NCBI RefSeq assembly: GCF_038404985.1
Contig: NZ_JBBKBA010000001.1
Coordinates: forward strand, 1,144,001-1,208,000
Origin: Ferrovibrio sp. MS7
GTDB lineage: Bacteria; Pseudomonadota; Alphaproteobacteria; Ferrovibrionales; Ferrovibrionaceae
Reading direction: 5' to 3'
Length of the DNA stretch: 64,000 nucleotides
Shown here: positions 1-64,000 of the stretch, piece by piece
Layout of the letters: each line of letters starts with the position of its first letter
Position numbering within the stretch: the first letter of the stretch is position 1
Program-made: the position numbers and the translations under genes
Notes under the pieces: generated by a model
The model's database searches: none
The model's input: only the letters and a program-made list of their open reading frames with translations
What the model was told of the DNA's origin: nothing

Positions 1-259
1 GGAATTCGATACGGATATGGCGGTCGCGCGCCACGGCGGCGGCGCCGGCGGCCAGCGTCAGGGTCACCATCAGGCCGGTGGAGATTTCCTCGGTCCAGGC
101 GAAGGACTGGTCGGTGAAATAGCGCGCCACCACATTGGCCATGGTGATGATGGCGAGCAGGCCCATGGAAGTGGCGCCGATCCAGTCTTCCCAGCGCAGC
201 GCATTGTCGACCGGCGGTGGATCGAGCGGGGCGGGTTTTTGATCGCTTGGGCTTGTCAC
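1..259 (-). CDS. dctQ: TRAP transporter small permease, DctQ family (C-terminus cut by window edge)
   Basis: This is the 5' part of a gene running off the left edge, about 86 codons. Translation from a GTG gives a hydrophilic start, then the membrane segment around MGLLAIITMANVVARYF and the DctQ hallmark FAWTEEISTGLMV followed by RDRHIRIEF. DctQ is the small four-helix membrane subunit of tripartite TRAP carboxylate importers and works with the large DctM permease and the periplasmic DctP. The GTG start is chosen because AAGGTGG lies just upstream and no in-frame ATG precedes it. It is downstream of dctP on the same strand, and dctM would be expected next, outside the window. The family call is firm; the substrate is unknown. 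Confidence 0.85.
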   Translation of the reverse strand, partial: MTSPSDQKPAPLDPPPVDNALRWEDWIGATSMGLLAIITMANVVARYFTDQSFAWTEEISTGLMVTLTLAAGAAAVARDRHIRIEF

Positions 260-303
260 GGCACCACCTTCTACGAAATTTTTACGGCAAGGTCTCTAAA
301 GCG

Positions 304-326
304 AAGGCCGGGACTTGCCCGGCCTT
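304..326 (-). terminator. Hairpin between dctP and dctQ
   Basis: Perfect 9-bp inverted repeat (AAGGCCGGG / CCCGGCCTT, 5-base loop) 34 bases after the dctP stop and before the dctQ start. No clear T-run follows on the minus strand, so it may be a partial terminator or a 3'-end stabiliser that lets more binding protein than permease be made. Function is inferred. Confidence 0.5.
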
Positions 327-359
327 TGCCTCATCTTGTTGTCTGGTCGCGCTGGCCGA

Positions 360-1418
360 TCAGGCCTTCTTGCGCGCGGCCACGGCATCCTCGGCCCGCT
401 TCACCAGGTCGGGGCCGATTTCCTTGGTCCACTTCTCGAACACCGGCTTCACCGCCGCCTTGAAGGCATCCTTCTCGGCCGCCGAGAGTTCGGTGACGGT
501 GACGCCGAAGCCCTTCACCTCCTCGACCAGCGACTGGTCGCCCGGCACCAGGCCCTTGCGGGCGATGGCGATTTCCTGCTTGCCGGCATCCAGCGCCGCC
601 TGGCGCACGATGTCGCGGTCCTTGGCCGACCAGGAATCGAACACATCCTTGTTGGCGGCGAAGATCAGCGGATCGGCGACATAGCCCCAGCGGGTGACGA
701 ACTTCTGCGCCAGGTTATGCAGCTTCGCGGCAGTGAAGATATGCAGCGGGTTTTCCTGGCCTTCTACGGCGCCCGAAGCCAGCGCCGGCTGCGCATCGGC
801 CCAGCTCATCTGGGTCGGGTTGGCGCCCAGCGCGGTGAAGGTGTCGTTGAAGATCGGCGAACCGACAACGCGGAACTTCAGGCCCTTCATGTCGGCGGGG
901 GTGCGGATCTCACGCTTCGAATTGGTCACTTCGCGGAAGCCGTTCTCGCCCCAGGCCAGCGCCACAACGCCGGACTTCTCCACCAGGCCCATGATCTCCT
1001 TGCCGACCGGACCCTGCACCATGGCGTCGATGCCGGCATGGTCCTGCGCCAGGAAGGGCAGCGAGAACAGGTTGAGCTGTTTGATCTGCGGCGACCAGTT
1101 GATGGTCGAGCCGATGGCGAGGTCGATCACGCCCTGGCGCATGGCGGTGAATTCGCGGGTCTGGTCGCCGCTGACCAGGGCAGCGCCCGGATACATCTTG
1201 ATATTGATGCGGCCCTCGGTGCGCTCACGCACCAGGTTGCCGAGGATCTCGCCGCCCTGGCCCCAGGGGAAGGGCAGGCCGACCACGGTCGAGAGCTTGT
1301 ATTCCGGCTTGTAATTGGCTTGCGCCCAGGCCGGACGCAGACCCACCAGGGCCGGCGCGGCAATGAGGCCGAAGCCGGCGGCGCCGGTCTTGAGCAGGGT
1401 GCGACGGTTAAACTTCAT
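360..1418 (-). CDS. dctP: TRAP transporter periplasmic substrate-binding protein, DctP family
   Basis: 352 aa, normal for DctP. The N-terminus is a twin-arginine signal (RRTLLKTGAAG at residues 5-15, hydrophobic stretch, cleavage probably after AWA near residue 31). The mature part has the family's features: an opening beta strand ending in a GG-E-LV-ERT helix, the GDQTREFTAMRQGVIDLA segment, and the central GLKFRVVGSPIF strand bearing the Arg that usually pairs with the substrate carboxylate. It binds an organic acid in the periplasm and delivers it to DctQM. The ATG has a strong site, GGAGGAAA, upstream. It follows the E1 genes on the same strand, so it may import a 2-oxo acid or its precursor (inference). 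Confidence 0.88.
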   Translation of the reverse strand: MKFNRRTLLKTGAAGFGLIAAPALVGLRPAWAQANYKPEYKLSTVVGLPFPWGQGGEILGNLVRERTEGRINIKMYPGAALVSGDQTREFTAMRQGVIDLAIGSTINWSPQIKQLNLFSLPFLAQDHAGIDAMVQGPVGKEIMGLVEKSGVVALAWGENGFREVTNSKREIRTPADMKGLKFRVVGSPIFNDTFTALGANPTQMSWADAQPALASGAVEGQENPLHIFTAAKLHNLAQKFVTRWGYVADPLIFAANKDVFDSWSAKDRDIVRQAALDAGKQEIAIARKGLVPGDQSLVEEVKGFGVTVTELSAAEKDAFKAAVKPVFEKWTKEIGPDLVKRAEDAVAARKKA

Positions 1419-1484
1419 CTCTTGTTTCCTCCGGTTACGGTTCTACTTTTGCCGAAAGCCTTGCACAGCTTCGGCGGCTTTACC

Positions 1485-1510
1485 AGCCCTGACCGTATTG
1501 GTTCAGGGCT
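1485..1510 (-). terminator. Hairpin after the E1-beta gene
   Basis: 8-bp inverted repeat (AGCCCTGA / TCAGGGCT) with a 10-base loop, 10 bases past the E1-beta stop and before dctP. There is no T-run on the minus strand, so termination strength is uncertain. It may separate the E1 pair from the TRAP genes. Confidence 0.4.
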
Positions 1511-1519
1511 TGCACAAAT

Positions 1520-2479
1520 TTACGGCTTGCACAAATCCCGTGCCCTTGCGGCGATGCGCTCGGGCGTCACCCGCACCTCCGCCTCCAGCAGCGGCGCGTA
1601 GCCCACCGGCAGGCGCTGCCCGCCCAGCCTGGCGACCTTCGCCGTGCCGGCCTCGGCCAGGGTGGCGGCGATTTCGGCGCCGAAGCCGGCCACCTGCACG
1701 GCTTCATGGGCGATCAAAACCCGGCCGGTCTTTTTCGCAGAAGCGAACACCGCTTCGCGGTCCCAAGGCCAGAGCGTGCGCAGGTCGATCACCTCGGCCG
1801 AGATACCGTCGGCAGCCAGCGCGTCGGCGGCTTGCAGCGACCAATGCACGGCGCGGCTCCAGCTCACGATGGTGACGTCTCGGCCCTCGCGGCGGATCGC
1901 GGCGCGGCCTAATTCGGCGGGCGCGGACGTGTCCACCTCGCCTTCCAGGCCCCAGAGTTCCTTATGCTCGAAATAAGTGACGGGGTCGCCGCAATTGATC
2001 GCGGCGCGCAGCAGGGAGTAGTTGTCCTGCGGTGTTGCCGGCGCGATCACCACCAGCCCCGGCACATGGGCGAACCAGGCTTCCAGCGACTGCGAATGCT
2101 GCGCGGCGGAAGCGCTCCAGATGCCGATGGGCATGCGGATCACGGCGGGCACGCGGCCCTGGCCGCCGAACATGAAGCGGTTCTTCGCCGCCTGGTTCAC
2201 GATCTCGTCCATGGCGCAGAGCGCGAAATCCACCACCCGCATCTCGACCACTGGCTTCAGGCCGGTCAGCGCCATGCCGACAGCGGCGCCGACGATGGTG
2301 GCCTCCGAGATCGGCGTGTCGATCACCCGCTCCGGCCCGAATTCCTGCTGCAGGCCACGATACTGGCCGAAAATGCCGCCACGGCCGATATCCTCACCCA
2401 AAGCGACCACGGTCTGATCCTGCCGCATCATGGCGCCGAGGCTCTCGGCGGCGGCGGCGGCGTAGGTCATCACAGCCAT
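1520..2479 (-). CDS. 2-oxoacid dehydrogenase E1 component, beta subunit (AcoB/PdhB type)
   Basis: 319 aa, the usual size of a free-standing E1 beta. It carries the N-terminal pyrimidine-binding domain (ALGEDIGRGGIFGQYRGLQQEFG, then RVIDTPISEATIVGAAVGMALTGLKPVVEM) and the C-terminal transketolase domain (EVIDLRTLWPWDREAV, VLIAHEAVQVAGFGAEIA). With the alpha subunit it forms the thiamine-diphosphate enzyme that decarboxylates a 2-oxo acid. Its ATG lies inside the last codons of the alpha gene (10-base overlap), so the two are probably translationally coupled. No E2 or E3 gene is present nearby, so the complex must borrow them or be an acetoin-type system with partners elsewhere. The precise substrate (pyruvate, acetoin or branched 2-oxo acid) cannot be told. 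Confidence 0.85.
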   Translation of the reverse strand: MAVMTYAAAAAESLGAMMRQDQTVVALGEDIGRGGIFGQYRGLQQEFGPERVIDTPISEATIVGAAVGMALTGLKPVVEMRVVDFALCAMDEIVNQAAKNRFMFGGQGRVPAVIRMPIGIWSASAAQHSQSLEAWFAHVPGLVVIAPATPQDNYSLLRAAINCGDPVTYFEHKELWGLEGEVDTSAPAELGRAAIRREGRDVTIVSWSRAVHWSLQAADALAADGISAEVIDLRTLWPWDREAVFASAKKTGRVLIAHEAVQVAGFGAEIAATLAEAGTAKVARLGGQRLPVGYAPLLEAEVRVTPERIAARARDLCKP

Positions 2480-3492
2480 TGCCCGGCCCCCGTATCCTGA
2501 ATTTGCGTGAAGGCGGCGCTGGTCTCGGGCCAGGGCGCATCGGCGGCAGCCTGCACGGCCTTCGCCACTTCGGCGCGTGCCTCGGCCATGATCGCCTCGA
2601 TACGGGCCTCCGACAGCCCGGCATCGCGCAATTGCCGCGCGGTGACACCGAAGGGATCGTTCAGCAAGGCGGCTTCCAGTTCCTTCGGGTCGCGGTAGCT
2701 CGCCGGATCGACCGAGACATGGCCCTTGAAACGGTAGGTCTTGGCATGCAGCAGGCGCGGACCCTTGCCGGCGCGCACATCGGCGACCAATGCCTTGGCG
2801 GCTTCATGCACCGCCCAGGCATCATTGCCATCCACCATTTCCGCCGGGATGCCGTGCGCGCGGGCGCGGGCGGCGGCGCCATCGCCGGCCGAGACCGGGC
2901 CGGTTTTGGTGGTGGCGGACCATTGGTTGTCCTCGCAGACGAACAGTACCGGCAGCTTGAAGGCGGCGGCCCAGTTCAGGCTTTCGGCGAAGGGACCGCG
3001 ATTGATCGCGCCATCGCCGAAGAAGGTCACCGCGATGGCGTCGATACCGCGCAGCCGGATCGACTGCGCCGCGCCGACCGCAATCGGTATGCCGGCGGCG
3101 ACGACGCCATTGGCGCCCAGCATGCCGACCGAGAAATCGGCGATATGCATCGAGCCGCCCCGGCCGCCGCAGAAGCCCGGCGCGCGGCCGAACAATTCCT
3201 GCATCATGCGGGTGAGGTCGGCGCCCTTGGCCAGCGTGTGGCCATGGCCGCGATGGGTCGAGGTGAGATAGTCGGCGGGCTTGAGATGGGCGCAGACGCC
3301 AGCCGGCACGGCTTCCTGGCCGGTGGAGAGATGCAGCGGGCCGCGCACCTGGGCGGTGCCGGCGGCGGCCTGGCCGAAGGCGGCGACGCCGCCCTTGCTG
3401 GCGGCCTCGGCGGCATCCTCGAAGGCGCGAATGCGGCACATGGTGCGGTAGAGCGCCTCCAGAATGGGCAAGGCGATATTGGTCTGGTTCAC
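2470..3492 (-). CDS. 2-oxoacid dehydrogenase E1 component, alpha subunit (AcoA/PdhA type)
   Basis: 340 aa. The thiamine-diphosphate motif is clear: GDGAINRGPFAESLNWAAAFKLPVLFVCEDNQW, beginning with GDG and ending with the N needed for Mg/ThDP. Upstream are STGQEAVPAGV and TSTHRGHGHTLAKG, which shape the active-site entrance, and later KTYRFKGHVSVDPASYR, the loop that is phosphorylated in eukaryotic PDH. The start is a GTG preceded by GGGAAG. It is the first gene of the E1 pair and is divergent from the enoyl-CoA hydratase at 3605, with 112 bases of promoter space between. Acetoin dehydrogenase alpha and pyruvate dehydrogenase alpha are both possible. Confidence 0.85.
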   Translation of the reverse strand: MNQTNIALPILEALYRTMCRIRAFEDAAEAASKGGVAAFGQAAAGTAQVRGPLHLSTGQEAVPAGVCAHLKPADYLTSTHRGHGHTLAKGADLTRMMQELFGRAPGFCGGRGGSMHIADFSVGMLGANGVVAAGIPIAVGAAQSIRLRGIDAIAVTFFGDGAINRGPFAESLNWAAAFKLPVLFVCEDNQWSATTKTGPVSAGDGAAARARAHGIPAEMVDGNDAWAVHEAAKALVADVRAGKGPRLLHAKTYRFKGHVSVDPASYRDPKELEAALLNDPFGVTARQLRDAGLSEARIEAIMAEARAEVAKAVQAAADAPWPETSAAFTQIQDTGAGQWL

Positions 3493-3604
3493 ACGAAATC
3501 TTCCCGGCTTTATGCGTGATTTGGAGGCTTATTAAGGGAGGGAAGCTAGCAAAGACCGTCGGCTGTGTTAAGACTTTCGTGGCGTATCAGATGGGAGGAA
3601 ATCA

Positions 3605-4366
3605 ATGGCGGCGATCCTGACCGAGCAGCGCGACGGGCTGCTGATCATCACCCTCAACCGGCCGGAGGCGCGCAACGCCATCAATGCCGAATTGGCCCAG
3701 GGCCTGGATGCGGCGCTGACCCGGCTGGATGAGGACGCGACCTTGCGTGTCGGCATCATCCAGGGCGCCGGCGGCACCTTCTGCGCCGGCATGGACCTCA
3801 AGGCTTTCGTGCGCGGCGAAAGCAGCTACACGCCGAAGCGCGGCTTTGGCGGCATCACCGAGAAACCGCCGGAAAAGCCGCTGATCGCGGCGGTGGAGGG
3901 CTTCGCGCTGGCCGGTGGTTTCGAGGTGGCTTTAAGCTGCGACCTGATCGTGGCGGCGGAAACCGCGCGGTTCGGCCTGCCGGAAGTGAAGCGCGGCCTG
4001 ATCGCTGCCGCCGGTGGCCTGATGCGCCTGCCGCGCCAGCTACCCTACCGCCTGGCGATGGAAATGGCGCTTACCGGCGACATGTATGACGCCGCCCTGA
4101 TGCACCAGCATGGCCTGATCAACCGCCTGGTGCCGGCGGGCGGCGCGCTGGCGGCGGCGCTGGAACTGGCCGCCCGCATCACGCCGAATGCGCCGCTGTC
4201 GCTGGCCGGCACCAAGCGCACCATCGTGGAATCGCGAGACTGGCCGCAGGACGGCATGTTCGCGCGGCAATTCGCCATCTCGAAGCCGATTTCCGGCTCG
4301 GCCGATGCCATCGAGGGCGCCACCGCCTTTGCCGAGAAGCGGGCGCCGGTCTGGAAAGGCAAGTGA
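3605..4366 (+). CDS. Enoyl-CoA hydratase/isomerase, crotonase family
   Basis: 253 aa. Crotonase landmarks are in order: NRPEARNAIN near residue 18, the first oxyanion loop TFCAGMDLKAF, the second oxyanion loop GFALAGGFEVALSCDL with the first catalytic Glu, and LPEVKRGLIAAAGGLMRLPR with the second Glu. Both acid/base glutamates are therefore present, as expected of a true hydratase adding water to a 2-enoyl-CoA. The GGAGGAAAT site just before the ATG supports the start. A TetR regulator follows 56 bases later on the same strand, suggesting local control. The substrate is unknown; CaiD-like or general fatty-acid roles are possible. Confidence 0.85.
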   Translation: MAAILTEQRDGLLIITLNRPEARNAINAELAQGLDAALTRLDEDATLRVGIIQGAGGTFCAGMDLKAFVRGESSYTPKRGFGGITEKPPEKPLIAAVEGFALAGGFEVALSCDLIVAAETARFGLPEVKRGLIAAAGGLMRLPRQLPYRLAMEMALTGDMYDAALMHQHGLINRLVPAGGALAAALELAARITPNAPLSLAGTKRTIVESRDWPQDGMFARQFAISKPISGSADAIEGATAFAEKRAPVWKGK

Positions 4367-4422
4367 CTTTGTGAGTAGACTCGGGATACCTAGGGTCGGG
4401 GCCTTGAAGCAGGAGTGGCGGA

Positions 4423-5115
4423 ATGGCCAAGCGTGAGGCGGTGCGGCAGGAGCCGAAGCTGGGGCTGGTAACGGTGGAAGCCGTGCCATCCGAGGGCCGC
4501 GCCATGGCGCGGCGGCGCAAGATCATCACTGAAGCGGCGCGGCAATTCGTCAAGCAGGGCTTCGACGGCACCTCGATGCGCGACATTGCCGCCGCGTCAG
4601 GCATCATGGCCGGCTCGCTCTATTATCACTTCGCCTCCAAGGAAGACCTGTTCGTTGCCGTGCATGCCACTGGCATGGACCTGATGGAGACTTCCGTGAA
4701 GCGGGCGCTGATTGGCGTCAGCGACCCCTGGGCGCGGCTTGAAGCGGCAGCGGAAGCGCATTGCGAAGCGCTGGTGAACTGGTCTGATCTCGGTGCCATC
4801 GTCACCGCGCATTTCTCGCCCTCGATGGCCAAGATCCAACCCGAGCTGATCGTGCGGCGCGACCGCTACGAGGTGATCATCAAGGAACTGATCGCGGCTT
4901 TGGACCTGCCAGCCGAAATCGATCCGGCGGTCTTCCGGCTGCATTTCCTAGGTGCGCTGAACTGGATTCCCACTTGGTATCGCGCTGGCGGTGAATTCAC
5001 CCCGGCGCGCATCGGGCGGCAACTGGTGCGCATGCTGCGCGATGGTGGCAAGGGGAAGGCAGCGGCTAAAGCCGGCGCCAAACCGGCAAAGCGGCGCGTA
5101 AAGCCAGCGAAGTAA
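4423..5115 (+). CDS. TetR/AcrR-family transcriptional regulator
   Basis: 230 aa. A basic N-terminal extension of about 30 residues precedes a canonical TetR DNA-binding domain: RRKIITEAARQFVKQGFDGTSMRDIAAASGIMAGSLYYHFASKEDLFVAV, the last part being the recognition helix and the YYHF signature. The C-terminal ligand domain contains MAKIQPELIVRRDRYEVIIKELI, similar to fatty-acid and CoA-metabolism TetR proteins. The tail is Lys/Ala/Pro-rich (KGKAAAKAGAKPAKRR), often seen in alphaproteobacteria and possibly giving extra DNA contact. An AGGAG site lies eight bases before the ATG. It probably controls the hydratase gene upstream. It converges on the efflux pump gene. Confidence 0.85.
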   Translation: MAKREAVRQEPKLGLVTVEAVPSEGRAMARRRKIITEAARQFVKQGFDGTSMRDIAAASGIMAGSLYYHFASKEDLFVAVHATGMDLMETSVKRALIGVSDPWARLEAAAEAHCEALVNWSDLGAIVTAHFSPSMAKIQPELIVRRDRYEVIIKELIAALDLPAEIDPAVFRLHFLGALNWIPTWYRAGGEFTPARIGRQLVRMLRDGGKGKAAAKAGAKPAKRRVKPAK

Positions 5116-5121
5116 CAGCGC

Positions 5122-6633
5122 TCAGCGCGGCTGGCGGATCAGCAAAACCGCCGGCATCGATGCCACCGCGATCAGCATCAGCAGGCGGAAGCAGTCGTTA
5201 TAGGCGATCAGCATGGTCTGGCGCGTCACCTCTGCCGCCAGGGCTGCACGGCCCGTATCGGTGGCTGGATTCCACATCTCCGGCAGCCAGCGCACGATGT
5301 CGCTGAACGGTGTCACGTGCTGCACCAGGTCGGCCTGCAGCAGACTCTGGTTGCTCGACAACACGAATACCGTGGTCGAGACCAGGATGCTGGAGCCGAT
5401 ATTGCGCAGCAGGCTGTAGAGCGCCGTGCCCTGCGGGCGGTGCTCTGCCGGCAGCGTGCTGAAGCTTAGCGTGGAAAGCGGAATGAAGATCATGCCGAGG
5501 CCGAAGCCCTGCAGCAGGCCGGTACTGATGATGTCCGCCATGCCGCTGTTCAAGGTGAAGCCACTCATGCCATGCAGCGACAGCGCGGTGAGGCTGAGGC
5601 CGATGAACAGCAGCAGCCGCATGTCGACGCGGTGGATGATGCGGCCCACCAGCATCATCGATACCATGGTGCCGATGCCGCGCGGCATCATCACGGTGCC
5701 GACAGTGAGCGCGGGATAGCCGAGCAGGCTTTGCGCGAAGGGCACCAGCAGGGCCAGGGTCGTCACCATGATGCCGGCGGCGACAGCGATGAACAGCAGG
5801 CCGGTCACGAGATTGCGGTCGCGGAAGATCGCCGGCTCGATGAAGGGATTGCGCGCGGTGAGGATGTGCACCACGAACAGGTAGGCACCGAGCAGGCTCA
5901 GCGCCGCCTCGATGACGATTTCCGGCGAGGAGAACCAGTCGAGCTGCTCGCTGCGGTCCAGCATCAATTGCAGTGCGCCGATGGCCAGGCTCATGGTGGC
6001 GAAGCCGAACCAGTCGAGCCGCTTGCCGGGATCAGGCGGCGTTGCCGGCATCACCGCCGAGAGGCCGAGGAAGGTGAGCACGCCGACCGGCAGGTTGATC
6101 AGAAACACCCAATGCCAGGAGAAATTATCGGTCAGCCAGCCGCCGAGCGTAGGCCCCAGGATCGGGCCGATCATCACCCCCATGCCCCACAAGGCCATGG
6201 CATAGCCGTGGCGCTCGCGCGGGTAGCTGTCCAGCAGCACCGCTTGTGAGAGCGGTACCAGTGGCGCGCCGAACACGCCTTGCAGCAGGCGGAACAACAC
6301 CATCTGCTCCAGTGAGGTGGCCAGGCCGCACAGCACGGAAGCAATGGTGAAGCCGGCGACGGCAAAGAGAAATACCGGCTTGCGGCCAAAGCGCGCGGTG
6401 AGCCAGCCGGTCGGCGGCGTCATGATCGCGGCAGCGACGATATAGGAGGTCAGCACCCAGTTGATCTGGGTCAGGCTGGCGGAAAGCGAGCCCTGCATAT
6501 AGGGCAGCGCGACATTGGCGATGGTGACATCCAGCGCCTGCATGACCGTCGCGGCCATGACGCAGGCGGTGATTGCCGCCAGACCGGCGGCCTGCTTCTG
6601 CGGCGGTGCCGATGCCGCTACAGCCCGGCCCAT
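5122..6633 (-). CDS. emrB: MFS multidrug efflux permease, DHA2 (EmrB/QacA) family
   Basis: 503 aa, matching the 14-helix DHA2 drug:H+ antiporters. Motifs read directly are MQALDVTIANVALPYMQG in helix 1, LTARFGRKPVFLFAVAGFTIASVLCG (motif A between helices 2 and 3), and GPILGPTLGGWLTDNFSWHWVFLINLPVG (motif C in helix 5). In the Emr system it is the inner-membrane pump working with the EmrA adaptor and an outer-membrane channel, none of which is in the window except EmrA. Its start overlaps the end of emrA by 16 bases, so the pair is translationally coupled. It sits last in a MarR-EmrA-EmrB operon. Substrates are probably hydrophobic drugs or phenolics (family knowledge). Confidence 0.9.
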   Translation of the reverse strand: MGRAVAASAPPQKQAAGLAAITACVMAATVMQALDVTIANVALPYMQGSLSASLTQINWVLTSYIVAAAIMTPPTGWLTARFGRKPVFLFAVAGFTIASVLCGLATSLEQMVLFRLLQGVFGAPLVPLSQAVLLDSYPRERHGYAMALWGMGVMIGPILGPTLGGWLTDNFSWHWVFLINLPVGVLTFLGLSAVMPATPPDPGKRLDWFGFATMSLAIGALQLMLDRSEQLDWFSSPEIVIEAALSLLGAYLFVVHILTARNPFIEPAIFRDRNLVTGLLFIAVAAGIMVTTLALLVPFAQSLLGYPALTVGTVMMPRGIGTMVSMMLVGRIIHRVDMRLLLFIGLSLTALSLHGMSGFTLNSGMADIISTGLLQGFGLGMIFIPLSTLSFSTLPAEHRPQGTALYSLLRNIGSSILVSTTVFVLSSNQSLLQADLVQHVTPFSDIVRWLPEMWNPATDTGRAALAAEVTRQTMLIAYNDCFRLLMLIAVASMPAVLLIRQPR

Positions 6634-7733
6634 TGCTTCAGGCTTCGCAGCACATCGCTCAGGCTGCGCTGTCGGCCGCTGTCGATGCTGGCCGTGGCGC
6701 TCATGCCGGCGCGCAGCTCCGGTGCGCCGGGTTCAGGCTGCAGCCGGATGCGCACCGGCACGCGCTGCACCACTTTGACCCAGTTGCCGCTGGCATTCTG
6801 CGGCGGCAGCAAGGCGAATTCAGCGCCCGAGGCCGGGCTCAGGCTTTCCACCACGCCGCGCCACACGCGGCCGGGATAGGCATCCACTTCCACCGTAACC
6901 GCATCGCCCGGCTTGATGGTGCCGAGATCGGTTTCCTTCGGATTGGCTTCCAGCCAAGCGCCGGCGGTGGCAACGATGCTCAGGGCAGGCTGGCCGATTT
7001 CGAGATAGCGGCCTGTGCGCACGGCATCCAGGTTGGCCAGCGTGCCGGCGGTCGGTGCCGTCACCGTGGTCTGGCGCAGGTCGCGCCCGGCTTTCGCCAC
7101 TTGGGCCATGGCCTGACGCACGCGCGGATGCTCGTCGGTCGGGCGGTCGGGATTGCCGCCCAGACTGGCCAGCACCGCCTGGGCCTGCTGGCGCAGCACC
7201 AGGATACGCTGGCGGGCGACATCCAGGTTGCGCTGCGCATCCTCGAATTTCTGTTGTGTCGCCACGCGGCGTTCGGCCAGATCGCGCTGGCGGTTGAACT
7301 CGCGCTCCATATAGGCGAGGTCGGCTTCCGCCTGCTTGATCTCGGCCAGGGCCTGACGGTATTGCGCCCGCGTGGTGGCGATCTCGTTGCGCACCGCATC
7401 GAGCTGCGCCTCGGCGCCGGTGAGTACAATGCGATAAGGCTCTGGATCGAGCCGGAACAGCACCTGGCCGGCCCTTACGGTTTCGTTGTCGCGCACCAGC
7501 ACGGCGCTGACGATGCCGGCGACTTCCGGCGCCAGGTTCAGCTTCTCGGCGCGGATATAGGCGTTGTCGACGGTGATATAGCGGCCGCCTTGCAGATAGA
7601 GGTAGCCGGCGATGGCGGCAGCGAGCAGCGGCAGGCCGAGCAGCAGCAGGCGGCGCAGCGCGCCATTGCTGCGGCCGATGCGCCGCGAAGCGGTATCGCC
7701 GATCTCGATTGCCTCATCCATTGCCGAGTTCAT
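6618..7733 (-). CDS. emrA: HlyD-family membrane fusion protein of the efflux pump
   Basis: 371 aa. A short cytoplasmic N-terminus is followed by one membrane anchor (LRRLLLLGLPLLAAAIAGYLYL, about residues 27-48). Next comes a biotinyl-lipoyl half (RYITVDNAYIRAEKLNLAPEVAGIV... VRAGQVLFRLDP), a coiled-coil hairpin (about residues 120-210) and the second lipoyl/beta-barrel part (TVTAPTAGTLANLDAVRTGRYLEIGQP, then EANPKETDLGTIKPGDAVTVEVDAYPG). It bridges EmrB to the outer-membrane channel. The ATG overlaps the stop of the MarR gene by 4 bases, and its own end overlaps emrB, giving a tightly coupled three-gene operon. Confidence 0.9.
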   Translation of the reverse strand: MNSAMDEAIEIGDTASRRIGRSNGALRRLLLLGLPLLAAAIAGYLYLQGGRYITVDNAYIRAEKLNLAPEVAGIVSAVLVRDNETVRAGQVLFRLDPEPYRIVLTGAEAQLDAVRNEIATTRAQYRQALAEIKQAEADLAYMEREFNRQRDLAERRVATQQKFEDAQRNLDVARQRILVLRQQAQAVLASLGGNPDRPTDEHPRVRQAMAQVAKAGRDLRQTTVTAPTAGTLANLDAVRTGRYLEIGQPALSIVATAGAWLEANPKETDLGTIKPGDAVTVEVDAYPGRVWRGVVESLSPASGAEFALLPPQNASGNWVKVVQRVPVRIRLQPEPGAPELRAGMSATASIDSGRQRSLSDVLRSLKQWAGL

Positions 7734-8194
7734 CCATTGGCCGCATCCTCGGCGTCATTTTGCAGCAGGTTTGCCTTCATCACCTGCAACGCCGCGAGCA
7801 GCGTTTCCTGATCCGCCGGGCTGATGCCGGCCAGGGCTTCCTGGCGTACGGCGGCACCCAGCGCGCGCATCTCGGTCAGCACCGGATGGGCGGCGGGAGT
7901 TAGATAGAGGCGCCGCGTGCGACGGTCGCGCGGATCGGGCCGTCGCTCCACCAGCCCGTCGCTTTCCAGGCGGTCGAGCAGCCGCACCAGGCTGATCGGC
8001 TCGATCTCCAGGATTTCCGCCAGGCCGGCTTGGTGGATGCCTTCGCGGCGCGAGAGATGCGACAGCACCGACCAATGGGCGCGGGTGAAGTCGCGACCGA
8101 AGGCACGGGCACGCTGCTCGAACTGCTTGCGGAGCAGGCGGGCTACGTCGTGCATCAGGAAGCCGACATGCTGGTGTGGATTTTCGAGGGGCAT
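7730..8194 (-). CDS. MarR-family regulator heading the efflux operon
   Basis: 154 aa. The winged helix-turn-helix is clear: THWSVLSHLSRREGIHQAGLAEILEIEPISLVRLLDRLESDGLVERRPDPRDRRTRRLYLT, where DPRDRRTRRLYLT is the wing. N- and C-terminal helices would make the dimer interface. MarR proteins usually repress their own operon and release DNA on binding a phenolic or drug ligand. Being the first gene of MarR-EmrA-EmrB with a 4-base overlap, it very probably autoregulates the pump. The upstream region is unusually AT-rich and holds an imperfect palindrome. No good ribosome site is seen, so the start could be a few codons off (the MHDVARLL Met is an alternative). Confidence 0.87.
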   Translation of the reverse strand: MPLENPHQHVGFLMHDVARLLRKQFEQRARAFGRDFTRAHWSVLSHLSRREGIHQAGLAEILEIEPISLVRLLDRLESDGLVERRPDPRDRRTRRLYLTPAAHPVLTEMRALGAAVRQEALAGISPADQETLLAALQVMKANLLQNDAEDAANG

Positions 8195-8218
8195 TAGGTC
8201 CGGAACAAAAATAGATTA

Positions 8219-8247
8219 CATTGTATATAATAAGCTTTATATATGAT
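8219..8247. promoter_or_regulatory. AT-rich imperfect palindrome upstream of the MarR-emrAB operon
   Basis: A run of A/T in an otherwise GC-rich region, centred on AAGCTT and flanked by TATATAAT on the left and TATATATG on the right. It lies 25 bases before the MarR start and between that gene and the PAS-type gene. A MarR operator overlapping the promoter is the likely role (inference). Confidence 0.45.
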
Positions 8248-8268
8248 TCGGCAAGGCTGGAAACAAGC

Positions 8269-8766
8269 CTAGAAAATCGACTGCCCGTCGGCGTCGTAGA
8301 GATGCGAATAGCCCAGCACCAGGCCGAACAGGCCTTCGTGGCGGAAGGGCAGCACCAGATTTTCGATCATGCCCCATTCACGCTGCACCATCATGCGCGG
8401 CTTCCCCCGGCGGAAGCTGGGTTCGGCGCTGGCCACCGCCTCGCGGTAGCGTGTGCCCTGCTCGGGGCCGAAATGCGGCCACACCTCATCGACCCACTTG
8501 CCCGTCGGGTCGCGGCCATAGGAGCCCGAGATATGGGTGCCGACCAGGCGGTAGCGCAGCCGGTAGGGTTCATGCACTTCGATGGCCCAGAGCCGGGAAA
8601 GATGCTTCGGCATCCGGATCGGATCGAAGCGGCGCCAGTCGGGCAGCCGGTCCGGGCCGCGCAATTCCTGCCAGTAATCGAACAGCGCGGCATAATCCTC
8701 GCCCCATTCCAGCAGGTCCGAGGCAGTGTGCGGCGTGAAGGGCTCTATGGGTGCGCGCGGCGACAT
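8269..8766 (-). CDS. PAS-domain protein of the PAS_5 type
   Basis: 165 aa. The sequence resembles the small alphaproteobacterial PAS_5 proteins: FDYWQELRGPDRLPDWRRFDPIRMPKHLSRLWAIEVHEPYRLRYRLVGTHISGSYGRDPTGKWVDEVWPHF. The YRLVGT-GRDPTGK core is typical of the group. It has no output domain, so it is either a stand-alone sensor or a binding protein of unknown role. It is transcribed in the same direction as the efflux operon but is separated from it by an AT-rich gap, and it is divergent from the cytochrome bd genes. The start lacks a strong ribosome site. The family assignment is from recognition of the motif, not a search. Confidence 0.65.
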   Translation of the reverse strand: MSPRAPIEPFTPHTASDLLEWGEDYAALFDYWQELRGPDRLPDWRRFDPIRMPKHLSRLWAIEVHEPYRLRYRLVGTHISGSYGRDPTGKWVDEVWPHFGPEQGTRYREAVASAEPSFRRGKPRMMVQREWGMIENLVLPFRHEGLFGLVLGYSHLYDADGQSIF

Positions 8767-8801
8767 CTACTGCCAAGTAAAGCATCCGGCATGGGCGCTG
8801 T

Positions 8802-8814
8802 CTACCTTAGGTAG
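8802..8814. promoter_or_regulatory. CTACCTTAGGTAG palindrome between the PAS gene and cydA
   Basis: Perfect 6-bp arms around a single T, in the 181-base divergent gap. It is 36 bases before the PAS-type gene and 134 bases before cydA. A regulator-binding site is possible; nothing identifies the protein. Confidence 0.35.
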
Positions 8815-8947
8815 CAAACGACCCGTAATGCTTGCGACGTTCCGCCGCGCGGCAATCTGCCGGAAGGGTGGTCCATGGCTTTCAACAGGGTAACATGGTG
8901 GAATGAGTGATGCGGCGCGGGTGCCGCGGCAACGCCTGGGGTGAGCC

Positions 8948-10375
8948 ATGGACGTGCTGTTCGATCCGCTGTTTCTGGCGCGGGCGCAATTCGCCTTCAC
9001 CGTTTCTTTCCACATCGTGTTCCCGGCCTTCACCATCGGGCTGGCCAGCTATCTCGCGGTGCTGGAGGGTCTGTGGCTGCTGACCGGCCGCGATGTCTAC
9101 CTGCAGGTCTTCCGTTTCTGGCTCAAGATCTTCGCCGTCAGCTTTGCCATGGGGGTCGTCTCCGGCCTGGTGATGAGCTACCAGTTCGGCACCAACTGGT
9201 CGGTGTTTTCCGACAAGGCCGGGCCGGTGATCGGTCCGCTGATGGGCTATGAAGTGCTCTCGGCCTTCTTCCTCGAGGCCGGCTTCCTTGGCGTCATGCT
9301 GTTTGGCATGAACAAGGTGGGCAAGGGGCTGCACATGTTCGCCACCGGCATGGTCGCCTTCGGCACCTTCCTCTCGGCCTTCTGGATCCTGGCGGTGAAT
9401 AGCTGGATGCAGACGCCAGCGGGTTACGCCATTGCCGCCAACGGCCAGTATGTGCCAGTCGACTGGCTGGCGGTGATCTTCAATCCCTCTTTCCCCTATC
9501 GCCTGGTGCATATGGTGCTGGCGGCCTATCTCACCACCGCCTTCGTGGTCGGCGCGGTCGGCGCCTGGCATCTGCTGAAAGACAAGTCGAACCAGGCGGC
9601 GCGCGTCATGTTTTCCATGGCGATGTGGATGGCGGCCATCGTGGCGCCGATCCAGATCGTTGCCGGCGACTTCCATGGCCTCAACACGCTCAAATATCAG
9701 CCGGCCAAGGTGGCGGCGATGGAGGGGCATTACGACACCCATCGCGGCGCCCCGCTGATCCTGTTTGGCTGGCCCGACAACGATGCCGCCGAAACCAAAT
9801 ATGCCATCGCCATCCCGAAGCTCGGCAGCCTGATCCTCACGCACGAGTGGGAAGGCGAGGTGAAGGGCCTGAAGGAATTCCCGCGCCAGGATTGGCCGCC
9901 GGCGCATGTGGTGTTCTGGAGCTTCCGCATCATGGTCGGGCTTGGACTGTTGATGGCCCTGCTCGGCGGCGTCACGCTGCTTTTGCGCTGGCGCGGCGGG
10001 CTTTATGATGCGCCCTGGCTGCACAAGGCCGCACTGCTGATGGGGCCAAGCGGCTTCATCGCCGTGCTCGCCGGCTGGGTCACCACCGAAGTCGGCCGCC
10101 AGCCCTATGTGATCTACGGCCTGCTGCGTACGGCGGATGCGGTCTCGCCGATCGGCCTGCCTGGCGTTGCCGCCTCGCTGATCGCCTTCGTCATTGTCTA
10201 TTTCATCGTGTTTGGCGCCGGCATCTTCTACCTGCTGCGCATGCTGGGCAAACGGCCCGGACCGGACGACCTGCATGCACCGGCTGCGGAAGCACCGATC
10301 CGCTCGGCTGGCATCATGCCCGGCCCGGCAATGAGTCAGGCTGATATGAATCAGAATCGGGGAGGCACGCCATGA
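8948..10375 (+). CDS. cydA: Cytochrome bd-type quinol oxidase subunit I (cyanide-insensitive type)
   Basis: 475 aa, multi-helix inner-membrane protein that oxidises ubiquinol and carries hemes b558, b595 and d. Heme ligands can be placed: His22 (in SFHIVFP) for the b595 site, and His188 (YRLVHM) and Met329 (FWSFRIMVGLG) for b558. The glutamates of the proton path lie at Glu102 and Glu110. The Q-loop between DFHGLNTLKYQ and the Met329 helix is short, the form seen in CioA-type cyanide-insensitive oxidases. GRQPYVIYGLLRT replaces the usual GRQPW with Tyr. It leads the operon with cydB and a DUF2474 gene. This is a high-affinity terminal oxidase for low oxygen or respiratory stress. Confidence 0.93.
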   Translation: MDVLFDPLFLARAQFAFTVSFHIVFPAFTIGLASYLAVLEGLWLLTGRDVYLQVFRFWLKIFAVSFAMGVVSGLVMSYQFGTNWSVFSDKAGPVIGPLMGYEVLSAFFLEAGFLGVMLFGMNKVGKGLHMFATGMVAFGTFLSAFWILAVNSWMQTPAGYAIAANGQYVPVDWLAVIFNPSFPYRLVHMVLAAYLTTAFVVGAVGAWHLLKDKSNQAARVMFSMAMWMAAIVAPIQIVAGDFHGLNTLKYQPAKVAAMEGHYDTHRGAPLILFGWPDNDAAETKYAIAIPKLGSLILTHEWEGEVKGLKEFPRQDWPPAHVVFWSFRIMVGLGLLMALLGGVTLLLRWRGGLYDAPWLHKAALLMGPSGFIAVLAGWVTTEVGRQPYVIYGLLRTADAVSPIGLPGVAASLIAFVIVYFIVFGAGIFYLLRMLGKRPGPDDLHAPAAEAPIRSAGIMPGPAMSQADMNQNRGGTP

Positions 10376-11379
10376 CTCTCGACCTGCCGCTGATCTGGGC
10401 CGGCCTGATCGCCGTTGCCATCATCGCCTATGTCATCCTCGATGGCTTCGACCTCGGCGTCGGCATGCTGTTTCCGCTGTTCAAGCGCGAGGATGAACGC
10501 GACACACTGATGAATTCCGTCGCCCCGGTCTGGGATGGCAACGAGACCTGGCTGATCCTCGGTGGCGGCGGCCTGCTTGCCGCTTTCCCGTTGGCTTACT
10601 CGATTGTGCTGCCGGCACTCTATGCGCCGCTCACCCTGATGTTGCTCGGCCTGATCTTCCGTGGCGTGGCGTTTGAATTCCGCTGGCGCACCGCGCGCTG
10701 GAAGCGCGTGTGGGACTACGCCTTCGCCGTCGGCTCGGTGGTGGCGGCCTTCACGCAAGGCATCGCGCTCGGCGGCCTGATCCAGGGCATCAAGGTGGTG
10801 GACCGCGCCTATGCCGGCGGCTGGTGGGACTGGCTTTCGCCGTTCAGCCTCGCCACCGGCTTCGCGCTTGCTGCCGGCTACTGTCTGCTCGGTGCCTGCT
10901 GGCTGATCATCAAGACCGATGGCGAGATCCAGGCGCGCTGCTACGGCTATGCGCGCTGGCTGGCTATCGTGCTGGTCGGCATGATCGGCATTGTCAGCCT
11001 GTGGACGCCGTTCCTCGATGCCAAATTCCTGGCGCGCTGGTTCACCTGGCCGAACATTGCCCTCACCGCGCCGATGCCGCTGCTGGTGCTGGCCGCCGCC
11101 TGGGCGCTGTGGCGCGGCCTGCGGGACAAGACGCGCGAAAAGCAGCCCTTCCTGGCGGCTTTGGCCTTGTTCGTGCTGTCCTATATCGGGCTCGGTATCA
11201 GTTTCTGGCCGCTGATGGTGCCGCCCAGCATCACCATCTGGGACGCGGCGGCACCCGATATCAGCCTGGGTTTCCTGCTGGTTGGTGCCCTGGTGCTGCT
11301 GCCGATCATCCTGGCCTATACCGGCTATGCCTATTGGGTGTTCCGCGGCAAGGTGGACAAGCATGCCGGATACCATTGA
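10372..11379 (+). CDS. cydB: Cytochrome bd-type quinol oxidase subunit II
   Basis: 335 aa. The start ATG overlaps the cydA stop by four bases (ATGA). Diagnostic segments are LIWAGLIAVAIIAYVILDGFDLGVGMLFPLF at the N-terminus, then SVAPVWDGNETWLILGGGGLLAAFPLAYS, and LIFRGVAFEFRWR, all characteristic of CydB/CioB. The C-terminal LPIILAYTGYAYWVFRGKV is also typical. It is the structural partner of CydA in the membrane. The 3' end overlaps the next small gene, so all three are probably made together. Confidence 0.93.
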   Translation: MTLDLPLIWAGLIAVAIIAYVILDGFDLGVGMLFPLFKREDERDTLMNSVAPVWDGNETWLILGGGGLLAAFPLAYSIVLPALYAPLTLMLLGLIFRGVAFEFRWRTARWKRVWDYAFAVGSVVAAFTQGIALGGLIQGIKVVDRAYAGGWWDWLSPFSLATGFALAAGYCLLGACWLIIKTDGEIQARCYGYARWLAIVLVGMIGIVSLWTPFLDAKFLARWFTWPNIALTAPMPLLVLAAAWALWRGLRDKTREKQPFLAALALFVLSYIGLGISFWPLMVPPSITIWDAAAPDISLGFLLVGALVLLPIILAYTGYAYWVFRGKVDKHAGYH

Positions 11380-11503
11380 AGCGAATAAGCCGCTTGATAA
11401 GTCGTGGGGCAAACGGCTGCTATGGTTCGTGGCGTTGTGGGCCGCTGGCGTCTTGAGCGTCGCGGCGGTCGGCGCCCTCATAAAATGGGCACTTAAGAGC
11501 TGA
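11363..11503 (+). CDS. Small membrane protein of the bd oxidase operon, DUF2474 type (CydX-like)
   Basis: 46 aa, starting inside the last codons of cydB. One transmembrane helix is visible (LLWFVALWAAGVLSVAAVGALIKW), preceded by a Lys-containing segment SWGKR. DUF2474 proteins are found directly after cioAB/cydAB genes and are thought to act like CydX, stabilising the oxidase. Position, size, overlap and the W-GKR-helix pattern agree with this. It is easily missed by gene callers because of its length. Confidence 0.8.
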   Translation: MPDTIEANKPLDKSWGKRLLWFVALWAAGVLSVAAVGALIKWALKS

Positions 11504-11520
11504 TTGGAGCCCTCTATGAG

Positions 11521-11593
11521 CGTCATGCCCGGGCTAGACCCGGGCATCTTTCTCCGCGTCAAGGAGATGCCCGGGTCTAGCCCGGGCATGACG
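11521..11593. repeat. Dispersed intergenic palindrome, copy 1
   Basis: Perfect 28-bp inverted repeat with a 17-base loop, immediately downstream of the cyd operon. Each arm contains a smaller palindrome built on GCCCGGGC. Related copies lie at 17776-17849 and 41084-41157, always outside genes. This fits a REP/MITE-like extragenic repeat that may also terminate transcription. Confidence 0.8.
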
Positions 11594-11645
11594 AATTTCC
11601 CCAAGTTAATCAGGAGGAAGTCAAAGTAATAGGGCTGGGCTTGCC

Positions 11646-11668
11646 AATATGATGATGATCATCATATT
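11646..11668. promoter_or_regulatory. Operator-like palindrome before the TetR-MATE operon
   Basis: Perfect 11-bp arms (AATATGATGAT / ATCATCATATT) around one G, 32 bases upstream of the TetR start. A further TCATATT half-site follows at 11676-11682. Size and position match TetR-family operators, so autorepression of the regulator and its MATE pump is likely (inference). Confidence 0.65.
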
Positions 11669-11700
11669 ATGTCCGTCATATTCCCTGGCCCGAGACCGCC

Positions 11701-12336
11701 ATGCCCCGCACCCAAGCTGCCCGCAACACCCGTCCCGCATCCGGTGGGCGCAAGCAGGAGACGCCCGCGCCGAGCAGGCGCAAGCAGGAGAGTCACGAGA
11801 AAGTGCTGCGTGCCGCCGCCCGCGCCATTCGTGCCGAGGGGCCGGGCCGTGTCGGCGTGCTGGAGGTGATGCGCGAAGCCGGGCTGACCCATGGCGGCTT
11901 CTACGCCCATTTCGCCTCCAAGGACGCGCTGATCGCCGAAGCCATCGCCTGGATGTTCGCCAGCGCGCGTGCCAAGCGCGAGGCGCGCGCCGCGCTGGAC
12001 CCGGATAGCGACACGCTGGATGCCTGGATCGAGAGTTACGTCTCGCGCCGCCACCGCGACGATCCCGGCAGCGGCTGTCCGCTCACCGCCTTGATCAGCC
12101 ATATGCCGCATGCTTCGCCCGAGGCGCGCGCCGCTTTCGATGCCGGCCTTGCCAACATGGCCGGACGCGTCGCCGGCAAACTGAAAGGCAGCGAGGCGAA
12201 GCGCCGCCAGCAGGCCCTGGCGTTGATCGCGCAGATGGCCGGCGCGGTGGCGTTGTCACGCGCGGTCAGCGATCCGGCACTTTCGGACAGCATTCTCGAT
12301 TCAGCGCGCACGGAACTGCGCCAGAAGGTGGCGTAA
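11701..12336 (+). CDS. TetR/AcrR-family regulator of the MATE pump
   Basis: 211 aa. After a basic, low-complexity N-terminus of about 35 residues, in which an RKQE segment is repeated twice, comes a TetR DNA-binding domain: HEKVLRAAARAIRAEGPGRVGVLEVMREAGLTHGGFYAHFASKDALIAEAIAWMF. The C-terminal domain contains GCPLTALISHMPHASPEARAAFDAGL, a pattern shared with TetR proteins controlling efflux or stress genes. Its stop overlaps the ATG of the MATE gene (TAATG), so the two are co-expressed. The 23-bp palindrome just upstream is its probable operator. The start is uncertain because of the unusual extension. Confidence 0.85.
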   Translation: MPRTQAARNTRPASGGRKQETPAPSRRKQESHEKVLRAAARAIRAEGPGRVGVLEVMREAGLTHGGFYAHFASKDALIAEAIAWMFASARAKREARAALDPDSDTLDAWIESYVSRRHRDDPGSGCPLTALISHMPHASPEARAAFDAGLANMAGRVAGKLKGSEAKRRQQALALIAQMAGAVALSRAVSDPALSDSILDSARTELRQKVA

Positions 12337-13733
12337 TGCCAGAAAGTAGTGTCATGACTGCGCAACAGAAGATTGCCAAGCCGGCCAAGGCGCCGCTGGT
12401 CGGCGAGAAGCTGCTCACCACACCGATCCTCTCGACCCTGTTGTCGCTCACCATCCCCAATACCATCGCCATGCTGGCGACGGCGTTGGCGGCGGTTGCC
12501 GAAACCGCCTATGTCGGCCGCCTCGGCGTCGAGCCGCTGGCGGCAATGGCACTGGCTTTCCCAATGGTGATGCTGATGCAGATGATGTCGGCCGGTGCCA
12601 TGGGCGGCGGTGTCTCTTCCGCCGTCAGCCGCGCCATCGGTGCCGGCGATATTCCGCGTGCCAACGCGCTGGCGCTGCATGCCATCGCCATCGCGGTGAT
12701 CGCGGCGGCCTGTTTCACGCTGTTCTTCTTAACATTAGGCCCGGCGATCTACCGTCTGCTCGGCGGCAGCGGCGGCGCGCTGCAGCAGGCAGTGATCTAT
12801 TCCAACATGCTGTTCGCCGGGGCGCTGGCGATCTGGCTGTTCAATACGCTTGCCTCGGTGCTGCGCGGTACCGGCAACATGGCGATGCCATCGCTGCTCG
12901 GGCTGCTGCTGGCCGGTTTCCAGGTGCTGCTTGGCGGTTTCCTCGGGCTTGGCTTCGGCGGTTTCGAGGGCATCGGCATCATCGGCCTTGCCATCGCCCA
13001 GGTGGCGGCCTTCGGCCTCGCGGCATTGGTGCTGCTCTGGTATCTGATTTCCGGCCGCTCGCGGCTGGTGCTGCGCTTCAGCGGGGTACCGTTTCAGCGC
13101 GCCATGTTCCTCGATATTCTCAAGGTCGGCGCGGTGTCCTGCCTGTCGCCGCTGCAATCGGTGCTTACCGTGCTGATCTTCACCGGCCTGGTGGCGCGCT
13201 TCGGCACCGAGGCGCTGGCTGGCTATGGTATCGGCGCGCGACTGGAATTCCTGCTGGTGCCGATTGCCTTCTCGGTTGGTGTTGCCAGCGTGCCGATGGT
13301 CGGCATGGCGGTCGGCGCCGGGGCCATTGCCCGCGCGCGGCGCGTCGCCTGGACTGCGGGTGCAGTCGCGGCCACGGCGCTCGGTCTGATCGGCCTGGTA
13401 GTGGTGATCGCGCCGGAAAGCTGGTCCGGCCTGTTCACGCGCGATCCGGCGGTGCTGGAAGCGGCGCGGCAGTATCTCACCGCTGCGGGCTTCGGCTTCC
13501 CATTCTTCGGCGTCGGCCTGTGCCTCTATTTCGCCTCGCAGGGTGCCGGCCGCATCGTCGGCCCGGTGCTGACAGCGACGATCCGCCTGGTGCTGGTGGC
13601 GGCGGGCGGCTGGTGGCTGACCCAGATCGGTGCCCCGGTCTGGACGCTGTTCGCACTGGCCGGCGTGGCGATGGCGGCTTATGGCCTCGCCACCGCCGCC
13701 ACCGTCTATTTCACCGATTGGTCGAAGAAGTAA
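12336..13733 (+). CDS. MATE-family multidrug/cation efflux transporter
   Basis: 465 aa with about 12 hydrophobic segments in two similar halves, the standard MATE fold. Visible family patterns include LTIPNTIAMLATALAAVAETAYVGRLGVEPLAAMALAFP in helices 1-2, AVSRAIGAGDIPRANALALHA between helices 3 and 4, and ASVLRGTGNMAMPSLLGLLLAGFQVLLGGFLGLGFGGFEGIGIIGLAIA. MATE proteins export cationic drugs or metabolites in exchange for Na+ or H+. The start codon shares a base with the TetR stop, so control by that regulator is nearly certain. Two later Mets (MTAQQ, about 6 residues in) could also serve as start. Confidence 0.88.
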   Translation: MPESSVMTAQQKIAKPAKAPLVGEKLLTTPILSTLLSLTIPNTIAMLATALAAVAETAYVGRLGVEPLAAMALAFPMVMLMQMMSAGAMGGGVSSAVSRAIGAGDIPRANALALHAIAIAVIAAACFTLFFLTLGPAIYRLLGGSGGALQQAVIYSNMLFAGALAIWLFNTLASVLRGTGNMAMPSLLGLLLAGFQVLLGGFLGLGFGGFEGIGIIGLAIAQVAAFGLAALVLLWYLISGRSRLVLRFSGVPFQRAMFLDILKVGAVSCLSPLQSVLTVLIFTGLVARFGTEALAGYGIGARLEFLLVPIAFSVGVASVPMVGMAVGAGAIARARRVAWTAGAVAATALGLIGLVVVIAPESWSGLFTRDPAVLEAARQYLTAAGFGFPFFGVGLCLYFASQGAGRIVGPVLTATIRLVLVAAGGWWLTQIGAPVWTLFALAGVAMAAYGLATAATVYFTDWSKK

Positions 13734-13736
13734 GTA

Positions 13737-14528
13737 TCACTTGCCCTGGAAAGCCGGCTTGCGCTTGCCCTTGAAGGCGGCAATCCCTTCGGCGATGTCG
13801 TCGCTGCCGAAAGCCATGGTCTGCGCCGAGGCTTCGCTTTCCAGGAAACCTTCCAGCGGCAGGTTATAGGCGCGCTGCAGCAGGCCCTTGGCCAGGCCAT
13901 AGCTGGCGGTGGGGCCGGCGGCGAGCTGTTCGGCCAGCTTCATGGCTTCTTCCATCAGCTTGTCGGCGGCTATCACGCGCGTCACCAGGCCGATGCGCAA
14001 AGCCTCCTCGGCATCCACATCGCGGTTGGAGAACAGGATTTCCTTCGCCCGCAGCATGCCGACGGCGCGCGGCAGGGTGTAGGCAAGGCCGAGATCGGGC
14101 ACGGCGGCGATGCCGAAGAAACCGGCGCGGAACCGCGCTTCCGTGGAGGCCAGCACATAATCGCCGGTCAGCGCCAGGGCGAAGCCGGCGCCGGCGGCAG
14201 CGCCGTTCAGTGCCGTGATCACTGGCTTGCGCGCATTCAGCAGCGGCAGCAGCCAGTTGTAATTGCTGCGCATGCGGGCCTGGCTGCGGAGCGTGCCGCG
14301 CTCATCCATGGCGCGGATATCGCCGCCGGCACAGAAGGCGCGGTCGGTGCCGGTGATCAGCAGGCAGCGCACGGCATCGTCTTCCAGCAGTCCCGGCAGA
14401 TGCCGGTTCAGCCCGGCCTTGATGGTCGGCGACAGCGCATTCATGGATTTCGGCTCGTTCAGCCGCAGCACAGCCACGGCCCCATGGCGTTCCAGCACCA
14501 CGGCGTCAGTCGTTCCCGGCTCGCTCAT
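13737..14528 (-). CDS. Enoyl-CoA hydratase/isomerase-family protein, probably an isomerase
   Basis: 263 aa from the ATG preceded by GGGAGGG; an upstream in-frame start would add 15 residues but lacks a ribosome site. Crotonase oxyanion loops are present (AFCAGGDIRAMD and ALNGAAAGAGFALALTGDYV). The first catalytic Glu of hydratases is replaced by Ala (GAGFALALT) and the second by Asp (AVPDLGLAYTLPR). The Asp in VPD-G is typical of PaaG-like delta3,delta2-enoyl-CoA isomerases, so double-bond shifting rather than hydration is likely. It is divergent from the acyl-CoA ligase pair, with one of the four 17-bp palindromes in the shared promoter region. Confidence 0.82.
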   Translation of the reverse strand: MSEPGTTDAVVLERHGAVAVLRLNEPKSMNALSPTIKAGLNRHLPGLLEDDAVRCLLITGTDRAFCAGGDIRAMDERGTLRSQARMRSNYNWLLPLLNARKPVITALNGAAAGAGFALALTGDYVLASTEARFRAGFFGIAAVPDLGLAYTLPRAVGMLRAKEILFSNRDVDAEEALRIGLVTRVIAADKLMEEAMKLAEQLAAGPTASYGLAKGLLQRAYNLPLEGFLESEASAQTMAFGSDDIAEGIAAFKGKRKPAFQGK

Positions 14529-14571
14529 CGCCGCACCCTCCCCAGGGATCATATTGAACTTGCGAAGTGAC

Positions 14572-14588
14572 ATTTCATTATGCGAAAT
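14572..14588. promoter_or_regulatory. Shared 17-bp palindromic operator, site A
   Basis: ATTTCATTATGCGAAAT, in the divergent gap between the crotonase gene (start 14528) and the acyl-CoA ligase gene (start 14629). It matches sites B, C and D in sequence, spacing and position: ATTTCA-N5-YGAAAY. It is likely bound by one regulator, most simply the IclR protein at 28401-29195. Confidence 0.75.
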
Positions 14589-14628
14589 TGTGGGGCAAGG
14601 AACAATGGTCCTCTAGGGAGGGATTCGT

Positions 14629-16185
14629 ATGCTGCGGCTGACCGCCTCGCTGCACCGCGCGGTGCAGATCCGGCCGGCGCATCCTGCGGTGATTTTCGGC
14701 GACAGGCGCTGGACCTGGACCCAATTCACCGACCGCGTCGCCAGGCTCGCCGCCGTGCTGCGGCAACTCGGCCTCAAGCCCGGCGACCGTGTCGCCATGC
14801 TGGCGCATTCCAGCGACCGCTACCTGGAATTCTACTACGGCACGATGTGGGCCGGCGGCGTCATCGTGCCGGTCTCGACCCGTTATGCCCTGCCCGAAAC
14901 CGCCTTCCTGCTGAACGATAGCGGCGCCGAAATCCTGCTGGTGGATGATGAATTCGCAAGCCAGGTGCCGGCCCTGAAGCCGCTGGCGCCAGGGCTGCGC
15001 CATGTCCTCTTCACTGGCGAGGGCGCGCTGCCTGACGGCTTGCTGGAGTATGAGGCGCTGCTGCGGGCCGCCAGCCCCTGCGAGGATGCCAGGCGTGGCG
15101 GCGATGATCTGGCGGTACTGTTCTATACCGGCGGCACCACCGGGCGGTCCAAGGGCGTGATGCTCAGCCACGCCAACATGCATATCAATTCCTACAACTC
15201 GATCATCCATTGCCGCTTGCGCGATGTGGTCGGCCTGCATGCCGGGCCGCTCTACCATGCCGCCGCCGGCAGCCGGGTCTTTACCAATTCCATTCTTGCC
15301 GGCACCCATGTGGTTATCCCGCGCTTCAGCGTCACGGCTTTGCTCGAAGCCCTGCACAATCACCGCATCACCATGGTCTCGATGGTGCCGACCATGCTGA
15401 CCATGGTGCTGAATGAGCCGACACTGGACCGCTACGATCTTTCGGCCCTGGAACTGATCGGCTATGGCGGCGCGCCGATGCCGCCGGCGACCTTGGAGGC
15501 GCTGATGCGCCGCCTGCCGCATGTGCGCTTCTCCCAGGCCTATGGCATGACTGAACTCTCGCCGGCCTGCACCTATCTCGATCCCCAGGATCACACGCTC
15601 GACCCGAAGGTGGCGCATCGCCTGGCGTCGGGCGGGCGCGCGGCGCTGGGCCTTGATGTCCGCATCGTCGACCCGGAGGACCGTGAAGTGCCGCGCGGCC
15701 AGATCGGCGAAATCGCCGTGGCCGGCGCCACAGTGATGCTCGGCTACTGGCGGCAGCCGGAGCTGACGGCACAGGCGATCCGCAACGGCTACATGCATAC
15801 CGGCGATCTCGGCTACATGGATGCGGACGGCTATGTCTATGTCATGGACCGGCTGAAGGACATGATCGTGTCTGGCGGCGAGAACGTCTACACGGTGGAA
15901 GTCGAGAACGCGATCCTCAAGCATCCGGCGGTGCGCGAATGCGCGGTGTTTGGCATCCCGCATGAACTCTGGGGCGAGGCGGTGCATGCCGCCGTGTCGC
16001 TGAAAGATGGTGCCAGCGCTTCCGCCGAAGACCTGATCGAGCATTGCCGGCAGCATATCGGCGGCTTCAAGATTCCGCGCAGCGTCGAATTCCGCAGCAG
16101 TTTCCCGCTTTCGGCGGCGAACAAGATTCTGAAATCCGAATTGCGCAAGCCCTTCTGGGATGGGCGCGCGCGCTCAGTCAATTAA
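14629..16185 (+). CDS. AMP-forming acyl-CoA synthetase 1 (ANL superfamily)
   Basis: 518 aa. The adenylation motifs are complete: P-loop FYTGGTTGRSKGVMLSHANM, the A5 region YGMTELSP, the A8 hinge TGDLGYMDADGYVYVMDRLKDMIVSGGENVYTVEVE, and the C-terminal catalytic Lys in SAANKILKSELRK. It activates a carboxylic acid to its CoA thioester through an acyl-AMP intermediate. GGGAGGG precedes the ATG. It is followed after 32 bases by a second ligase of the same superfamily, so the two probably activate different acids or successive intermediates. Site A lies in its promoter region. The substrate cannot be read from the sequence. Confidence 0.88.
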   Translation: MLRLTASLHRAVQIRPAHPAVIFGDRRWTWTQFTDRVARLAAVLRQLGLKPGDRVAMLAHSSDRYLEFYYGTMWAGGVIVPVSTRYALPETAFLLNDSGAEILLVDDEFASQVPALKPLAPGLRHVLFTGEGALPDGLLEYEALLRAASPCEDARRGGDDLAVLFYTGGTTGRSKGVMLSHANMHINSYNSIIHCRLRDVVGLHAGPLYHAAAGSRVFTNSILAGTHVVIPRFSVTALLEALHNHRITMVSMVPTMLTMVLNEPTLDRYDLSALELIGYGGAPMPPATLEALMRRLPHVRFSQAYGMTELSPACTYLDPQDHTLDPKVAHRLASGGRAALGLDVRIVDPEDREVPRGQIGEIAVAGATVMLGYWRQPELTAQAIRNGYMHTGDLGYMDADGYVYVMDRLKDMIVSGGENVYTVEVENAILKHPAVRECAVFGIPHELWGEAVHAAVSLKDGASASAEDLIEHCRQHIGGFKIPRSVEFRSSFPLSAANKILKSELRKPFWDGRARSVN

Positions 16186-16217
16186 TAGTGGCTGTGAATT
16201 AGAACGGGAGTATCGGC

Positions 16218-17759
16218 GTGCATCAGGGCATTGTCAGCGGCAGGCAGAACCGCACCGACGCGGAAGTGGAAGCGCGGGTGCAGCGCATGGCCGGCGGCTT
16301 CAAGGCGCTGGGTATCGGACAGGGCGATTGCGTCGCCATCCTGATGCGCAACGACATTGCCTTCTTGGAAGTGACCTATGGCATCATGCGGCTGGGCGCC
16401 TATGCGGTGCCGGTCAACTGGCATTTCAAGCCCGAGGAAATCGCCTATGTGCTGCAGGATAGCGGCGCCAAGGCGTTGATCGGCCATGCCGACCTGCTGA
16501 ACAAGCTTCGCGCCCATGTGGCGCCCGATGTGTTGGCTGGCCGCCTGCTGCTCTCGGCGCCACCGCCGGAGGAAGTGGTTGCCGCCTATAAGCTGGCGCC
16601 GGCGGATTGCGCAGCACCCTCTGGTATTCTCGATCTTGAATCCTGGCTCACCACACAGCCGGTTTACGATGGCCCTAACCTGCCGGCGCCGCAGAGCATG
16701 ATCTATACGTCTGGCACCACTGGCGCGCCCAAGGGCGTGCGCCGCATGGCGCCGACGCCGGCCGAGGAAAAAGCCACCACCGCGATGCGGGCGCTGATCT
16801 ATGGCGTGAAGCCCGGCGTGCGCGCGCTGCTGCCGGGGCCGCTCTATCACTCGGCGCCCAATGCCTTCGCGGTACGCGCTGGCCGGCTCGGCGGCGTACT
16901 GGTGCTGCAATCGCGCTTCGACCCGGAGGAATTCCTGCGGCTGGTGCAGGACGAGCGCCTGGACACGGCGTTCATGGTCCCGACCATGTTCGTGCGGCTG
17001 CTCAAGCTGCCTGAAGAGACGCGGCACAAATACGATATCTCGTCGCTGAAATTCATCATCCATGCCGCCGCGCCCTGTCCGCCGGAAATGAAGACGGCGA
17101 TGATCCGCTGGTGGGGCCCGATCATCCATGAATTTTATGGCGGCACCGAAACCGGCCCGGTCAGCTTCGCCTTGCCCGAGGATGCACTGAAAAAGCCCGG
17201 CACCGTGGGCCGCGCTTCGCCGGGGGCGGAAATCCGCATTGTCGATGACCAGCTTAATGCCCTGCCGACCGGCAGCATCGGCGAAATCTATGCCCGCATC
17301 GAGGGCTATCCCGATTTCACCTACCACAACAAGCCGGAAAAGCGCGCTGAGGTCGATCTCGATGGCCTCGTCACCTGCGGCGATGTCGGCTACCTGGATG
17401 AAGATGGCTATCTGTTCATCTGCGACCGCAAGCGCGACATGGTGATTTCCGGCGGCGTGAATATCTATCCGGCCGAGATCGAGGCGGTGCTGGTTGGCCT
17501 TGAGGGGGTGCAGGATTGCGCCGTGTTCGGTATCCCGGACACGGAATTCGGCGAAAGCCTGCTGGCGGTAGTGGAGCCGCGTCCGGGCGTGACGCTGGAT
17601 ATCACCGCGCTGCGCCAGGAATTGGCGAAGCATCTGGCGGATTACAAGGTGCCGCGCCGCATCGAGATCGGCGCCAACCTGCCGCGCGAGGATTCCGGCA
17701 AGATCTTTAAGCGCCGCCTCCGCGATCCCTATTGGGAAGCGGCCGGCCGGAAGATTTGA
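16218..17759 (+). CDS. AMP-forming acyl-CoA synthetase 2 (ANL superfamily)
   Basis: 513 aa from a GTG with GGGAG upstream. Motifs are IYTSGTTGAPKGVRR (P-loop), EFYGGTETGPVSF, GDVGYLDEDGYLFICDRKRDMVISGGVNIYPAEIE and the C-terminal LPREDSGKIFKRRLRD with the catalytic Lys. The N-terminus begins within the first adenylation helix (VEARVQRMAGGFKALGIGQGD) and lacks the usual 20-30 residues before it, a short form also seen in some bile-acid and steroid-type CoA ligases. It is co-directional with synthetase 1 and almost certainly in the same operon. It is followed by a dispersed palindrome and a strong bidirectional terminator. Confidence 0.87.
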   Translation: MHQGIVSGRQNRTDAEVEARVQRMAGGFKALGIGQGDCVAILMRNDIAFLEVTYGIMRLGAYAVPVNWHFKPEEIAYVLQDSGAKALIGHADLLNKLRAHVAPDVLAGRLLLSAPPPEEVVAAYKLAPADCAAPSGILDLESWLTTQPVYDGPNLPAPQSMIYTSGTTGAPKGVRRMAPTPAEEKATTAMRALIYGVKPGVRALLPGPLYHSAPNAFAVRAGRLGGVLVLQSRFDPEEFLRLVQDERLDTAFMVPTMFVRLLKLPEETRHKYDISSLKFIIHAAAPCPPEMKTAMIRWWGPIIHEFYGGTETGPVSFALPEDALKKPGTVGRASPGAEIRIVDDQLNALPTGSIGEIYARIEGYPDFTYHNKPEKRAEVDLDGLVTCGDVGYLDEDGYLFICDRKRDMVISGGVNIYPAEIEAVLVGLEGVQDCAVFGIPDTEFGESLLAVVEPRPGVTLDITALRQELAKHLADYKVPRRIEIGANLPREDSGKIFKRRLRDPYWEAAGRKI

Positions 17760-17775
17760 GCGTTGTTACAAGCCT

Positions 17776-17849
17776 CGTCATGCCCGGGCTTGACCCGGGC
17801 ATCTCGCTCCGGTTGGCCTGAGATCGCCGGGTCAAGCCCGGCGATGACG
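17776..17849. repeat. Dispersed intergenic palindrome, copy 2
   Basis: 74-bp element opening with CGTCATGCCCGGGCTTGAC and closing with GTCAAGCCCGGCGATGACG. The left arm resembles copy 1 and the right arm resembles copy 3, so the two arms now mispair at a few positions. It lies between two convergent operons, right before a terminator. Confidence 0.8.
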
Positions 17850-17859
17850 TCTAGATAAA

Positions 17860-17887
17860 AAAAGCCCGGGGCATGCCCCGGGCTTTT
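17860..17887. terminator. Bidirectional rho-independent terminator
   Basis: Perfect 28-bp palindrome: AAAAGCCCGGGGCA and its complement, with A-run on the left and T-run on the right. It sits between the convergent acyl-CoA synthetase 2 and thiolase genes and would stop transcription from both sides. Confidence 0.85.
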
Positions 17888-17908
17888 AGCGTCGTGTTAT
17901 CCGCTCAT

Positions 17909-19114
17909 TCAGCCGTCGTAGCGGCCGACAATCGAGATCGAGCAGACATTCTGGTGCGGGAAGCCGCCCAGGTTATGCGTCAGGCCGAGGCGCGGCACCT
18001 GCTTGCGCTGGCGTTCGCCGGCGCGGCCCAGCATCTGCAGATACATCTCGTAGATCATGCGCAGGCCCGAGGCGCCGATCGGGTGGCCGAAGCATTTCAG
18101 GCCGCCATCGATCTGGCAGGGGATGCTGCCATCAGCGTCATAGAAGCCGTCCAGCACGTCGCGGATGGCAGTGCCTTCCGCCGAGATATGAAGGTCTTCC
18201 ATGGTCACCAACTCGGTGATCGAGAAGCAGTCATGCACCTCGATCAGGCTGATCTCGTCGCGCGGCTTCTCGATGCCGGCTTCCTGGTAGGCGCGCTTGG
18301 CGGCGATGCGGGTGGTGGCGAAATAGCTGCCATCCCAGGAATTATGCTGCGCTTCCTGGCCGTTGGAGACCGAAAGCTGCAGCGCCTTCACGGTGATCAG
18401 GTCGGTCTTGCCCAAGCTGCGGGCGATTTCCGGCGTGGTGACGATGGCGCAGGCGGCGCCGTCCGACACGCCGCAGCAATCGAACAGGCCGAGCGGCTCG
18501 GCGATCATGGGCGCGTTGAGCACGGTATCCAGCGTGATCTTGTTGCGCAGATGCGCCTTCGGATTCTTGGCGCCGTTGTCGTGGCTCTTGACCGAGATAT
18601 GCGCCATGGCGCGCTTCAGATCTTCGGGCGAGGAGCCATGCTTGGCGCGGTAGGCGGCGGCGAGTTGGGCGAAGCTGCCGGGCGCCGAGAGATTCGGCCA
18701 GGTCTGGTTGTTCAGTGTGCCACGGGTGCGCTGCGGCAGACCGCCATAGCCGGTATCCTTCAGCTTCTCGACACCGAGCGCGAGCGCGATATCGGCGGCG
18801 CCCGAGGCGACAGCATAGACCGCGCCGCGGAAAGCTTCGGTGCCAGAGGCGCAGAAGTTTTCCACCCGCGTCACCGGGATGAAGGGCAGGCGCAGGCCAA
18901 CAGCCAGCGGCACGGCGGACTTGCCGACATGCTGTTCCTCGATAGCGGTGCCGAGCCAGGCGGCATCGATCTGCTTGGTCTCGATGCCGGAATCCTGCAA
19001 AGCCTCGGCATAGGCCTCGACCATCAGGTCATGTGCCTCCATGTCCCAGCGCTCGCCGAACTTCGAGCAACCCATACCCAGAATGGCGACCTTGTCGCGA
19101 ATACCCTTCGGCAT
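17909..19114 (-). CDS. Thiolase-family protein, SCP2/acetyl-CoA acetyltransferase type
   Basis: 401 aa. The nucleophilic cysteine is Cys88 in RVENFCASGTEAFRGAVYAVASG. The C-terminal half has EVHDCFSITELVTMEDL and GGLKCFGHPIGASGLRMIYEMYLQML, the His- and GHP-G-G loops of the SCP2-type thiolases. Such proteins cleave 3-oxoacyl-CoA, or act as retro-aldolases when paired with a DUF35 partner, as in steroid side-chain degradation (Ltp2/ChsH2 systems). Here its start lies two bases after the stop of an HMG-CoA-synthase-like/DUF35 fusion, so a complex of the two is likely (inference). It is the last gene of an SDR, fusion, thiolase operon ending at a strong terminator. Confidence 0.88.
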   Translation of the reverse strand: MPKGIRDKVAILGMGCSKFGERWDMEAHDLMVEAYAEALQDSGIETKQIDAAWLGTAIEEQHVGKSAVPLAVGLRLPFIPVTRVENFCASGTEAFRGAVYAVASGAADIALALGVEKLKDTGYGGLPQRTRGTLNNQTWPNLSAPGSFAQLAAAYRAKHGSSPEDLKRAMAHISVKSHDNGAKNPKAHLRNKITLDTVLNAPMIAEPLGLFDCCGVSDGAACAIVTTPEIARSLGKTDLITVKALQLSVSNGQEAQHNSWDGSYFATTRIAAKRAYQEAGIEKPRDEISLIEVHDCFSITELVTMEDLHISAEGTAIRDVLDGFYDADGSIPCQIDGGLKCFGHPIGASGLRMIYEMYLQMLGRAGERQRKQVPRLGLTHNLGGFPHQNVCSISIVGRYDG

Positions 19115-19116
19115 GA

Positions 19117-20568
19117 TTAACTCCCCTGCGCTGCTGCGGTGGGTGCAGCTTTCCAGAAATAGCGGCGGAAGCCGCGTTGCTGATCGATATCCTTGATGCG
19201 GAACATCATCTGCATCGACTGGCCGACGGCAAGCGCGTTGGCATCGATGTCGGTGAAATCCATCATCCAGCGGCCGCCTTCATCGAACTGGATCATGCCG
19301 TAGCAGGCTGGCGGATCCGGCGAGTAGGTGAGGCGGTCGGCGGTATAGGAGTTGATGCGGCCGATCTTGTCGGCGAAGGCATGTGGCTGCTGGCTGTCGA
19401 TGGCGTTGCAATTCGGATTGACGCAGATGCGGCTGATCGGGAATTGCAGCGTGCCGCAGCGTTTGCATTCGCCGCCCATGAAGCTGGTCAGCGCGGCGCG
19501 GTTGCGCCACAGCGAAGAGAGCGGCGTTTCCTTATCCACCTCGGCACGCTTGCCGCGATCCAGTTCCATATTGTCGTTGAAGGCGAGGAACTTGGTGTAG
19601 TTGGTCTCCGGCTGGCGGCGGGCCAGATGGCCCTTCACGCCGAGTCGCGCCGGCAGCTTGGGCAGCGCCGGCGTCACCTGGAACAGCAACGCATCGGCGC
19701 CCTGGCCGAAGCCCACCACCAGGATCAGGTCGCCGGGCTTGGCCTCCTCGAAGGCGGCTGCCAGCATCAGCAAAGGATGCGCCGTGCCGGTTTCGCCGCA
19801 CACGCTATGCAAATTGTCGCGCACGGCGGCATCGGCAATGCCGGCCGCCTTGGCCATGGCATTGGCGAGTTTCGGCAGCACGGCCGGCATGCAGAAATGC
19901 GTCACCTCGGCGGCAGACTTGCCGGCCTGCTCCAGGCAGCGCTTGATCACCGGCGGCACGATCCGGGCATAGCCGGCATCGCGGATCCAGCGTTCTTCCC
20001 AGCCGTAATCGCCGTCCGAATCGGCGCTGCGGAAGTGATCGACGAAATCCGCCGAGCGGGTGGCGGCGCCGAGCAGCAGGGCGATGGGGTCGCCCTCGCC
20101 GATCAGCAGAGCGGCGGCGCCGTCGCCAGACGACATCTCCACCGGGCCGGCCGGCTTGGCTTCGCGCTTCTCGGCGCCGACGATCAGCACGTCCTCGCGG
20201 CCCTGCAAAGCTTGCAGCAAGGCCGTGGTGGCGGCGCGCTGGGTGCCGGAGACATCCTGCGAGCCGATTTCCTCGCCCAGATTCAGTGCCTCGGCGACCA
20301 GGCTGGCATTGAGGCGGTCGAGGAAGGGAAAGGTGGTGGAGGCGAAGCGCAGTGACTTCACGCTGGCACGGCTGCGGCCCTTCAGGGCGTCGCGGCCGGC
20401 TTCCACCGCCATGGTCACCGGGTCTTCATCCCAGTTGCAGATGGCGCGCTCGCCCTTGGCCTGGGATTTCAGTGCCGGATTGAACCAGCTATTGGCATCG
20501 GCGATGGATTTCCGCGCCAGCCGCAGCCGGGGGATATAGGCGCCGAAACTGAGAATACCGTAACTCAT
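19117..20568 (-). CDS. HMG-CoA-synthase-like protein fused to a DUF35 zinc-ribbon/OB-fold domain
   Basis: 483 aa. Residues 1 to about 300 have the 3-hydroxy-3-methylglutaryl-CoA synthase/KAS III fold (SYGILSFGAYIPRLRL at the start, then SSGDGAAALLIGEGDPIA). Residues 350-475 are a DUF35 module: a zinc ribbon with Cys368, Cys371, Cys382 and Cys387, then the OB fold (RINSYTADRLTYSPDPPACYGMIQFDEGGRWMMDFTD). By eye, the catalytic Cys, His and Asn of the family align with Gln110, Cys226 and Glu259, so ordinary Claisen condensation looks impossible. In archaea DUF35 ties thiolase to HMG-CoA synthase; here the synthase and DUF35 parts are fused and a thiolase follows. A scaffold or an altered CoA enzyme is plausible. 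Function is not established. Confidence 0.8.
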   Translation of the reverse strand: MSYGILSFGAYIPRLRLARKSIADANSWFNPALKSQAKGERAICNWDEDPVTMAVEAGRDALKGRSRASVKSLRFASTTFPFLDRLNASLVAEALNLGEEIGSQDVSGTQRAATTALLQALQGREDVLIVGAEKREAKPAGPVEMSSGDGAAALLIGEGDPIALLLGAATRSADFVDHFRSADSDGDYGWEERWIRDAGYARIVPPVIKRCLEQAGKSAAEVTHFCMPAVLPKLANAMAKAAGIADAAVRDNLHSVCGETGTAHPLLMLAAAFEEAKPGDLILVVGFGQGADALLFQVTPALPKLPARLGVKGHLARRQPETNYTKFLAFNDNMELDRGKRAEVDKETPLSSLWRNRAALTSFMGGECKRCGTLQFPISRICVNPNCNAIDSQQPHAFADKIGRINSYTADRLTYSPDPPACYGMIQFDEGGRWMMDFTDIDANALAVGQSMQMMFRIKDIDQQRGFRRYFWKAAPTAAAQGS

Positions 20569-20585
20569 TGCTGCTTATCTCCGAA

Positions 20586-21506
20586 TCAGATCGGGTCCCA
20601 GGAGAAGATGTCGGCGGAACGGTCCAGCGGATAGAACGAGCTTTTCAGCGCCGGAATGCCGTGGTCGCGCAGGCTGTCGCAAGTCCAGCCTTCGCTGCGG
20701 TGGATCGAGCGGATGGGCCGCGACTGGCTCATCAGGAAAATCTCGTTCATGCGCACGGAGAAGATCTGGCCAGTCACGTCCTTGGCGCCGTCACCCAGCA
20801 GGAACACGCTCAACGGCGCGATCTTTTCCGGGCCCATCGCCTTCATGCGGTCGACGCGCTTCTTCTCGGCTTCCGTGTTGGTCGGGATTTCGCCGATCAG
20901 GCGACTCCAGGCGAACGGCGACACGCAGTTGGAACGCACGTTGAAACGCTGCATGTCCAACGCGATCGACTTCGACAGGCCGACAATGCCGAGCTTGGCG
21001 GCGGCATAATTGGCTTGGCCGAAATTGCCCACCAGGCCCGAGGTGGAGGTGAAATGCACAAAGCTGCCGCTATTCTGCTCGCGGAACAGCCGTGCCGCCG
21101 CATGGGACATATAGAAGCTGCCCATGAGGTGCACTTTGATCACGATCTCGAAATCCGCCACGCTCATCTTGTGGAAGATCGAGTCGCGCAGGATGCCGGC
21201 ATTGTTCACCACGCCATCGAGGCGGCCATACTTGTCCAGCGCGGTCTTGATGATGTTGTTGGCGGTGGCCGGTTCGGCCACGCTGTCGAAATTGGCAATC
21301 GCCTCGCCGCCCTTGGCCTTGATCTCGTCCACCACCTGCTGCGCCGGTTCCTGGCTGGCGCCGCTGCCGTCACCGCCGCCGCCGAGATCGTTCACCACCA
21401 CGCGACCGCCTTCGGCCGCCGCCAGCAGCGCAATTTCGCGCCCGATGCCGCGCCCCGCGCCGGTGACAATTACCACCTTGCCGTCGAGGGCCCCGTTCCC
21501 GCTCAT
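20586..21506 (-). CDS. SDR, MFE-2-like (3R)-hydroxyacyl-CoA dehydrogenase
   Basis: 306 aa. Classical SDR features: cofactor loop GAGRGIGREIALLAAAEGG, NDLGGGGDGSG, which is characteristic of the peroxisomal multifunctional enzyme type 2 (17beta-HSD4) dehydrogenase domain, NNAGILRD, and the Ser-Tyr-Lys active site in TSTSGLVGNFGQANYAAAKLG. It probably oxidises a (3R)-3-hydroxyacyl-CoA with NAD. The C-terminal 60 residues extend past the SDR fold. It is the first gene of the operon running to the thiolase, and it is divergent from the acyl-CoA dehydrogenase with site B between. Its hydratase partner would be the MaoC protein at 22848. Confidence 0.85.
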   Translation of the reverse strand: MSGNGALDGKVVIVTGAGRGIGREIALLAAAEGGRVVVNDLGGGGDGSGASQEPAQQVVDEIKAKGGEAIANFDSVAEPATANNIIKTALDKYGRLDGVVNNAGILRDSIFHKMSVADFEIVIKVHLMGSFYMSHAAARLFREQNSGSFVHFTSTSGLVGNFGQANYAAAKLGIVGLSKSIALDMQRFNVRSNCVSPFAWSRLIGEIPTNTEAEKKRVDRMKAMGPEKIAPLSVFLLGDGAKDVTGQIFSVRMNEIFLMSQSRPIRSIHRSEGWTCDSLRDHGIPALKSSFYPLDRSADIFSWDPI

Positions 21507-21589
21507 CCCGTTTCCTCCAGGTTATGCTCAGTCTATCAGTCGTTAGATTTGCACCCTAGGGAGGTTCGAGTCAAGAATTACGAAATCCC

Positions 21590-21606
21590 ATTTCATTTGA
21601 CGAAAC
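21590..21606. promoter_or_regulatory. Shared 17-bp palindromic operator, site B
   Basis: ATTTCATTTGACGAAAC, centrally placed in the 159-base gap between the divergent SDR (start 21506) and acyl-CoA dehydrogenase (start 21666) genes. It has the same ATTTCA-N5-YGAAAY form as sites A, C and D. An adjoining CGAAATCCC could be an extra half-site. Confidence 0.75.
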
Positions 21607-21665
21607 GCTCGGGCCAAGGCAGAGTGGGGCCAGAAACGTTGAGGAAACCCCAAGGAGACCGCCCC

Positions 21666-22820
21666 ATGGCCGCCGCCGCAGCCCTGTCCGACCTGCCTGC
21701 CTATACCGAGGAGCATGAACTGTTCCGCAGCACCGTGCGCAAGTTCATTGCCGCCGAGGTGGCGCCGCATCATGCGCGCTGGGAGGAACAGGGCGTGGTG
21801 GACCGCAGTGTTTGGCAGAAAGCGGCGGAATACGGCCTGCTGCTGACCAATATCCCGACCGAGTATGGCGGCGGCGGCGCCGATTTCCTTACCAGTGCCA
21901 TCATGGTGGAGGAGATGGCGCGCGGCATCTTCTCCGGCCCCGGTTTCCGGCTGCATTCCGATATCGTCGCGCCCTATATCCTGCATCACGGCTCCGAGGC
22001 GCAGAAGCAGAAGTGGCTGCCGCGTATGGCCCGGGCGGAAACCATCACCGCTATCGCCATGACCGAGCCAGGCGCCGGCAGCGACCTGCAGGGCATCCGC
22101 ACCACCGCCGTGCGCGATGGCGACCATTTCATTATCAACGGCCAGAAGACCTTCATCACCAATGGTCAGCTCGCCGACCTGATCATTGTTGCCTGCAAGA
22201 CCGATGCGGCGGCCGGCGCCAAGGGCATCAGCCTGATCCTGGTGGAAGCCAGCACGCCGGGCTTCAGCCGTGGCCGCAACCTGGAAAAGGTCGGCATGAA
22301 GGCGCAGGACACCTCGGAATTGTTCTTCCAGGATGTGCGCGTGCCGGTGAGCAATGTGCTGGGCCAGGAAGGGCGCGGCTTCGCGCTGCTGATGACCGAA
22401 TTGCCGCAGGAACGCCTGCTGGTCGGTATCACCGCCGTCGGCGTCATGGAAGCAGCCTATGAGATGACGCTGAACTACACCCGCGAGCGCAAGGCTTTCG
22501 GCAAGCCGTTGGCGGATTTCCAGAACAGCCGCTTCCGCCTGGCGGAAGTGAAGACGGAAGTGCATGTAGCGCGCACCTTCCTCAACGACTGCGTCGCCAA
22601 GCATATGCGCGGCGAACTCGATGTGCCCACAGCCGCGATGTGCAAATGGTGGCTCTCGGAGTTGGAAAACCGTGTCGTCGATACCTGCGTGCAGCTCCAT
22701 GGCGGCTACGGCTATATGTGGGAATACCCCATTGCCCGCGCCTTCGCCGATGCCCGCGTGCACCGCATCTATGCCGGCTCGAACGAGATCATGCGCGAGA
22801 TCATCGGGCGGTCACTCTAA
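21666..22820 (+). CDS. Acyl-CoA dehydrogenase
   Basis: 384 aa. The start is the ATG preceded by AAGGAGACC; reading upstream would cross the promoter and is rejected. FAD/substrate signatures are AIAMTEPGAGSDLQGIRTTA and RKAFGKPLADFQNSRFRLAEVKTEV, then QLHGGYGYMWEYPIARAFADARVHRIYAGSNEIMREII. The catalytic base Glu is placed in the last motif (YAGSNEIMRE), as in most short- and medium-chain acyl-CoA dehydrogenases. It makes the 2-enoyl-CoA that the following MaoC hydratase would use. The 27-base gap to that gene indicates an operon; site B is in the promoter region. Confidence 0.92.
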   Translation: MAAAAALSDLPAYTEEHELFRSTVRKFIAAEVAPHHARWEEQGVVDRSVWQKAAEYGLLLTNIPTEYGGGGADFLTSAIMVEEMARGIFSGPGFRLHSDIVAPYILHHGSEAQKQKWLPRMARAETITAIAMTEPGAGSDLQGIRTTAVRDGDHFIINGQKTFITNGQLADLIIVACKTDAAAGAKGISLILVEASTPGFSRGRNLEKVGMKAQDTSELFFQDVRVPVSNVLGQEGRGFALLMTELPQERLLVGITAVGVMEAAYEMTLNYTRERKAFGKPLADFQNSRFRLAEVKTEVHVARTFLNDCVAKHMRGELDVPTAAMCKWWLSELENRVVDTCVQLHGGYGYMWEYPIARAFADARVHRIYAGSNEIMREIIGRSL

Positions 22821-22847
22821 GGCATCGGACATCGGGAGGGCGTCGCC

Positions 22848-23723
22848 ATGGCGATCGAGTATCAGAAGCTGAAAAATTGGAAATTCGCCGATCTGGAGCA
22901 CACCTACACCACCCGCGACACCATTCTCTATGCGCTGGGCCTTGGGTGTGGCGCCGATCCGATGGACCTCGACGACCTGCGCTATGTCTATGAGGAAGGC
23001 GATGGCCTGCTGGCATTGCCGAGCATGGCCGTCACGCTCGGCTATCCCGGTTTCTGGCTGAAAGACCCCAATACCGGCGTTGACTGGCGCATGGTGCTGC
23101 ATGGCGAGCAGGGCATCGTGCTACACAAGCCGCTGCCGGTGGCCGGCACGGTGATCGGCAAGAGCCGCGTCACCGAAATCGTCGACAAGGGGCCGGGCAA
23201 GGGCGCGCTGCTGTTCTCCGAGCGCGACGTGATCGACAAGCAGAGCGGTGACCTGCTCTGCACGCTCACCTCCACCACCTTCATTCGCGGCGAGGGTGGC
23301 TTCGGCGGCCCGGCCGGCCTGAATGGCGGCCCCGTTCCGGCGCCGCATCCGATCCCGGAACGCGCGCCGGATGAGACCGTGGATATTCCCACCCTGCCGC
23401 AGGCGGCGCTGATTTACCGGCTTTCTGGCGATTACAATCCGCTGCATGCCGATCCGCGCATCGCTCAAGCGGTCGGCTTCAAGATGCCGATCCTGCATGG
23501 CCTGTGCAGCTATGGCATCGCCACGCGTGCGCTGGTGCGCGCCTGCTGCGGCAACGAGCCGGCCAAGCTCAAGACCATGCAGCTCCGCTTCACCGCGCCG
23601 GTCTATCCGGGCGAAACCATCCGCACCGAAATCTGGCGCGAGGCCGAGGGCGTGTCGTTTCGCGCCCGCGTGATCGAGCGTGACCTGGTGGTGCTGAACA
23701 ACGGCAAGGCGACGTTCCTGTAG
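22848..23723 (+). CDS. Double-hotdog MaoC-family (R)-specific enoyl-CoA hydratase
   Basis: 291 aa, two hotdog halves as in eukaryotic hydratase 2 of MFE-2. The C-terminal half holds the hydratase-2 motif: YRLSGDYNPLHADPRIAQAVGF with the catalytic Asp and His, followed by PILHGLCSYG. The N-terminal half (EYQKLKNWKFADLEHTYTTRDTILYALGLGCG) is the degenerate half that binds the acyl chain in such enzymes, giving room for bulky substrates. It would hydrate the trans-2-enoyl-CoA to the (3R)-alcohol, which the SDR at 20586 could oxidise. Together these two reproduce a split MFE-2. Confidence 0.88.
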   Translation: MAIEYQKLKNWKFADLEHTYTTRDTILYALGLGCGADPMDLDDLRYVYEEGDGLLALPSMAVTLGYPGFWLKDPNTGVDWRMVLHGEQGIVLHKPLPVAGTVIGKSRVTEIVDKGPGKGALLFSERDVIDKQSGDLLCTLTSTTFIRGEGGFGGPAGLNGGPVPAPHPIPERAPDETVDIPTLPQAALIYRLSGDYNPLHADPRIAQAVGFKMPILHGLCSYGIATRALVRACCGNEPAKLKTMQLRFTAPVYPGETIRTEIWREAEGVSFRARVIERDLVVLNNGKATFL

Positions 23724-23744
23724 TCTCCAGCATATCGAAATGAA

Positions 23745-23761
23745 ATTTCACCTCGCGAAAT
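23745..23761. promoter_or_regulatory. Shared 17-bp palindromic operator, site C
   Basis: ATTTCACCTCGCGAAAT, 94 bases before the HAAT binding-protein gene and after the MaoC gene. It is the third member of the ATTTCA-N5-YGAAAY set. It also overlaps a second small palindrome, TGAAATTTCA, at 23741-23750. Confidence 0.75.
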
Positions 23762-23854
23762 AAGTTATTGTCGCCGCCTGTAACGGCTGTTATCGTTTCT
23801 TTCAGAGACCGCTGAAGCGGCCGCGCCCGATCAGGGCATACTGGGAGAGAAACG

Positions 23855-25120
23855 ATGGGTCTGCGCAGGATTGCGGGCAGCAAGGCTGTCATTAATCGTC
23901 GTCAATTCGGCCTTGGTGCTGCGGCACTCGGCTTCGCCATGCCCTATATCCGCCCCAGCTACGCCCAGGGCGCCACCATCCGCGTCGGTGTGATCAACTC
24001 GATGAGCGGCAACCTCGCCGCTTACGCGCAGGAAGGCCATCCCGCCTTCCTCTACGTCATCAACAAGATAAACGCCTCTGGCGGCATCAAGAGCATGGGC
24101 GGTGCCAAGATCGAACTGGTGGTGGCCGATGACACCAGCCAGCCGGCGCGCACCGCCGCCGAGGCCCGCCGCCTGATCACGGAAGAGAAGGTGGCCTTCC
24201 TCACCGGCACGATTCTTTCGGCGCAGATGCTGGCGATCACGCCGGTGCTGGATGAATTGAAGATGCCGACGCTGTCGGTCTGGGCCGGCGGTTCCAAGTC
24301 GCCCTACATGTATTCGCTGGGCTATCCCTATGATCGCGGCTATGCCCAGTCGATGCATGATTTCGTTGTCTGGCTGCGCGACAAGCAGGGCTACAAGCTC
24401 AAGACCGTGGCGCCGGCCTATTCCAACTACGAAGCCGGCCAGCAGGTGAACAACTTCCTGGTCGACAAGCTGAAAAAGAGCGGCTTCGAGATCATCGGCG
24501 AGGCGCCGCTGGATACCAAGGCGCAGGATCAGACGGCGGCGATGATCCGCATCCGCTCGCTCAAGCCCGATCTCGTCACCGGCCTGGTGACGCCGCGCGA
24601 CGGCATCCTGATGCATCAGGCGCGTTTCAACGTGAATTACCATGGCAGCCTGTTCGTCGGCGGCACCGGTGGCTACACCGACATGTCGCTGTGGCGCGAC
24701 CTGGGGCCGGAAATCGGCAAGTCGGTGCTGACCCGCAACCTGTTCGGCATGACCGGTTTTTCCGCCGGCGCCAAGATGGAATCGATGCAGAAGATCATCG
24801 CCGAGCTGCGCGACAACGCCAAGCTCAGCATCATCGGCCAGGGCGCGATCCAGGCGGCGCAGGCCGCACGCATCGTGCAGCGCACGCTGGAAGGGGCGGG
24901 TTCGGCTGATCCGGTGGCGATCCACAAGGCGCTGGCAGCGGTGAAATTCCCCAGCGGCGACCCGGACCTCTATGTCGCCAAGCCGCAGGGCCTGGCCTTC
25001 GCCGAGGACCGCCTGCCGGCCGATGGTTCGGCCATGTTCATCCAGTGGCTGGAGAATCAGGGCCAGGAAGTGGTGTTCCCGAGCGAATTCGCGCAAGTGA
25101 AGCCGCGGGCGCGCACCTAA
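23855..25120 (+). CDS. HAAT-type ABC transporter, periplasmic substrate-binding protein 1
   Basis: 421 aa. Twin-arginine signal (NRRQFGLGAAALGFAMP, about residues 18-35, cleavage near SYAQG). The mature protein is a type 1 periplasmic ligand-binding fold: IRVGVINSMSGNLAAYAQEGHPAFLYVINKINASGGI, then VVADDTSQPARTAAEARRLITEEKVAFLTGT. It captures a small acid in the periplasm for the LivHM-type permease encoded downstream. Within a beta-oxidation island the ligand is more likely an aliphatic, aromatic or terpenoid acid than an amino acid (inference). GGGAGAG lies before the ATG; the next gene starts 3 bases after its stop. Confidence 0.9.
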   Translation: MGLRRIAGSKAVINRRQFGLGAAALGFAMPYIRPSYAQGATIRVGVINSMSGNLAAYAQEGHPAFLYVINKINASGGIKSMGGAKIELVVADDTSQPARTAAEARRLITEEKVAFLTGTILSAQMLAITPVLDELKMPTLSVWAGGSKSPYMYSLGYPYDRGYAQSMHDFVVWLRDKQGYKLKTVAPAYSNYEAGQQVNNFLVDKLKKSGFEIIGEAPLDTKAQDQTAAMIRIRSLKPDLVTGLVTPRDGILMHQARFNVNYHGSLFVGGTGGYTDMSLWRDLGPEIGKSVLTRNLFGMTGFSAGAKMESMQKIIAELRDNAKLSIIGQGAIQAAQAARIVQRTLEGAGSADPVAIHKALAAVKFPSGDPDLYVAKPQGLAFAEDRLPADGSAMFIQWLENQGQEVVFPSEFAQVKPRART

Positions 25121-25123
25121 CCC

Positions 25124-25843
25124 ATGGCGCTTCTCGAAGTCGATGCCGTCACCAAACGCTTCGGTGGTTTGGTGGCGGTGAACGCAGTCAGTTTCAAGGT
25201 CGAAACCGGCGACATTCTCGGCATCATCGGGCCGAATGGCGCCGGCAAGACCACGCTGTTTGCCTTGATTTCCGGCTTCCTGCCCATCGATAGCGGCGAA
25301 GTCCGTTTCGAGGGCCAGCGCATCAACGGCGTGCCGCCGCATCATCTGGTGCGGCGTGGCCTGGTGCGCAGCTTCCAGATCGTGCAGACCTTCGCCGACA
25401 TGACCACTCTGGACGTGGTCGCCACCGCCGCCCTGGTGCGCCGGCCTTTGCGCGAGGCCATTGATTTTGCCGCCCACACGCTCAAGCGTGTTGGCCTCGG
25501 CGGCAAGGAATTGCTCACCCCGGCTTCGCTTTCGCTGCAGGACAAGAAGCTTTTGGAAGTGGCGAAATGCGTCGCCACCGAGCCGCGCTTCATTCTGCTG
25601 GATGAAGTGATGGCTGGCCTCACCATGGCCGAGACCGAGGCGCCGATCGCCGCTATCCGCGACCTGCATGCCCAGGGCGCCACCATCGTCATGGTAGAGC
25701 ATGTCATGCCGGTGATCATGCGGCTGGCGACGAAAATGGTGGTGATCAACTTCGGCGAAAAGATCGCGGAAGGCACGCCAGCCGAGATCATCGAGGACCA
25801 GCGCGTCAAGGACGCTTATTTCGGCGAGCATCTCGATGCTTGA
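25124..25843 (+). CDS. livG: HAAT ABC transporter ATPase, LivG type
   Basis: 239 aa. Walker A GPNGAGKTT, the LivG-type extended signature LSLQDKKLLEVAKCVATEP in place of LSGGQ, Walker B FILLDEVMAGLTMAET (DEV instead of DEP, as commonly seen in this subgroup) and the H-loop VEHVM. It powers transport through LivHM. The end overlaps the start of livF by 8 bases, so the two ATPases are translationally coupled. Confidence 0.9.
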   Translation: MALLEVDAVTKRFGGLVAVNAVSFKVETGDILGIIGPNGAGKTTLFALISGFLPIDSGEVRFEGQRINGVPPHHLVRRGLVRSFQIVQTFADMTTLDVVATAALVRRPLREAIDFAAHTLKRVGLGGKELLTPASLSLQDKKLLEVAKCVATEPRFILLDEVMAGLTMAETEAPIAAIRDLHAQGATIVMVEHVMPVIMRLATKMVVINFGEKIAEGTPAEIIEDQRVKDAYFGEHLDA

Positions 25844-26540
25844 ACTGCGCTCCATCACCGCCGGCTATGACGGCGTCGACGTGCTGCATGACGTGTCGAT
25901 CACCGTGCAGCCGGGTGAGATCGTCGGCCTGCTCGGCGCCAACAATGCCGGCAAGTCGACCCTGATCAACTGTGTTTCCGGCATTGTGCCGGCCAGCAAG
26001 GGCCAAATCCTGTTCGAGGGCCGCGACATCACCGCCATGCCGGCGAAGCAGCGCGTCGCCGCCGGCATCGTGCAGGTGCCGGAAGGCCGCCTGGTCTTCC
26101 CGGAAATGAGCGTACGCGAGAACCTGCTGCTTGGTGGCCTCAATCCCACCGCCAAGCCGCATCGTCCGGCGGAACTTGAGCGCGTGCTGGAAATGCTGCC
26201 GCGCCTCAAAGAACGCATGAGCCAGGATGCCGGCACGCTTTCCGGCGGCGAGCAGCAGATGCTGGCCATCGGGCGTGGTCTGATGGCGCGCGGGCGGCTC
26301 TTGATGCTGGACGAGCCATCGCTCGGCCTGGCGCCGCTGTTCGTGCAGTACATTTTCGAGATCATCGACCAGTTGAAGGCCGCCGGCATGACAATCCTGC
26401 TGGTGGAACAAAATCTCAATCTGACGCTGAAGCATGCCGACCGCTGCTATGTACTGGAACGCGGCCGGATCGCGGTGGAAGGCGTGGCCGATGCGGTGCG
26501 CGACGATCCGCGCACCCGGCGCGCCTATCTCGGGCTCTAG
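25836..26540 (+). CDS. livF: HAAT ABC transporter ATPase, LivF type
   Basis: 234 aa. Walker A sequence GANNAGKST (Asn in place of the usual Gly after GAN), signature LSGGEQQMLAIGRGL, Walker B LLMLDEPSLGLAPLF, and LVEQNLNLTL with the Gln that LivF proteins carry at the H-loop. EGRLVFPEMSVRENLLLGG is typical of LivF. It pairs with LivG as the second nucleotide-binding domain. It overlaps livG at its start and is nine bases before livH. Confidence 0.9.
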   Translation: MLELRSITAGYDGVDVLHDVSITVQPGEIVGLLGANNAGKSTLINCVSGIVPASKGQILFEGRDITAMPAKQRVAAGIVQVPEGRLVFPEMSVRENLLLGGLNPTAKPHRPAELERVLEMLPRLKERMSQDAGTLSGGEQQMLAIGRGLMARGRLLMLDEPSLGLAPLFVQYIFEIIDQLKAAGMTILLVEQNLNLTLKHADRCYVLERGRIAVEGVADAVRDDPRTRRAYLGL

Positions 26541-26549
26541 GAGGAAGCG

Positions 26550-27413
26550 ATGGAAGAACTCCTGCAAGCCCTCAGCCAAGGTCTGCTGATCGGCTCCACC
26601 TATGGCCTGCTGGCGCTCGGCATGGGCCTGGTCTATGGCGTTAGCGGCATCGTCAATTTCTCCCATGGCGATTTCGTCTCGCTCGGCATGTTCCTCTGCC
26701 TCGCGGTCTATTCGCTCACTGGCATGGACCCGTATCTCGCCATGCTGATTGGCGTGCCGGTGCTCACAGCCCTTGGCGGTCTGGCCTATCATTTCCTGAT
26801 CCGGCCGGTGGCAGGGCATCATCTCCTGATGGTGATTCAGCTCACGCTCGGCCTGTCGCTGCTGCTGCAGAACGGCCTGCTGATGGGCTTCGGCGGCCAG
26901 CCGGTGCGCGTGCCCTCCATGGTGGAATCGAAGCTGGTGATTGCCGGCGACGTGATCATGCGGCTGCCGCATATCATCGCCTGCCTGTCGTCCTTCGCGC
27001 TGGCTATCCTGCTTTACGTCATGCTGCGGGCCACCGATATCGGCCGCTCGATCCGCGCCGTGCACCAGAATCCGCGTGCCGCAGCCCTGATGGGCATTGA
27101 TGTGCCGCGCGTGCGGCTGTTCACCTTCGCGCTCGGCATCGGCATCCTGGCCATAGCTGCCGCTTTGCTGATCCCCGGCACGCCAATCCATCCCAACCAG
27201 GGCCTGCGCTACACGGTAATCACCTTGCTAGCCGTGGTGCTCGGCGGCATGACCAATTTCGTCGGCATCATGCTCGGCGGTATCGTCATCGGCACGGCGG
27301 AAGCCATGGGCACGATCTACCTCTCGCACACGCTCGGCATGCTGCTGCCCTACATCATTTTTGTGCTGATCATGCTGTTCCGGCCGCAAGGCCTCACCTG
27401 GAAAACCCGCTAG
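26550..27413 (+). CDS. livH: HAAT ABC transporter permease, LivH type
   Basis: 287 aa with about eight hydrophobic helices. The LivH landmarks are GLLIGSTYGLLALGMGLVYGVSGIVNFSHGDFVSLGMF at the start, AVHQNPRAAALMGIDVPRVRLFTFALGIGILAIAAAL (the EAA-like loop contacting the ATPase) and LAVVLGGMTNFVGIMLGGIVIGTAEA near the end. It forms the membrane channel with LivM. AGGAAG precedes the ATG. Confidence 0.9.
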   Translation: MEELLQALSQGLLIGSTYGLLALGMGLVYGVSGIVNFSHGDFVSLGMFLCLAVYSLTGMDPYLAMLIGVPVLTALGGLAYHFLIRPVAGHHLLMVIQLTLGLSLLLQNGLLMGFGGQPVRVPSMVESKLVIAGDVIMRLPHIIACLSSFALAILLYVMLRATDIGRSIRAVHQNPRAAALMGIDVPRVRLFTFALGIGILAIAAALLIPGTPIHPNQGLRYTVITLLAVVLGGMTNFVGIMLGGIVIGTAEAMGTIYLSHTLGMLLPYIIFVLIMLFRPQGLTWKTR

Positions 27414-27424
27414 GAGAGGCGACG

Positions 27425-28399
27425 ATGCGTCCGGAATTCTTCACCACGATCAAGAATCCCTGGCTCTGGCTGGCGCTGGCGGCCACCGCCACCCTGCCGC
27501 TCATGCTGCCGAGCTATTACCTGCATATCCTGACCCTGACGCTGGTCTACATGGCGCTGGCCTCGGCCTGGAATGTGGTCGGCGGCATTGCCGGGCAGAT
27601 TTCGCTGGCCCATAGCCTGTTCGTCGGCTGCGGCGCCATGCTGGCCAGTGCCTTGCTGCTGAAACTCGGTATCAATATGTGGTTCGGCATGCTGATTTCG
27701 GCGGCGGTTGCCGCTGTGCTGGCAGCAGCCATCGCCTGGGTCGATTTTCGCTTCCGCCTCGGCCATCTCTCGTTTGCGCTGATCACCCTGGCTTTTGCCG
27801 AGATGGCCGAGATCGTGGTGATCGGCAGCGATTTCCTCGGCGCCGCGTCCGGCCTGTTCCTGCCCAAGGATAACGGCAATTTTCTCAATTTCGAATTCGG
27901 CGGTGGCAAGGGTGCCTTCTGGATGATGCTGGCGCTGGCCGTCATCTGCATTCTGGTCAACCTGGCGATCCTGAATTCGCCGCTCGGCTATTACCTGCGC
28001 ACGGTGCGCGACAACGAGAATGCCGCCCAGGCCATCGGCGTCGCCCTGCTGCGCAACAAGACCCTGGCGATGGTGATTTCCGCCGTGCTGACCTCGCTGG
28101 TCGGCACCGTCTATGCCCGCTATCTCACCTTCGCCGATCCGTATCAGCTGGTTTCGCCGGTGATCACCATTGAAATCGTGCTGTTCGCCACGGTGGGCGG
28201 GCTGGGCCGCGCCTTCGGGCCGGCGCTCGGCGCGCTGCTGCTGGTGCCGCTCGGCGAAGTACTGCGCGGCAAGCTCGGCGGCGTGCTGCCGGGACTGCAT
28301 TACTTCATCTATGGCGCGGTGGTGATCGGCGTCATCCTGGCCTCGCCGCGTGGCCTGCTGCCGCTGATCGAGCGGCTATTCAAGCGCAAGCCGGCTTAA
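27425..28399 (+). CDS. livM: HAAT ABC transporter permease, LivM type
   Basis: 324 aa. Features: LTLVYMALASAWNVVGGIAGQISLAHSLFVGCGAMLAS (LivM usually has QvSLGHaaF here), LRTVRDNENAAQAIGVALLRNKTLAMVISAVLTSLVGTVYA as the cytoplasmic coupling loop, and EIVLFATVGGLGRAFGPALGALLLVPLGEVLR. It completes the five-gene importer K-G-F-H-M. Its stop is one base from the stop of the convergent IclR gene, leaving no room for a terminator between them. Confidence 0.9.
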   Translation: MRPEFFTTIKNPWLWLALAATATLPLMLPSYYLHILTLTLVYMALASAWNVVGGIAGQISLAHSLFVGCGAMLASALLLKLGINMWFGMLISAAVAAVLAAAIAWVDFRFRLGHLSFALITLAFAEMAEIVVIGSDFLGAASGLFLPKDNGNFLNFEFGGGKGAFWMMLALAVICILVNLAILNSPLGYYLRTVRDNENAAQAIGVALLRNKTLAMVISAVLTSLVGTVYARYLTFADPYQLVSPVITIEIVLFATVGGLGRAFGPALGALLLVPLGEVLRGKLGGVLPGLHYFIYGAVVIGVILASPRGLLPLIERLFKRKPA

Positions 28400-28400
28400 C

Positions 28401-29195
28401 TCAGGCTTTGCCGCTTTTTTGCGTCACCAGGGCCTTGGCGATGCGGGCGGCGGTCTGGCGCAAGGGCTCGGCGAACTGCTTGATGCCGTCTTCCACCGCC
28501 ACGGCGCGGCGCAGCATCATGATGTTGATGCTGGCGAAAACCTGATCACCCTGCATGATCGGCGCGCCGATGGCCCACATGGCGTCGTTGAACACTTCGC
28601 GGCTATAGGCATCGTCGGTGAAGGCATAGCCGCGGCTGCGGGTATCGCTCAGCAGGCGGTTCAGCTTCTTGCGGTTGCGTGCCAGATCGTTCCAATGCTC
28701 CGGATTCTTCGCCAGTTCGCTGACCACCGCCTCGCGTTGTTCCTCGGGCAGGAAGGCGAGATAGGCACGGCCGAGCGAAGTCGCCAGCAGTGGGAAACGG
28801 AAGCCGGGCTTGCGGCTCAGCAGCATCGAACCGGGTTCGCGTGTGGTCTGCACCACGATCATGGCGTCGCGGTCGAACAGCGCCACGTCGGAGGGCCACC
28901 CGATCTGCTTGCGGAATTCCTGCAGGAAGGGGTCGGCAACGCTGCCGATCCACAGATGCTGGTCATAGCCCTGGCTCAGCACCAGCACGCGGCCGGTGGG
29001 GGCATAGAGCGCGCGGTCGGCGTCGCGCATCACATAGCCCTCATGCTCCAGGGTTTCCAGCATGCGCACGATGGTGGCCTTGTCGAGCCCGGTGGCCTTG
29101 TGCAGCGCGCCCACGCTGGTCTGCTGCTGCTCGTTCACCACACGCAGGATTTCCAGGCCGCGCGTCAGCGCGATCACCGGCTTGAAGGATGGCAT
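28401..29195 (-). CDS. IclR-family transcriptional regulator, probable controller of the catabolic island
   Basis: 264 aa from the ATG preceded by GGGAGGAG; an upstream TTG start would run into operator site D and is rejected. The N-terminal winged helix reads LTRGLEILRVVNEQQQTSVGALHKATGLDKATIVRMLETLEHEGYVMRDADRALYAPTGRVL. The C-terminal effector domain contains QTTREPGSMLLSRKPGFRFPLLATSLGRAYLAFLPEEQREAVV and ends in the conserved Ala-Ile-Gly-Ala-Pro-Ile-Met segment. IclR proteins bind palindromes as dimers of dimers and respond to small acids. Site D sits in its own divergent promoter and three matching sites precede other genes of the island, so it is the best candidate to bind them (inference). 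Confidence 0.88.
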   Translation of the reverse strand: MPSFKPVIALTRGLEILRVVNEQQQTSVGALHKATGLDKATIVRMLETLEHEGYVMRDADRALYAPTGRVLVLSQGYDQHLWIGSVADPFLQEFRKQIGWPSDVALFDRDAMIVVQTTREPGSMLLSRKPGFRFPLLATSLGRAYLAFLPEEQREAVVSELAKNPEHWNDLARNRKKLNRLLSDTRSRGYAFTDDAYSREVFNDAMWAIGAPIMQGDQVFASINIMMLRRAVAVEDGIKQFAEPLRQTAARIAKALVTQKSGKA

Positions 29196-29230
29196 GTCTG
29201 CTGTCTCCTCCCGGAAACTCTTGAACGCCC

Positions 29231-29247
29231 ATTTCAATACGTGAAAT
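29231..29247. promoter_or_regulatory. Shared 17-bp palindromic operator, site D
   Basis: ATTTCAATACGTGAAAT, the most symmetric of the four sites (perfect 6-bp arms, 5-base spacer). It is located 36 bases before the IclR start and 85 bases before the isocitrate-lyase-like gene, consistent with autoregulation plus control of the divergent enzyme. Confidence 0.78.
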
Positions 29248-29331
29248 AGTGCCGAAGGGCAAGGGAAATCCCTTCAAATACGCCGCCGTCTTCGCTAGGA
29301 AGAAGGCCAAGAAGCAATCGGAGGAAATGCC

Positions 29332-30225
29332 ATGAGCCAGCCGAGTTTCGCGGCACGCCGCGCCGCCCTGCGCCAGCGTCTCAAGGCCAGGGACAAGGGC
29401 CTGCTGGTGGCGCCCGGGATCTATGATCTGATCACCGCGCGCATCGCCGATACCTTCGGCTTCGAGGCGCTTTACATGACCGGCTATGGCGTTTCGGCTT
29501 CCTATCTCGGCGTGCCTGATGCCGGCTTCGCCACCTATACGGATATGGAAAACCGCGTGCGCACCATCAGCAATGTGGCATCTACGCCGCTGATTGCCGA
29601 TGGCGATACCGGCTATGGTGGCGCGCTGAACGTGATGCACACAATTCGCGGCTACGAGCGCGCTGGCGCCGCTGCGATCCAGATCGAGGACCAGGAATTC
29701 CCCAAGCGCTGCGGCCACACCCTGGGCCGCCGCGTGCTGCCGATGGAAGACATGGTGCTGAAACTGCGGGTGGCGGTGGATACGCGCGAGGACCCGAATT
29801 TCCTCATCATCGCCCGCACCGATGCGCGCACTACCTTGGGCCTGGACGAAGCCTTGCGGCGCGGCGAGGCCTATGTGAAGGCCGGGGCCGATGTGCTGTT
29901 CGTGGAATCGCCTGAAAGCGAGGAGGAGATGGCGCGCATCTGCCGCCATTTCGACGTGCCGCTGCTGGCCAACATGGTGGAATCCGGCCGCACCCCGGTG
30001 TTAAGCCGCGAGAAGCTGGAACAGCTCGGCTATGCCCTGGCGATTTTCCCCACCGCTGCCTTCCTCTCGGCCGGTGCGGTATTCCAGCAGGTCTACACCA
30101 CGCTGAAAGAGCAGGGCTCGACGGCAGGCAGCCCGATCCCGATGGCCGATTTCCAGAGCTTCAGCCGCCAGATGGGTTTTGCCGAAGTGTGGGATTTCGA
30201 TAAGAAATACGGCAGTCGCGACTAG
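29332..30225 (+). CDS. Isocitrate lyase/PEP mutase-superfamily enzyme (2-methylisocitrate lyase or oxaloacetate decarboxylase type)
   Basis: 297 aa, the size of the short family members. Motifs: GFEALYMTGYGVSASYLGVPD near the N-terminus, the Mg-binding ADGDTGYGG, IEDQEFPKRCGH with the catalytic loop KRCGH, and IIARTDART followed by GADVLFVESPESEEEM. KRCGH with its Cys is expected of C-C lyases such as 2-methylisocitrate lyase. Some relatives with the same loop are oxaloacetate decarboxylases or 2,3-dimethylmalate lyases, so the substrate is open. Its presence with site D suggests that it handles a product of the pathway, such as a propionyl-CoA-derived acid (inference). GGAGGAAAT precedes the ATG. 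Confidence 0.85.
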   Translation: MSQPSFAARRAALRQRLKARDKGLLVAPGIYDLITARIADTFGFEALYMTGYGVSASYLGVPDAGFATYTDMENRVRTISNVASTPLIADGDTGYGGALNVMHTIRGYERAGAAAIQIEDQEFPKRCGHTLGRRVLPMEDMVLKLRVAVDTREDPNFLIIARTDARTTLGLDEALRRGEAYVKAGADVLFVESPESEEEMARICRHFDVPLLANMVESGRTPVLSREKLEQLGYALAIFPTAAFLSAGAVFQQVYTTLKEQGSTAGSPIPMADFQSFSRQMGFAEVWDFDKKYGSRD

Positions 30226-30626
30226 TTGGGAAAATGCTCCACATGCATTTCGCCGTCGCGGCCGTAATAGACCACGCGGCGGCCCAATAGCGACACGATA
30301 TAGCCGGCGCAGCCGGCCGTTGCGGCCTTGATGCAGAAGCCGGGATAGGTGTAGCCCGGCGCATTGCTCTGGGCCTCCCGGATCGCAGCGCGGATCGCTT
30401 CCGCCTCGAAGCGCGGCGCGATGGCCGCATCGAGCCTGTGCATGGCAATATCCAGCGGTGCTGCCTCGGGCGGATAATAGGTTGCCATGCCACGGCGGAA
30501 ATCCACTGCATAGCCATCGAAGCCGGCCTGCATCAGCGCGCCGATGATCTCGGGAAAACTCATACTGCCGGTCTCCGCCCCCTTCATGCAGGCGGTGGCC
30601 AGGGTTTCATGGGCAGAGATGTTCAT
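30222..30626 (-). CDS. DUF1398-family protein (YbcV-like)
   Basis: 134 aa from the ATG with AAGGA upstream. It has the features of the small DUF1398 group: ETLATACMKGAETGSMSFPEIIGALMQAGFDGYAVDFRRGMATYYPPEA, an Ala-rich middle, and a C-terminal YTYPGFCIKAATAGCAGYIVSLLGRRVVYYGRDGEMHVEHFP. The biochemical role is unknown. It begins 11 bases after the stop of a MarR gene on the same strand, so the two form an operon and DUF1398 is probably its regulated target. Its stop overlaps the stop of the convergent lyase gene. The longer in-frame reading starting at 31052 overlaps the MarR gene and is not supported. Confidence 0.75.
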   Translation of the reverse strand: MNISAHETLATACMKGAETGSMSFPEIIGALMQAGFDGYAVDFRRGMATYYPPEAAPLDIAMHRLDAAIAPRFEAEAIRAAIREAQSNAPGYTYPGFCIKAATAGCAGYIVSLLGRRVVYYGRDGEMHVEHFPN

Positions 30627-30637
30627 GGTCGATGTCC

Positions 30638-31090
30638 TTATTCGGTGGCCATGCCGCTGATGCGATGCTGTATGGCAAGCAGTTGCAGTAGCCGGCGCAG
30701 GGTTTTCTGATCCGTGGCCGAGAGTGCGCCGAAGAATTCTGTGTCGTTGCGGTCGGCATGGGCGGCGAGTTTTGGCACCAGCCGGGTGCCGCGCGGCGTG
30801 AGTTGCAGGGTCTGGGCGCGGCCATCCGCCGGATCGGCTTGGCGTAGCAGCAGGTCCTTCGCGATCAGCCGGTCGGCCAGCTTGGTGATGGCGCCGCGCG
30901 TCATGCCCATCATCTCCGCCAGCCGGCTTGGCGCCAGGGGCGGCTGGCCGTGCAATGCCCGTAGCATCACCCATTCCGCCACCGTCACTTCCTCGGCGGC
31001 GAGCCGGGCAGCGAAATTCTGCGACACCTGGTTCGATACCAGGCGCAGCCAATAGCCGAGATGGTCTTCGATGCCGGAGGGAGCGGACAT
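30638..31090 (-). CDS. MarR-family transcriptional regulator
   Basis: 150 aa. HTH and wing: VTVAEWVMLRALHGQPPLAPSRLAEMMGMTRGAITKLADRLIAKDLLLRQADPADGRAQTLQLTPRG. The N-terminal HLGYWLRLVSNQVSQNFAARLA and C-terminal helices form the dimer part. It leads a two-gene unit with DUF1398. The promoter region holds a large near-perfect inverted repeat with TTGACTA/TAGTCAA cores, a form often bound by MarR proteins, so it probably represses itself. The ATG is chosen because it is the first Met and gives a normal-length protein. Confidence 0.87.
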   Translation of the reverse strand: MSAPSGIEDHLGYWLRLVSNQVSQNFAARLAAEEVTVAEWVMLRALHGQPPLAPSRLAEMMGMTRGAITKLADRLIAKDLLLRQADPADGRAQTLQLTPRGTRLVPKLAAHADRNDTEFFGALSATDQKTLRRLLQLLAIQHRISGMATE

Positions 31091-31101
31091 GACAATTCCT
31101 T

Positions 31102-31141
31102 GTTGACTAGGAAACTACATGGATGTGGTTTCTTAGTCAAC
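31102..31141. promoter_or_regulatory. Paired MarR-type operator
   Basis: Inverted repeat with 17-bp arms, 15 of 17 matching, starting GTTGACTAGGAAAC and ending GGTTTCTTAGTCAAC. It begins 11 bases before the MarR start codon. The outer parts (TTGTTGACTA, TAGTCAACTA) each resemble a MarR half or full site, so two dimers could bind. Confidence 0.7.
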
Positions 31142-31181
31142 TATTATCCGGGCAGTCATTGGCTCACGGCTATGGGCAGCT

Positions 31182-31604
31182 TCAGGCGGTGATATCGTGG
31201 CGGGTCAGCAACCGTTCGGCGCTGTCGTTCCACACATCCATCTGCACGATCTTGCCGCCGCGCACCACGAAGCGGTCGATATAGCGATTGCCCTCGAAAG
31301 GGGTGCCGTCGGGCCATTCGCCATAGAGCGTGCCGAGCGAATAGACGATGGTCTCGGCCTCGTCGGGCACCACGTCGAAGCGTTCGAACTGCTTCTTCAC
31401 CCGCTGGTAGCGCCCGGCATTGAAGGCAGCGGTCTCGCGCGGATGGCGGTATTTGCGCCCGCCGGTGAAGGTGATCACTAGGTCGGGGCTGATATAGCGT
31501 TCGGCGGTTTCCGGGTCCGGCACCATGCTGGCTTCCAGGAATAGCCGCACCGTCTCGGCATCCTGCTCGGTTTGGCTCAGGGTCTGCTTCGGCGCGGCGC
31601 TCAT
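31182..31604 (-). CDS. SnoaL/NTF2-like fold protein
   Basis: 140 aa from an ATG preceded by GAGGAAG. The pattern DAETVRLFLEASMVPDPETAERYISPDLVITFTGGRKYRHPRETAAFN, followed by beta strands (FERFDVVPDEAETIVYSLGTLYGEWPDGTPFEGNRYIDRFVVRGGKIVQMDVWND), is that of the cone-shaped SnoaL-like family. Members are enzymes (isomerases, hydrolases, dehydratases) or ligand-binding proteins, so function cannot be assigned. A longer upstream frame to 31724 lacks support. It is co-directional with the MarR gene but separated by 91 bases holding the MarR operator. Confidence 0.75.
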   Translation of the reverse strand: MSAAPKQTLSQTEQDAETVRLFLEASMVPDPETAERYISPDLVITFTGGRKYRHPRETAAFNAGRYQRVKKQFERFDVVPDEAETIVYSLGTLYGEWPDGTPFEGNRYIDRFVVRGGKIVQMDVWNDSAERLLTRHDITA

Positions 31605-31860
31605 GGCTTCCTCATATATAGATGTGCGGCAATTGCTCTCTGCAAAAGCAGTGCCGCCGGCTGGTGTATGACAGTCCAGGGCTTTGACCATAGCTGGTCG
31701 CCATACTGTATACAATCTTGGCAAATTCCGCGTGCAATCTGCTCAAAACCTGGGCACGGAACCCCCTGCCCAGGGATAAACTCCGCCGTATCAAAAGCTT
31801 AGCCTCTGGCATGGGCCTTGCTCTTTCTTCCTTCGGCTTATCAACCGGGGGAGACCTGCC
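31605..31860. promoter_or_regulatory. Divergent promoter region with TGTATACA palindrome
   Basis: 256-base gap between the SnoaL-like gene and the second HAAT importer. At 31707-31714 there is TGTATACA, the core of many GntR-family operators, about 100 bases before the SnoaL start and 150 before the importer. No GntR gene is seen nearby, so this is only suggestive. Nothing else stands out. Confidence 0.3.
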
Positions 31861-33048
31861 ATGTCCGTACATACTGCCTTCAGCCGCCGCCAGCTTTTGG
31901 GCGCCGCCGCCATCGCCGCTATGCTGGCGCTGCCGGGCGCCGCTGCCCATGCCGCTGATCCGATCAAGATCGGCCTGGTCGCCGCGCTTTCGGGCCAGTC
32001 GGCGAAATCCGGTGAAGCCATCACCCGTGGCCTCACCATCGCCATCGAGGAAGTGAACGCCAAGGGCGGCGTACTCGGCCGGCCGCTGGAACTGATCCGC
32101 CGCGACGACGAGAGCAACCCCGGCAAGGGCCTGCTGGCGGCGCGTGAACTGGTGCAGCGCGAGAAGGTGGCGGTGCTGTTCGGCGGCCTCGATACGCCGG
32201 TCTCCATGGCCATCGTGCCCTATATGAATACCGAGAAGGTGCCCTTCATGGGCGTCTGGGCCGCCGGCACGCCGATCACTCGCAATGGTGCGGCCGAGAA
32301 TTATGCCTTCCGCGTTTCCGCCGTGGACGAGATCGTCGATCAGGCCCTGGTCGATTACGCGGTGAAGAAATACGGCGCCAAGAAGCCGGGCATGATCCTG
32401 ATCAACAATTCCTGGGGCGAGTCGAACGAGGCTGGCCTGAAGAAGGCGCTCGGCGGCGCCAACATGCCCTATGCCGGCATCGAGAAGTTCAACGATGCCG
32501 ATGTCGACGTGGTGCCGCAGCTCACCCGGCTGAAGGCGGCCGGTGCCGATACGCTGTTCATGGTCGGCAATGTGGCGCCCAGCTCCATCGTGGTGAAGTC
32601 ACTCGACCGCATGGGCTGGGATGTGCCCATCGTGTCGCATTGGGGTCCGGCCGGTGGCCGCTTCAACGAACTGGCCGGTGCCAGCGCGCCCAAGGTGCAT
32701 TTCATCCAGACCTTCACCTTCTCGGGCAAGCTGACGCCGAAGGGCGAGCAGGTTTTCGCCGCGCTGAAGAAGAAGTTCCCGGAGATCAAGACCACTGCCG
32801 ACGTGACGCCGGCGGTCGGCATCGCCAATGCCTATGATGGCCTGCATCTCACCGCGCTGGCGATTGCCAAGGCCGGCAGCACCGAAGGCCCCAAGGTGCG
32901 CATGGGTTTCTACGGCATCGACAAGTATGACGGCCTGATCAAGAGCTACTTCAAGCCGTTCTCATCCGATAACCAGGATGCGCTTGGGCCCAAGGACTAT
33001 ATCTTCACCCGCTTCGTCGGCCCGGAAATCCTCCCGTTGACCAATTGA
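31861..33048 (+). CDS. HAAT-type ABC transporter, periplasmic substrate-binding protein 2
   Basis: 395 aa. Tat-type signal (SRRQLLGAAAIAAMLALPGAAAHA, cleavage after about residue 31), then a type 1 periplasmic binding fold: IKIGLVAALSGQSAKSGEAITRGLTIAIEEVNAKGG, LELIRRDDESNPGKGLLAARELVQREKVAVLFGG. It is distinct from the first importer's binding protein. Its genetic partner downstream is an amidohydrolase, so a cyclic amide, pyrimidine or similar nitrogen compound is a reasonable ligand (inference). A GGGGGAG site precedes the ATG. A strong hairpin directly after its stop may limit read-through into the permease gene. Confidence 0.9.
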   Translation: MSVHTAFSRRQLLGAAAIAAMLALPGAAAHAADPIKIGLVAALSGQSAKSGEAITRGLTIAIEEVNAKGGVLGRPLELIRRDDESNPGKGLLAARELVQREKVAVLFGGLDTPVSMAIVPYMNTEKVPFMGVWAAGTPITRNGAAENYAFRVSAVDEIVDQALVDYAVKKYGAKKPGMILINNSWGESNEAGLKKALGGANMPYAGIEKFNDADVDVVPQLTRLKAAGADTLFMVGNVAPSSIVVKSLDRMGWDVPIVSHWGPAGGRFNELAGASAPKVHFIQTFTFSGKLTPKGEQVFAALKKKFPEIKTTADVTPAVGIANAYDGLHLTALAIAKAGSTEGPKVRMGFYGIDKYDGLIKSYFKPFSSDNQDALGPKDYIFTRFVGPEILPLTN

Positions 33049-33056
33049 TTGCCTCC

Positions 33057-33082
33057 TGCCGGGCCGTCTGCGCGGCCCGGCA
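33057..33082 (+). terminator. Hairpin after binding protein 2
   Basis: Perfect 10-bp stem (TGCCGGGCCG / CGGCCCGGCA, loop TCTGCG) nine bases past the stop, followed by GTTCTTCATT. It could be a leaky terminator or mRNA stabiliser giving excess binding protein over permease; the importer genes continue 24 bases later. Confidence 0.6.
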
Positions 33083-33106
33083 GTTCTTCATTGTTAGGGC
33101 AAGCCC

Positions 33107-33979
33107 ATGCTTCTCACCGCCGCCATCGTCTCCGGCCTCGGCCTCGGCAGCATGTATGGCCTGATCGCGCTCGGCTATCATGTCACCTATGCCGTGTCGA
33201 ACACGGTGAATTTCAGCCAGGGCAGCGTGGTGATGCTGGCTGCTGTGCTCGGCTACATCATCGGCGTCCGCTATGGCTGGCCGATGCCGCTGGCAATCAT
33301 TTTGAGCCTCATCCTCTGCGCCCTGTTCGGCCTCGTTGTCGAACGCTTCCTGGTGCGGCCGTTTGCTGAACGCGGCTCGAATGGCTGGCTGATGGCCACC
33401 GTGGCCGGCGGCATCATCCTGGATAATTGCGTGCTGTTCACTTTCGGCAAGGAGCCGCGAAGCTTTCCGTCCGAACTCGCGGTGAAGCCGGTGGAGATCA
33501 TCGGTGCCGGCGTCTATCCGCTGCAACTACTGATTCCGGTGGCGGGCTTGAGCCTTGCCGTGCTCTTGCAATTCGTCATGCAGCGCACGCGGCATGGCAA
33601 GGCCTTGCTGGCGGTGGTGCAGAATGCGGATGCCGCGCGCCTCATGGGCGTCAATGTACGCGCCGCGATTGCCATTTCCTTCGCCGTCTCGGCGCTGTTC
33701 GCCGGCATCGCCGGCCTGTTGATCGCACCGCTCTATGCGGTGCATTCGGATATGGGCACGCTGTTCGGCATCAAGGCCTTCGCCGTCGCCATCCTTGGCG
33801 GCATCGGCTCTGCCTGGGGCGTGATGCTGGCCGGTCTGGTCTTCGGCCTGATGGAAGCGCTGATCACCGTCTCGTTTGGCTCGACCTATACCCAGATCGT
33901 CACCTTCGCTCTGGTCATCGTGGCTTTGGCCTTCCTGCCCAATGGCCTTTTGGGCCGCGCCAGCGTCAAGAAAGTCTAG
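33107..33979 (+). CDS. HAAT ABC transporter permease 2, LivH type
   Basis: 290 aa. LivH features: IVSGLGLGSMYGLIALGYHVTYAVSNTVNFSQGSVVMLAAVLGYIIG (the NFS-G motif), AVVQNADAARLMGVNVRAAIAISFAVSALFAGIAGLLIAPL as coupling loop, and FAVAILGGIGSAWGVMLAGLVFGLMEALITVSFGSTYTQIVTFALVIVAL. It forms the channel with the LivM part of the next, fused protein. The gap to that gene is three bases. Confidence 0.9.
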   Translation: MLLTAAIVSGLGLGSMYGLIALGYHVTYAVSNTVNFSQGSVVMLAAVLGYIIGVRYGWPMPLAIILSLILCALFGLVVERFLVRPFAERGSNGWLMATVAGGIILDNCVLFTFGKEPRSFPSELAVKPVEIIGAGVYPLQLLIPVAGLSLAVLLQFVMQRTRHGKALLAVVQNADAARLMGVNVRAAIAISFAVSALFAGIAGLLIAPLYAVHSDMGTLFGIKAFAVAILGGIGSAWGVMLAGLVFGLMEALITVSFGSTYTQIVTFALVIVALAFLPNGLLGRASVKKV

Positions 33980-33982
33980 GCC

Positions 33983-36487
33983 ATGCCGCGTTCCGCCCTC
34001 ATGCCGCTGCTGATTTTCGCTTTCACCATGCTCGGCATCATTCTCGCCGGCATGGCCAAGGGCTACATGCTGCTGGTGCTCTCCCTGATCGCCATGACGG
34101 CCACGGTCGGCGTCGGCCTCAATGTGTTGCTCGGCCTCACCGGCCAGGTCTCCTTCGGCCATGTCGGTTTCTATGCGCTCGGCGCCTATACCACCGGCAT
34201 CCTGGCGCTTAAGGGCGTCAGTTTCTGGAGCGCCTTTCCGCTTGCCGGCCTGATCGGCGGCGCCATCGGCTTCCTGCTCGCCTTGCCGGCGTTGCGCGTC
34301 AAGGGGCCGTATCTTGCCATGGTGACGATTGCCTTTGCCTTCATCATCGAACATGGCGCGGTGGAATGGCGCGACCTCACTGGGGGCGCCAATGGCCTGA
34401 TGGGGATCATGCCGCCGGCCCTGGGCCGCATCTCCTTCGGCGAGCGCGAAATGGCGATGCTTGCCGTGCTGCTCGCCGGCCTGGCTTTCGCGCTGTATCA
34501 CCGGCTCGATAAATCCGCCTGGGGCCTCGGCATGCGCGCGGTGCGCGATGCGGAAACCGCCGCGCAGTCGCTGGGCCTCGATCCGGTGAAAATCAAGGTG
34601 GTGGCCTTCACGCTTTCCGCCGTGCTCACCGCTTTGGCTGGGGCGCTGTTCTCGCCGCTGATGATGTTCATCGCGCCAAGCTCGTTTCCCTTCTTCCAGT
34701 CGATCCTGTTTCTGCTGGCGGTGATCATCGGCGGCGCCGGCTCGGTGCTGGGGCCGTTGCTTGGCGCCGTGGTGGTGGTCGGCCTGCCGGAAGTGCTGTC
34801 CGATTTCGCCGAATACCGGCTGCTGTTTTTCGGCGTGGTGCTGCTGGTGGTGCTGTGGGCAGCGCCGAAGGGCCTGATCGGCACGCTTGGCAATCGTTTC
34901 CGCCGCGAGGATCCGCGTCGCGCAATGGAAGACAGCGACATGCTGCTGCCCGATATCGCCGCCTGGCTGAAACCGGCCGATCCGGCGCCGCTGGAAGTGA
35001 AGGGGCTGGGCATTTCGTTCGGCGGCCTGCGCGCCGCGCATGACGTGGCCTTCACCGCACAGCCCGGCCAGGTCACCAGCGTGATCGGCCCCAACGGCGC
35101 CGGCAAGACCACGGTGCTGAATATGATCGGCGGCTTCTACAAGCCAGGCAGCGGGTCGATCCAGTTGCAGCATGGCGAACTGGCTGGCTTGCCGGCCTGG
35201 CGCATCGCCCGTGCCGGCATCGCCCGCACCTATCAGACGACGCAGCTTTTTCCCGAACTCAGCGTCATCGATAACATCCGTATCGCGCTGCGCCGCGGCC
35301 GGCTGGGCGCGCTGCTGGGACGGGCCGGGGCGAGGGGCGCGGAAGAAGATGCGGTGGCCGAGGCGCTGCTCGCCTTCGTCGGCTACCGCGAGCCGCTGGC
35401 GCGGCTGGCCGGATCGCTGCCCCATGTCGATCGCCGCCTGGTGGAGATCGCCCGCGCGCTCGCCACCCGCCCGCGCGTGCTGCTGCTGGATGAACCTGCC
35501 GCCGGCCTGATGCGTGCCGACAAGGATGGCTTGAGCCTGCTGCTGCGCCGCATTGCCGATGCCGGCATCGCGGTGATCCTGGTGGAGCATGACATGACCC
35601 TGGTCATGGGCATCTCCGATCATATCGTGGTGCTGGATGCCGGCACGCCGATTGCCGCCGGCGCGCCGCTGGCGGTGCGTGGCGATGCCCGCGTCATCAA
35701 GGCCTATCTCGGCGAGGCCGGCGCCACCGGCCGGCCGCGCGCCGCGCCCTGGCAGGGGCCGAGCGATCCGATCCTGGCGGCGGTGAACCTCACCGCCGGC
35801 TACGGCGCCGCACCGGTGCTGGAGAAACTCAACATCGCGGTGAAGCCCGGCGAGTTGGTGGCTCTGCTCGGCGCCAATGGTGCCGGCAAATCCACCGCTA
35901 TGCGCGCCATCAGCGGCCTGCTGCGGCCTATCGAGGGCCAGGTGCTGCTGAACGATGCCGAATTGCGCCAGCAATCGGCGCCGGCCATTGCGCGCGCCGG
36001 CCTTGCCCTGGTGCCGGAAGGGCGGCAGGTATTTCCCGAACTGAGCGTGCTCGACAACCTCAAGCTGGGTGCCTATACGCGCCGCGACTTCGATGCTGCC
36101 GAGATCGACGCGGTGCTGAACCGTTTCCCACGCCTGCGCGAACGCCTGCAACAGCGCGCCGGCCTGCTATCGGGCGGTGAGCAGCAGATGCTGGCTTTGG
36201 GCCGTGGCATGCTGGCGAAGCCGAAAGTCATGCTGCTGGACGAGCCCTCGCTCGGCCTGGCGCCGGCCATCGCGCAGGAAGTCTTTACCGTGCTGGCCGA
36301 TCTGCGCGATGAAGGCGTGACGCTGTTGCTGGTGGATCAGATGGCGACCCAGGCGCTGGCGGTGGCGGACCGCGCCTATGTGCTGGAACAGGGCCGCGTG
36401 GTGCGCGAGGGCCAGGCTGCCGAGCTGCGCGGCGACAAGGCCCTGGAAGCCGCCTATCTCGGCGGTGGCCAGGCAGCGGCGGAATAA
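33983..36487 (+). CDS. Fused HAAT transporter: LivM permease + LivG ATPase + LivF ATPase
   Basis: 834 aa in one open frame. Residues 1-305 are a LivM permease (NVLLGLTGQVSFGHVGFYALGAYTTG; MRAVRDAETAAQSLGLDPVKIKVVAFTLSAVLTALAGALFSP). Residues 336-580 are ATPase 1 (Walker A GPNGAGKTT 369-377; Walker B LLLDEPAAGL; H-loop His536). Residues 595-830 are ATPase 2 (Walker A GANGAGKST 630-638; signature LSGGEQQ 729-735; LLDEPSLGLAP). In ATPase 1 the signature region reads SLPHVDRRLVEIARAL, with Val where LivG proteins usually have Gly. These parts are normally three separate genes, as in the importer at 25124-28399. Fusion forces equal dosage and joins the LivM half-channel to both motors; LivH stays separate. 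Confidence 0.9.
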   Translation: MPRSALMPLLIFAFTMLGIILAGMAKGYMLLVLSLIAMTATVGVGLNVLLGLTGQVSFGHVGFYALGAYTTGILALKGVSFWSAFPLAGLIGGAIGFLLALPALRVKGPYLAMVTIAFAFIIEHGAVEWRDLTGGANGLMGIMPPALGRISFGEREMAMLAVLLAGLAFALYHRLDKSAWGLGMRAVRDAETAAQSLGLDPVKIKVVAFTLSAVLTALAGALFSPLMMFIAPSSFPFFQSILFLLAVIIGGAGSVLGPLLGAVVVVGLPEVLSDFAEYRLLFFGVVLLVVLWAAPKGLIGTLGNRFRREDPRRAMEDSDMLLPDIAAWLKPADPAPLEVKGLGISFGGLRAAHDVAFTAQPGQVTSVIGPNGAGKTTVLNMIGGFYKPGSGSIQLQHGELAGLPAWRIARAGIARTYQTTQLFPELSVIDNIRIALRRGRLGALLGRAGARGAEEDAVAEALLAFVGYREPLARLAGSLPHVDRRLVEIARALATRPRVLLLDEPAAGLMRADKDGLSLLLRRIADAGIAVILVEHDMTLVMGISDHIVVLDAGTPIAAGAPLAVRGDARVIKAYLGEAGATGRPRAAPWQGPSDPILAAVNLTAGYGAAPVLEKLNIAVKPGELVALLGANGAGKSTAMRAISGLLRPIEGQVLLNDAELRQQSAPAIARAGLALVPEGRQVFPELSVLDNLKLGAYTRRDFDAAEIDAVLNRFPRLRERLQQRAGLLSGGEQQMLALGRGMLAKPKVMLLDEPSLGLAPAIAQEVFTVLADLRDEGVTLLLVDQMATQALAVADRAYVLEQGRVVREGQAAELRGDKALEAAYLGGGQAAAE

Positions 36488-36491
36488 GGCC

Positions 36492-37721
36492 ATGTCTTTC
36501 GATCTCATCCTGCGCGATGTGCGGCTGCCCGAGAACGAGGCCGAGCGCGTTGATATCGGCCTATCCGGCGGCCGCATCGCCGCCGTGATGCCGGCATTGA
36601 AAGGCGACGGGCCTTCGCTGACCTTTGGTGGCCGGCTGGCATTGCCCGGATTCATCGAAACCCATCTGCATCTCGACAAGGCCTGCATCCTCGATCGCTG
36701 CGCCTGCGCCAAGGGCACATTGGAGGAGGCCATTGCGGAAGTGGCCGCCGCCAAGCGTGGTTTCACCGAAGCCGATATCGAAGCGCGGGCGGCGAAAGTG
36801 CTGGAACGCGCCATCGCGCAGGGCACCACGCGCATCCGTAGCCATGTGGAAGTGGATCCGCGCATCGGGCTGAAGGGCTTCGATGCGGTGATGCGGCTGC
36901 GCAAGGCCTATGCCTGGGCGTTGGATATCGAAATCTGTGTCTTTCCCCAGGAAGGTCTGCTGAACGATCCCGGCACCGAGGCGCTGCTGCGCCAGGCGCT
37001 GAAACAGGGTGCGCATCTGATCGGCGGCTGCCCCTATACCGACACGGACCCGTTCGGCCAGATCGAACGCATCTTCTCGATTGCCCGCGAATTCGATGTC
37101 GACATCGACTTCCACCTCGATTTCGATCTCGATGCCTCGCGCAACACCATCGAGGAAGTCTGCCGCCAGACCGAAGCGCATGGCTGGGGCGGGCGGGTGG
37201 CTATCGGCCATGTCACCAAGCTTTCCGCCATGCCGGCGGCGCAGTTTGATCATATCGCGCGGCTCTTGGCCGATGCCGGCGTGGCAGTGACGGTGCTGCC
37301 CGCGACCGATCTGTTCCTGATGGGCCGGGGCTTCGACCATAACGTGCCGCGCGGCGTGGCGCCGGCGCATCGCCTGCTGCGCCAGGGCGTCAATTGCTCG
37401 CTTTCCACCAATAATGTGCTCAATCCCTTCACGCCGTTTGGCGATGCCTCGCTGGTGCGCATGGCCAATCTGTTCGCCAATGCCGCACAGCTTGGCCGGC
37501 CGCAGGACATGGCCGATTGCTTCGACATGGTGACGCGCCGCTCGGCAAGGCTGCTCAACTTGAGCAGCTATGGCATTGCCGCCGGTGCCGAGGCCGACAT
37601 CGTGGTGCTGGATGCGGAAAGCCGCGCCCAGGCGGTGGCGGAACTGGCGCAACCGCTGATCGGCTTCAAGCGCGGGCGCCAGAGCTTCACGCGCCCGGCG
37701 CCGGCATTGAATAAGCCCTAG
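36492..37721 (+). CDS. Amidohydrolase-family protein, cytosine deaminase/AtzC-like
   Basis: 409 aa from the ATG four bases after the fused transporter gene. Metal-site features: His58-x-His60 in ETHLHLDKA, His208 in DFHLDFDLDASRNTIEEVC, His240 in IGHVTKLSAM. In cytosine deaminase the next motifs supply a catalytic Glu and a metal-binding Asp; here the matching positions look like Phe211 and Asn307 (STNNVLNPFTPFGD). It is therefore unlikely to be a simple cytosine deaminase, and may hydrolyse another ring or amide with a different metal arrangement. Operon position says that it acts on the compound brought in by importer 2. The alignment is by eye. Confidence 0.8.
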   Translation: MSFDLILRDVRLPENEAERVDIGLSGGRIAAVMPALKGDGPSLTFGGRLALPGFIETHLHLDKACILDRCACAKGTLEEAIAEVAAAKRGFTEADIEARAAKVLERAIAQGTTRIRSHVEVDPRIGLKGFDAVMRLRKAYAWALDIEICVFPQEGLLNDPGTEALLRQALKQGAHLIGGCPYTDTDPFGQIERIFSIAREFDVDIDFHLDFDLDASRNTIEEVCRQTEAHGWGGRVAIGHVTKLSAMPAAQFDHIARLLADAGVAVTVLPATDLFLMGRGFDHNVPRGVAPAHRLLRQGVNCSLSTNNVLNPFTPFGDASLVRMANLFANAAQLGRPQDMADCFDMVTRRSARLLNLSSYGIAAGAEADIVVLDAESRAQAVAELAQPLIGFKRGRQSFTRPAPALNKP

Positions 37722-37743
37722 CGGCGCTGCCGCGAGAACGGCC

Positions 37744-38532
<789 letters not shown>

Positions 38533-38620
38533 AGGCTTCCTCTCCGTTTTGTTGACAATCATACGGGGCGGCGCCTACCGTTGCCACAATCATAAGAATA
38601 CGGGGGGCAGGGAAACCACG

Positions 38621-40303
38621 ATGGCGGCAGAGCGGCCTTTTCCATGGGAGAAATCCTATCCGCCCGGCATGCGCTGGGATGCGCCGATTGTGCGTTCCAG
38701 CCTGCCCGACATGCTGCGCCGCGCTGTGGCGGAACACGGTCCCAGTCCGATCCTGGAATACCGCGATAGCGTCATCAGTTTCACGGAACTGGGGCGGCAG
38801 GCGGAAGCATTTGCAGCCGCCCTGCTGCGCGACGGTATCGGCAAGGGCAGTACGGTAGCATTGTACTTGCCCAACACGCCCTATCATCCCTTCTGCTTTT
38901 TCGGCAGCGGTATCGCCGGGGCAAAGGTGACGCATCTCTCGCCGCTCGATGCCGAGCGCGAACTGGCGCACAAGCTTTCCGATAGCGGCGCGCGGCTGCT
39001 GGTGACGGTGGATTACCCCGCGATGCTCAGCATGGCGCTGAAGCTGAAAGCCGCCGGGCTGGTGGATCAAGTCGTTGTCGGCTCGGAAGTCGATTATGCC
39101 CTGCCGGCCTCTTCTCTGATGCCGATACCGGCAGAGCCGGGCGTGCAGCGCTTCAGCGATTTCATTGCCAATGCCGTGGCGCCCGCCGCTTGGCCTGCTG
39201 TGGGGCCCGACGATATCGCGCTGCTGCAATATACCGGCGGCACCACCGGGCGTGCCAAGGGCGCCATGCTCACCCATGGCAATCTCACCGCCGCCTTATC
39301 GATGTATGATGAATGGTATAATCGCCAGGCTGATGATGTGAGCATGCGCCAGCGCGTCATCGGCGTGCTGCCGCTATTCCATATCTATGCGCTCACCACC
39401 ATTCTGCTGCGCCAGGTGGCGGCCGGCGGCGAAATCCTGCTGCGGCCGCGCTTCGATGTTGAAACCACATTGCGCGATATCGAGCAGAAGCGTGCCTCGG
39501 CCTTTCCCGGCGTGCCGACCATGTGGATCGCGCTGGCCAATCATCCCGGCATTGAGACGCGCGACTTTTCCTCGTTGCAGCATTGCGGCTCCGGAGGCGC
39601 GCCCTTGCCGGTCGAAGTCGCGGCGCGGTTCGAGAAGCTCACCGGCATGCGGCTTGGTGGCGGCTGGGGCATGACCGAAACCTCGCCCGCCGGCACGGCG
39701 CAGTTGCGCCATGGCCTGCACAAGCCGGGTTCTGTCGGCCTGCCGATGCCGGGTATCGAAATGGATGTGGTGGCGCTCGACGATCCGCGCCGCAAGCTCG
39801 GGCCCAACCAGACTGGTGAAATCCGCATCAAGGGCTTGAATGTCACGCCTGGTTACTGGAACCGTCCGGAGGAAACAGCGGAAGCCTTCGTGGATGGCTA
39901 TTTCCTCACTGGCGATATCGGGCATTACGATGAGGACGGCTATTTCTATCTCGTCGACCGCAAGAAGGACATGATCATTTCCGGCGGTTTCAATGTCTAT
40001 CCGCAACTGATCGAGCAGGCGATCTACGAGCATCCGGCGGTGGCGGAAGTGCTGGTGGTTGGCGTGCCGGATGGTTATCGCGGCGAGGCGGCGAAGGCCT
40101 TCATCACCGTGAAGCCGGGCCAGGCCGAATTCACCCTCGATGAACTGCGCGCCTTCCTGGCCGACAAGGTCGGGCGCCATGAAATGCCGGCGATGCTGGA
40201 ATTTCGCGAGGCCCTGCCGCGCACGCCGGTGGGCAAATTGTCGAAGAAGGAATTGCGCGACGAAGAACGCGCCAAAGTATCTCAGGAGAAAGCCGCGTCA
40301 TGA
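38621..40303 (+). CDS. AMP-forming acyl-CoA synthetase 3 (long-chain/dicarboxylate type)
   Basis: 560 aa. Motifs: LQYTGGTTGRAKGAMLTHGNL, GWGMTETSPAGT, TGDIGHYDEDGYFYLVDRKKDMIISGGFNVYPQLIE and the C-terminal PRTPVGKLSKKELRDEE with the catalytic Lys. The opening FPWEKSYPPGMRWDAP and the overall layout resemble long-chain fatty-acid and pimeloyl/dicarboxylate-CoA ligases. GGCAGGGA precedes the ATG. Its stop overlaps the following SDR by four bases (ATGA), so acid activation and an oxidoreduction step are coupled. Confidence 0.87.
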   Translation: MAAERPFPWEKSYPPGMRWDAPIVRSSLPDMLRRAVAEHGPSPILEYRDSVISFTELGRQAEAFAAALLRDGIGKGSTVALYLPNTPYHPFCFFGSGIAGAKVTHLSPLDAERELAHKLSDSGARLLVTVDYPAMLSMALKLKAAGLVDQVVVGSEVDYALPASSLMPIPAEPGVQRFSDFIANAVAPAAWPAVGPDDIALLQYTGGTTGRAKGAMLTHGNLTAALSMYDEWYNRQADDVSMRQRVIGVLPLFHIYALTTILLRQVAAGGEILLRPRFDVETTLRDIEQKRASAFPGVPTMWIALANHPGIETRDFSSLQHCGSGGAPLPVEVAARFEKLTGMRLGGGWGMTETSPAGTAQLRHGLHKPGSVGLPMPGIEMDVVALDDPRRKLGPNQTGEIRIKGLNVTPGYWNRPEETAEAFVDGYFLTGDIGHYDEDGYFYLVDRKKDMIISGGFNVYPQLIEQAIYEHPAVAEVLVVGVPDGYRGEAAKAFITVKPGQAEFTLDELRAFLADKVGRHEMPAMLEFREALPRTPVGKLSKKELRDEERAKVSQEKAAS

Positions 40304-41064
40304 CCCACCCGTTTGATCTTTCCGGCCAAGTCGCCATCGTCACCGGCTCAAGCCGGGGCATTGGCCGCGCGGCGGCGCATGCGCTGGCGGCCTGCGGCGC
40401 GAAAGTGGTGATCTCGGCGCGCAAGGCCGAACCTTGCGAGGAGGTTGCCGCTGAGATCCGTATGAAAGGTGGCGAAGCACTGGTGGTGCCTTGCAACATC
40501 TCGCGCAAGCCGGAAGTCGAGGCGCTGGTCGCTGGCACGCTGCGGCATTGGCATCGCATCGACATCCTGGTCTGCAACGCGGCGATCAATCCGGTTTATG
40601 GCCCGCTCGGCAATTTGAGCGATGAAGCCTTCGACAAGATCATGCATGCCAATGTGAAGAGCAATCTCTGGCTCTCCAACCTGGTGCTGCCGGGCATGGC
40701 CGAGCGCGGTGGCGGCAGCATGATCATCGTCTCGTCCATCGCCGGTATCCGCGGCACGCCGGTGATCGGCGGCTACGGCATCTCGAAGGCGGCCGATTTC
40801 GCCCTGGCGCGCAATCTCGCCGTCGAGTGGGGCGTGAAGAATATCCGCGTCAACTGCGTGGCACCCGGCCTGATCAAGACCGATTTCGCCCGCGCGCTGT
40901 GGGAGGACGAGGCGCTGCTGAAACAGCGCACCGCCACCACCCCGTTGCGCCGCATCGGCGAGCCGGATGAGATCGGCGGCATCGTCGCCTTCCTCGCCTC
41001 TGGGGCGGCGAGTTTCATCACCGGCCAGGTGATCGTCGCCGATGGCGGTGTGACGATCGGGTAG
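40300..41064 (+). CDS. Short-chain dehydrogenase/reductase (SDR)
   Basis: 254 aa. Motifs: GSSRGIGRAAAHALAACG, CNAAINPVYGPL, the catalytic IVSSIAGIRGTPVIGGYGISKAA (Ser, Tyr, Lys) and the end ASFITGQVIVADGGVTIG. It overlaps the acyl-CoA ligase by ATGA and so acts in the same pathway, perhaps as a hydroxyacyl-CoA dehydrogenase. Similar proteins are annotated as DHRS4-like or 3-oxoacyl reductases. A dispersed palindrome lies just after the stop. Confidence 0.86.
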   Translation: MTHPFDLSGQVAIVTGSSRGIGRAAAHALAACGAKVVISARKAEPCEEVAAEIRMKGGEALVVPCNISRKPEVEALVAGTLRHWHRIDILVCNAAINPVYGPLGNLSDEAFDKIMHANVKSNLWLSNLVLPGMAERGGGSMIIVSSIAGIRGTPVIGGYGISKAADFALARNLAVEWGVKNIRVNCVAPGLIKTDFARALWEDEALLKQRTATTPLRRIGEPDEIGGIVAFLASGAASFITGQVIVADGGVTIG

Positions 41065-41083
41065 GGGCGCTCTTACACCAATT

Positions 41084-41157
41084 CGTCATCGCCGGGCTTG
41101 ACCCGGCGATCTCTCGCCATTTTGCCTGAGATCGCCGGGTCAAGCCCGGCGATGACG
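41084..41157. repeat. Dispersed intergenic palindrome, copy 3
   Basis: 74-bp element with arms CGTCATCGCCGGGCTTGAC and GTCAAGCCCGGCGATGACG around a short A/T-containing loop. It differs from copy 1 by CGCCGG in place of GCCCGGG and shares its right arm with copy 2. It lies between convergent genes and could serve both as a terminator. Confidence 0.8.
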
Positions 41158-41171
41158 CTCTTTAGGCAAGT

Positions 41172-42656
41172 CTAATCCCACGGATTTTCCACCAGCGGCC
41201 AGTAATCCGGCTTGCGCTTGGTATAGACCAGCGTGTCGCCTTCGCCGAATACGGCGCCGGGGGTCTGCACATAGATCACCTCCTGCGCTATCGGCGCGAA
41301 GCCGCGATAGAAATGCTGGCTGGATTTCACCACGATGATGCGCATGGCCGAAAGGTCGATGCCGAGTGCCGTGAAGGCATCGGGATGGAAGGTCTGGCTG
41401 CGGGTGCTGGCCAGCACCAGATGCAGGCCGTCGATATCGAGATGCACGGATGTGCCGAGCGGGCTGCGCTGGCCGGACATGTCGGTCTGGGAATGATCCT
41501 CGATGATGTTGCGCACCAGGCCATAGACATCCACCGGATCACCCGATGTCGGCCCTAGCTTGCCGCCGATGCGCAAGGGCAGACGGGCACCGATGCCGAC
41601 TTCGCGGCAGATCGCCACCGCCTGCGGGTCCCAGTAGACGCCGCTGGCAACATCGCTCAAGCCCCGCGCCACAAATTCGCGCAGGATGAAGGTTGAATCG
41701 CCGCCAGCACCGCCGCCGGGATTGTCAGCGCTGTCGGCCAGTATGACGGGTTTTCCTCGCGGCATCGCCAGGGCACGGTCGATGGCATCGCTTACCGATA
41801 CGCTGATCGGGATCGTAGCCTCGCGCATGGCAAAGACCTCGCGGGCCATCTGCTCGGCCAAAGCCGTCGCTTTCGCTGCATCATTGTCGGTGATCACCCA
41901 GGTGCGGGCGCCGACATCGGGCACATCGCCGAGGCCGAAGCCATGGCCGAAATTGACGCTGAGCACGCCGTCGCGGCCCTCGAAGCTTTGCATCCGGGCG
42001 ATGAAGCTTTTCGCCGGCTCGCGCGTGGTGTGGAACACGCCGATCAGCCGGCAATCGGCCAGGTGCATCACCGGTTTGGTCCGCCCCAGCGCGGCATCAC
42101 GGCAGAGCGCATAAAGCTCAGCCGCGCGCAGCAGCGTATCGGCATGGGGGTATTCCTTGTAAGCGATCAGCGCAGTGGCATTGTCGATCATCGCCTCGGT
42201 GGTGTGGCAATGCAGGTCGAGTTCGGCGCCGACCACCATATCGGGCCCGACCAGATCGCGGATATGGCGCAGCAGGTCGCCTTCGCAATCGTCATAGCCG
42301 TCGGCCACCATGGCGCCGTGCAGGTTCAGCAGTACCATATCGACGGGCAGGGCGGCCTTCAGCCCCGCCACCAGTTCATCGCGGAGCGCCTCGTAGACCT
42401 TGCGCACCGTGGTGCCGGCCGGCTGCGCCGCCGCCATCAGACCCTCGATCACGTCATGGCCTTCGGCCTCGGCAAGCAGGCGCCATTCATGCAACGGCCC
42501 GGAGAAGAAATGCGCCGGGCGCCGGGTGGCGTCGCCTCGAAACGTGCCCTGGGCGAAAGCAACCTCGCCGGTGGGGAGCGGCGAGAAGGTGTTGGTCTCG
42601 GTGGCGAGGCCGGCAATGAAGAGGCGGAGCGGCTTTTGCGTCATGGTCTGGCTCAT
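41172..42656 (-). CDS. M81-family metallopeptidase (MlrC-like)
   Basis: 494 aa. The sequence follows MlrC, the third enzyme of microcystin breakdown, and its widespread homologues: LFIAGLATETNTFSPLPT at the N-terminus, VDMVLLNLHGAMVADGYDDCEGDLLRHIRDLVGPDMVVGAELDLHCHTTEAM with likely metal ligands, IAYKEYPHAD, and NPGGGAGGDSTFILREF. Most such proteins are found in bacteria that do not degrade microcystin and probably hydrolyse other small peptides or amides. It stands alone, next to recQ, in divergent orientation. The gene name mlrC is not assigned because function is unproven. Confidence 0.85.
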   Translation of the reverse strand: MSQTMTQKPLRLFIAGLATETNTFSPLPTGEVAFAQGTFRGDATRRPAHFFSGPLHEWRLLAEAEGHDVIEGLMAAAQPAGTTVRKVYEALRDELVAGLKAALPVDMVLLNLHGAMVADGYDDCEGDLLRHIRDLVGPDMVVGAELDLHCHTTEAMIDNATALIAYKEYPHADTLLRAAELYALCRDAALGRTKPVMHLADCRLIGVFHTTREPAKSFIARMQSFEGRDGVLSVNFGHGFGLGDVPDVGARTWVITDNDAAKATALAEQMAREVFAMREATIPISVSVSDAIDRALAMPRGKPVILADSADNPGGGAGGDSTFILREFVARGLSDVASGVYWDPQAVAICREVGIGARLPLRIGGKLGPTSGDPVDVYGLVRNIIEDHSQTDMSGQRSPLGTSVHLDIDGLHLVLASTRSQTFHPDAFTALGIDLSAMRIIVVKSSQHFYRGFAPIAQEVIYVQTPGAVFGEGDTLVYTKRKPDYWPLVENPWD

Positions 42657-42763
42657 AGGGGGGCAGGGGAACTGCTTTTGCTCCCAGCATAGCCGGCGTG
42701 GTGGTGGTTTAGGAATTGGCTTGCCTCTGCTACCCTGGGCAAACCGATTCGGAGTCCCCAGAC

Positions 42764-44593
42764 GTGTCCTTGGAGCAGGCCCGCGCCACCCTGAAAAGCG
42801 TGTTCGGCTTCGCCGATTTCCGCCCCGGCCAGGCCGAGGTGATCGGCGCCGTGCTCGGTAACCGCGACGTGCTGGCGGTGATGCCTACCGGCAGCGGCAA
42901 GTCGCTCTGCTATCAGCTTCCCGCCATCGTCCGCCCCGGCCTCACTCTGGTGGTGTCGCCGCTGATCGCCCTGATGCGCGACCAGGTGCGCCAGCTTTCG
43001 GCCTTCGGCATTGAGGCCGGCAGTCTCAATTCCGCCAATGACCCGGATGAGAACCGCCGCGTGCATCAGGCTTTGCGCGAGGGCCGGCTCAAATTGCTCT
43101 ATATCGCGCCCGAACGCCTGGCGCGGCCCGATACCCTGGCCTTGCTGGCCAACAGCAATGTGTCGCTGCTCGCCATCGACGAGGCGCATTGCGTTTCGCA
43201 ATGGGGCCATGATTTCCGCCCCGAATATCTCGCGCTGGGCAACCTGCGGGCCGAGCTGGGCCAGGTGCCGGCCATCGCGCTCACCGCCACCGCCGATGCG
43301 CCGACGCGGGATGATATTGTCAGCAAGTTGTTCCCGCGCGAGCCGCAGAGTTTCGTCCGCTCCTTCGACCGCCCGAACCTGCATCTGCTGATGCGGCCGA
43401 AGAACAGCGCGCCGAAGCAGATCGCGGAATTCCTCAGCGCGCGGCGCGGCGCTTCCGGCATCGTCTATTGTTCCTCGCGCAAGCGCACCGAGGATATGGC
43501 GGCCTCGCTCGCCGCCGCCGGCCACCGCACCTTGCCCTATCATGCCGGCATGGAGCAGCGGCTGCGCGATGAGAATCAGGATACGTTTCTGCGCGAGGAT
43601 GGCGTGGTGATGGTGGCTACCGTGGCCTTCGGCATGGGTATCGACAAGCCCGATGTGCGCTTCGTCTGCCATGCCGACCTGCCGGCCAATGTGGAAGCCT
43701 ATTACCAGGAGATCGGCCGCGCCGGCCGCGATGGCCTGCCGGCGGAAACCTTCACGCTCTATGGCCTCGACGACATGCGGCTGCGCCGCTTGCAGATCGA
43801 GCAGGGCGAGGCGCCGGAGGAGCGCAAGCGCATCGAGCGCCAGCGCTTCAATGCCCTGGTGGCACTGGCTGAATCGCCGCGCTGCCGGCGCCAGACCCTG
43901 CTGGCCTATTTCGGCGAGCAGGCCGAGCCCTGCGGCCATTGCGACCTCTGCCAGGAAGGCGTGGCGGTATTCGATGGCACCATCGAGGCGCAGAAGGCGA
44001 TGTCGGCCATGGCGCGCACCGGCGAGCGGTTCGGCACCGAGCATCTGGTCAATCTGCTGGTCGGCAATGCCACCGATGCCATCATCCGCTACGAGCATGA
44101 CCGGCTGCCGACCTTCGGTGTCGGCAAGGACCGCCCGGCCGATGCCTGGCGCTCGATTTTCCGCCAGATCTATGCCGCCGGGCTGATCGGCCTGGATATC
44201 GTCGGCCATGGCCGCTGGGTGCTCACCGATGCCGGGCTGCAGGTGCTGCGCGGCAAGGCGCGGGTGGAACTGCGCCGCGATGTGGTGGAAGGCGGCGGGG
44301 CAAAGCGCGCCAAGAGCAAGAGTAGTGTTGCCGGCCTGGCGGAAGATACGCTCAATGCCGCCGATGCCGCGCTGCTGGCGGAGTTGAAGGCACAGCGCCG
44401 CCAGCTCGCCACCGAGCAGAACCAGCCAGCCTATGTCGTGTTTTCCGACCGCACCTTGCTTGAACTGGCGACAAAGCGGCCCGACAGCTTGGCCCGGATG
44501 GCGGAAATCCACGGTATCGGCGCCGCCAAGCTGGAACGCTACGGGCCGCTGTTTTTAACCATTCTGCTGCGGCATCAGAGCCTTGCCGCGTGA
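42764..44593 (+). CDS. recQ: ATP-dependent DNA helicase RecQ
   Basis: 609 aa. The GTG start with GGAG nine bases before is preferred over an upstream TTG without a site. Helicase motifs: VMPTGSGKSLCYQLPA (I), LLAIDEAHCVSQWGHDFRPEY (II and aromatic-rich loop), ALTATA (III), VATVAFGMGIDKPDVRFV (V) and QEIGRAGRDGLPA (VI). The RQC zinc site is in RRQTLLAYFGEQAEPCGHCDLC and the HRDC domain at the C-terminus (SLARMAEIHGIGAAKLERYGPLFL). It unwinds DNA 3' to 5' in recombination repair and fork restart. It appears monocistronic. Confidence 0.95.
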   Translation: MSLEQARATLKSVFGFADFRPGQAEVIGAVLGNRDVLAVMPTGSGKSLCYQLPAIVRPGLTLVVSPLIALMRDQVRQLSAFGIEAGSLNSANDPDENRRVHQALREGRLKLLYIAPERLARPDTLALLANSNVSLLAIDEAHCVSQWGHDFRPEYLALGNLRAELGQVPAIALTATADAPTRDDIVSKLFPREPQSFVRSFDRPNLHLLMRPKNSAPKQIAEFLSARRGASGIVYCSSRKRTEDMAASLAAAGHRTLPYHAGMEQRLRDENQDTFLREDGVVMVATVAFGMGIDKPDVRFVCHADLPANVEAYYQEIGRAGRDGLPAETFTLYGLDDMRLRRLQIEQGEAPEERKRIERQRFNALVALAESPRCRRQTLLAYFGEQAEPCGHCDLCQEGVAVFDGTIEAQKAMSAMARTGERFGTEHLVNLLVGNATDAIIRYEHDRLPTFGVGKDRPADAWRSIFRQIYAAGLIGLDIVGHGRWVLTDAGLQVLRGKARVELRRDVVEGGGAKRAKSKSSVAGLAEDTLNAADAALLAELKAQRRQLATEQNQPAYVVFSDRTLLELATKRPDSLARMAEIHGIGAAKLERYGPLFLTILLRHQSLAA

Positions 44594-44656
44594 TCCCGGT
44601 CCTTTTTTCGCCATAAAGCCCGGTCTATAAGGCGGAAAAGGGATAAAACAGACGCC

Positions 44657-45688
44657 ATGCCTCGCCTCGCCATTTTCCGCGCCGCCTGCTTCAGTCTGAC
44701 TTTGGGCCTGATCCTGGTTCCAGTCGCTTATGCCCAGGAAGCCAAGCCGGCGCCCGAGCCGCCGCCGCCGCAAAAGGCCGGCACGCTCAGCTTCGTGCTG
44801 GAAAATGACATGCTGTTCGCCAATGCCGACCGGCATTACACCAGCGGCGTCTATATGTCGTGGCTGACGGCCCCCGGTGCCGAGCCGGAATGGCTCGGCA
44901 ATGCCTTCCGCGAGCTTCCTTTATTCTTCGATACCAAAGATTTGCGGTTCGATCTGGGCCTGGGCCAGGCGATGTACACGCCGCGCGATATCAGTCTGGT
45001 CAACCCGCCACCGGGCGACCGGCCCTATGCCGGCTGGCTGTATCTCAATGCCGGCGTGATCTCGGAAACCAAGAGCCACCTCGATCAATTTCAGGTTGGC
45101 ATCGGCATTGTCGGCCCGGCCTCGCTGGCGGAACAGTCGCAAAAGGTCGTGCATGAGGCGATCAATTCCCGCGAGCCGATGGGCTGGGACAGCCAGCTCA
45201 AGACCGAACCGACCTTGCAGCTCAACTACCAGCGCTCCTGGCGCCGGGTAGCGGAGCCGGAATTCTTCGGCCTGAAACTCGAGGCGACGCCCCATGCCGG
45301 CGTCGCGCTCGGCAATGCCCTCACCTATGCGAATACCGGCCTGATGCTGCGGCTGGGCTACAATATCCCCAAAGATTACGGCCCGCCGCGGGTGCAGCCG
45401 AGCCTGCCGGGGTCGGGCTATTTCGAGCCCACCGGCGAGTTCGGTTTCTATTTCTTCGTCGGTGGCGAAGGCCGTGCCGTGGGCCGCAACATGTTCCTGG
45501 ATGGCAACCTGTTCGCCGATAGCCGCAGCGTGGACAAGCGTTACCTCGTCGGCGACCTGCAAGGCGGCGTGGCGGTGATCTGGCAGGGCATCCGCTTCGC
45601 CTACACCCATGTGCTGCGCAGCCGGGAATTCGAGACCCAGGAGACACCGGATCGCTTCGGTGCCTTCAGTGTCTCCTTCCGCTTCTGA
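44657..45688 (+). CDS. LpxR-family outer-membrane lipid A 3'-O-deacylase
   Basis: 343 aa. Sec signal peptide (FRAACFSLTLGLILVPVAYA, cleavage near residue 27), a short Pro-rich linker, then an outer-membrane beta barrel ending in Phe (GAFSVSFRF). LpxR hallmarks: LSFVLENDMLFANADRHYTSGVYMSW with the catalytic Asn-Asp pair, GQAMYTPRDI, RPYAGWLYLNAG and GPASLAEQSQKVVHE with the candidate catalytic His. LpxR removes the 3' acyl chains from lipid A, altering the surface and immune recognition. Many LpxR-like proteins have not been tested, so the activity is inferred from family. Confidence 0.8.
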   Translation: MPRLAIFRAACFSLTLGLILVPVAYAQEAKPAPEPPPPQKAGTLSFVLENDMLFANADRHYTSGVYMSWLTAPGAEPEWLGNAFRELPLFFDTKDLRFDLGLGQAMYTPRDISLVNPPPGDRPYAGWLYLNAGVISETKSHLDQFQVGIGIVGPASLAEQSQKVVHEAINSREPMGWDSQLKTEPTLQLNYQRSWRRVAEPEFFGLKLEATPHAGVALGNALTYANTGLMLRLGYNIPKDYGPPRVQPSLPGSGYFEPTGEFGFYFFVGGEGRAVGRNMFLDGNLFADSRSVDKRYLVGDLQGGVAVIWQGIRFAYTHVLRSREFETQETPDRFGAFSVSFRF

Positions 45689-45714
45689 GGTGAAAAAATA
45701 CACCCGGCTTTGGA

Positions 45715-45840
45715 TGAGTCACACGTGGTGATTGTTTACGGTCTGCATTAATAAAATTTATGAATTAAAACAAAAGCTTGTTTAAAAATATTAGCGTTTT
45801 TTGATCTGGATCAGGGGTTTTTTGATGAGCCGATCTTAGG
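45715..45840. other. AT-rich intergenic stretch
   Basis: Between the LpxR-like and HD-GYP genes there is a run rich in A/T (for example AATAAAATTTATGAATTAAA), unlike the GC-rich surroundings. It is followed by a small GCGCCC/GGGCGC hairpin at 45844-45863 with a short T-run. It may hold a promoter or a silencing-protein site; no gene was seen. Confidence 0.5.
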
Positions 45841-45907
45841 GTCGCGCCCGCTTTGGTGGGCGCTTTAGTGCTCGATTACTCAACCCCTGTGATGTATAAG
45901 TAAAATT

Positions 45908-46498
45908 ATGAACGATGACAGATTGGCTCAACTTATCGCCCAGGTTGCGCATGCCCGGGATGGCCAGACCCTGGAACATTCCACCCGGATGGTCGAAGTC
46001 GGCAGCGTGCTGGCCGAGGCCATGGCCCTGCCGGCCCCGACCATCGAAGCCATCAAGCTTGGCGCCTTGCTGCACGATATCGGCAAGAACGCGATTCCGG
46101 ACACGGTGCTGTTCAAGCATGGCCGGCTGGATCCGGAAGAGCGCCGCATCATGGCGCTGCATCCGCAGCAGGGGCATGACATGCTGCGCCTGGCCCAGAA
46201 TCCGATGCTGGATGCCGCCGCCGATATCGCGCTGTCGCATCACGAAAACTACAATGGCAGCGGTTATCCGCGCGGTTTGGCGGGCGAAAAGATTGCGCTG
46301 CCGGCCCGTGTCGTGGCGGTGGCGGACGTGTATGATGCGCTGCGCGCGATCCGCAGCTACAAGCCCGGCCTGAGTCATGAACAGGCGATGCGGATTATCA
46401 CCGTGGGTGACGACCGTACCACCCCGGATTGCTTCGATCCGGCCGTACTGGCCGCCCTGGAAAAGCGCCAGGGTGCGATTCAGGCACTTTACGGGTGA
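45908..46498 (+). CDS. HD-GYP domain protein (putative cyclic-di-GMP phosphodiesterase)
   Basis: 196 aa, little more than the catalytic domain. Metal/catalytic motifs: LEHSTRMVEVGSVLAEAM, ALLHDIGKNAIPDTVLFKHGRLDPEERRIMALHPQQGHDML (HD-GK) and HHENYNGSGYPRGLAGEKIALPARVVAVADVYDAL, the extended HD-GYP signature with GSGYP. No receiver or PAS domain is attached. HD-GYP enzymes degrade c-di-GMP and so lower biofilm and adhesin output. The type I secretion genes for a giant surface protein begin 206 bases downstream on the same strand, so functional coupling is worth considering. Confidence 0.87.
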   Translation: MNDDRLAQLIAQVAHARDGQTLEHSTRMVEVGSVLAEAMALPAPTIEAIKLGALLHDIGKNAIPDTVLFKHGRLDPEERRIMALHPQQGHDMLRLAQNPMLDAAADIALSHHENYNGSGYPRGLAGEKIALPARVVAVADVYDALRAIRSYKPGLSHEQAMRIITVGDDRTTPDCFDPAVLAALEKRQGAIQALYG

Positions 46499-46704
46499 CC
46501 ACGCTTTTGCCGTTTTCGTCGAAATAATACGAGTTTAACCCGGCTTTAAGATTCACCATGCTGATAATGCCGGCGTCGCGCTAGTCTCAAGGACGTGGGG
46601 GTAGTGCGACCGGCCTGTGCCGCGCCGGGAGGAAGCTTCCGGCCCGAAATGTAGCCGGTCGTCAAAATGACGATTGCGAAGTTGGAGAAACCTGCGTTAG
46701 CCAC

Positions 46705-48465
46705 ATGACACGACCACGCCCGCCTTCCGCCATGAAAACGGCTTTCCTGCTTTGCGCGGGATATTTTGCCGCGGCCGGCGTGTTCAGCCTCGTCATCAAT
46801 CTGATGGGCCTGGCGCAGCCGCTCTACATGATGCAGGTGTTTGACCGTGTGCTGTCGTCGGGCAGCCTCGCCACCCTGGCGATGCTCACCCTGGCGGTGT
46901 TCGTGGCACTGATCGTGATGTCGCTGATCGATGATGTGCGCAGCCGCATCCTGATCGGCTGGGGCATCCGTATCGACAACATGCTTTCCGCCAAGGTCCT
47001 GGCCGTGGAAGTCGAGCGCGCCTCGCAGCGCTCCGGCGGCTCGCAGGGCCAGGCTTTGCGCGATCTCGATCTGGTGCGCCAGGTCGTCACCGGCAGTGGC
47101 ACGCTGGCTTTCCTCGATCTGATCTGGACCCCGGTCTATCTCGGCATCTGCTTCATCCTGCATCCGCTGCTTGGCATCACCGCGCTGTCCGGCGCCGGTA
47201 TCCTGCTGCTGCTGGCCATCGCCAACCAGATTTTCGTCAGCAAGCCGATGGCGGAAGCCTCGCAGCATGCGCAGAAAAGCTATCGTCTCACCGAAGGCAG
47301 CCTGCGCAATGCCGAGGCCGTGCAGGCCATGGGCATGCTGCCCGGCCTGATGCAGAATTGGCGCCGTGAACGCAATGCCTTCATGCTGCGCCAGGCCACG
47401 GCCAGCCGCCGTTCATCCGGTTTCATGGCCGCCATCCGCATGCTGCGCGTCGGCCTGCAGATCGCCATTCTCGCCGTCGGCGCCTGGCTGGCGGTGGACC
47501 AGTTGATCACGCCCGGCGCGATGTATGCCGCCATGTTGCTGGCCGGTCGCGGTGTGCAGCCGGTGGATCAGGTGGTCAGCGTGTGGAGCCAGATCGTCAA
47601 TGCCTTCGCCGCCGCCAAGCGCGTCGATGAAGTGCTTTCCCAGCCGATGCGCGAGCAGCAGATGCAACTGCCCGAGCCGGAAGGCCATCTCTCGGTCGAG
47701 GGTGTCACCTTTGCCGCACCTGGCTCCGAACTGGCGATCCTGCGCGGCGTCAGCTTCGCGCTGCAGGCCGGCGAAAGCCTCGGCGTAATCGGCCCCACGG
47801 CGGCCGGCAAGTCGACGCTGGCGCGCATCCTGGTCGGCGTGTGGAAACCCTATTCCGGCGTGGTGCGCCTGGATGGCGCCGATGCCTTCAGTTGGGATCG
47901 CGAGGATTTCGGCCGCCATGTCGGCTATCTGCCGCAGGATATCGAACTCTTCGCCGGCTCGGTGCGCGATAACATCGCGCGCTTCGGCAATGTCGATGCG
48001 GAAGCGGTGGTGGAAGCGGCGCGGCGCGTCGGCATCCATGACATGATCCTGAGGCTGCCGAAGGGCTACGACACCGATATAGGCGACGGCGGCGCGGTGC
48101 TGTCCGGTGGCCAGCGCCAGCGCATCGGCCTGGCCCGCGCCATCTACGGCAATCCGCGCCTCGTGGTGCTGGACGAACCGAATTCCAATCTCGATGGCCA
48201 GGGCGAGGAAGCCTTGCGCCAGGTGCTGCTGCATCTCAAGCAGACGCGCTGCACCGTGGTGATCATCGCGCACCGTCCCAGCATGCTGGTGACGGTGGAC
48301 AAGATCGTGGTGCTGCGCAACGGCCTGGTCGACCGCATGGGTCCGACCGCCGCGATCATGGCGCAGTTCGCACCGAACACGCCGCAGTTGCGCGTGGTGC
48401 AGGGCGGTGCGCAGCCGGCCGTGCCAGGTGCCGCGCCGAAACAGATTGACGCGAGGCAGGCATGA
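46705..48465 (+). CDS. Type I secretion ABC exporter, PrtD/RTX type
   Basis: 586 aa. An N-terminal membrane domain of six helices (TAFLLCAGYFAAAGVFSLVINLMGLAQPLYMMQVFDRVLSS at the start) without a C39 peptidase domain, then an ATPase: Walker A GPTAAGKST, signature LSGGQRQRIGLARAI, Walker B LVVLDEPNSNLDGQG and H-loop IIAHRPS. This architecture is that of exporters for proteases, lipases and RTX proteins. It energises transport of the giant protein encoded downstream in one step from cytoplasm to outside, with the HlyD adaptor and an outer-membrane TolC protein not in this window. No strong ribosome site is seen, so the start could be the Met ten codons later. Confidence 0.92.
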   Translation: MTRPRPPSAMKTAFLLCAGYFAAAGVFSLVINLMGLAQPLYMMQVFDRVLSSGSLATLAMLTLAVFVALIVMSLIDDVRSRILIGWGIRIDNMLSAKVLAVEVERASQRSGGSQGQALRDLDLVRQVVTGSGTLAFLDLIWTPVYLGICFILHPLLGITALSGAGILLLLAIANQIFVSKPMAEASQHAQKSYRLTEGSLRNAEAVQAMGMLPGLMQNWRRERNAFMLRQATASRRSSGFMAAIRMLRVGLQIAILAVGAWLAVDQLITPGAMYAAMLLAGRGVQPVDQVVSVWSQIVNAFAAAKRVDEVLSQPMREQQMQLPEPEGHLSVEGVTFAAPGSELAILRGVSFALQAGESLGVIGPTAAGKSTLARILVGVWKPYSGVVRLDGADAFSWDREDFGRHVGYLPQDIELFAGSVRDNIARFGNVDAEAVVEAARRVGIHDMILRLPKGYDTDIGDGGAVLSGGQRQRIGLARAIYGNPRLVVLDEPNSNLDGQGEEALRQVLLHLKQTRCTVVIIAHRPSMLVTVDKIVVLRNGLVDRMGPTAAIMAQFAPNTPQLRVVQGGAQPAVPGAAPKQIDARQA

Positions 48466-49868
48466 ACAAGGCCGTCGCCCCGCGCCAGGAGACGTTGCCC
48501 GATAACGTGCAGCGCCGGCCGCGTGCCCTGGTGCTGGCCGGCGGCAGTGGTCCTGGTGGCCGCGCGAGCGTCGAGCCGCCGCTGAAAGATGGCGCCAAGG
48601 GCTCGATGTGGTTTGGCTTCATCGTGATCTTCATTTTTATCGGCCTGTCAGGTCTGTGGCTCTATACCGCGCCGCTCGATAGCGCCGCCATCGCGCCCGG
48701 CGTGGTGCGCGTGGAAGGCAATCGCAAGGCGGTGCAGCATCTCGATGGCGGCATCGTGCGCAGCATCAGCGTGCGCGAAGGCGATCTGGTGCAGAAGGGT
48801 CAGGTGATGATCCAGCTCGACAGCGTGCAGGCCCAGGCGGCGGTCGAAATCTTCTCCAATCAGTATGACATCCTGCGTGCCCAGGAGGTGCGTCTGCGCG
48901 CCGAACGAGATGGCGCGCTGGTGGTGGAATTTCCGCCCGATCTGCTGGCCCGCGCCGGCAATCCTGTGGTGGGCGAGGCGATCCGCGGCGAGGCGCAGCT
49001 TTTCACCTCGCGGCGCGTGGCGCAGGAAGCGCAATTCAATGTGCTGCGGCAGCAGATTCTGCAATTTGGTGAGCAGAGCCGTGGCCTGGTGCAGCAGGTG
49101 GCGGCGCTGGAGCGCCAGATGTCGCTGATCAACGAGGAACTCAGCGGCACGCGCGACCTGTATGAGAAAGGCTATGCGCCGAAAACCCGCGTGCTTGCTC
49201 TGGAGCGCGCCATGGCAGCAATCTCGGGCCAGATCGCGGAATATCGCGGCTCGGTTGGCCGCGTGCGTTTCACCGTGGCGCAGGCCGAAGCGCAGATGGA
49301 ACAGCTTCGCCGTGATCGCCTGTCGCAGGTCAGCACCGAACTGAATTCCGTGCAGGCCCGTCTCGCCGATACCGGCGAGCGCCTGAATGCGGCACGCGAT
49401 GTGCTCGAACGCATCGATATCCGTGCGCCCGATACCGGCTTCGTCGTCGGTCTCACCGTTTTCACCGTCGGCGGTGTGATCAACAAGGGCGAGCGTATCC
49501 TGGAGATCGTGCCGGAAGGCGAGCCGATGGTGATCGAGTCGCGCCTGAAGCCGGAAGACGCCAAGGACGTGCATGAAGGCATGCGCACCGAAATCCATCT
49601 GCTGGCCTACAAGCAGAAGGGAATCCCGATCATCCATGGCACGATCAAGACTCGCTCCGCCGACCGCTTCACTGATCCGCGCACGGGCGAAGGTTTCTTC
49701 ACCATCCAGGTGGTGCCGGACGCCAAGGAACTGGCCGCTTTGCCCGATGTGAAGTTGGCGCCGGGCATGCCGGCCGAGGTGATCGTGCCGACCGGTTCCC
49801 GTACGGCACTGGAATACCTGATCCAGCCGCTGGTTCTGGCCAGCCGTAAGTCATTCAAAGAAAAGTAG
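48462..49868 (+). CDS. Type I secretion membrane fusion protein, HlyD family
   Basis: 468 aa. The start overlaps the exporter stop (ATGA). A disordered N-terminus is followed by one membrane helix (SMWFGFIVIFIFIGLSGLWLYTAPLDS, about residues 48-70). Next are the lipoyl part (GVVRVEGNRKAVQHLDGGIVRSISVREGDLVQKGQVMIQLDS) and a long alpha-helical coiled coil (about residues 130-310). It ends in the beta-barrel region (VDIRAPDTG-type segment, GERILEIVPEGEPMVIESRLKPEDAKDVHEGMRTEIHLLAYKQKGIPIIHGTI). It connects the exporter to the outer-membrane channel. The giant substrate gene follows after 380 bases. Confidence 0.92.
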   Translation: MNKAVAPRQETLPDNVQRRPRALVLAGGSGPGGRASVEPPLKDGAKGSMWFGFIVIFIFIGLSGLWLYTAPLDSAAIAPGVVRVEGNRKAVQHLDGGIVRSISVREGDLVQKGQVMIQLDSVQAQAAVEIFSNQYDILRAQEVRLRAERDGALVVEFPPDLLARAGNPVVGEAIRGEAQLFTSRRVAQEAQFNVLRQQILQFGEQSRGLVQQVAALERQMSLINEELSGTRDLYEKGYAPKTRVLALERAMAAISGQIAEYRGSVGRVRFTVAQAEAQMEQLRRDRLSQVSTELNSVQARLADTGERLNAARDVLERIDIRAPDTGFVVGLTVFTVGGVINKGERILEIVPEGEPMVIESRLKPEDAKDVHEGMRTEIHLLAYKQKGIPIIHGTIKTRSADRFTDPRTGEGFFTIQVVPDAKELAALPDVKLAPGMPAEVIVPTGSRTALEYLIQPLVLASRKSFKEK

Positions 49869-50248
49869 GATTCTGACGGAAATGTACTACACAACCCTCA
49901 GTATACGACCGGGTTCCAGGAATTGCGGGCGGAAAACCGCTCTGGATGCGAAGTTTCTTGCCCTCGTCAATTGCCGTAAACGCTTCGGTAATAAAACTCT
50001 GATTGACTCCACCGTGAACCAGGAGTAGTGGTTAGGCATCATTAGGGGAAGAGTACCCGCCGTCTCATTTGGCAGGTTCGTCAGGAATTGTGCCAAAATT
50101 TGCAGGGTTCCATCCTCTGAAACAGTATCCGGTCGGGTATCCGACCAGCGTAAAAAGTTAGCGTAACCGGGGAAAAAACCGGAATTTGACGCTCCGTTAA
50201 TGCCAGGCGAAGCCTGGATGGGGGCATCTCAGAAGGAGAGGTCGCGTC
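49869..50248 (+). promoter_or_regulatory. 380-base leader region of the giant repeat gene
   Basis: No gene is visible. It contains two hairpins, GGTCGG/CCGACC at 50131-50146 and CCAGGC-gaa-GCCTGG at 50203-50217, plus CCGGGGAAAAAACCGG near 50168. A strong ribosome site AAGGAG lies at 50233-50238, 10 bases before the ATG. A separate promoter and a structured 5' leader for independent control of the substrate are likely; no known riboswitch was recognised. Confidence 0.5.
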
Positions 50249-53200
50249 ATGGCTGATAGCATTACCCTTGGCAATTCCGACAATTCCGCCACCCTCAGTG
50301 GCTTCGGCACCCTCACGACGGGCACCGGCACGGACACGATCGTCGTTACCGGCGGTCTGACCAACGCCTCCGTCAACCTCGGGGACGGCAACGACAGCCT
50401 CACCCTTGGCAACGCCGCAAACTCCCTCACCGTCAGCAACGTCGAGACCCTCATCGGTGGCTCCGCTGCGGACACGGTGACGATCAGCGGCACGCTCGAC
50501 AGCTCGGCCTCGATCGACCTCGGCGATGGCAAGGACAAGCTGACGCTGGGCAACAGCGGCTACAGCCTGACGGTCGCCAACGTTGAAAGCGTGGTCGGCG
50601 GCACCGGCGCCGATGTCATCGGCCTCTCCACCACGGTTTCCGGCGGCAGCTTCCTGCTTGGCACCGGTAACGACCAGCTCACCTTCGCTGACGGCGGCAA
50701 CTCGGCCACGGCCAGCGGCGTTGAAACCATCATCGGCGGCACCGGCGCCGACGTCATCACGCTCGGCGCTGCCGCCACTGGCATGCAGATCGACCTGGGC
50801 GATGGCAACGACAGCGTCACCCTGTTCAACGGCACCAACAGCGCCTCGATCTCCAATGTCGAGACCATCACCGGCGCCGCCGGCGCCGACACCATCACGC
50901 TTGAGACCACCGTCACCAACGGCGTCATCAACCTCGGCGCCGGCAACGACAGCCTGACCCTCGCCGATGGCGGCAACACGCTGACCGCTACCAATGTCGA
51001 GACCATCACCGGCGGCACCGATGCCGATGTCGTGACGCTCGGCGCCGCGATTGCCGGCGGCAACATTGATCTGGGCGATGGCTCTGACAGCCTGGCCCTG
51101 GCGACCGGCTCGAACACCGCGACGGTCACCAATGTCGAGACCCTGACCGGCAACACCGGCGCTGACACCATCACCCTTGGCAGCACCATCGACTCGAGCT
51201 CCTCGATCGATCTCGGCGACGGCAAGGACAAGCTGACCCTGGCCGATGGCGGCAACACCGCCAACCTGGCCAACATCGAGTCGATCATCGGCGGCTCTGG
51301 CGCCGATGAAGTGACCCTGACCGGCACGATCTCCGGCGGCAATGTCGATCTGCGTGCCGGCAATGACACCCTGACTCTGGCCGATGGCGGCAACAGCCTG
51401 ACGGTTTCCAACGTCGAGAGCATCATCGGCGGCACCGGCTCCGACGTCGTCACTCTGGGTTCGACCCTGCCGTCCACCGCTTCGGTGGATCTCGGCGATG
51501 GCGCCGATACCCTGAATCTGTTCAACGGCCCGAACCACCTCACCATCACCAATGTCGAGACGGTGATCGGCGGTTCCAATGCCGATGACCTCACCATGTC
51601 GCAGACCGTGACCGGTGTGCTGTTCCAGCTCGGCGCAGGCGCCGACAAGCTGCAGCTCGCTGATGGCGGCAACGACCTGACCGCGACCAATGTCGAAACC
51701 GTGCTCGGCGGTTCGGGTGATGACGTTGTCACCTATGGCGCTGGCGTCACCAATGCCACCATCGACCTGGCCGGTGGCAGCGACAAGGTCACTCTCGCCA
51801 ATGCCGTCAATTCGGCCAGTGTCTCCAATGTCGAGACCCTGATCGGCGGCACCAACAACGACACCATCACGCTCGCCACCACGATCGACAGCTCGGCTTC
51901 GATCGACCTCGGCGACGGCAAGGACAAGATCACCCTGGCCGATGGCGGTAACACCGCCGTGCTGACCAACATCGAGACCGTGATCGGCGGCTCGGGTGCT
52001 GACGATGTCACCCTGTCCACCACCATCACCAGCGGCGTCGTCGACCTCGCGGCGGGCAGCGACAAGCTGACGCTCGCCGATGGCGGCAACACCCTCACCG
52101 TTTCCAACGTCGAGACCCTGACCGGCGGCACCGGCAACGATGTCGTCACCCTCGGCGCCACCGTGGCGGGCGCTTCCGTCGACCTCGCGGCCGGCAATAA
52201 CAGCCTGACGCTCGCCAACGGCACCAACAGCCTTACCGTCACCAACGCTGAAACCGTCACTGGCGGCAGCGGCGCTGACACCGTTACCCTGGGTTCCACC
52301 GTTTCGGCCGGCTCCATCAGCCTCGGCACTGGCAACGACACCCTGACTCTGGCTGATGGCGGCAACACCGCCACCGTGTCGGGCGCCGAGACCATCAATG
52401 GCGGCGCTGACGCCGACATCATTACGCTGGGCGCGGCGCAGTCCTCGGGCACCATCGATCTCGATGATGGCAGCGACAAGCTGGTGCTGGCCAACGGCAC
52501 CAACACCCTGAATATCGCCAATGTCGAGACCCTGACCGGCGGCACTGGTACCGACAACATCACCCTGACCACCACCATCGACTCTTCGGCGGCGATTGAT
52601 CTCGGCGATGGCAAGGACAAGATCACGCTCGCGGCCGGCGGCAACACCGCCGTGCTGGCCAATGTGGAAAGCGTGATCGGTGGCTCTGGCGCCGATGACG
52701 TTACCCTCTCCACCACGGTTTCGGGTGGCACGGTCGACCTCGCCGGCGGCAGCGACAAGCTGACTCTGGCCGATGGCGGCAACAGCCTGACCGCGACCAA
52801 TGTCGAGAGCGTCGTCGGCGGCACCGGCGCTGACGTTGTCACGCTCGGCACCACCATCGACTCGAACGCCTCGATCGACCTGGGCGACGGCAACGACACC
52901 ATTATCCTGGCCAATGGTGCCAACACCGGCACGCTGACCAACGTTGAAACCGTTACCGGCGGCACTGGCGCTGACGACATCACCCTCGGCAGCACGGTCA
53001 CCAATGGCGCGATCAACCTCGGTGCCGGCAGCGACAAGCTGACGCTCGCCGATGGCGGCAATACCGCCACCGTGAGCAACGTTGAAACCCTGACCGGCGG
53101 CGCCGATGCCGATGTGGTCACCCTGGGTGCCGGCGTCACCGGTGCGCAGATCGACCTCAAGGATGGCAGCGACAGCCTGGCGCTCGCCAATGCGGTCAAC

Positions 53201-56200
53201 TCGGCCACGATCTCGAATGTCGAGACCCTGACCGGCGGCAGCAACAACGACACCATCACGCTCGGCACCACGATCGACAGCTCGGCTTCGATTGATCTCG
53301 GCGCTGGCAAGGACAAGCTGACCCTGGCCGATGGCGGCAATACCGCTGTGCTGGCGAACGTGGAAAGCGTGGTCGGTGGCAGCGGCGATGACGATGTCAC
53401 CCTCTCCACCACGGTTTCGGGCGGTTCGGTCGACCTGCATGGCGGCAGCGACAGCCTGACCCTGGCCGATGGCGGCAATACCCTCACCGTCACCAATGTC
53501 GAGAGCGTCACCGGTGGCACCGGTGCGGATACCGTCACCCTGGGTTCGACCCTGCCGACCAACGGCCTGGTCGATCTCGGCGATGGCGCCGACACCCTCT
53601 ACCTGGCGGCTGGCGGCAACAACTTCTCGATCACCAACGTCGAAACCGTGATTGGCGGTTCGGGTGACGATCAGCTCACCCTGTCGCAGACTGTGACCGG
53701 CGTGCTGTTCCAGCTCGGCGGCGGCAATGACAGCCTGACTCTGGCCGATGGCGGCAACGAGCTGACCGCGACCAATGTCGAGACCGTCACCGGCGGTGCC
53801 GATGCCGATACCGTGACGTTGGGTGCGGCGCAGTCCTCGGGCACCTTCGATCTGAAGGACGGCACCGACAAGCTGGTGCTGTTCAATGGCGCCAACACCC
53901 TGAACGTTGGCAACGTCGAAACCCTGACCGGCGGTACGCTGACCGACAACATCACCCTGACCACCACCATCGACTCATCGGCGGTGATCGATCTCGGCGA
54001 TGGCAAGGACAAGATCACCCTGGCGGCTGGCGGCAATACCGCTGTGCTGACCAACATCGAGTCGATCATCGGTGGCTCCGGCGCCGATGACGTCACGCTC
54101 TCCACCGCCCTGACCGGCGGCACGGTCGACCTGGCTGGCGGCAGCGACAAGCTGACCCTCGCCGATGGCACCAACTCCATCAGCGTCGCCAATGCCGAGA
54201 GCATCGTCGGTGGCACTGGTGCCGACACCATCACCCTGCAGTCGACCATCGACAGCAACTCGTCGATCGACCTGGGCGACGGCGCCGACACCCTGATCCT
54301 GGCGAACGGCGGCAACACCGGCACGCTGACCAACGTCGAGAGCGTCACCGGCGGTACTGGCGCTGACGACATCACCCTCGGCAGCACGGTCACCAATGGC
54401 GTCATCAACCTCGGCGCCGGCAGCGACAAGCTGACGCTCGCCGATGGCGGCAACACGCTGACTGCCACCAACGTTGAAACCATCACCGGCGGCGCCGATG
54501 CCGATGTGGTCACCCTGGGCGCCGGCGTTACCGGCGCTTCCATCGACCTCAAGGATGGCAGCGACAGCCTGGCGCTCGCCAATGCGGTCAACTCGGCCAC
54601 GATCTCGAACGTCGAGACCCTGACCGGCGGCAGCAACAACGACACCATCACGCTTGGTACCACCATCGACTCGAGCTCCTCGATCGATCTCGGCGCCGGC
54701 AAGGACAAGCTGACCCTGGCGGCTGGCGGCAATACCGCTGTGCTGGCGAACGTCGAAAGCGTGGTCGGCGGCTCTGGCGATGACGATGTCACCTTCTCCA
54801 CCACGGTTTCGGGTGGCTCGATCGACCTGGATGGCGGCAGCGACAAGCTGACGCTGGCCGATGGCGGCAATACTGTCACCGTCACCAACGTTGAAAGCGT
54901 GATGGGCGGTACCGGTGCGGATACCGTCACTCTGGGTTCGACCCTGCCGACCAACGGCCTGATCGACCTCGGCGATGGCGCCGACACCCTGACCCTGGCG
55001 GCTGGCGGCAACAACTTCACCATCACCAACGTCGAAACCGTGATCGGCGGTTCGGGCGACGATCAGATCACCCTGTCCGAGACCGTGACCGGCGTGCTGT
55101 TCCAGCTCGGCGGCGGCAATGACAGCCTGACTCTGGCTGACGGCGGCAACAGCCTGACCGCGACCAACGTTGAGACTGTCACCGGCGGCTCGGGCGATGA
55201 CACCGTGACCCTGGGCGCAGCCCAGACCTCGGGCACCTTCGACCTGGATGCCGGCAGCGACAAGCTGGTGCTGGCCAACGGCATCAACACCCTGAATGTC
55301 GGCAACGTCGAGACCCTGACCGGCGGCACCGGCAACGACACCATCACGCTGACCACCACGGTGGACAGCTCGGCGTCGATCGACCTCGGCGACGGCAAGG
55401 ACAAGATCACCCTGGCGGCTGGCGGCAATACCGCTGTGCTGACCAACATCGAAAGCGTGGTTGGCGGTTCGGGCGATGACGATGTCACGCTCTCCACTGC
55501 CCTGACCGGCGGTTCGGTGGATCTGGATGGCGGCAACGACAAGCTGACGCTGGCCAATGGCACCAACTCGGTCACCGTCACCAATGTCGAGACCCTGGTT
55601 GGCGGCACCGGTGCGGATACCATCACCCTCGGCGCTGCGCTGACCACGAATTCCTCCGTTGATCTGGGTGACGGCAATGACGCCATCACCCTGGCGAATG
55701 GCGGCAACACCGGCACGCTGACCAACGTCGAAAGCGTCACCGGCGGCACCGGCGCTGACGACGTCACGCTCGGCAGCACGGTCACCAATGGCGTCATCAA
55801 CCTCGGCGCCGGCAGCGACAAGCTGACGCTTGCCGATGGCGGCAACACGCTGACCGCGACCAATGTCGAGACCGTCACCGGCGGTGCCGATGCCGATGTG
55901 GTCACCCTGGGCGCCGGCGTCACCAACGCTTCCATCGACCTCAAGGATGGCAGCGACAGCCTGGCGCTCGCCAATGCGGTCAACTCGGCCACGATCTCGA
56001 ACGTCGAGACCCTGACCGGCGGCACCGGCAACGACACCATCACCCTCGGCACCACCATCGACTCGAGCTCCTCGATCGATCTTGGCGCCGGCAAGGACAA
56101 GCTGACCCTGGCCGATGGTGGCAACACCGCCGTCCTGGCCAATATCGAGAGCGTGGTCGGCGGCACCGGCGATGACGATGTCACCTTCTCGGCGGCCATC

Positions 56201-59200
56201 ACCGGCGGCTCGATCGACCTGCATGGCGGCAGCGACAAGCTGACGCTGGCCAATGGCACCAACTCGGTCACCGTCACCAACGTTGAAAGCGTGATGGGCG
56301 GCACCGGTGCGGATACCGTTACCCTGGGCTCGACCCTGCCGACCAACGGCCTGATCGACCTCGGCGACGGCGCCGACACCCTGACCCTGGCGGCTGGCGG
56401 CAACAACTTCTCGATCACCAACGTCGAAACCGTGATCGGCGGTTCGGGCGACGATCAGATCACCCTCGGCCAGACGGTCTCGGGCGTGCTGTTCCAGCTC
56501 GGTGCCGGCAATGACAGCCTGCAGCTCGCCGATGGCGGCAACGAACTGACCGCGACCAATGTCGAGACCATCACCGGCGGTGCCGACGCTGATGTCGTGA
56601 CGCTGGGTGCGGGCCAGACCTCGGGCACCATCGACCTCAGCGATGGCGCTGACAAGCTGTCGCTGTTCAACGCCAACAACACGCTGACTGTCACCAACGT
56701 CGAGACCCTGACCGGTGGCAACCAGAACGACACGATCACCCTTGGCAGCACCATCGACTCGAGCTCCTCGATCGACCTCGGCGCCGGCAAGGACAAGCTG
56801 ACCCTGGCCGATGGCGGCAACACCGCCCTGCTGACCAACATTGAAACCGTGATCGGTGGTTCGGGTGACGATGATGTCTCCTTCTCCACCAATGTCGCGG
56901 GTGCCACCGTCGACCTGCTCGGCGGCAACGACAAGCTCACCCTGGCGGCCGGCGGCAATTCCGCCACCGTCAGCAATGTCGAGACCATCGTTGGCGGCGG
57001 CAACAACGACGTCATCACGCTCGGCAGTGCGCTGACCACCAACTCGTCGATCGATCTCGGCGACGGCAGCGACACCGTGAACCTGGCCAATGTTGCCAAC
57101 ACCGGCACGCTGACCAATGTCGAGAGCATTGTTGGCGGCACCGCTGCTGACAGCATCACGCTGGGCACCAACACCGCTGGCGCGACCATCAACCTGGGTG
57201 CGGGCGCTGACAGCCTGACCCTGGCGGCTGGTGGCAACACGGTCACGGTAAGCAACGTCGAAACCATCACCGGCGGCACCGATGCCGATGCGGTGACCCT
57301 CACCGTCTCCCTGACCCAGGGCAAGATCGACCTCGGCGATGGCACCGACAGCCTGACCCTTGGCGGCGCTGGCAACGTGATCTCGGTGAGCAACGTCGAA
57401 ACCCTGATCGGCGGCACTGGTGTCGACAACATCACCCTGGAGACCACGGTCGACAGCTCGACCTCGATCAGCATGGGTGCTGGCTACGACACCCTGAAGC
57501 TGGCTGACGGCGGCAACACTGCGGTCATCAGCCAGGCCGAAGTCATCACCGGCGGTACCGGCGACGACGATGTCACCGCGATCAGCAACAGCGCCACCAA
57601 GGTCGACCTTGGCGATGGCAACGACAAGCTGACGCTCGGCACGGCGGCCCTGACCTGGACGGTGACCAACGTCGAAACCCTGGCGGGTTCGTCGGGTGCC
57701 GATACGGTGACCCTGGGCGGCGCGCTGACCACCAACCACACGATCGATCTCGACGCCGGCAATGACAGCCTGACCCTCGCGGCGGGCGGCAATACCGGTA
57801 CGCTGACCAATGTCGAGACCGTGATCGGCGGTACGGGTGCCGACGTCATCACCTTCGGTACCAATGTCGCCGCGGGTTCCGTCAGCCTCGGTGCGGGCAA
57901 TGACAGCCTGACCCTGTCGGCTGGTGCCAACACCCTGACGGTCAACAACGTCGAAACCCTGACCGGCGGCGCCGATGCCGACACCGTGACGCTGAGCCTC
58001 AATATCAGCAACGGCCATTACGACCTCGGCGATGGCAGCGACAAGCTGACCCTGTCTTCGGGCAACAACACCCTGACGGTGTCGAACGTCGAAACCCTGA
58101 TCGGCAACACCGGCGCCGACGCCATCACCCTGCTGACCACCCTGGACAGCAGCGCTTCGATCGACCTCGGCGGTGGCAAGGACGTGGTCAACCTGGCTGA
58201 CGGTGGCAACACCGCCATCCTGACCAATGTCGAAGTCATCACCGGCGGTACCGGCGACGACGACGTCACCCTGGGCGCGGCCGTGACTGGCGCCACAGTC
58301 AACCTGGGTGCCGGCAGCGACATCCTGCGCCTGGCCAATGGCACCAACAGCCTGACGGTTGCCAATGCTGAGACCGTGATCGGCGGTACCGGCAACGACA
58401 CCGTGACCCTGACCAGCACCCTGCCGGCCACTTCGCTGATCGACCTCGGCGATGGCGTCGACACCTTGGTGCTGTTCAACGGCCAGAACAACTTCACCAT
58501 CACCAACGTCGAGAACGTCGTCGGTGGCACCAACAACGATACCGTGGTGCTCTCCGAGGCGGTCACCGGCGCCAAGTTCGACCTGGGTGTGGGCAGCGAC
58601 AGCCTGACCCTGGCCGATGGCACCAACAGCCTCACCGCGACCAGCGTTGAAACCCTGATCGGCGGCACCGGCGCTGACACCGTCACCCTGGGTGCGGGCC
58701 AGACCACCGGCACCATCGACCTCGGCGATGGCGCCGACAAGCTGACGCTTGCCAACGCCAACACCACCATCACGGTCAGCAACGTTGAGACCCTGATCGG
58801 CGGCACCGGCGTGGATACCATCACGCTCGGCACCACCATCGACAGCTCGACCTCGATCGACCTCGGCGCCGGCAAGGACAAGCTGACGCTGGCCGATGGC
58901 GGCAACACCGCCAACCTGACCAACGTCGAAATCGTGGTCGGCGGTTCGGGTGACGACCTGGTCACCCTGGCCACCACCGTGAACGGCGTGACCGTGGATC
59001 TGGGTGCGGGCAGCGACAGCCTGGCCCTGGCCAATGGCAACAACACCATCACGGCGGCGGGCATCGAAACCCTCACCGGCGGCACCGGCAACGATAACGT
59101 CACCTTCTCGGCTTCGCTCGATAGCTCGGCGGTGGTCGATCTCGGTGACGGCACCGATACCGTGACGCTGGCGACGGGCGGCAACACCCTGACCCTGACC

Positions 59201-61930
59201 AACGTCGAAAGCATCGTTGGCGGCACCGGCGCCGATGCCATCACCATGGGCAACGCGGCGACCAACGTCATCGTGAACCTGGGTACCGGCAACGACAGCC
59301 TGCAGCTCGCCGATGGCACCAACAGCATCACCGTCTCCAACACCGAGACCGTCACTGGCGGTACCGGCAACGACACGGTGACCTACGGCGCCCTGATCAC
59401 CAATGGCACCATCGACCTGGGCGACGGCAGCGACAAGCTGGTGATGTCCTCGGCCGGTGGCACCGTCACGGTGGCCAACGTCGAAACCGTCCAGGGCGGC
59501 ACGGGTGCTGACAACATCACCCTGTCGGCCACGGCTGACAGCTCCACCACCATCGATCTGGGCGCTGGCGCCGATAAGCTGACGCTTGCCAATGGCGGCA
59601 ACGAGCTGGCGGTGAGCAATGTCGAGACCGTCATCGGCGGCACGGGTGCCGACCTGCTGACCCTCAGCCTGGCTCTGACCAATGGCCGCATCGACCTGGG
59701 CGCAGGCAGCGACAGCCTGACCCTGGCCGCTGGCACCAACAACGTCACGGTCTCCAATATCGAGACCGTGACCGGCAACACCGGCAACGACAGCATCACG
59801 CTGCTCACCACGGTTGACTCCTCGACCACCATCGACCTGGGCGCCGGCAACGATAAGCTGACGCTCGCCAACGGCACCAACGTGCTGTCGGTGGCCAACA
59901 TCGAAACCATCACCGGCGGTACCGGTGCCGACGAGGTTCACCTCTCGGGCACCACCAATACGCTGCAGATCAACCTCGGTACCGGCAGCGACAAGCTGGT
60001 GCTGCTGGATGGTGGCAACACGGTGACGGCGACGGCGGTGGAGAGCATCATCGGCGGCACCGGCGACGACATCATCGTCTACGGCGCATTCATCACCGGT
60101 GCTTCCGCCGACCTCGGCGACGGCAACGACAAGGTGACGCTGGCCAATGGCGCCAACAACATCACGCTGACCAACGTCGAGACCATCCTGGGTGGCACCG
60201 GCGCGGACATCGTGACGCTGGGTGCCTCGCTCGCCTCGAATGCCTCGATCGACCTGGGTGCCGGCGTTGACACGCTCAACCTGTCGAACGACGGCAACAC
60301 CCTGACCCTGACCAACGTCGAAACCGTCAATGGCGGCACTGGCGACGATGTCATCACCCTCAGCGGTGCGCTGGCCTCGGGCAAGTTCGACCTCGGTGCC
60401 GGTACGGGCGACAGCCTGACGCTTGCCAACGGCACCAACAGCATCACGGTCAGCAATGTTGAAACGCTGACCGGCGGTACTGGCGCCGACACCATCACGC
60501 TGGGCGCCACCGTGGCCGGCATGACCATCGACCTCGGCACCGGCAGTGACAAGCTGACGCTGGCCAACGGTGCGAACTCGCTGTCGGTGGCCAATGTCGA
60601 GACCATCACCGGCGGCACCGGTGCAGACATCATTACGCTGACGGCCGGCATCACCGGCGGCAGCATCGCCCTCGGCTCCGGCAACGATAAGCTGGTGCTG
60701 GCCGATGCGACCAACAGCGTGGCGGTGAACGGCATCGAGACCATCATCGGTGGTACCGGCAACGACACCGTCACCTTCGCGGCGGCGGCGACCAACACGA
60801 CGATCGATCTCGGCGACGGCAACGACAAGGTTACGCTGTTCAACGGCGTCAACAATGTCACCATCACCAATGTCGAAACCATCGTGGGCGGCACCAACAA
60901 CGACACGGTGACCCTGACCACCACCGTCTCGTCGATCAACCTCAGCCTCGGCAACGACAAGCTGATCCTGGCCGATCTCGCCAACAACCTGACTGTCTCT
61001 GGCATCGAAACTGTCATCGGCGGCAACCAGGCTGACGACATCACGGTCAGCGGCGGCATCACCAAGGGCTCGATCGACGGCGGCGCCGGCAACGACAGTG
61101 TCACCCTGCTGGGCGGCACCAACTCACTGGTGATCACCAATGTCGAGACCATCACCGGCGGCACCGGCGCTGACACTGTCACGCTCGGCAATGCGGTGAG
61201 CGGCCTCAACATCGACCTCGGCGCGGGTGGCGACAAGCTGATCCTGTTCTCGGGCACCAACACCCTGACCACCACCAATATCGAGAGCATTACCGGCGGC
61301 AGCGGCGCTGACACGGTGACCATCGATGGCGCGGTGAACAACGGTGTCTATGACCTGGGTGCGGGCACCGACACGCTGAACCTCGACGACACGGTGAATA
61401 TTGCCACCGTGGCGAATATCGAGACCGTGAACGGTGGCTCCGACATGGATGTCATCACCATCACCGGCACCCAGGCGACCATGGTGTTCGGCAATGGCGG
61501 CGACGACGAGGTTATCGGCGGTTCCTCGGCCGATACGATCATCGGCGGTGCGGGCAACAACACGGTCACCGGCGGCGCAGGTAACGATACCTTCGTCTTC
61601 GCGGCGTCCGGTGGTGCCACCACCTTCGTCCGTGACATGTCGGCCAGCGACAAGATCGGCCTCGATATCGCAGGCGGCACCTTCGGTACCGATGCTTTCG
61701 CGGCGGTCTCCTCGCTCAGCAACAACGTCAACATCAAGGCGGTGGCCGATGCCACGGCCCTGGGCGGTACCAACCTGTCCCAGGCCGGCTTCGCCTACCA
61801 GTCCGATACCGGCGAGCTGTACTACAAGGCGGATGGCGATTTCAGCAGCGGTGCGGTGCTCATCGGCACCATCACCACGAACTCGACCACGCCTTGGACC
61901 TACGACTTCACCAAGTTCCAGGCGGTGTAA
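50249..61930 (+). CDS. Giant RTX-like beta-strand-repeat protein, type I secreted
   Basis: 3893 aa. There is no Sec signal; repeats begin within the first residues (MADSITLGNSDNSATLSG). About 80 units of 46-47 aa follow the plan NVET--GGTGAD-ITL... G-IDLG-G-DKLTLA-GGNT. Each has two calcium-type turns, GGTGADTVT and LGDGNDSLT, that fit or nearly fit the RTX nonapeptide, spread out rather than in tandem. The composition is rich in Gly, Thr, Asn, Asp and Ser; I see no Cys. The last 150 residues are a standard RTX end: GGAGNNTVTGGAGNDTFVFAASGGATTFV and GELYYKADGDF, with the export signal at the C-terminus. Neighbours are its ABC exporter, adaptor and a GT41 glycosyltransferase. No N-terminal retention module of the LapA kind is visible. 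Probably a surface or matrix protein. Confidence 0.9.
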   Translation: MADSITLGNSDNSATLSGFGTLTTGTGTDTIVVTGGLTNASVNLGDGNDSLTLGNAANSLTVSNVETLIGGSAADTVTISGTLDSSASIDLGDGKDKLTLGNSGYSLTVANVESVVGGTGADVIGLSTTVSGGSFLLGTGNDQLTFADGGNSATASGVETIIGGTGADVITLGAAATGMQIDLGDGNDSVTLFNGTNSASISNVETITGAAGADTITLETTVTNGVINLGAGNDSLTLADGGNTLTATNVETITGGTDADVVTLGAAIAGGNIDLGDGSDSLALATGSNTATVTNVETLTGNTGADTITLGSTIDSSSSIDLGDGKDKLTLADGGNTANLANIESIIGGSGADEVTLTGTISGGNVDLRAGNDTLTLADGGNSLTVSNVESIIGGTGSDVVTLGSTLPSTASVDLGDGADTLNLFNGPNHLTITNVETVIGGSNADDLTMSQTVTGVLFQLGAGADKLQLADGGNDLTATNVETVLGGSGDDVVTYGAGVTNATIDLAGGSDKVTLANAVNSASVSNVETLIGGTNNDTITLATTIDSSASIDLGDGKDKITLADGGNTAVLTNIETVIGGSGADDVTLSTTITSGVVDLAAGSDKLTLADGGNTLTVSNVETLTGGTGNDVVTLGATVAGASVDLAAGNNSLTLANGTNSLTVTNAETVTGGSGADTVTLGSTVSAGSISLGTGNDTLTLADGGNTATVSGAETINGGADADIITLGAAQSSGTIDLDDGSDKLVLANGTNTLNIANVETLTGGTGTDNITLTTTIDSSAAIDLGDGKDKITLAAGGNTAVLANVESVIGGSGADDVTLSTTVSGGTVDLAGGSDKLTLADGGNSLTATNVESVVGGTGADVVTLGTTIDSNASIDLGDGNDTIILANGANTGTLTNVETVTGGTGADDITLGSTVTNGAINLGAGSDKLTLADGGNTATVSNVETLTGGADADVVTLGAGVTGAQIDLKDGSDSLALANAVNSATISNVETLTGGSNNDTITLGTTIDSSASIDLGAGKDKLTLADGGNTAVLANVESVVGGSGDDDVTLSTTVSGGSVDLHGGSDSLTLADGGNTLTVTNVESVTGGTGADTVTLGSTLPTNGLVDLGDGADTLYLAAGGNNFSITNVETVIGGSGDDQLTLSQTVTGVLFQLGGGNDSLTLADGGNELTATNVETVTGGADADTVTLGAAQSSGTFDLKDGTDKLVLFNGANTLNVGNVETLTGGTLTDNITLTTTIDSSAVIDLGDGKDKITLAAGGNTAVLTNIESIIGGSGADDVTLSTALTGGTVDLAGGSDKLTLADGTNSISVANAESIVGGTGADTITLQSTIDSNSSIDLGDGADTLILANGGNTGTLTNVESVTGGTGADDITLGSTVTNGVINLGAGSDKLTLADGGNTLTATNVETITGGADADVVTLGAGVTGASIDLKDGSDSLALANAVNSATISNVETLTGGSNNDTITLGTTIDSSSSIDLGAGKDKLTLAAGGNTAVLANVESVVGGSGDDDVTFSTTVSGGSIDLDGGSDKLTLADGGNTVTVTNVESVMGGTGADTVTLGSTLPTNGLIDLGDGADTLTLAAGGNNFTITNVETVIGGSGDDQITLSETVTGVLFQLGGGNDSLTLADGGNSLTATNVETVTGGSGDDTVTLGAAQTSGTFDLDAGSDKLVLANGINTLNVGNVETLTGGTGNDTITLTTTVDSSASIDLGDGKDKITLAAGGNTAVLTNIESVVGGSGDDDVTLSTALTGGSVDLDGGNDKLTLANGTNSVTVTNVETLVGGTGADTITLGAALTTNSSVDLGDGNDAITLANGGNTGTLTNVESVTGGTGADDVTLGSTVTNGVINLGAGSDKLTLADGGNTLTATNVETVTGGADADVVTLGAGVTNASIDLKDGSDSLALANAVNSATISNVETLTGGTGNDTITLGTTIDSSSSIDLGAGKDKLTLADGGNTAVLANIESVVGGTGDDDVTFSAAITGGSIDLHGGSDKLTLANGTNSVTVTNVESVMGGTGADTVTLGSTLPTNGLIDLGDGADTLTLAAGGNNFSITNVETVIGGSGDDQITLGQTVSGVLFQLGAGNDSLQLADGGNELTATNVETITGGADADVVTLGAGQTSGTIDLSDGADKLSLFNANNTLTVTNVETLTGGNQNDTITLGSTIDSSSSIDLGAGKDKLTLADGGNTALLTNIETVIGGSGDDDVSFSTNVAGATVDLLGGNDKLTLAAGGNSATVSNVETIVGGGNNDVITLGSALTTNSSIDLGDGSDTVNLANVANTGTLTNVESIVGGTAADSITLGTNTAGATINLGAGADSLTLAAGGNTVTVSNVETITGGTDADAVTLTVSLTQGKIDLGDGTDSLTLGGAGNVISVSNVETLIGGTGVDNITLETTVDSSTSISMGAGYDTLKLADGGNTAVISQAEVITGGTGDDDVTAISNSATKVDLGDGNDKLTLGTAALTWTVTNVETLAGSSGADTVTLGGALTTNHTIDLDAGNDSLTLAAGGNTGTLTNVETVIGGTGADVITFGTNVAAGSVSLGAGNDSLTLSAGANTLTVNNVETLTGGADADTVTLSLNISNGHYDLGDGSDKLTLSSGNNTLTVSNVETLIGNTGADAITLLTTLDSSASIDLGGGKDVVNLADGGNTAILTNVEVITGGTGDDDVTLGAAVTGATVNLGAGSDILRLANGTNSLTVANAETVIGGTGNDTVTLTSTLPATSLIDLGDGVDTLVLFNGQNNFTITNVENVVGGTNNDTVVLSEAVTGAKFDLGVGSDSLTLADGTNSLTATSVETLIGGTGADTVTLGAGQTTGTIDLGDGADKLTLANANTTITVSNVETLIGGTGVDTITLGTTIDSSTSIDLGAGKDKLTLADGGNTANLTNVEIVVGGSGDDLVTLATTVNGVTVDLGAGSDSLALANGNNTITAAGIETLTGGTGNDNVTFSASLDSSAVVDLGDGTDTVTLATGGNTLTLTNVESIVGGTGADAITMGNAATNVIVNLGTGNDSLQLADGTNSITVSNTETVTGGTGNDTVTYGALITNGTIDLGDGSDKLVMSSAGGTVTVANVETVQGGTGADNITLSATADSSTTIDLGAGADKLTLANGGNELAVSNVETVIGGTGADLLTLSLALTNGRIDLGAGSDSLTLAAGTNNVTVSNIETVTGNTGNDSITLLTTVDSSTTIDLGAGNDKLTLANGTNVLSVANIETITGGTGADEVHLSGTTNTLQINLGTGSDKLVLLDGGNTVTATAVESIIGGTGDDIIVYGAFITGASADLGDGNDKVTLANGANNITLTNVETILGGTGADIVTLGASLASNASIDLGAGVDTLNLSNDGNTLTLTNVETVNGGTGDDVITLSGALASGKFDLGAGTGDSLTLANGTNSITVSNVETLTGGTGADTITLGATVAGMTIDLGTGSDKLTLANGANSLSVANVETITGGTGADIITLTAGITGGSIALGSGNDKLVLADATNSVAVNGIETIIGGTGNDTVTFAAAATNTTIDLGDGNDKVTLFNGVNNVTITNVETIVGGTNNDTVTLTTTVSSINLSLGNDKLILADLANNLTVSGIETVIGGNQADDITVSGGITKGSIDGGAGNDSVTLLGGTNSLVITNVETITGGTGADTVTLGNAVSGLNIDLGAGGDKLILFSGTNTLTTTNIESITGGSGADTVTIDGAVNNGVYDLGAGTDTLNLDDTVNIATVANIETVNGGSDMDVITITGTQATMVFGNGGDDEVIGGSSADTIIGGAGNNTVTGGAGNDTFVFAASGGATTFVRDMSASDKIGLDIAGGTFGTDAFAAVSSLSNNVNIKAVADATALGGTNLSQAGFAYQSDTGELYYKADGDFSSGAVLIGTITTNSTTPWTYDFTKFQAV
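50498..60233 (+). repeat. Nested tandem repeat array inside the giant gene (about 696-bp blocks)
   Basis: A landmark GAC codon opening the Asp-Ser-Ser segment of one unit recurs at 50498, 51191, 51887, 52580, 53276, 53972, 54668, 55364, 56060, 56756, 57452, 58145, 58841 and 59537, with a diverged counterpart near 60233. The spacing is always 693 or 696 bases, that is 231-232 codons or five 46-47-aa units. From about 52.5 to 57 kb alternate blocks are more alike, giving a 1392-bp super-period (for example the TLPTNGL codons at 53549, 54941 and 56333). Confidence 0.9.
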
Positions 61931-61968
61931 CCGCCCGGGTTCCTGGTCCAGACCGGTTCAGTATCAGC

Positions 61969-61991
61969 GGGGCGGCCCATCGGGCCGCCCC
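61969..61991 (+). terminator. Terminator of the giant repeat gene
   Basis: Perfect 10-bp stem (GGGGCGGCCC / GGGCCGCCCC) with a 3-base loop, 38 bases past the stop, followed by GTTTGCTTT. A likely rho-independent terminator that separates the repeat gene from the GT41 gene. Confidence 0.8.
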
Positions 61992-62205
61992 GTTTGCTTT
62001 CCAGGGCCAGGGCTGGCGGAAAGCCGGCGCCGGTGTTGCATTTCGCCGCATTCGGCGCCGTGGTAACGGTTGGGTAAGATCGAACCGGAATACTCCCTGC
62101 ACAACCTCGGCGTTGATTCCGGGGGCCTGGGCATGGCCCGGGCGATTCCGTCATTCCCGATGGGATGGCATGATGAATGCGGTGTCAGGGTAGGACAGGA
62201 CAGGC

Positions 62206-64000
62206 ATGGCCAAGGCGGCGGCAGGCGGGGTGGTGACGGCACAGGCGGTGGTTGAGGCAGCGGTGGCTGCCTTCCAGCGCGGGGCTTATGAGGAAACCGA
62301 GAAGCTCTGCCGCGTGCTGCTGAATGCCGCGCCGAATGATCCGGCGGCCTTGCAATTGCTTGGCCTTGCCGCTTTTCGCCGCGGCCAGTTGATTGATGCC
62401 GAGGCGACCCTGGCCAAGGCGGCCGCCAATGCCAAGACCTCGCCGGAAATCCAGGCCAACCACGCCGCCGTGCTGCGGGCGCTGGGGCGGCTGAAGGATG
62501 CCGAGGCGGCCAACCGCCGCGCCATTGCGCTGAAAGAGGATTTCCCCGAGGGGCACCAGAATCTCGGCAACACGCTGCGCGATCTCGGCCGCCATGCCGA
62601 GGCCGAAGTCGCCTTCCGCCGTGCCGTCGAGCTGAAGCCGAATTTTTCCGATGCCTGGCTCAGCCTCGGCCGCCTGCTGCAACTGGTCGGCCGTCTCGCC
62701 GATTCGGAAGTGGCATTCCGCAAGGTGATCGAGCTGAAGCCGGATTTCGCCGATGTGCACAGCGATCTCGGCAATTCGCTGATGGGCCTGGACCGTCTGA
62801 CGGAAGCCGAGGCGTCTTTCCGCCAGGCGCTGGCACTGAAGCCGAACAGCCATGAGGCATCGGTCAATCTCGCCGCCCTGCTGCTGCGTGCCGGTCGCCC
62901 GAACGATGCCGAAATCTTCGCCCGCCGTGCCCTGGCGCTGAAGCCCGATCTGCATCAGGGCTTCAACAATCTCGCCATCGCGCTGGAGGACCAGGGCCGC
63001 CTGGATGAAGCCTCCGGCGTGTTCCGCCAGGTGCTGAAGCTGAAGCCGGATTATGCCTCCGGCCATAGCAGCCTGCTGTTCTGCCTCAATTACCGCCACG
63101 ATCTTTCCGCCGAGGAAATCGCCGAGGAATACCGCACCTGGGACAAGACCCACGCGAGGCCTTTGCTGCCGCGTCCGCTGCGCCATGCCAACAGCCCGGA
63201 AGCCGGTCGCAAGCTGAAGATCGGCTATGTCTCGCCGGATTTCCGCCAGCATGCCGTTGCGTTGTTCTTCGAACCGGTACTGGAAGCGCATGACCGCGAG
63301 CAGGTCGAGATCTATCTCTATGGCGAAGTCAGCAATCCCGATGCGGTGACACAGCGGCTGAAATCCAAGGCCGATCACTGGCGCAGTACGGTGGGCCTGA
63401 GCGACGACCGCATGGCGGCGCTGATCCGCCAGGATGGCATCGATGTACTGATCGATCTTGCCGGGCACACCGCCGGCAACCGTCTACTGGTTTTCGCGCG
63501 CAAGCCGGCGCCGGTGCAGTTCAGCTACTTGATCGGCCATGGCACCACCACGGGCCTGTCCGCCATCGACGGTTTCATTTCCGATGACTTCATGGTGCCG
63601 GAAGGCTTCGAGCATCTGTTCTCGGAAAAGATCATCCGCATCCCGCGCTCGCCACTGGTCTACCGGCCGCCGGAGCATATGCCCGATGTCGGTCCGCTAC
63701 CGGCGAAGCAGTGTGGCAAGCTGCGGTTCGGCTGTTTCAGCCGCACCGTGCGCATCAACGAAGATGTCATCGCCATCTGGGCTGAATTGCTCAACCGCAT
63801 CCCGGATGCCACGCTGGTGCTTAATTCGAAGCCTTTCGCGGAAAAGTTCACGCGCCAGATGTTCGAGGAGCGTTTCGCGACGCACGGTATCGGGCCGGAG
63901 CGGCTGGAACTGATCTATACCCAACCGCAGCCCAAGACCTGGGCGCATTACAACGAAATCGATATTGCGCTGGATCCGTTCCCGCATAATGCTGGCACCA
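62206..64000 (+). CDS. TPR protein with GT41 (O-GlcNAc-transferase/SPINDLY-like) catalytic domain, 3' end cut
   Basis: About 598 codons are present, running off the window end. The ATG follows AGGACAGG. Residues 15-290 are about eight tetratricopeptide repeats (NLGNTLRDLGRHAEAEVAFRRAVELKPNF is typical). From residue 325 comes the GT41 catalytic region: RKLKIGYVSPDFRQHAVALFFEPVLEAHD, where the DFRQHA His matches the OGT catalytic-site His, then VLIDLAGHTAGNRLLVFARKPAPVQFSYLIGHGTTTGLSAIDGFISDDF. GT41 enzymes glycosylate Ser/Thr with GlcNAc, or Asn in the HMW1C adhesin system. Lying directly after a giant secreted protein rich in Ser, Thr and Asn, it may glycosylate that protein in the cytoplasm before export (inference). 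Confidence 0.88.
   Translation, partial: MAKAAAGGVVTAQAVVEAAVAAFQRGAYEETEKLCRVLLNAAPNDPAALQLLGLAAFRRGQLIDAEATLAKAAANAKTSPEIQANHAAVLRALGRLKDAEAANRRAIALKEDFPEGHQNLGNTLRDLGRHAEAEVAFRRAVELKPNFSDAWLSLGRLLQLVGRLADSEVAFRKVIELKPDFADVHSDLGNSLMGLDRLTEAEASFRQALALKPNSHEASVNLAALLLRAGRPNDAEIFARRALALKPDLHQGFNNLAIALEDQGRLDEASGVFRQVLKLKPDYASGHSSLLFCLNYRHDLSAEEIAEEYRTWDKTHARPLLPRPLRHANSPEAGRKLKIGYVSPDFRQHAVALFFEPVLEAHDREQVEIYLYGEVSNPDAVTQRLKSKADHWRSTVGLSDDRMAALIRQDGIDVLIDLAGHTAGNRLLVFARKPAPVQFSYLIGHGTTTGLSAIDGFISDDFMVPEGFEHLFSEKIIRIPRSPLVYRPPEHMPDVGPLPAKQCGKLRFGCFSRTVRINEDVIAIWAELLNRIPDATLVLNSKPFAEKFTRQMFEERFATHGIGPERLELIYTQPQPKTWAHYNEIDIALDPFPHNAGT

Follow-up and report, generated by a model that had tools for sequence, protein, structure and literature searches.

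What does a protein that joins an HMG-CoA-synthase-like (HMGCS-like) domain to a DUF35 domain do beside a thiolase gene, among genes for beta-oxidation? We analyzed such a gene in Ferrovibrio sp. MS7, within a 64,000-nucleotide stretch of its genome (hereafter, the window). The gene is an intact open reading frame of 483 codons on the minus strand (19117-20568). It has 253 relatives in genome contigs, the best of which are 78-79% identical over the full length, and is the only copy recovered when the whole source genome was searched with its product. In Pfam, the 483-aa protein matched ACP_syn_III_C and both ChsH2/DUF35 halves, namely zf-ChsH2 with a Cys4 zinc ribbon and OB_ChsH2_C with an OB fold; the latter scored 30.4 bits, above its cut-off, in the genome-wide search, and 26.3 against 27.1 in another search. 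The models for HMG-CoA synthase itself, NF003274 (archaeal-type; E=9.5e-43, 146.5 bits against a curated cut-off of 244) and TIGR00748 (91.5 against 353 bits), were matched below their thresholds. In the PDB, the closest sequences were PhlA (9skh, 2e-23; 5m3k, 1e-22) and the archaeal HMGCS 6esq_I (2e-17), and a profile built from 55 relatives gave the same ranking (1e-45, 3e-44 and 1.5e-35).

The AlphaFold2 model (pLDDT 86, pTM 0.90, with lower confidence at residues ~171-200) adopts the HMGCS fold, superposing on 6esq_I with a Z score of 44.9 (rmsd 1.9 over 330 residues) and on PhlA 9skh with a Z score of 43.5; the structures that match best belong to subunits of solved thiolase/DUF35 complexes. 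The model and the fold matches place the thiolase-fold, HMGCS-like domain at residues ~1-300 (19669-20568, minus strand). Domain and PDB matches place the DUF35 domain at residues ~351-478 (19135-19518, minus strand), and the C-terminus from ~350 to 478 matches 6esq_E, the DUF35 subunit of the archaeal complex, and PhlB. The zinc-ribbon cysteines, Cys368, 371, 382 and 387 (19408-19467, minus strand), are invariant in 111 aligned family sequences. The fusion proposed in the preliminary description is thus confirmed.

We assigned the catalytic positions by multiple alignment of the query family with rows for 6esq_I, PhlA and FabH. The position of the nucleophilic Cys is occupied by Gln110 (20239-20241), that of the catalytic His by Cys226 (19891-19893) and that of the Asn by Glu259 (19792-19794), all on the minus strand, as an earlier by-eye alignment had proposed. 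HMGCS chemistry also requires a Glu (Glu82 in 6ESQ) (PMC6392133), and alignment with 6esq_I and PhlA puts Thr79 (20332-20334, minus strand) in its place, so that four ancestral catalytic positions have been lost in the fusion protein, not three. Not one of the 111 family sequences has Cys at 110, His at 226 or Asn at 259; the residues found there are Gln (81), Leu (23), Met (6) or Arg (1) at the first, Ile (55), Cys (35), Val (19) or Ala (2) at the second, and Asp (71), Glu (37) or His (3) at the third. The FabH rows, which represent KAS III, retain Cys, His and Asn, all three of which the query family lacks; beyond these rows, the normal residues occurred only in distant canonical HMG-CoA synthases (L154 and L155).

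Within the family, the replacements interchange polar and aliphatic side chains, and the three positions are merely averagely conserved, 0.46-0.63 of HMGCS-domain sites being less variable. Because Leu or Met as a nucleophile and Ile or Val as a base would be unable to do the chemistry, the old active site appears dead throughout the family. On sequence grounds, the HMGCS domain of the fusion is most likely a pseudoenzyme without HMGCS or KAS chemistry, and would be inactive in vitro. A family member encoded on Novosphingobium pentaromativorans plasmid pLA3 (L151:7989-9434) has Asn at 259 but neither Cys at 110 nor His at 226, which may reflect either partial retention of the ancestral state or a reversion.

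The start codon of the neighboring thiolase gene (17909-19114, minus strand) lies two bases past the stop codon of the fusion gene (TAA, 19119-19117), as first described. Its 401-aa product matched the PRK06157 equivalog with 703 bits against a cut-off of 403 and is similar to BbsB and to the archaeal thiolase in 6ESQ. It carries the marks of the SCP2/archaeal-type thiolases, a nucleophilic Cys (Cys88), an HDCF motif (294-297) and the His of a GHP motif (His344); these and Cys213-Cys214 are essentially invariant among 99 aligned sequences. The two genes stay together: of 110 loci, 109 have a thiolase gene next to that of the fusion, and in the exception the contig ends ~120 bases downstream. 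Of the two proteins, the thiolase shows the higher conservation in 97 of 98 loci (mean identity to the window proteins 78% versus 57% for the fusion). All seven DUF35 genes of the source genome adjoin a Thiolase_C_1 gene; this 4.6-Mb genome is thus rich in DUF35-associated thiolases, with seven of them to one HMGCS-DUF35 fusion.

Such an architecture is known from solved complexes. The archaeal acetoacetyl-CoA thiolase/DUF35/HMG-CoA synthase complex (6ESQ) has the same three folds, with a Cys/HDCF thiolase and DUF35 in between, and the analogy drawn with it in the preliminary description was the right one; 6esq_I is the best fold match. As summarized in PMC12329534, DUF35 holds thiolase and HMGCS tightly together in this complex, and one CoA site is common to both. 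The 6ESQ synthase is active, with Glu82 and Cys114, whereas the present protein has other residues at all four catalytic positions and carries DUF35 as a fused domain. PhlA, the solved protein most closely related to the query and likewise catalytically dead, went unmentioned in the preliminary description. In the PhlACB, CsATase and MucABC acyltransferases (PDB 5M3K, 9SKH and 9VBO), an HMGCS-fold subunit without the catalytic Cys, a DUF35 protein and a thiolase-fold protein are encoded together, as they are here. PhlA has Gly, Gln and Asp at the aligned catalytic positions, sharing the acidic residue at the Asn position. It lacks the Cys and the Glu, and acyl transfer uses residues of PhlC only; activity requires expression of the whole operon, and a continuous cavity connects PhlA, PhlB and PhlC (PMC6392133). 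PhlACB differs from the present pair in that its DUF35 protein is separate and its thiolase-fold subunit lacks the HDCF motif, which is complete here, and such systems serve phloroglucinol or peptide biosynthesis instead of standing among beta-oxidation genes. The benzoylsuccinyl-CoA thiolase BbsAB (7PXP) and the Shy-Sal and ChsH2-Ltp2 pairs also combine a thiolase-fold enzyme with a DUF35 partner, but have no subunit of the HMGCS fold, and the catalytic residues of the aldolases Sal and Ltp2 differ from those of the partner thiolase. The locus represents a catabolic variant of the architecture known from PhlACB and 6ESQ.

The reading that we favor, with a probability of roughly 0.77, is that the fusion protein is a catalytically dead HMGCS-DUF35 subunit that assembles with a degradative thiolase and shapes its pocket. 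The data show the loss of catalytic residues throughout the family, the intact thiolase site, the near-universal adjacency and the fold; the physical complex, the cavity, thiolysis and the substrate are what we infer. The HMGCS domain would have kept its fold and, having lost Cys, His, Asn and Glu, would perform no HMGCS or KAS chemistry. The fused DUF35 domain would dock the protein onto the neighboring thiolase, giving a thiolase/DUF35/HMGCS-fold complex such as those of 6ESQ or PhlACB, except that DUF35 and the dead subunit would form one covalent chain. By analogy with these two complexes, the dead domain most likely stabilizes the thiolase and lines a common CoA/acyl cavity, extending the substrate and CoA pocket. 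The thiolase, through Cys88, His294/Cys296 and His344, would then cleave 3-oxoacyl-CoA. Among the roles suggested earlier for the protein, a new type of decarboxylase, a lyase or a scaffold within beta-oxidation, that of scaffold is the best supported, and the other two found no support.

The decarboxylase proposal rested on a resemblance of Gln110 to the KSQ domains of polyketide synthases, with Gln in place of Cys decarboxylating a malonyl-type thioester. Of the 111 sequences, 81 do have Gln as the residue aligned with the nucleophile, and the PDB holds a FabH C112Q structure (9ka5). KSQ decarboxylase domains need a conserved Gln and a retained catalytic His. In this family, however, 30 sequences with an unchanged gene arrangement have Leu, Met or Arg instead of Gln, the His is present in 0 of 111, and the annotated neighbors of the members examined include no carrier-protein gene. 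We therefore rejected the analogy; judged from the alignment, Gln110 does not correspond to the catalytic Gln of KSQ domains, and a decarboxylase of this kind is very improbable. The variability of the replacements, together with the absence of Cys, His and Asn, favors a pseudoenzyme instead. A lyase like Ltp2-ChsH2, also suggested earlier, would make the thiolase and the fusion a retro-aldolase resembling Ltp2 or Sal, or else a Phl-like C-acyltransferase, in place of a thiolase. The complex architecture is the same, SDR and MaoC genes lie nearby, and aldolases too use DUF35 partners (PMC12329534). The partner nevertheless has the thiolase set of Cys88, HDCF and GHP where Sal and Ltp2 have YDCY or YDHF (PMC12329534), with HDCF in all 99 aligned thiolases, and this motif is absent from two aligned Phl/Muc-like thiolases; we consider either activity quite unlikely.

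The HMGCS domain might instead have re-invented an active site, with the acidic residue at 259, His264 and the segment DYxWEERWIRD as its parts, and carry out a second step (hydrolysis, decarboxylation or a lyase reaction) on the substrate or product of the thiolase. Conservation speaks for such a site: His264, Trp190, Glu191, Glu192, Arg193, Trp194 and Arg196 are invariant in the 111 sequences, and residue 259 is acidic in 108 of them. Against it, wider relatives that share the gene arrangement have Gly, Gln or Met in place of His264. Archaeal HMGCS (GGRF) and PhlA (DRYIR) also carry the Arg-aromatic core of WEERW, so that this segment looks ancestral, and we rejected it as a new active site. 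A second step of this kind is unlikely. In a related possibility, to which we give slightly more credence while still considering it doubtful, the dead pocket has turned into a dedicated binding or catalytic chamber formed by the same elements (acidic 259, His264 and WEERW), which passes a bulky 3-oxoacyl-CoA on to the thiolase or subjects it to a second, new reaction; if so, the pair would be a widespread, uncharacterized two-site thiolase of pollutant and steroid degradation.

The neighboring genes point to beta-oxidation. On the minus strand, an SDR gene (20586-21506; a probable 3-hydroxyacyl-CoA dehydrogenase by family matches), 17 bases upstream of the fusion gene, is followed by the fusion and then the thiolase. 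On the plus strand lie a divergent acyl-CoA dehydrogenase gene (21666-22820; assigned from the open reading frame, with the start codon chosen by reading), similar genes to which occur in other loci of the family, an MFE-2-type MaoC enoyl-CoA hydratase gene (22848-23723; PF22622 and PF01575) and two acyl-CoA ligase genes (14629-16185 and 16218-17759; family matches). The CoA ligases, acyl-CoA dehydrogenase, MaoC hydratase, SDR and thiolase constitute a complete MFE-2-type beta-oxidation set, the round of which the thiolase would close. Judging by the stereochemistry of MFE-2-type families, this round probably runs via (R)-3-hydroxyacyl-CoA. Among the relatives, SDR and MaoC genes recurrently adjoin the fusion-thiolase pair. 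The window also encodes a further enoyl-CoA hydratase (13737-14573, minus strand; family match) and, from open reading frames by reading, a probable branched-chain-amino-acid-type ABC importer consisting of a binding protein, two ATPases and two permeases (23855-28399, plus strand). On a Streptomyces cathayae plasmid (L160:1-9263), genes for an ABC importer, the fusion, a thiolase, an SDR and an AMP-binding protein stand together in a layout like that of the window.

The arrangement of a fused, dead HMGCS beside an intact HDCF thiolase extends to Rhodococcus, Streptomyces, haloarchaea and plasmids of sphingomonads, and two further loci (L152 and L153) have the trio unfused. HDCF, GHP and Cys88 are kept in all the partner thiolases aligned from Rhodococcus, Streptomyces, haloarchaea and Novosphingobium sp. 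ES2-1, and their HMGCS partners are dead. In ES2-1, the fusion (L162:4001-5404; 29% identity to the query) and its thiolase adjoin VOC and indolepyruvate ferredoxin oxidoreductase genes, which is the layout of the estrogen edc cluster. In that cluster, the 'HMG-CoA synthase' homologue EGO55_13555 lies between a thiolase and a 3-hydroxyacyl-CoA dehydrogenase; its role was left unexplained, an anabolic enzyme making no sense in a degradation cluster, and the authors suggested that the protein itself might act as a thiolase (PMC7793797). With the ES2-1 gene taken as its counterpart by gene order, not sequence comparison, our results suggest that the edc 'HMG-CoA synthase' is a non-catalytic partner of the neighboring thiolase.

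Genes of this family are annotated as 'HMG-CoA synthase', '3-oxoacyl-ACP synthase III' or 'OB-fold protein', and our literature searches found no paper characterizing the HMGCS-DUF35 fusion family. Reading them as dead thiolase partners removes a false reaction from pathway models and would explain 'HMG-CoA synthase' genes inside degradation clusters. It predicts a heteromeric thiolase complex in catabolic clusters of Alpha- and Betaproteobacteria, Actinobacteria and haloarchaea, and thiolase assays that omit the partner protein may fail.

In a tree of HMGCS domains, the catabolic dead forms grouped together (85/60), apart from a PhlA/Muc group that lies nearer archaeal HMGCS (91/86); PhlA was not joined with the query family, and the branches are long. 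A single loss common to PhlA and the query family is unsupported by this tree, in which long branches make either conclusion unsafe; the catalytic residues may have been lost once or more often, as such branches allow both. Plasmids of Lactiplantibacillus (L164:3983-6762) and Priestia (L165:4001-6779) carry PhlA-like/thiolase/zinc-ribbon trios as well, in each case upstream of genes for non-ribosomal peptide synthetases, and the Priestia trio looks Phl-like (FSGKSGTSAL). Two relatives, one in a genome of the same genus (G203; L156:4527-5999) and one at L163:3980-5410, have lost the zinc-ribbon cysteines of DUF35 and kept the pairing with the thiolase; this subclade seems able to do without the zinc site.
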